Source: Bacteroidota bacterium
GTDB lineage: Bacteria > Bacteroidota > Bacteroidia > Bacteroidales > JADFUO01
DNA length: 7,826 nucleotides
NCBI GenBank assembly: GCA_030614305.1
Contig: JAUWKH010000072.1
Location: 1 to 7,826 of the forward strand
Direction: 5' to 3'
The position numbers and the translations under genes are program-made. The notes under the pieces are model-generated. The model was not told where the DNA came from. It did not search any database and saw nothing but the letters and a program-made list of their open reading frames with translations. Within the stretch, counting starts at the first letter, position 1; the number at the start of each line of letters is the position of its first letter. This document shows positions 1 to 7,826 of the stretch, one piece after another.

Positions 1-30
1 AAGGTGATAGAAAATATTGTAACCGTTCAT
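1..30 (-). CDS. Possible 5' end of a gene cut by the window edge
   Basis: An ATG on the minus strand at 30-28 opens a frame reading MNGYNIFYHL that runs off the window. It lies two bases after the TAG stop of the DUF2851 gene, and GAGAGGA sits about eight bases upstream, so a translationally coupled downstream gene is plausible. The plus strand also has an open frame here (KVIENIVTVHS, stop TAA at 34-36), which could instead be the end of a convergent gene. Ten codons do not allow a product call. Confidence 0.3.
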   Translation of the reverse strand, partial: MNGYNIFYHL

Positions 31-32
31 AG

Positions 33-1304
33 CTAAATTCCTCTCAATAAAATATTTCCTATCTGGCAATTCAGGCACTTTTTTTCATTACAATAATAAT
101 TTTTTAGTTCCAATAATGATTGTGTAGTATATGCTGTTGAAGCTCTTAATCCCAGTTCCTGCCATTTCCGGATGATCGAGTTTTTTTCACCAGGCACCTG
201 AGCTAATAATTGCAGGGCTTTTTCTTTATATGAATAGTTATCTTTTTTAAGACCATATACAAATAAAAACGGGACAATTGTGTTGATGATGATAAGATTC
301 AGAGCATTATTCCCAAAGGACTTTTTTCTTTTTACAGATGGTTTGTCAAAAATATAATGAGTGTCCCAATATCCTGAAGTTGAAATATCAAATAATTTGT
401 AAACTTCATTTAAAGTGTTGAGTTTAATTATTTTTGAAAATAAAGCAGATGATTTGTAGATCAGGTTTGCAAACTGGGAAATTCTTATTGTCGGGAAATT
501 TGAGGGACGTAACCTGAGAAATTTCCAAAGAAAACCATCAACCGGTTTTAATGAAAATTTCTTTTTTAGAAAATTATACTCATTTTTCAAGTTGTTCGGA
601 TATTCATCTTTAAAATCAGTTTCAAGTAATCCTGCCTGTCCAAACAACAATGATTCAATCTGAAATTGATTGTTTTTATGTTTTGCAAGATAATTAACGG
701 GTAATGATTTTGCCAGTAATTCAAAAGGTTCGGCATTTGTATTAAACCCGAAATTCCTTGCAAGATATTGATAAAAAGTTTGTTCCCAGTTGTTTTTATT
801 TAAATTTAAAGTTGATTCTATAGTTTTTGCTTTATGTTCGAGGCGTTCGATAAGAAGTCTTTCAAGCCAGCTATTTAAATGAAATTCGTCAATATTGCCG
901 ATTAATTTCTGGCAAGGTATCCAATATTTGTTAGTCATAAAACTTTTGTACCGGTAGTATAATTTTTTATCGAATTTTTCATTTAATTCAATAGTTGGGA
1001 TGATTTCGCTGTTATTTCGTTTAATTATTGCATCATTTTTATAAACTACATGTAAAATGATATTATCAAAAGCATTATTTTCCTGATGATTATGTTTGTA
1101 CCAATCAGAAGAGTTTACATGTATTTCAACATTTCCTGCCCAGATAGTATCACCGATTTTAATTTTTGCATTAAAAAAATCAGGTCCGGAATCAGTGTTT
1201 CTTTCTCCTGATTTTAAAATATTTATTGATTCTCCTGATGTTGTGGTAATATCCTTGTCAAACAACCTGAACATCCAGATGTAATAGAGGAATTCTTCAG
1301 TCAT
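33..1304 (-). CDS. DUF2851 family protein
   Basis: A complete 423-residue protein that I recognise as the DUF2851 family, common in Bacteroidota and of unknown function. The N-terminal third carries the family signature: SGPDFFNAKI (about residues 39-48), WAGNVEIHVNSSDW (55-68), then paired histidines H71 and H73 and an ILHVVY strand (83-88). The middle has a helical region with LRLRPSNFPTIRI (263-275). The C-terminus ends in a cysteine cluster, C405-x4-C410-x2-C413, that might bind a metal. No signal peptide or membrane segment is evident, so it is probably cytoplasmic. The ATG at 1304 precedes MTEEFLYYIW, the expected family start. The upstream region has no recognisable Bacteroidota promoter and is occupied by heptamer repeats. 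The family is secure by pattern; no activity is established. Confidence 0.9.
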   Translation of the reverse strand: MTEEFLYYIWMFRLFDKDITTTSGESINILKSGERNTDSGPDFFNAKIKIGDTIWAGNVEIHVNSSDWYKHNHQENNAFDNIILHVVYKNDAIIKRNNSEIIPTIELNEKFDKKLYYRYKSFMTNKYWIPCQKLIGNIDEFHLNSWLERLLIERLEHKAKTIESTLNLNKNNWEQTFYQYLARNFGFNTNAEPFELLAKSLPVNYLAKHKNNQFQIESLLFGQAGLLETDFKDEYPNNLKNEYNFLKKKFSLKPVDGFLWKFLRLRPSNFPTIRISQFANLIYKSSALFSKIIKLNTLNEVYKLFDISTSGYWDTHYIFDKPSVKRKKSFGNNALNLIIINTIVPFLFVYGLKKDNYSYKEKALQLLAQVPGEKNSIIRKWQELGLRASTAYTTQSLLELKNYYCNEKKCLNCQIGNILLRGI

Positions 1305-1359
1305 GGGTTTGGTTTTTGTATATTTTTAGTATTATGTTAAATAATATGGTTTTAAACAA

Positions 1360-1394
1360 GATAAAAGATAAAAGTAAAAAGATAAAAGTAAAAA
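1360..1394 (+). repeat. Heptamer array, left arm of a 31-bp inverted repeat
   Basis: Five consecutive 7-bp units in perfect register: X X Y X Y, where X is GATAAAA and Y is GTAAAAA. Bases 1360-1390 are repeated exactly, in inverted orientation, at 1818-1848. The two arms enclose the broken four-helix-bundle gene. The array lies between that gene's 3' end and the start of the DUF2851 gene. Confidence 0.9.
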
Positions 1395-1411
1395 AGATAA
1401 GTTTATGGAAT

Positions 1412-1771
1412 TTAAATAGTTATCTTGATTTTTGAACAATAGAACCTAAATATCTTTTTTAGTTCAATCGATTCGCTTATTAGCCAAATGGATTCATTTA
1501 CGTCCAAATTATTAGGTTCAATTTCTTTAATTATTCTATGCCAATAGTTTGATTCTCTCATTTCTCTTAAGGATATTCTGATTTTATTGGTAAAATCTGC
1601 TTTTGAAGAACCTGCTTGTGCTTCTTAGTAATTAGCTCCTGATGATGTGGAACTCTTTGTTAATTGATACCGGATAATTTTCATTTCAGTACTATCAGGT
1701 AATGTTTTTAAAAATATTATTGTGCGAACTGCAAAATTAAAAAGACGTTGTGATAAATCATTTTTTTTCAT
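1412..1771 (-). pseudogene. Four-helix-bundle (S23/23S rRNA intervening-sequence) protein gene with an internal stop
   Basis: Reading from the ATG at 1771 gives a 120-codon frame ending in TAA at 1414-1412, the normal length for the four helix bundle protein family (TIGR02436, S23 type). It starts MKKNDLSQRLFNFAVRTIIF, continues with IRYQLTKSSTSSGANY and, after the stop, EAQAGSSKADFTNKIRISLR, REMRESNYWHR and a final helix. The family consensus at the break is close to SGANYEEAQ, but codon 49 is TAA (1627-1625), where a GAA would be expected. No other stop or frameshift is present, so the lesion looks recent, or the base may be a sequencing error. Relatives are found inside 23S rRNA intervening sequences or as free-standing genes; their function is unclear, though Avd of diversity-generating retroelements shares the fold. 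The gene is enclosed by a 31-bp inverted repeat. Confidence 0.85.
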
Positions 1772-1817
1772 AAGGGTATAAAAATAGAATGTTTGAAATA
1801 AATAAAAACAATTAATG

Positions 1818-1848
1818 TACTTTTATCTTTTTACTTTTATCTTTTATC
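1818..1848 (-). repeat. Heptamer array, right arm of the 31-bp inverted repeat
   Basis: The reverse complement of 1818-1848 is identical over all 31 bases to 1360-1390. Read on the minus strand it has the same unit order, X X Y X, with X GATAAAA and Y GTAAAAA. Similarity continues outward for about six more bases with one mismatch (AAACAA against AAATAA) and stops inward after GTA. It lies upstream of the four-helix-bundle pseudogene. Confidence 0.9.
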
Positions 1849-1887
1849 TTATTTTTACTTAATACCATTTTGCTAAAAATGTCATAA

Positions 1888-2141
1888 AACATCATTAACC
1901 TGCTTAATTCAAGAATTTTTATTCCGGTTGAGATGGACGGAACTCCGGGTAAGGTAGTTTTTGAGATTGCCCACCGTGATCCTCAATCAAAAATATACTG
2001 GCATCTTGATGAAGAATATATTGGCTTTACAGAAAATTTATTTCAAATGGAAATGAGGCCTGAAAAGGTAAACATATAGTTACTGTTGTGGATGGATCAG
2101 GATCGGAAGCAGTTGTGAAGTTTGAAATAGTAAATAACTGA
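1888..2141 (+). pseudogene. pbpC: 3' remnant of a penicillin-binding protein 1C gene, frameshifted
   Basis: The plus strand encodes a fragment that I recognise as the extreme C-terminal domain of PBP1C (BiPBP_C type): IFIPVEMDGTPGKVVFEIAH from 1915, then RDPQSKIYWHLDEEYIG and TENLFQMEMRPEK. The frame then hits TAG at 2077-2079. Shifting frame near 2066-2069 restores the expected ending, HIVTVVDGSGSEAVVKFEI followed by VNN and TGA at 2139-2141. The family usually reads PEKGKH here, so one G appears lost from a short G run. Upstream the frame closes at TAA 1885-1887, and no transglycosylase or transpeptidase domain is present; that space holds the four-helix-bundle cassette. PBP1C is a periplasmic, membrane-anchored peptidoglycan synthase, but this fragment cannot be functional. 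Confidence is high for the match and moderate for the exact 5' limit. Confidence 0.8.
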
Positions 2142-2183
2142 TCTTATTATACATCTAACGAGGTAAACATGTACATTTTTCTA

Positions 2184-2234
2184 CAGTCTTCAGTCTTCAG
2201 ATTGCCGACTGACTGCTGACTGTGGACTGCTGAC
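2184..2234 (+). repeat. CAGTC-type heptamer repeat with inverted halves
   Basis: The stretch parses in 7-bp units without slippage: CAGTCTT twice, then CAGATTG, CCGACTG, ACTGCTG, ACTGTGG and ACTGCTG. The first half is rich in CAGTC and the second in its complement GACTG, so 2184-2195 can pair with 2211-2222 as two 5-bp helices around a 2-nt internal loop. It is related in sequence to the array at 6368-6409. Confidence 0.85.
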
Positions 2235-2332
2235 CGCAAATGGTTTATATCTATTTATAAAATATCACAATTTATACCGTTTTTAGTATAAGCTTATTGT
2301 TCAAAAAACTTCAGATATTTATTAAATGAAAG

Positions 2333-2361
2333 CCTCTTAGCAGTTCCAAACTGCTTAGCGG
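2333..2361 (+). repeat. Palindromic repeat hairpin, copy 1
   Basis: The core is CTTAGC, AGTT, loop CCA, AACT, then GCTTAGCGG. GCAGTT (2340-2345) pairs perfectly with AACTGC (2349-2354). Further out, after one T-T mismatch, the flanks pair again with a single break. The second copy lies 49 bases downstream and differs inside the stem by compensating changes. Confidence 0.8.
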
Positions 2362-2381
2362 CTAAATTTATTTCTGATCAT

Positions 2382-2410
2382 CCGCTTAGCGCCTCCAAGG
2401 CGCTTAGCGG
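2382..2410 (+). repeat. Palindromic repeat hairpin, copy 2
   Basis: The same frame as the copy at 2333-2361, CTTAGC then a stem, loop CCA, stem and GCTTAGCGG, but the inner stem is GCCT/AGGC instead of AGTT/AACT. CCGCT (2382-2386) pairs with AGCGG (2406-2410), and AGCGCCT (2388-2394) with AGGCGCT (2398-2404), leaving one T-T mismatch in a 12-pair stem. A T-rich stretch follows, so it might also end transcription; that is inference. Confidence 0.82.
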
Positions 2411-2427
2411 GTTTTCTTTAAATGTTT

Positions 2428-2476
2428 TTTTTACTTTATACTTTAGCCTTTAGCCTTTTTTCTTTAGCCTTCCTCC
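2428..2476 (-). repeat. TTTAGCC heptamer array
   Basis: Seven consecutive 7-bp units keep register: TTTTTAC, TTTATAC, TTTAGCC twice, TTTTTTC, TTTAGCC and TTCCTCC. TTTAGCC is the reverse complement of GGCTAAA, the main unit of the array after rny (5075-5160), so the same family occurs here in the opposite orientation. Confidence 0.85.
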
Positions 2477-2595
2477 CTCAAAACAACAAACATTTGCTTT
2501 ACTATAAACTTTTAAAATAAATAAATTTTTATTATCTTAATAATCAAAGCAATAAAAAATAATATGCAATATTTTTAAAATTCAGGCATTATATA

Positions 2596-2627
2596 TTTGG
2601 AATTAAAAAGCTAATTTTGTATTTTTG
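2596..2627 (+). promoter_or_regulatory. Bacteroidota-type promoter for the zapB-like/zapA operon
   Basis: TTTG at 2596-2599 (-33 element) and TATTTTTG at 2620-2627 (-7 element, consensus TAnnTTTG) are separated by 20 bases, matching the known Bacteroidota primary-sigma arrangement. Transcription would start near 2633-2635, giving a leader of about 32 bases before the ATG at 2667. Two more TAnnTTTG matches (2592-2599 and 2612-2619) are nearby but lack a properly spaced TTTG. Confidence 0.6.
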
Positions 2628-2666
2628 TTGAGTTATAACAAATATAGTAAAGTAAGAATTTAATAA

Positions 2667-2954
2667 ATGAACGATGCACATGAATTAATTTCCGGAATAG
2701 AGTACAAAGTCAGGAAGTTAGTGAATTTGCAAAAAGAAAATAAATCGGAAAATGAATTATTATTAAATCAAAATACAGAATTAAAAAACAATATAGAAGA
2801 ACAAAAAAAAATTATTAATCAATTAAAAGAAGAATTTAATAGAATAAAATTAGCCAAATCGCTTGAATCCATGAAAGGATCAAATGATGCTAAATTAAAA
2901 ATAAATGAACTGGTGCGGGAAATAGATAAGTGTATTGAGCTTTTAAGTAATTAG
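2667..2954 (+). CDS. Small coiled-coil protein upstream of zapA (ZapB-like)
   Basis: A 95-residue acidic and lysine-rich protein. Residues about 10-65 form a long predicted coiled coil (LVNLQKENKSENELLLNQ, then IEEQKKIINQLKEEFNRIK). A linker rich in S, G and N follows, and the conserved-looking tail ends LVREIDKCIELLSN. No signal peptide or membrane segment is seen, so it is cytoplasmic. It lies 20 bases upstream of zapA and is probably transcribed with it from the promoter at 2596-2627. Small coiled-coil proteins are commonly encoded in this position in Bacteroidota and are usually annotated as hypothetical. The size, fold and linkage suggest a ZapB-like partner bridging ZapA at the FtsZ ring. 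This is inference from context, since coiled coils give little family signal. Confidence 0.8.
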   Translation: MNDAHELISGIEYKVRKLVNLQKENKSENELLLNQNTELKNNIEEQKKIINQLKEEFNRIKLAKSLESMKGSNDAKLKINELVREIDKCIELLSN

Positions 2955-2974
2955 TTGATAACCGGTTATATTAA

Positions 2975-3262
2975 ATGGATGAATTAACAATATCAGTTAC
3001 AATAGCTGACAGACCATATAGATTAACAATAAAAAAAGAGGAAGAAGAAACAATTCGGAAGGCAGCTAAATTAATTAACGAAAAAATAAAAGATTATTCT
3101 GAAAATTATGCGTTTAATGATAAACAGGATTTGCTGGCAATGGTGTCGTTACAATATGCTAATACTTCGCTAAATCTTGAAAAACAAAATAAGAATACGG
3201 ATAATCGGTTTGCCGAAAGATTGTTAGAAATAAATAAGGTTTTATCAGATAATTTAGTTTAA
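2975..3262 (+). CDS. zapA: Cell division protein ZapA
   Basis: A complete 95-residue ZapA, a cytoplasmic FtsZ-associated protein that cross-links FtsZ filaments and stabilises the division ring. The N-terminal part (residues 3-20, LTISVTIADRPYRLTIKKEE) is the beta strand pair typical of ZapA. It is followed by the helix EETIRKAAKLINEKIKDY, then the signature DKQDLLAMVSLQYA (49-62) that begins the long dimerising coiled coil. The C-terminal helix is short, as in other Bacteroidota ZapA proteins. The ATG at 2975 gives the expected MDELTI start. The gene follows the ZapB-like gene by 20 bases and is followed by the 6S-like RNA and rny, an order I know from other members of the phylum. Confidence 0.92.
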   Translation: MDELTISVTIADRPYRLTIKKEEEETIRKAAKLINEKIKDYSENYAFNDKQDLLAMVSLQYANTSLNLEKQNKNTDNRFAERLLEINKVLSDNLV

Positions 3263-3301
3263 AAGATATATTACATACGTTCATTGAAAAATATTAAAAT
3301 T

Positions 3302-3501
3302 TACCCGCATTAATTCAAATATGTTTGTAAACTCAACATTATAAAATTTAGAGTTAAAGCTCATAAATTCGTAGGACGGGCCTCAGTCCGCTTAGGTGGA
3401 ATTTCCGGTTAACACCGGGACAGTGGAAGTTCGAAAAATTTGGCAACTCTATCCATGTCATCTGGGGTTTACTAAACTCCTGAATTTCTGCGGGTTTTTT
3501 T
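3302..3501 (+). ncRNA. ssrS: 6S RNA candidate
   Basis: About 195 bases between zapA and rny have no coding frame and fold into a long rod. The ends pair strongly: ACCCGCA (3303-3309) with TGCGGGT (3489-3495), AATTCA (3312-3317) with TGAATT (3481-3486), and GTTTGTAAACTC (3323-3334) with 3465-3477 through one bulge. TAGAGTT (3349-3355) pairs with AACTCTA (3445-3451). Inside are GGAC/GTCC (3374-3377 with 3386-3389) and an apical hairpin CCGGT/ACCGG (3405-3409 with 3414-3418). The size, the closed rod with interior loops and the location next to zapA (also the neighbour of ssrS in E. coli) fit 6S RNA, which binds RNA polymerase holoenzyme as a promoter mimic. The closing stem followed by a T tract (3495-3512) could also terminate transcription. 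The family call rests on context and fold; no covariance model was run. I see no clear promoter of its own. Confidence 0.78.
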
Positions 3502-3529
3502 ATTTTTTATTTAACTAACAAAAAAGAAT

Positions 3530-5074
3530 ATGGATATAATAGTATTATGTATAATTATAGGTGTTGTTGCATTGTTCGCAGGTGGCTTGATTACCTCTAC
3601 CTTTTTAAGGAAATCAGTAGAAAAGAAAAGTGAAAATATCTTAAGGGAAGCACAGGATAAAGCTGAGGTTATCAAAAAGGATAAGATATTACAAGCAAAA
3701 GAAAAATTTCTTCAATTAAAGTCTGAACACGAGAGGATTATCAATGAAAAAAATAATATAATCCAAAAAAGTGAAAACCGCCTTAAACAAAAAGAAGCAA
3801 CAATTTCGCAGAAAATGGAAGAATTTCAGCGAAAGCAAAATGAGATCAATACAATTAAGTCAAACCTTACAAATCAGCTTGAGATAATCAATAAAAAACA
3901 AATTGACCTGGAAAAAGCATATAACAGACAAGTTGAACAATTGGAAGAAATTTCGAGTTTGTCGGCAAATGAAGCCAAATCTCAATTAATTGAAACATTA
4001 AAAGATGAAGCCAAATCCGAGGCAGCAGTTTACATCAGGGAAATTGTTGATGAAGCAAAGCTTTCGGCAAATTCAGAAGCAAAAAAGCTTGTTATTGAAA
4101 CAATTCAACGTACGGCTGCTGAACACACAATAGAAAATTCGGTTTCGGTTTTTAATATTGAAAATGATGAGGTAAAAGGCAGGATAATCGGCAGGGAAGG
4201 ACGAAATATTAGAACATTGGAAGCGCTTACAGGTATTGAGATTATTATTGATGATTCTCCGGATGCTATTTTGCTTTCCGGATTTGATCCGATTAGAAGG
4301 GAGATAGCTAAACTCTCTTTACATAAATTAGTTACTGATGGTCGTATTCATCCGGCACGTATTGAGGAAATTGTAGCGAAAACAAAGAAACAGATTGAGC
4401 AGGAAGTTATTGATGTTGGAAAAAGGACTGCCATTGACCTTGGTATTCATAATATGCATCATGAACTTATACGAATGATAGGTAAGATGAAATACAGGTC
4501 TTCTTATGGGCAAAACCTGCTTCAACACTCAAGAGAAGTTGCCAATTTATGTTCTACTATGGCTGCCGAGCTAGGTTTAAATACTAAAATTGCCAAAAGA
4601 GCTGGATTGCTGCACGATATTGGCAAAGTGCCTGATAATGAATCCGAATTACCACATGCAATTCTCGGAATGAAACAAGCGGAAAAATTCAAGGAAAAAC
4701 CGGAAATTTGTAATGCAATCGGAGCACATCACGATGAAATAGAAATGAGTTCATTGATAGCACCTATTGTTCAGATTTGTGATGCTATCTCCGGAGCAAG
4801 ACCTGGTGCAAGACGTGAAGTGGTTGAATCATATATTCAAAGATTAAATAAATTGGAAGAATTGGCATTGACTTATCCCGGTGTTGTAAAAACCTATGCC
4901 ATACAAGCAGGGAGAGAACTGCGGGTGATTGTGGGCGCTGATAAAGTTTCAGACAGTGAAGCAAATAAAATTTCTTATGATCTGTCAAGGAAAATACAGG
5001 ATGAGATGACATATCCGGGCCAGGTAAAAATAACAGTGATTCGCGAAACAAGGGCTATTAGTTATGCCAAGTAG
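3530..5074 (+). CDS. rny: Ribonuclease Y
   Basis: A complete 514-residue RNase Y, the membrane-anchored endoribonuclease that starts mRNA decay and processing. Domains in order: an N-terminal transmembrane helix (residues 3-26), a long charged coiled coil (about 30-200), a KH RNA-binding domain (about 205-270) with the loop [12 protein letters not shown] (218-229, GREG being the GxxG), and an HD domain (about 328-425). In the HD domain LLQHSREV supplies H333, [11 protein letters not shown] supplies H362-D363, AHHDE holds H400-H401, and [15 protein letters not shown] holds D418. These are the metal-site residues of the family, all present. The C-terminal domain runs to ETRAISYAK, the usual family ending. 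The ATG at 3530 is about 30 bases after the 6S-like RNA, with only a weak purine-rich AAAAAAGA ahead of it. Transcription could come from the zapA promoter or an unseen one. Heptamer repeats begin at the base after the stop codon. Confidence 0.97.
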
Positions 5075-5160
5075 AAAAGGCTAAAGGCTAAAGTGAAAAG
5101 GCTAAAGGCTAAAGTGAAAAGGCTAAAGTGAAAAGGCTAAAGGATAAAGTTAAAAGTTTG
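5075..5160 (+). repeat. GGCTAAA heptamer array after rny
   Basis: From 5077 twelve 7-bp units follow in unbroken register: AAGGCTA and AAGTGAA in the order X X Y X X Y X Y X, then the degenerate AAGGATA, AAGTTAA and AAGTTTG. Seen as longer repeats, a 21-bp unit occurs twice exactly (5075-5095 and 5096-5116), then a 14-bp shortened form (5117-5130) and a diverged 21-bp copy (5131-5151). It starts directly after the rny stop codon. Confidence 0.93.
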
Positions 5161-5167
5161 TTTATTG

Positions 5168-5223
5168 AATTCGTAATTCTAAATTCTTAAATCTAAAATC
5201 AAAAATCTAAAATCAAAAATCCC
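5168..5223 (+). repeat. AATCTAA-type heptamer array between convergent genes
   Basis: Eight 7-bp units in register: AATTCGT, AATTCTA, AATTCTT, then AAATCTA and AAATCAA alternating twice, and AAATCCC. It ends where the stop codon of the minus-strand lipoprotein gene begins (5224). It is in phase with the array at 5077-5160, with one 7-base spacer (5161-5167). Together the arrays fill the whole 149-bp gap, and no GC-rich terminator hairpin is visible in it. Confidence 0.88.
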
Positions 5224-5757
5224 TTATTCTTTACTTTCGTTATTCGTATTCTCTTCAAATTCCAGTATTAGTTGCTCAGGGGTTTTGCCAAGATTTTCTA
5301 TTGAAATTTTAGCATCATCAGCAAAATCATTATCTGGATATTTCTCAAGAAATTCCATATAAATTGTTTTTGCCTTTTCAAGGTCTTGTAAGTTATTTTC
5401 ATAAACAAACCCTTTCAGGAATAAGCATTCTGGTACCTTTTTAAAGTTGGGATAATCATTAATGATTTTATTGTAAATACTTATTGCCTTATCCGATTCA
5501 AGAATGTTCATCGAAATATCAGCAGCATTAAACAAGTATTTTGCTGAATTTGAATCAGCAGGAAATTTATCAGCAAATTCAATATAAGCATTAATGAGCT
5601 CTTTAGCATTGGTTTTGTTTATGCTTGTATTCTTTTCGGAAAACAAATTTTTCTCAAGCTCGTTAATTTTTGTTTCATACTTTTCATTTGACGGGCTGCA
5701 TGCAGCAAAATAAATGCTTATTAAAGCCAGGACTGATAATAATTTTAATGTTTTCAT
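5224..5757 (-). CDS. TPR-repeat lipoprotein
   Basis: A 177-residue protein with a lipoprotein signal: MKTLKLLSVLALISIYFAAC, lipobox FAAC with C20 as the lipidated residue and serine at +2, so it should be anchored in the envelope, probably the outer membrane. After a short coiled segment (about 26-45), TPR-like helical pairs occupy about 52-155: ELINAYIEFADKFP, AKYLFNAADISMN, AISIYNKIINDYPN, CLFLKGFVYENN and AKTIYMEFLEKYPDNDFADD. These resemble the YbgF/BamD type of TPR, where the aromatic plus KYP spacing is typical. It ends in an acidic tail. The start overlaps the deformylase stop in ATGA (5757-5754), indicating an operon with translational coupling. In my knowledge of Bacteroidota, a TPR protein commonly follows def, but its specific role is unknown. 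It should not be called BamD on this evidence, because it is shorter and lacks the full set of repeats. Confidence 0.88.
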   Translation of the reverse strand: MKTLKLLSVLALISIYFAACSPSNEKYETKINELEKNLFSEKNTSINKTNAKELINAYIEFADKFPADSNSAKYLFNAADISMNILESDKAISIYNKIINDYPNFKKVPECLFLKGFVYENNLQDLEKAKTIYMEFLEKYPDNDFADDAKISIENLGKTPEQLILEFEENTNNESKE

Positions 5758-6335
5758 AATTTTTTGGTTTTTTTCTTTTTTGGTGCAAATAACATTTTAT
5801 ATGAAGTTTTAACATTTCCGTTTGAAATTTCTTTTAATTTTCTTTTTAACAGTATTTTTTTTAAATTATTAATTCTGTCAACAAAAAGAATACCATTAAG
5901 ATGGTCAAGCTCATGTTGCATGATACGGGCTAAAATTCCTATGTATTCTTCTTTTTCGTGAAATTTAAAGTTTTCATCAAAATAACTGATTTTAATTTTT
6001 GATTTTCTGCTGACATATTCAATAATATTAGGAATACTTAAGCAGGCTTCATTAAATTCCCATTCTTCGCCATTTTCAATAGTTATTTCGGGATTGATCA
6101 AAACTTTTTTAAATCCTTCAGCTTCAGGAAAATCAATTTTATATGGATTGGAATCAATAACAATAAGGCGGATTGATTGATTTACCTGTGGCGCTGCTAA
6201 TCCAACTCCAACCGAAACATACATTGTCTCAAACATATTGCTAATAATTTCCTTAAGATTGGGATAATCTTTATCAATTTCTTTTGCAACTTTTCGCAAA
6301 ACTGGATGTCCGTATGCAACAACAGGGTATATCAT
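5754..6335 (-). CDS. def: Peptide deformylase
   Basis: A complete 193-residue peptide deformylase, the cytoplasmic metalloenzyme that removes the formyl group from the N-terminal methionine of new proteins. All three family motifs are present: motif 1 GVGLAAPQ (residues 43-50), motif 2 EACLS (96-100) with metal ligand C98, and motif 3 QHELDHLNG (140-148) with ligands H141 and H145 and catalytic E142. Motif 2 has alanine where glycine is more usual, a conservative change. The C-terminus is extended by a lysine-rich tail (KKKKTKKL). The start MIYPVVAYGHPVLRKVAKEI is the standard family N-terminus. The gene is followed, with a 4-bp overlap, by the TPR lipoprotein. In many relatives ruvX lies just upstream; here that position holds heptamer repeats and an IS3 element. 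Confidence 0.97.
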   Translation of the reverse strand: MIYPVVAYGHPVLRKVAKEIDKDYPNLKEIISNMFETMYVSVGVGLAAPQVNQSIRLIVIDSNPYKIDFPEAEGFKKVLINPEITIENGEEWEFNEACLSIPNIIEYVSRKSKIKISYFDENFKFHEKEEYIGILARIMQHELDHLNGILFVDRINNLKKILLKRKLKEISNGNVKTSYKMLFAPKKKKTKKL

Positions 6336-6367
6336 TATTTTTTTAATTGCTTTAAAACCTACTTTAG

Positions 6368-6409
6368 CAGTCTCCAGTCTCCAGTCTGCAGTCTCCAGTC
6401 TCCAGTCTG
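6368..6409 (+). repeat. CAGTCTC heptamer array beside the IS element
   Basis: Six 7-bp units in register make two identical 21-bp repeats (6368-6388 and 6389-6409), each built as X X Y with X CAGTCTC and Y CAGTCTG. The array lies upstream of def and runs directly into the left end of the IS3 element, which may have inserted in it and cut it short. Confidence 0.9.
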
Positions 6410-6431
6410 TCCATGCCTAAATAAGGTTGAC
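6408..6431 (+). repeat. Left terminal inverted repeat of the IS3 element
   Basis: It begins TGTCCATGCCT and ends GTTGAC, matching the reverse complement of 7803-7826 at 18 of 24 positions. It lies downstream of the orfB stop codon (6440-6438). Confidence 0.75.
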
Positions 6432-6437
6432 TTTTTT

Positions 6438-7358
6438 TTATAAAGTGTATACTTTTTCTTTTTTGCTTCTTTTTTCTTTTTGTTTATAACTGGTATTTTT
6501 TGTTAATACTGATGCAAATACGTGTAATTGTGGACGTTTGTCAACCATTATTTTGTTAATTTGCTGTTCAAAATCATAAGGTGTCAACTTATTTAGTGAA
6601 CTGTGTGGTCGTTCAAAATTATACATTCTTACTGCCATTGTCAAATATTTTTTTAGTTGTTGAAAATTTTTAGGGTTGTAGGGCTCTATGTAATAGTTTT
6701 TAATTGTTTCTATTACTCTTTCTGCATGTGAATTATCATAAACTATCTGCCCCATACTGTTTTTAATTCCATAAGCTTTAGTAAGCTTAATAAAAGGTTT
6801 AGAATAATATTGTCCTCCTCCATCAGAATGAAGAATAGTACAGTCAGAATTGCGAGTAATTCCCAGAGTATTTATTGCAAGTTTTAAAGCTGGGAGCGTA
6901 GTATTGATTGTCATCAGACTATCACTGGCATAGCATCCTGGAATAAATCTGGTGTAGATGTCCATTATCAAGGTTATATAGTAATATCTATCTACAAGCC
7001 AGTAATAGGTTATATCGCTTACCAAAACCTGATTTGGTTTATTGATTGTCAACCCTTCTAAAAGATTTGGAAACCGGACTACGCCAGTTGAATCTGTTGT
7101 GTTGATAAACCTTTTGGTCTTAACGAGTTTATATCCATTTTCAAAGGCAAAGTGTTCAAATGCATCCCGTCCAATACCCTGTGGCACTAATTTAATATAC
7201 ATTGTTCTGGCTGACATCTTGGGATGAGATATTCTTAATTTCTTAATTAATGGCAATAGTTGTTCTTTCAACTCTTCTTTTGCCAACATTATTTTATAAC
7301 GTTGATGAAAGTTTTGCCTTGTAATGCTTGGTATGGTATATAAATCATTCATTTTCAA
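6438..7358 (-). CDS. IS3-family transposase OrfB (DDE catalytic subunit)
   Basis: This frame encodes the rve-type integrase core that cuts and joins DNA strands. Up to 306 residues are read: an HTH_21-like region with LRISHPKMSARTMYIKL (41-57), then the catalytic acids D115 in LVSDITYYW, D179 in LHSDGGGQY and E213 in NSHAERVIETIKNYY. The tail includes MYNFERPHSSLNKLTPYDFE (245-264). The D179-E213 gap is 33 residues, slightly shorter than the classic 35, which I associate with Bacteroidota members of the group. A basic extension of about 40 residues follows. The frame shown opens with TTG at 7358, overlapping the orfA stop in TTGA; the first ATG is at 7352. More likely the active protein is an OrfAB fusion made by -1 frameshifting on the A10 run at 7417-7408, since this frame is open upstream as far as 7436. 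Confidence 0.94.
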   Translation of the reverse strand: MKMNDLYTIPSITRQNFHQRYKIMLAKEELKEQLLPLIKKLRISHPKMSARTMYIKLVPQGIGRDAFEHFAFENGYKLVKTKRFINTTDSTGVVRFPNLLEGLTINKPNQVLVSDITYYWLVDRYYYITLIMDIYTRFIPGCYASDSLMTINTTLPALKLAINTLGITRNSDCTILHSDGGGQYYSKPFIKLTKAYGIKNSMGQIVYDNSHAERVIETIKNYYIEPYNPKNFQQLKKYLTMAVRMYNFERPHSSLNKLTPYDFEQQINKIMVDKRPQLHVFASVLTKNTSYKQKEKRSKKEKVYTL

Positions 7359-7774
7359 TGTGTGTTTGTCTTGGTTTTCCCAAAACCAGGATAGGGCCCA
7401 GAACCAATTTTTTTTTTGATATCGTAACCTACTTCTTTACTACTTAATTCTAAAAGTTTTTCAATAAAATCCAATTGGAGCTGCTTCTGACCTACTGTAC
7501 GTTCCAGTTCTTTTATCCGTTCCCGAAGATATTCAATTTTTTTTGTGTCACTCTCTGGCTCTACAACATATTTATAGCCCTTTTTTAAGAACTTTGAATA
7601 CTTGTATATCCATTTGTATATAGCCGATCGGGTTACCTTGTGTTCCCTTGAAACTTGTGTAATTGTGATGAGATTTTGTTCAATCTGCTTCACAATATCT
7701 TGCTTGAATGATTCACTGAAGTGTCGCACTTCTTTGATTTTTCGTTTTACTTGATTTTTTCTTAAAGTTACCAT
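7355..7774 (-). CDS. IS3-family transposase OrfA (helix-turn-helix subunit)
   Basis: A 139-residue protein from the ATG at 7774. Residues about 18-60 form the HTH_Tnp_1 domain (HFSESFKQDIVKQIEQ, ITQVSREHKVTRSAIYKWIY) that recognises the element's ends. Residues about 78-112 form a leucine-zipper-like helix (IEYLRERIKELERTVG, QLDFIEKLLEL) typical of IS3 OrfA for oligomerisation with OrfAB. An upstream TTG at 7807 would add 11 residues but lies inside the terminal inverted repeat, so the ATG at 7774, preceded by AAGAAAAAA, is preferred. An A10 run on this strand (7417-7408) encodes part of the lysine stretch near residue 120 and can direct ribosomes into the orfB frame; without slippage, translation ends at TGA 7357-7355. 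Confidence 0.92.
   Translation of the reverse strand: MVTLRKNQVKRKIKEVRHFSESFKQDIVKQIEQNLITITQVSREHKVTRSAIYKWIYKYSKFLKKGYKYVVEPESDTKKIEYLRERIKELERTVGQKQLQLDFIEKLLELSSKEVGYDIKKKIGSGPYPGFGKTKTNTH
7408..7417 (-). promoter_or_regulatory. A10 slippery run for -1 frameshifting between orfA and orfB
   Basis: Ten consecutive A residues on the minus strand lie within the region where both frames are open (7436-7355). The orfB frame is -1 relative to orfA, has a stop at 7439-7437 just before this region, and stays open from the A10 run through to orfB. This is the usual design for OrfAB synthesis in the IS3 family, where A-rich slippery sites are known. Confidence 0.7.
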
Positions 7775-7802
7775 TTTTTTCTTATTTTTGGTATACAAAA
7801 TG

Positions 7803-7826
7803 GTCAACTTATTTCAGGCAAGCACA
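7803..7826 (-). repeat. Right terminal inverted repeat of the IS3 element
   Basis: Read inward on the minus strand it starts TGTGCTTGCCT and ends GTTGAC, pairing with the left repeat at 6408-6431. Its outer base is the last base of the window. Confidence 0.72.

Follow-up and report, generated by a model that had tools for sequence, protein, structure and literature searches.

Four-helix-bundle genes between inverted heptamer arrays probably form a minimal mobile unit of bacteria

Introduction

The intervening sequences (IVSs) of 23S rRNA are the closest described systems to the unit analysed here. Passages of one study describe the Coxiella IVS as 428 nt long, with an S23 gene inside and a 28-bp terminal stem that is cleaved by RNase III in vitro (PMC4990558). 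Upstream of the gene are tandem GACAGAT heptamers, two or three depending on the strain, and a mobile origin is among the hypotheses that these passages name for the element (PMC4990558). The same passages state that no function is known for S23 proteins and that the origin of rRNA intervening sequences is unclear (PMC4990558). Part of one paper reports heptamer repeats from Beggiatoaceae, cyanobacteria and Bacteroidetes (PMC4679880); part of another reports them from Xanthomonas and Nostoc, with 70 and 75 pairs of inverted GGGAATC arrays counted in two Xanthomonas genomes (PMC4692102).

With these systems we compare a unit in which a four-helix-bundle (4HB) gene of S23 type lies between inverted heptamer arrays. 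It was found in a stretch of 7,826 nucleotides from a Bacteroidota bacterium (contig JAUWKH010000072.1), referred to here as the window.

Results

A decayed 4HB gene between inverted heptamer arrays

The original prediction, made from the letters of the window alone, was of an exact 31-bp inverted repeat built of heptamers. Both parts hold. The ends of the unit are exact reverse complements over 31 bp, within a wider pair (1354–1416 and 1792–1854) that matches at 79%, and each arm is built from GATAAAA and GTAAAAA units repeated with period 7 (Table 1). The flanks, one of them reverse-complemented, align with a score of 51, the maximum in 2,000 dinucleotide-preserving shuffles being 31. The minus-strand gene said to be bracketed by the repeat is indeed of S23 type, matching TIGR02436 with 64.5 bits, and is the sole gene between the arms. 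It contains one in-frame TAA and is therefore a pseudogene, a point absent from the prediction.

A truncated pbpC gene had also been placed next to the unit. The fragment there, which we take to be pbpC, has a 91% match in the congener G001, at the end of a gene whose frame is open over at least 496 codons, and its remainder was not found in the window's genome (81% complete), so that the truncation stands. The neighbour on the other side is presumably DUF2851-like. Besides the unit's arms the window has five further heptamer arrays, which shows how frequent heptamers are in this genome and calls for a background control. Elsewhere in the window, two minus-strand ORFs (6438–7807), presumably an IS3-type pair, include an rve domain match at 6747–7043. 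The intergenic stretch 3355–3500, which precedes a 514-aa ORF and has a T-run at its end, looks like a structured RNA that we take to be 6S-like; an Rfam scan of this stretch gave no family at its threshold.

Table 1. Positions of the unit, its neighbours and the separate heptamer arrays in the window
Feature	Position	Strand	Remarks
Complete unit, outer arm limits	1354..1854	.	wider arm pair
Arm on the 3' side of the gene	1358..1394	.	GATAAAA + GTAAAAA heptamer array; perfect inverted part 1360-1390
4HB pseudogene, PF05635/TIGR02436 type	1412..1771	-	in-frame TAA 1625-1627; HMM match 1427-1753
Arm on the 5' side of the gene, inverted heptamer array	1818..1850	.	detector 1820-1850; perfect inverted part 1818-1848
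423-aa neighbour gene	33..1304	-	flank from gene to first arm conserved in G002 and G003
3' fragment of gene open in G001	1895..2149	+	upstream part not found in the window's genome
Separate heptamer array	2180..2237	.	inverted halves by eye; no gene
Separate heptamer array, TTTAGCC type	2428..2458	.	period-7 detector
Separate heptamer array, GGCTAAA/GTGAAAA type	5076..5158	.	period-7 detector
Separate heptamer array, AATCTAA/AATCAAA type	5168..5221	.	period-7 detector
Separate heptamer array, CAGTCTC type	6368..6408	.	period-7 detector

The window's own site records loss

Two congeners, G002 and G003, match the window at 91–92% up to the first arm (G003 from base 1, a G002 piece from 847). 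Past that arm they resume at the equivalent of about 1789–1818, so that of the unit they retain a fragment of one arm with a short internal stretch, the gene and the other arm being missing. A third congener, G001, carries a unit (L110) that is 83% identical to that of the window and has two stops, and towards the 423-aa gene the match continues beyond the arm until the contig stops. We considered whether L110 and the window unit are copies at different sites, but their flanks point to the same site. Since the flanks make this reading likely, the pair was dropped as evidence of movement. The window copy is therefore old, and dead or dying, and the remnant in G002 and G003 is a loss. No gain was seen at the window's own site. 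It is other loci that give the evidence for movement.

Inverted arms are general for 4HB genes

TIGR02436 matches, 133 in total, come from 29 of 41 related genomes. Twelve weak or partial matches were unused and two pieces were merged into one gene, leaving 120 genes; 13 were without 200-nt flanks and 107 were scored. The arm score is that of an alignment of one flank against the other after reverse-complementing, with a main threshold of at least 20. At this threshold 66 of the 107 4HB genes have arms as against 1 of 95 control ORFs from the same loci; at 25 or more the counts are 44 of 107 and 0 of 95. Mispaired flanks reach 20 in 96 of 1,274 pairs between loci (7.5%) and in 52 of 508 within one genome, and shuffled flanks in 74 of 1,070 (7%). 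At a score of at least 30 there are 31 real loci of 107 versus 1 of 1,070 shuffled ones. When flanks were compared directly and not inverted, 30 of 107 reached 20, as against the 66 inverted.

Period-7 arrays flank 27 of 107 4HB genes on both sides and 44 on either side, the corresponding counts for control ORFs being 0 and 9 of 95. Period 7 is the commonest (35 of the 107 5' flanks and 36 of the 3' flanks), and its multiple 14 occurs in 31 and 29, compared with 12 and 11 for period 8 and 9 and 4 for period 6. The heptamer sequence itself varies from locus to locus. Some loci have arms of period six or eight; heptamers are therefore not in all arms, and the score also counts short or imperfect arrays and AT-rich alignments, some over-threshold alignments being long AT-rich matches. 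The other 41 of the 107 genes fall below the threshold. Inverted flanks around related genes, which the original prediction had proposed as a check, are thus present here and in the subfamily set below.

The 5' arms of 57 loci are strand-biased in composition (G 20.8%, C 10.6%), and the 3' arm mirrors this. One 4HB gene (L094, L099, L100, L006/L007) occupies the same site in all four congeners with weak arms where scored (12, 14 and 15), and may be a settled, immobile copy.

Units occur in other phyla and on plasmids

A scan of named genomes supplied 80 loci, the best 80 of at least 586 relatives. Within this set, arms of at least 20 were found at 28 of 60 loci from Bacteroidota and kin and at 12 of 20 from other phyla; mispaired flanks of these best 80 of at least 586 reached that score in 2.4% of 791 cases. 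Heptamer arrays on both sides were seen at 5 of the 60 and 5 of the 20 loci of the same best 80. Phyla were taken from record titles, several of the records being MAGs whose names are possibly wrong and one carrying no phylum. A scan of 19 genomes of the non-Bacteroidota group found 30 loci, 17 of them already scored; the 13 further loci belong by title to Clostridia, Chloroflexi, Verrucomicrobia, Omnitrophota, Gracilibacteria and others, and 10 of them have arms of at least 20. For the other phyla combined (20 loci among the best 80 of at least 586, plus the 13), arms are present at 22 of 33. On cyanobacterial plasmids, 14 units were examined out of 24 records. Arms of at least 20 enclose eight of the 14, with heptamers such as GGGAGTA, GGGAACA and GGTGACA, and in the plasmid units the 4HB gene is the sole annotated gene between the arms.

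Arm type follows protein subfamily

For pairs of units from different bacterial families, the 6-mer similarity of the arms is 0.03–0.04 at protein identity below 0.4 and 0.046 at 0.4–0.5, rising to 0.084 at 0.5–0.6 (41 pairs) and 0.120 at 0.6 or more (21 pairs). Arms in opposite orientation give 0.051 and 0.061 in the last two classes, and distant flanks, compared in the same way between bacterial families, are flat at 0.15–0.16. The Mantel correlation of protein with arm between bacterial families is 0.165 (p 0.0005, 2,000 permutations). Over all different-family pairs the Spearman correlation is weak, at just 0.044, and the tie therefore lies among close proteins.

Next, 30 loci from each of three protein subfamilies were taken from 395 Bacteroidota genomes, and 3 of the 90 were left out for short flanks. 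Arms of at least 20 occur at 24 of 29, 20 of 30 and 19 of 28 loci, 63 of 87 in total. From the 4-mers of the 150 nt beside the gene, leave-one-out assignment placed 77 of 87 loci in the correct subfamily, compared with 33 of 87 from flanks 400–700 nt away and, with permuted labels (100 runs), a mean of 29.6 and a maximum of 42. A classifier trained on 5' flanks placed 68 of 87 3' flanks when these were reverse-complemented and 53 when they were not. The heptamer cores of the three subfamilies are AATG/TAAT, GGTT/GTTT and CAGT. Pairing 5' and 3' flanks of different loci of one subfamily gave scores of at least 20 in 15% of 2,438 pairs. Since a unit's own two arms reach this score at 63 of 87 loci, the arms look as if one had been copied from the other: a type common to the subfamily, with the best match inside the unit. 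Co-inheritance alone could also produce the tie between protein and arm.

Units are present or absent at matching sites

The flanks of 15 sites from four congeners were searched in all four, an occupied site having a gap of about 960 bases. At nine of the 15, the two flanks lie together on a contig of some congener, with 302–695 between them. Absence is clean at three sites (L025 versus L150, L053 versus L161, and L087 versus both L158 and L159). By eye, L152 at the L064 site has lost the gene and kept both arms, L153 at the same site is a collapsed derivative, and L160 at the L087 site is a decayed one. The evidence is weaker at five of the nine polymorphic sites (L003, L062, L070, L076 and L081), where the spacer of the congener is filled with other sequence; in the case of L076 this filling (L156) is, judged by eye, a unit of L087 type without its gene. 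For the remaining six of the 15 there was no verdict, or the site was occupied in a congener too. Target-site overlap at the empty sites of congeners is 3 to 16 bp, and 5 bp by eye in two. Within single genomes, three pairs of units are 84–90% identical; the members of a pair differ in one flank, and for one of the two the other flank is truncated by the end of its contig.

Seven plasmid sites were queried for empty counterparts and six were read; all six have counterparts without the unit. These are cas10–cmr3 (occupied in Picosynechococcus PCC 7003, a 12-bp spacer in PCC 7002), an integrase operon (Calothrix brevissima and three other genera), a TraM-domain operon (Nostoc C052 and C057), nrdB–nrdA (Nostoc edaphicum and Calothrix NIES-4105), a spacer between two hypothetical genes (Nostoc ATCC 53789 versus C052 and C057) and cas6–cas4 (Pseudanabaena CCNP1313 and ABRG5-3). 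For the seventh query (L259), some of the records listed lack a 4HB gene. Empty plasmid spacers measure 0 to 52 bases, the inserts stop at or near the arms, and no target-site duplication was seen at the plasmid sites read. Neither the window unit nor the plasmid units contain a transposase or polymerase, only the 4HB gene. Orthologous sites with and without the unit, for which the original prediction had called, therefore exist in both settings (9 of 15 congener sites, 6 of 6 on plasmids), and because of this presence and absence at matching sites the units are likely to be mobile.

Three plasmid units (L250, L251 and L258) lie inside CRISPR-cas operons, twice at cas6–cas4 and once at cas10–cmr3. 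One spacer of Nostoc plasmids (L256/H78/H79/H82) holds one kind of 4HB unit in one plasmid and a 4HB gene of little DNA similarity in three others, more plasmids being empty; perhaps this is a recurrent site.

Most units are oriented with transcription

Among the relatives, 4HB genes co-directional with both neighbours outnumber those opposed to both by 81 to 3 (of 100). The ratio is 67 to 1 (of 72) in the named set, drawn from the best 80 of at least 586, 70 to 0 (of 86) in the subfamilies and 9 to 3 (of 14) on plasmids. Control ORFs are also mostly co-directional (226 to 24 of 355). If units entered operons in either direction, the two numbers would be equal. We read the bias as a need for read-through transcription or as harm that antisense insertions do. 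An RNA-level mechanism would produce it as well.

The protein and solitary arrays

Five relatives match PF05635, the bAvd model scores above its cut-off in two of five 4HB proteins, and no Y1 domain was reported in the 4HB proteins scanned. The solved structures of the family include the five-chain entries 2rld and 2gsc. Two glutamates (98% and 97%), a glutamine, a serine and an asparagine are conserved in 86–98% of 187 sequences.

Heptamer arrays also stand alone, 40 lying more than 300 nt from a 4HB gene and 97 nearer. Considered as possible non-autonomous copies of their own genome's units, solitary arrays have a mean similarity of 0.342 to the arms of that genome versus 0.248 to those of others, with 20 wins and 18 losses by best match, and 6 of 40 have an inverted partner nearby versus 1 of 40 with a random partner.

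For Y1 transposase genes (loci L366–L405), 41 matches were collected and four with short flanks left out, leaving 37. Long inverted flanks of REP type are frequent around the Y1 genes of this order, with scores of at least 20 at 20 of the 37.

Discussion

The finding is real and general, and largely as had been guessed from the window. Any account of it has to cover what the genomes display: the build of the units, their spread over phyla, their polymorphism, the tie of subfamily to arm, the sense bias, and derivatives without the gene in which one arm or both survive. The explanation we consider probable is that the window holds a decayed copy of a 4HB gene between inverted heptamer arrays, and that such units are a minimal mobile element, predicted to act through binding of the repeats by its own protein. 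Several observations weigh against it: overlaps at empty sites vary in length, the unit encodes no transposase or polymerase, 41 of 107 4HB genes fall below the arm threshold and strict arrays flank both sides of just 27, five of the nine polymorphic congener sites are the weaker cases, some polymorphisms (the window's own site included) are losses, ordinary ORFs are mostly co-directional too, and the correlation of protein with arm is weak by rank.

A reading at the RNA level, in which the arms are selected for complementarity and RNase III excises the unit from operon mRNA as in 23S rRNA, strikes us as unlikely, although much about the units resembles the Coxiella case as passages of PMC4990558 describe it: gene family, inverted ends and heptamers are the same, and that IVS is cut by RNase III in vitro. 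Plasmid units are moreover intergenic, and units mostly lie in the direction of transcription. However, an RNA stem under selection should favour mismatches that pair as G-U in the sense RNA, and there is no such excess (188 sense versus 200 antisense in 57 loci; 498 versus 565 in 184 loci); nor was rRNA found in the 20 other-phyla loci scanned, among the best 80 of at least 586, and Rfam gave no match in the window. The original prediction had allowed a cassette that is either mobile or folds as RNA; site polymorphism at other loci makes the first likely, and the wobble counts lend no support to the second. A second candidate is an enzyme acting in trans: a Y1 (HUH) transposase of RAYT/IS200 type would move the unit as it moves REPINs, with the 4HB gene as passenger. 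Y1_Tnp is present in 28 of 29 genomes with 4HB genes versus 5 of 12 without (Fisher p 2.5e-4), and in 17 of 17 versus 1 of 8 in a post hoc subset of genomes of 2.0–3.7 Mb. No such tie is seen for RVT_1 (14 of 29 versus 6 of 12), rve (14 of 29 versus 3 of 12; p 0.30) or DDE_Tnp_1 (23 of 29 versus 8 of 12; p 0.44), and the overlaps at empty sites vary in length. Yet Y1 genes carry inverted arms of their own, palindromic by eye, with heptamer arrays at just 1 of 37 5' flanks and 0 of 37 3' flanks. Larger genomes, moreover, have more Y1 genes (rho 0.51), and the number of 4HB genes shows weak correlations with those of rve and DDE_Tnp_1 as well (rho 0.35 and 0.31). We therefore set the Y1 transposase aside as the mover, co-occurring as it does with other arms, and give this account little credence. 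Reverse transcriptase was rejected as mover on the RVT_1 counts above; a search with the RVT_1 profile in G001, G002 and G003 (92, 77 and 82% complete), which hold 14, 12 and 14 TIGR02436 matches, gave no match.

Ordinary regulation would also place arms beside the gene. They would then be operators by which the 4HB protein controls itself or its neighbours, in a regulatory or toxin–antitoxin-like gene carried about by other elements, an account to which the tracking of protein subfamily by arm type and the position of the arms, inside the 220 nt searched on each side of the gene, lend themselves. At the plasmid sites read, however, inserts extend no further than the arms or their immediate vicinity and include no second annotated gene, and three of four proteins have no PADLOC model match, the fourth matching DrmA only (E 0.0036); we hold this reading to be very improbable. 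Hardly tenable, finally, is the notion that heptamer arrays are simple repeats born of slippage and strewn over genomes, with 4HB genes merely among them. Solitary arrays do exist, five of them in the window, but control ORFs show arms in 1 of 95 cases and mispaired flanks in 7.5%, the sides match best when inverted (66 versus 30 direct of 107), arms predict the protein subfamily (77 of 87), and the association recurs in further phyla, at 12 of 20 loci among the best 80 of at least 586 and at 10 of 13 others.

Returning to a mobile unit whose protein binds its repeats, we favour the 4HB protein as the predicted recogniser of the arms and some other enzyme as the mover. This preference follows from the missing tie to reverse transcriptase, the different arms of Y1 genes, the five-chain structures, the likeness to Avd and the conserved residues. 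The protein, a relative of the five-chain structures and of Avd, would bind its cognate heptamers as an oligomer and join the arms, and the bracketed unit would then be copied or moved by a host enzyme. Insertions may persist mainly in intergenic spacers and in sense orientation. There the gene would be expressed by read-through, and RNase III, cutting the hairpin, would spare the neighbours as in rRNA intervening sequences. Copying of one arm from the other would keep the two alike, and units without the gene may survive as solitary heptamer arrays and hairpins.

More tentatively, and we think it possible though not probable, the units belong to a mobile class found throughout bacteria. Its sole protein would be a 4HB oligomer that reads a seven-base code, each subfamily its own heptamer, assembling on inverted arrays and spreading both units and gene-less hairpins; from it would stem the 23S rRNA IVSs and a large share of the heptanucleotide repeats in cyanobacteria, Bacteroidota and Xanthomonas. 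To our knowledge, heptanucleotide repeats have been catalogued without an agreed explanation, and the unit may account for part of these long-known bacterial seven-base repeats. If the tie between subfamily and heptamer is one of recognition, it brings the function of PF05635, the origin of IVSs and the heptanucleotide repeats together in a single system open to test, with a compact code from protein to sequence.

No link between 4HB genes outside rRNA and heptamer arrays appears in titles or abstract openings among the matches listed, a scope outside which lie preprints and most subscription papers, so that novelty is unproven. The published heptanucleotide repeats of cyanobacteria, Xanthomonas and Beggiatoaceae resemble the arms in being intergenic tandem heptamers, with inverted pairs in Xanthomonas in the part of that work cited above; the terms 'S23' and 'four helix' are absent from the main text of PMC4692102, and the heptamer section of PMC4679880 makes no mention of 4HB genes. 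With REPINs and their RAYTs the units share short inverted repeats that are dispersed between genes and tied to a protein. They differ in that the arms are tandem heptamers, and the Y1 genes here, having other arms and almost no heptamer arrays, are not partners flanked by the same repeats. A classical insertion sequence, or the full-length element behind a MITE, holds a transposase, where these units have the 4HB gene alone. Avd of diversity-generating retroelements is a related family of partial likeness, as the bAvd matches and part of PMC10053308 indicate, but there is no reverse transcriptase in the unit, nor was one found in G001–G003.

The 23S rRNA IVS remains the nearest system, and nearer than the original prediction had said when it noted the shared plan: in the passages of PMC4990558 that describe it, the Coxiella IVS has a PF05635/S23 gene within complementary ends, a length of 428 nt compared with about 490 bp here, and tandem heptamers just upstream of the S23 gene. 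The window copy likewise has an S23/PF05635 frame inside, with one stop, and complementary ends of 31 bp. The present units nevertheless lie outside rRNA, between protein genes, and their arms differ from locus to locus yet follow the protein subfamily. The unit would work like an rRNA intervening sequence but is not a member of that class.
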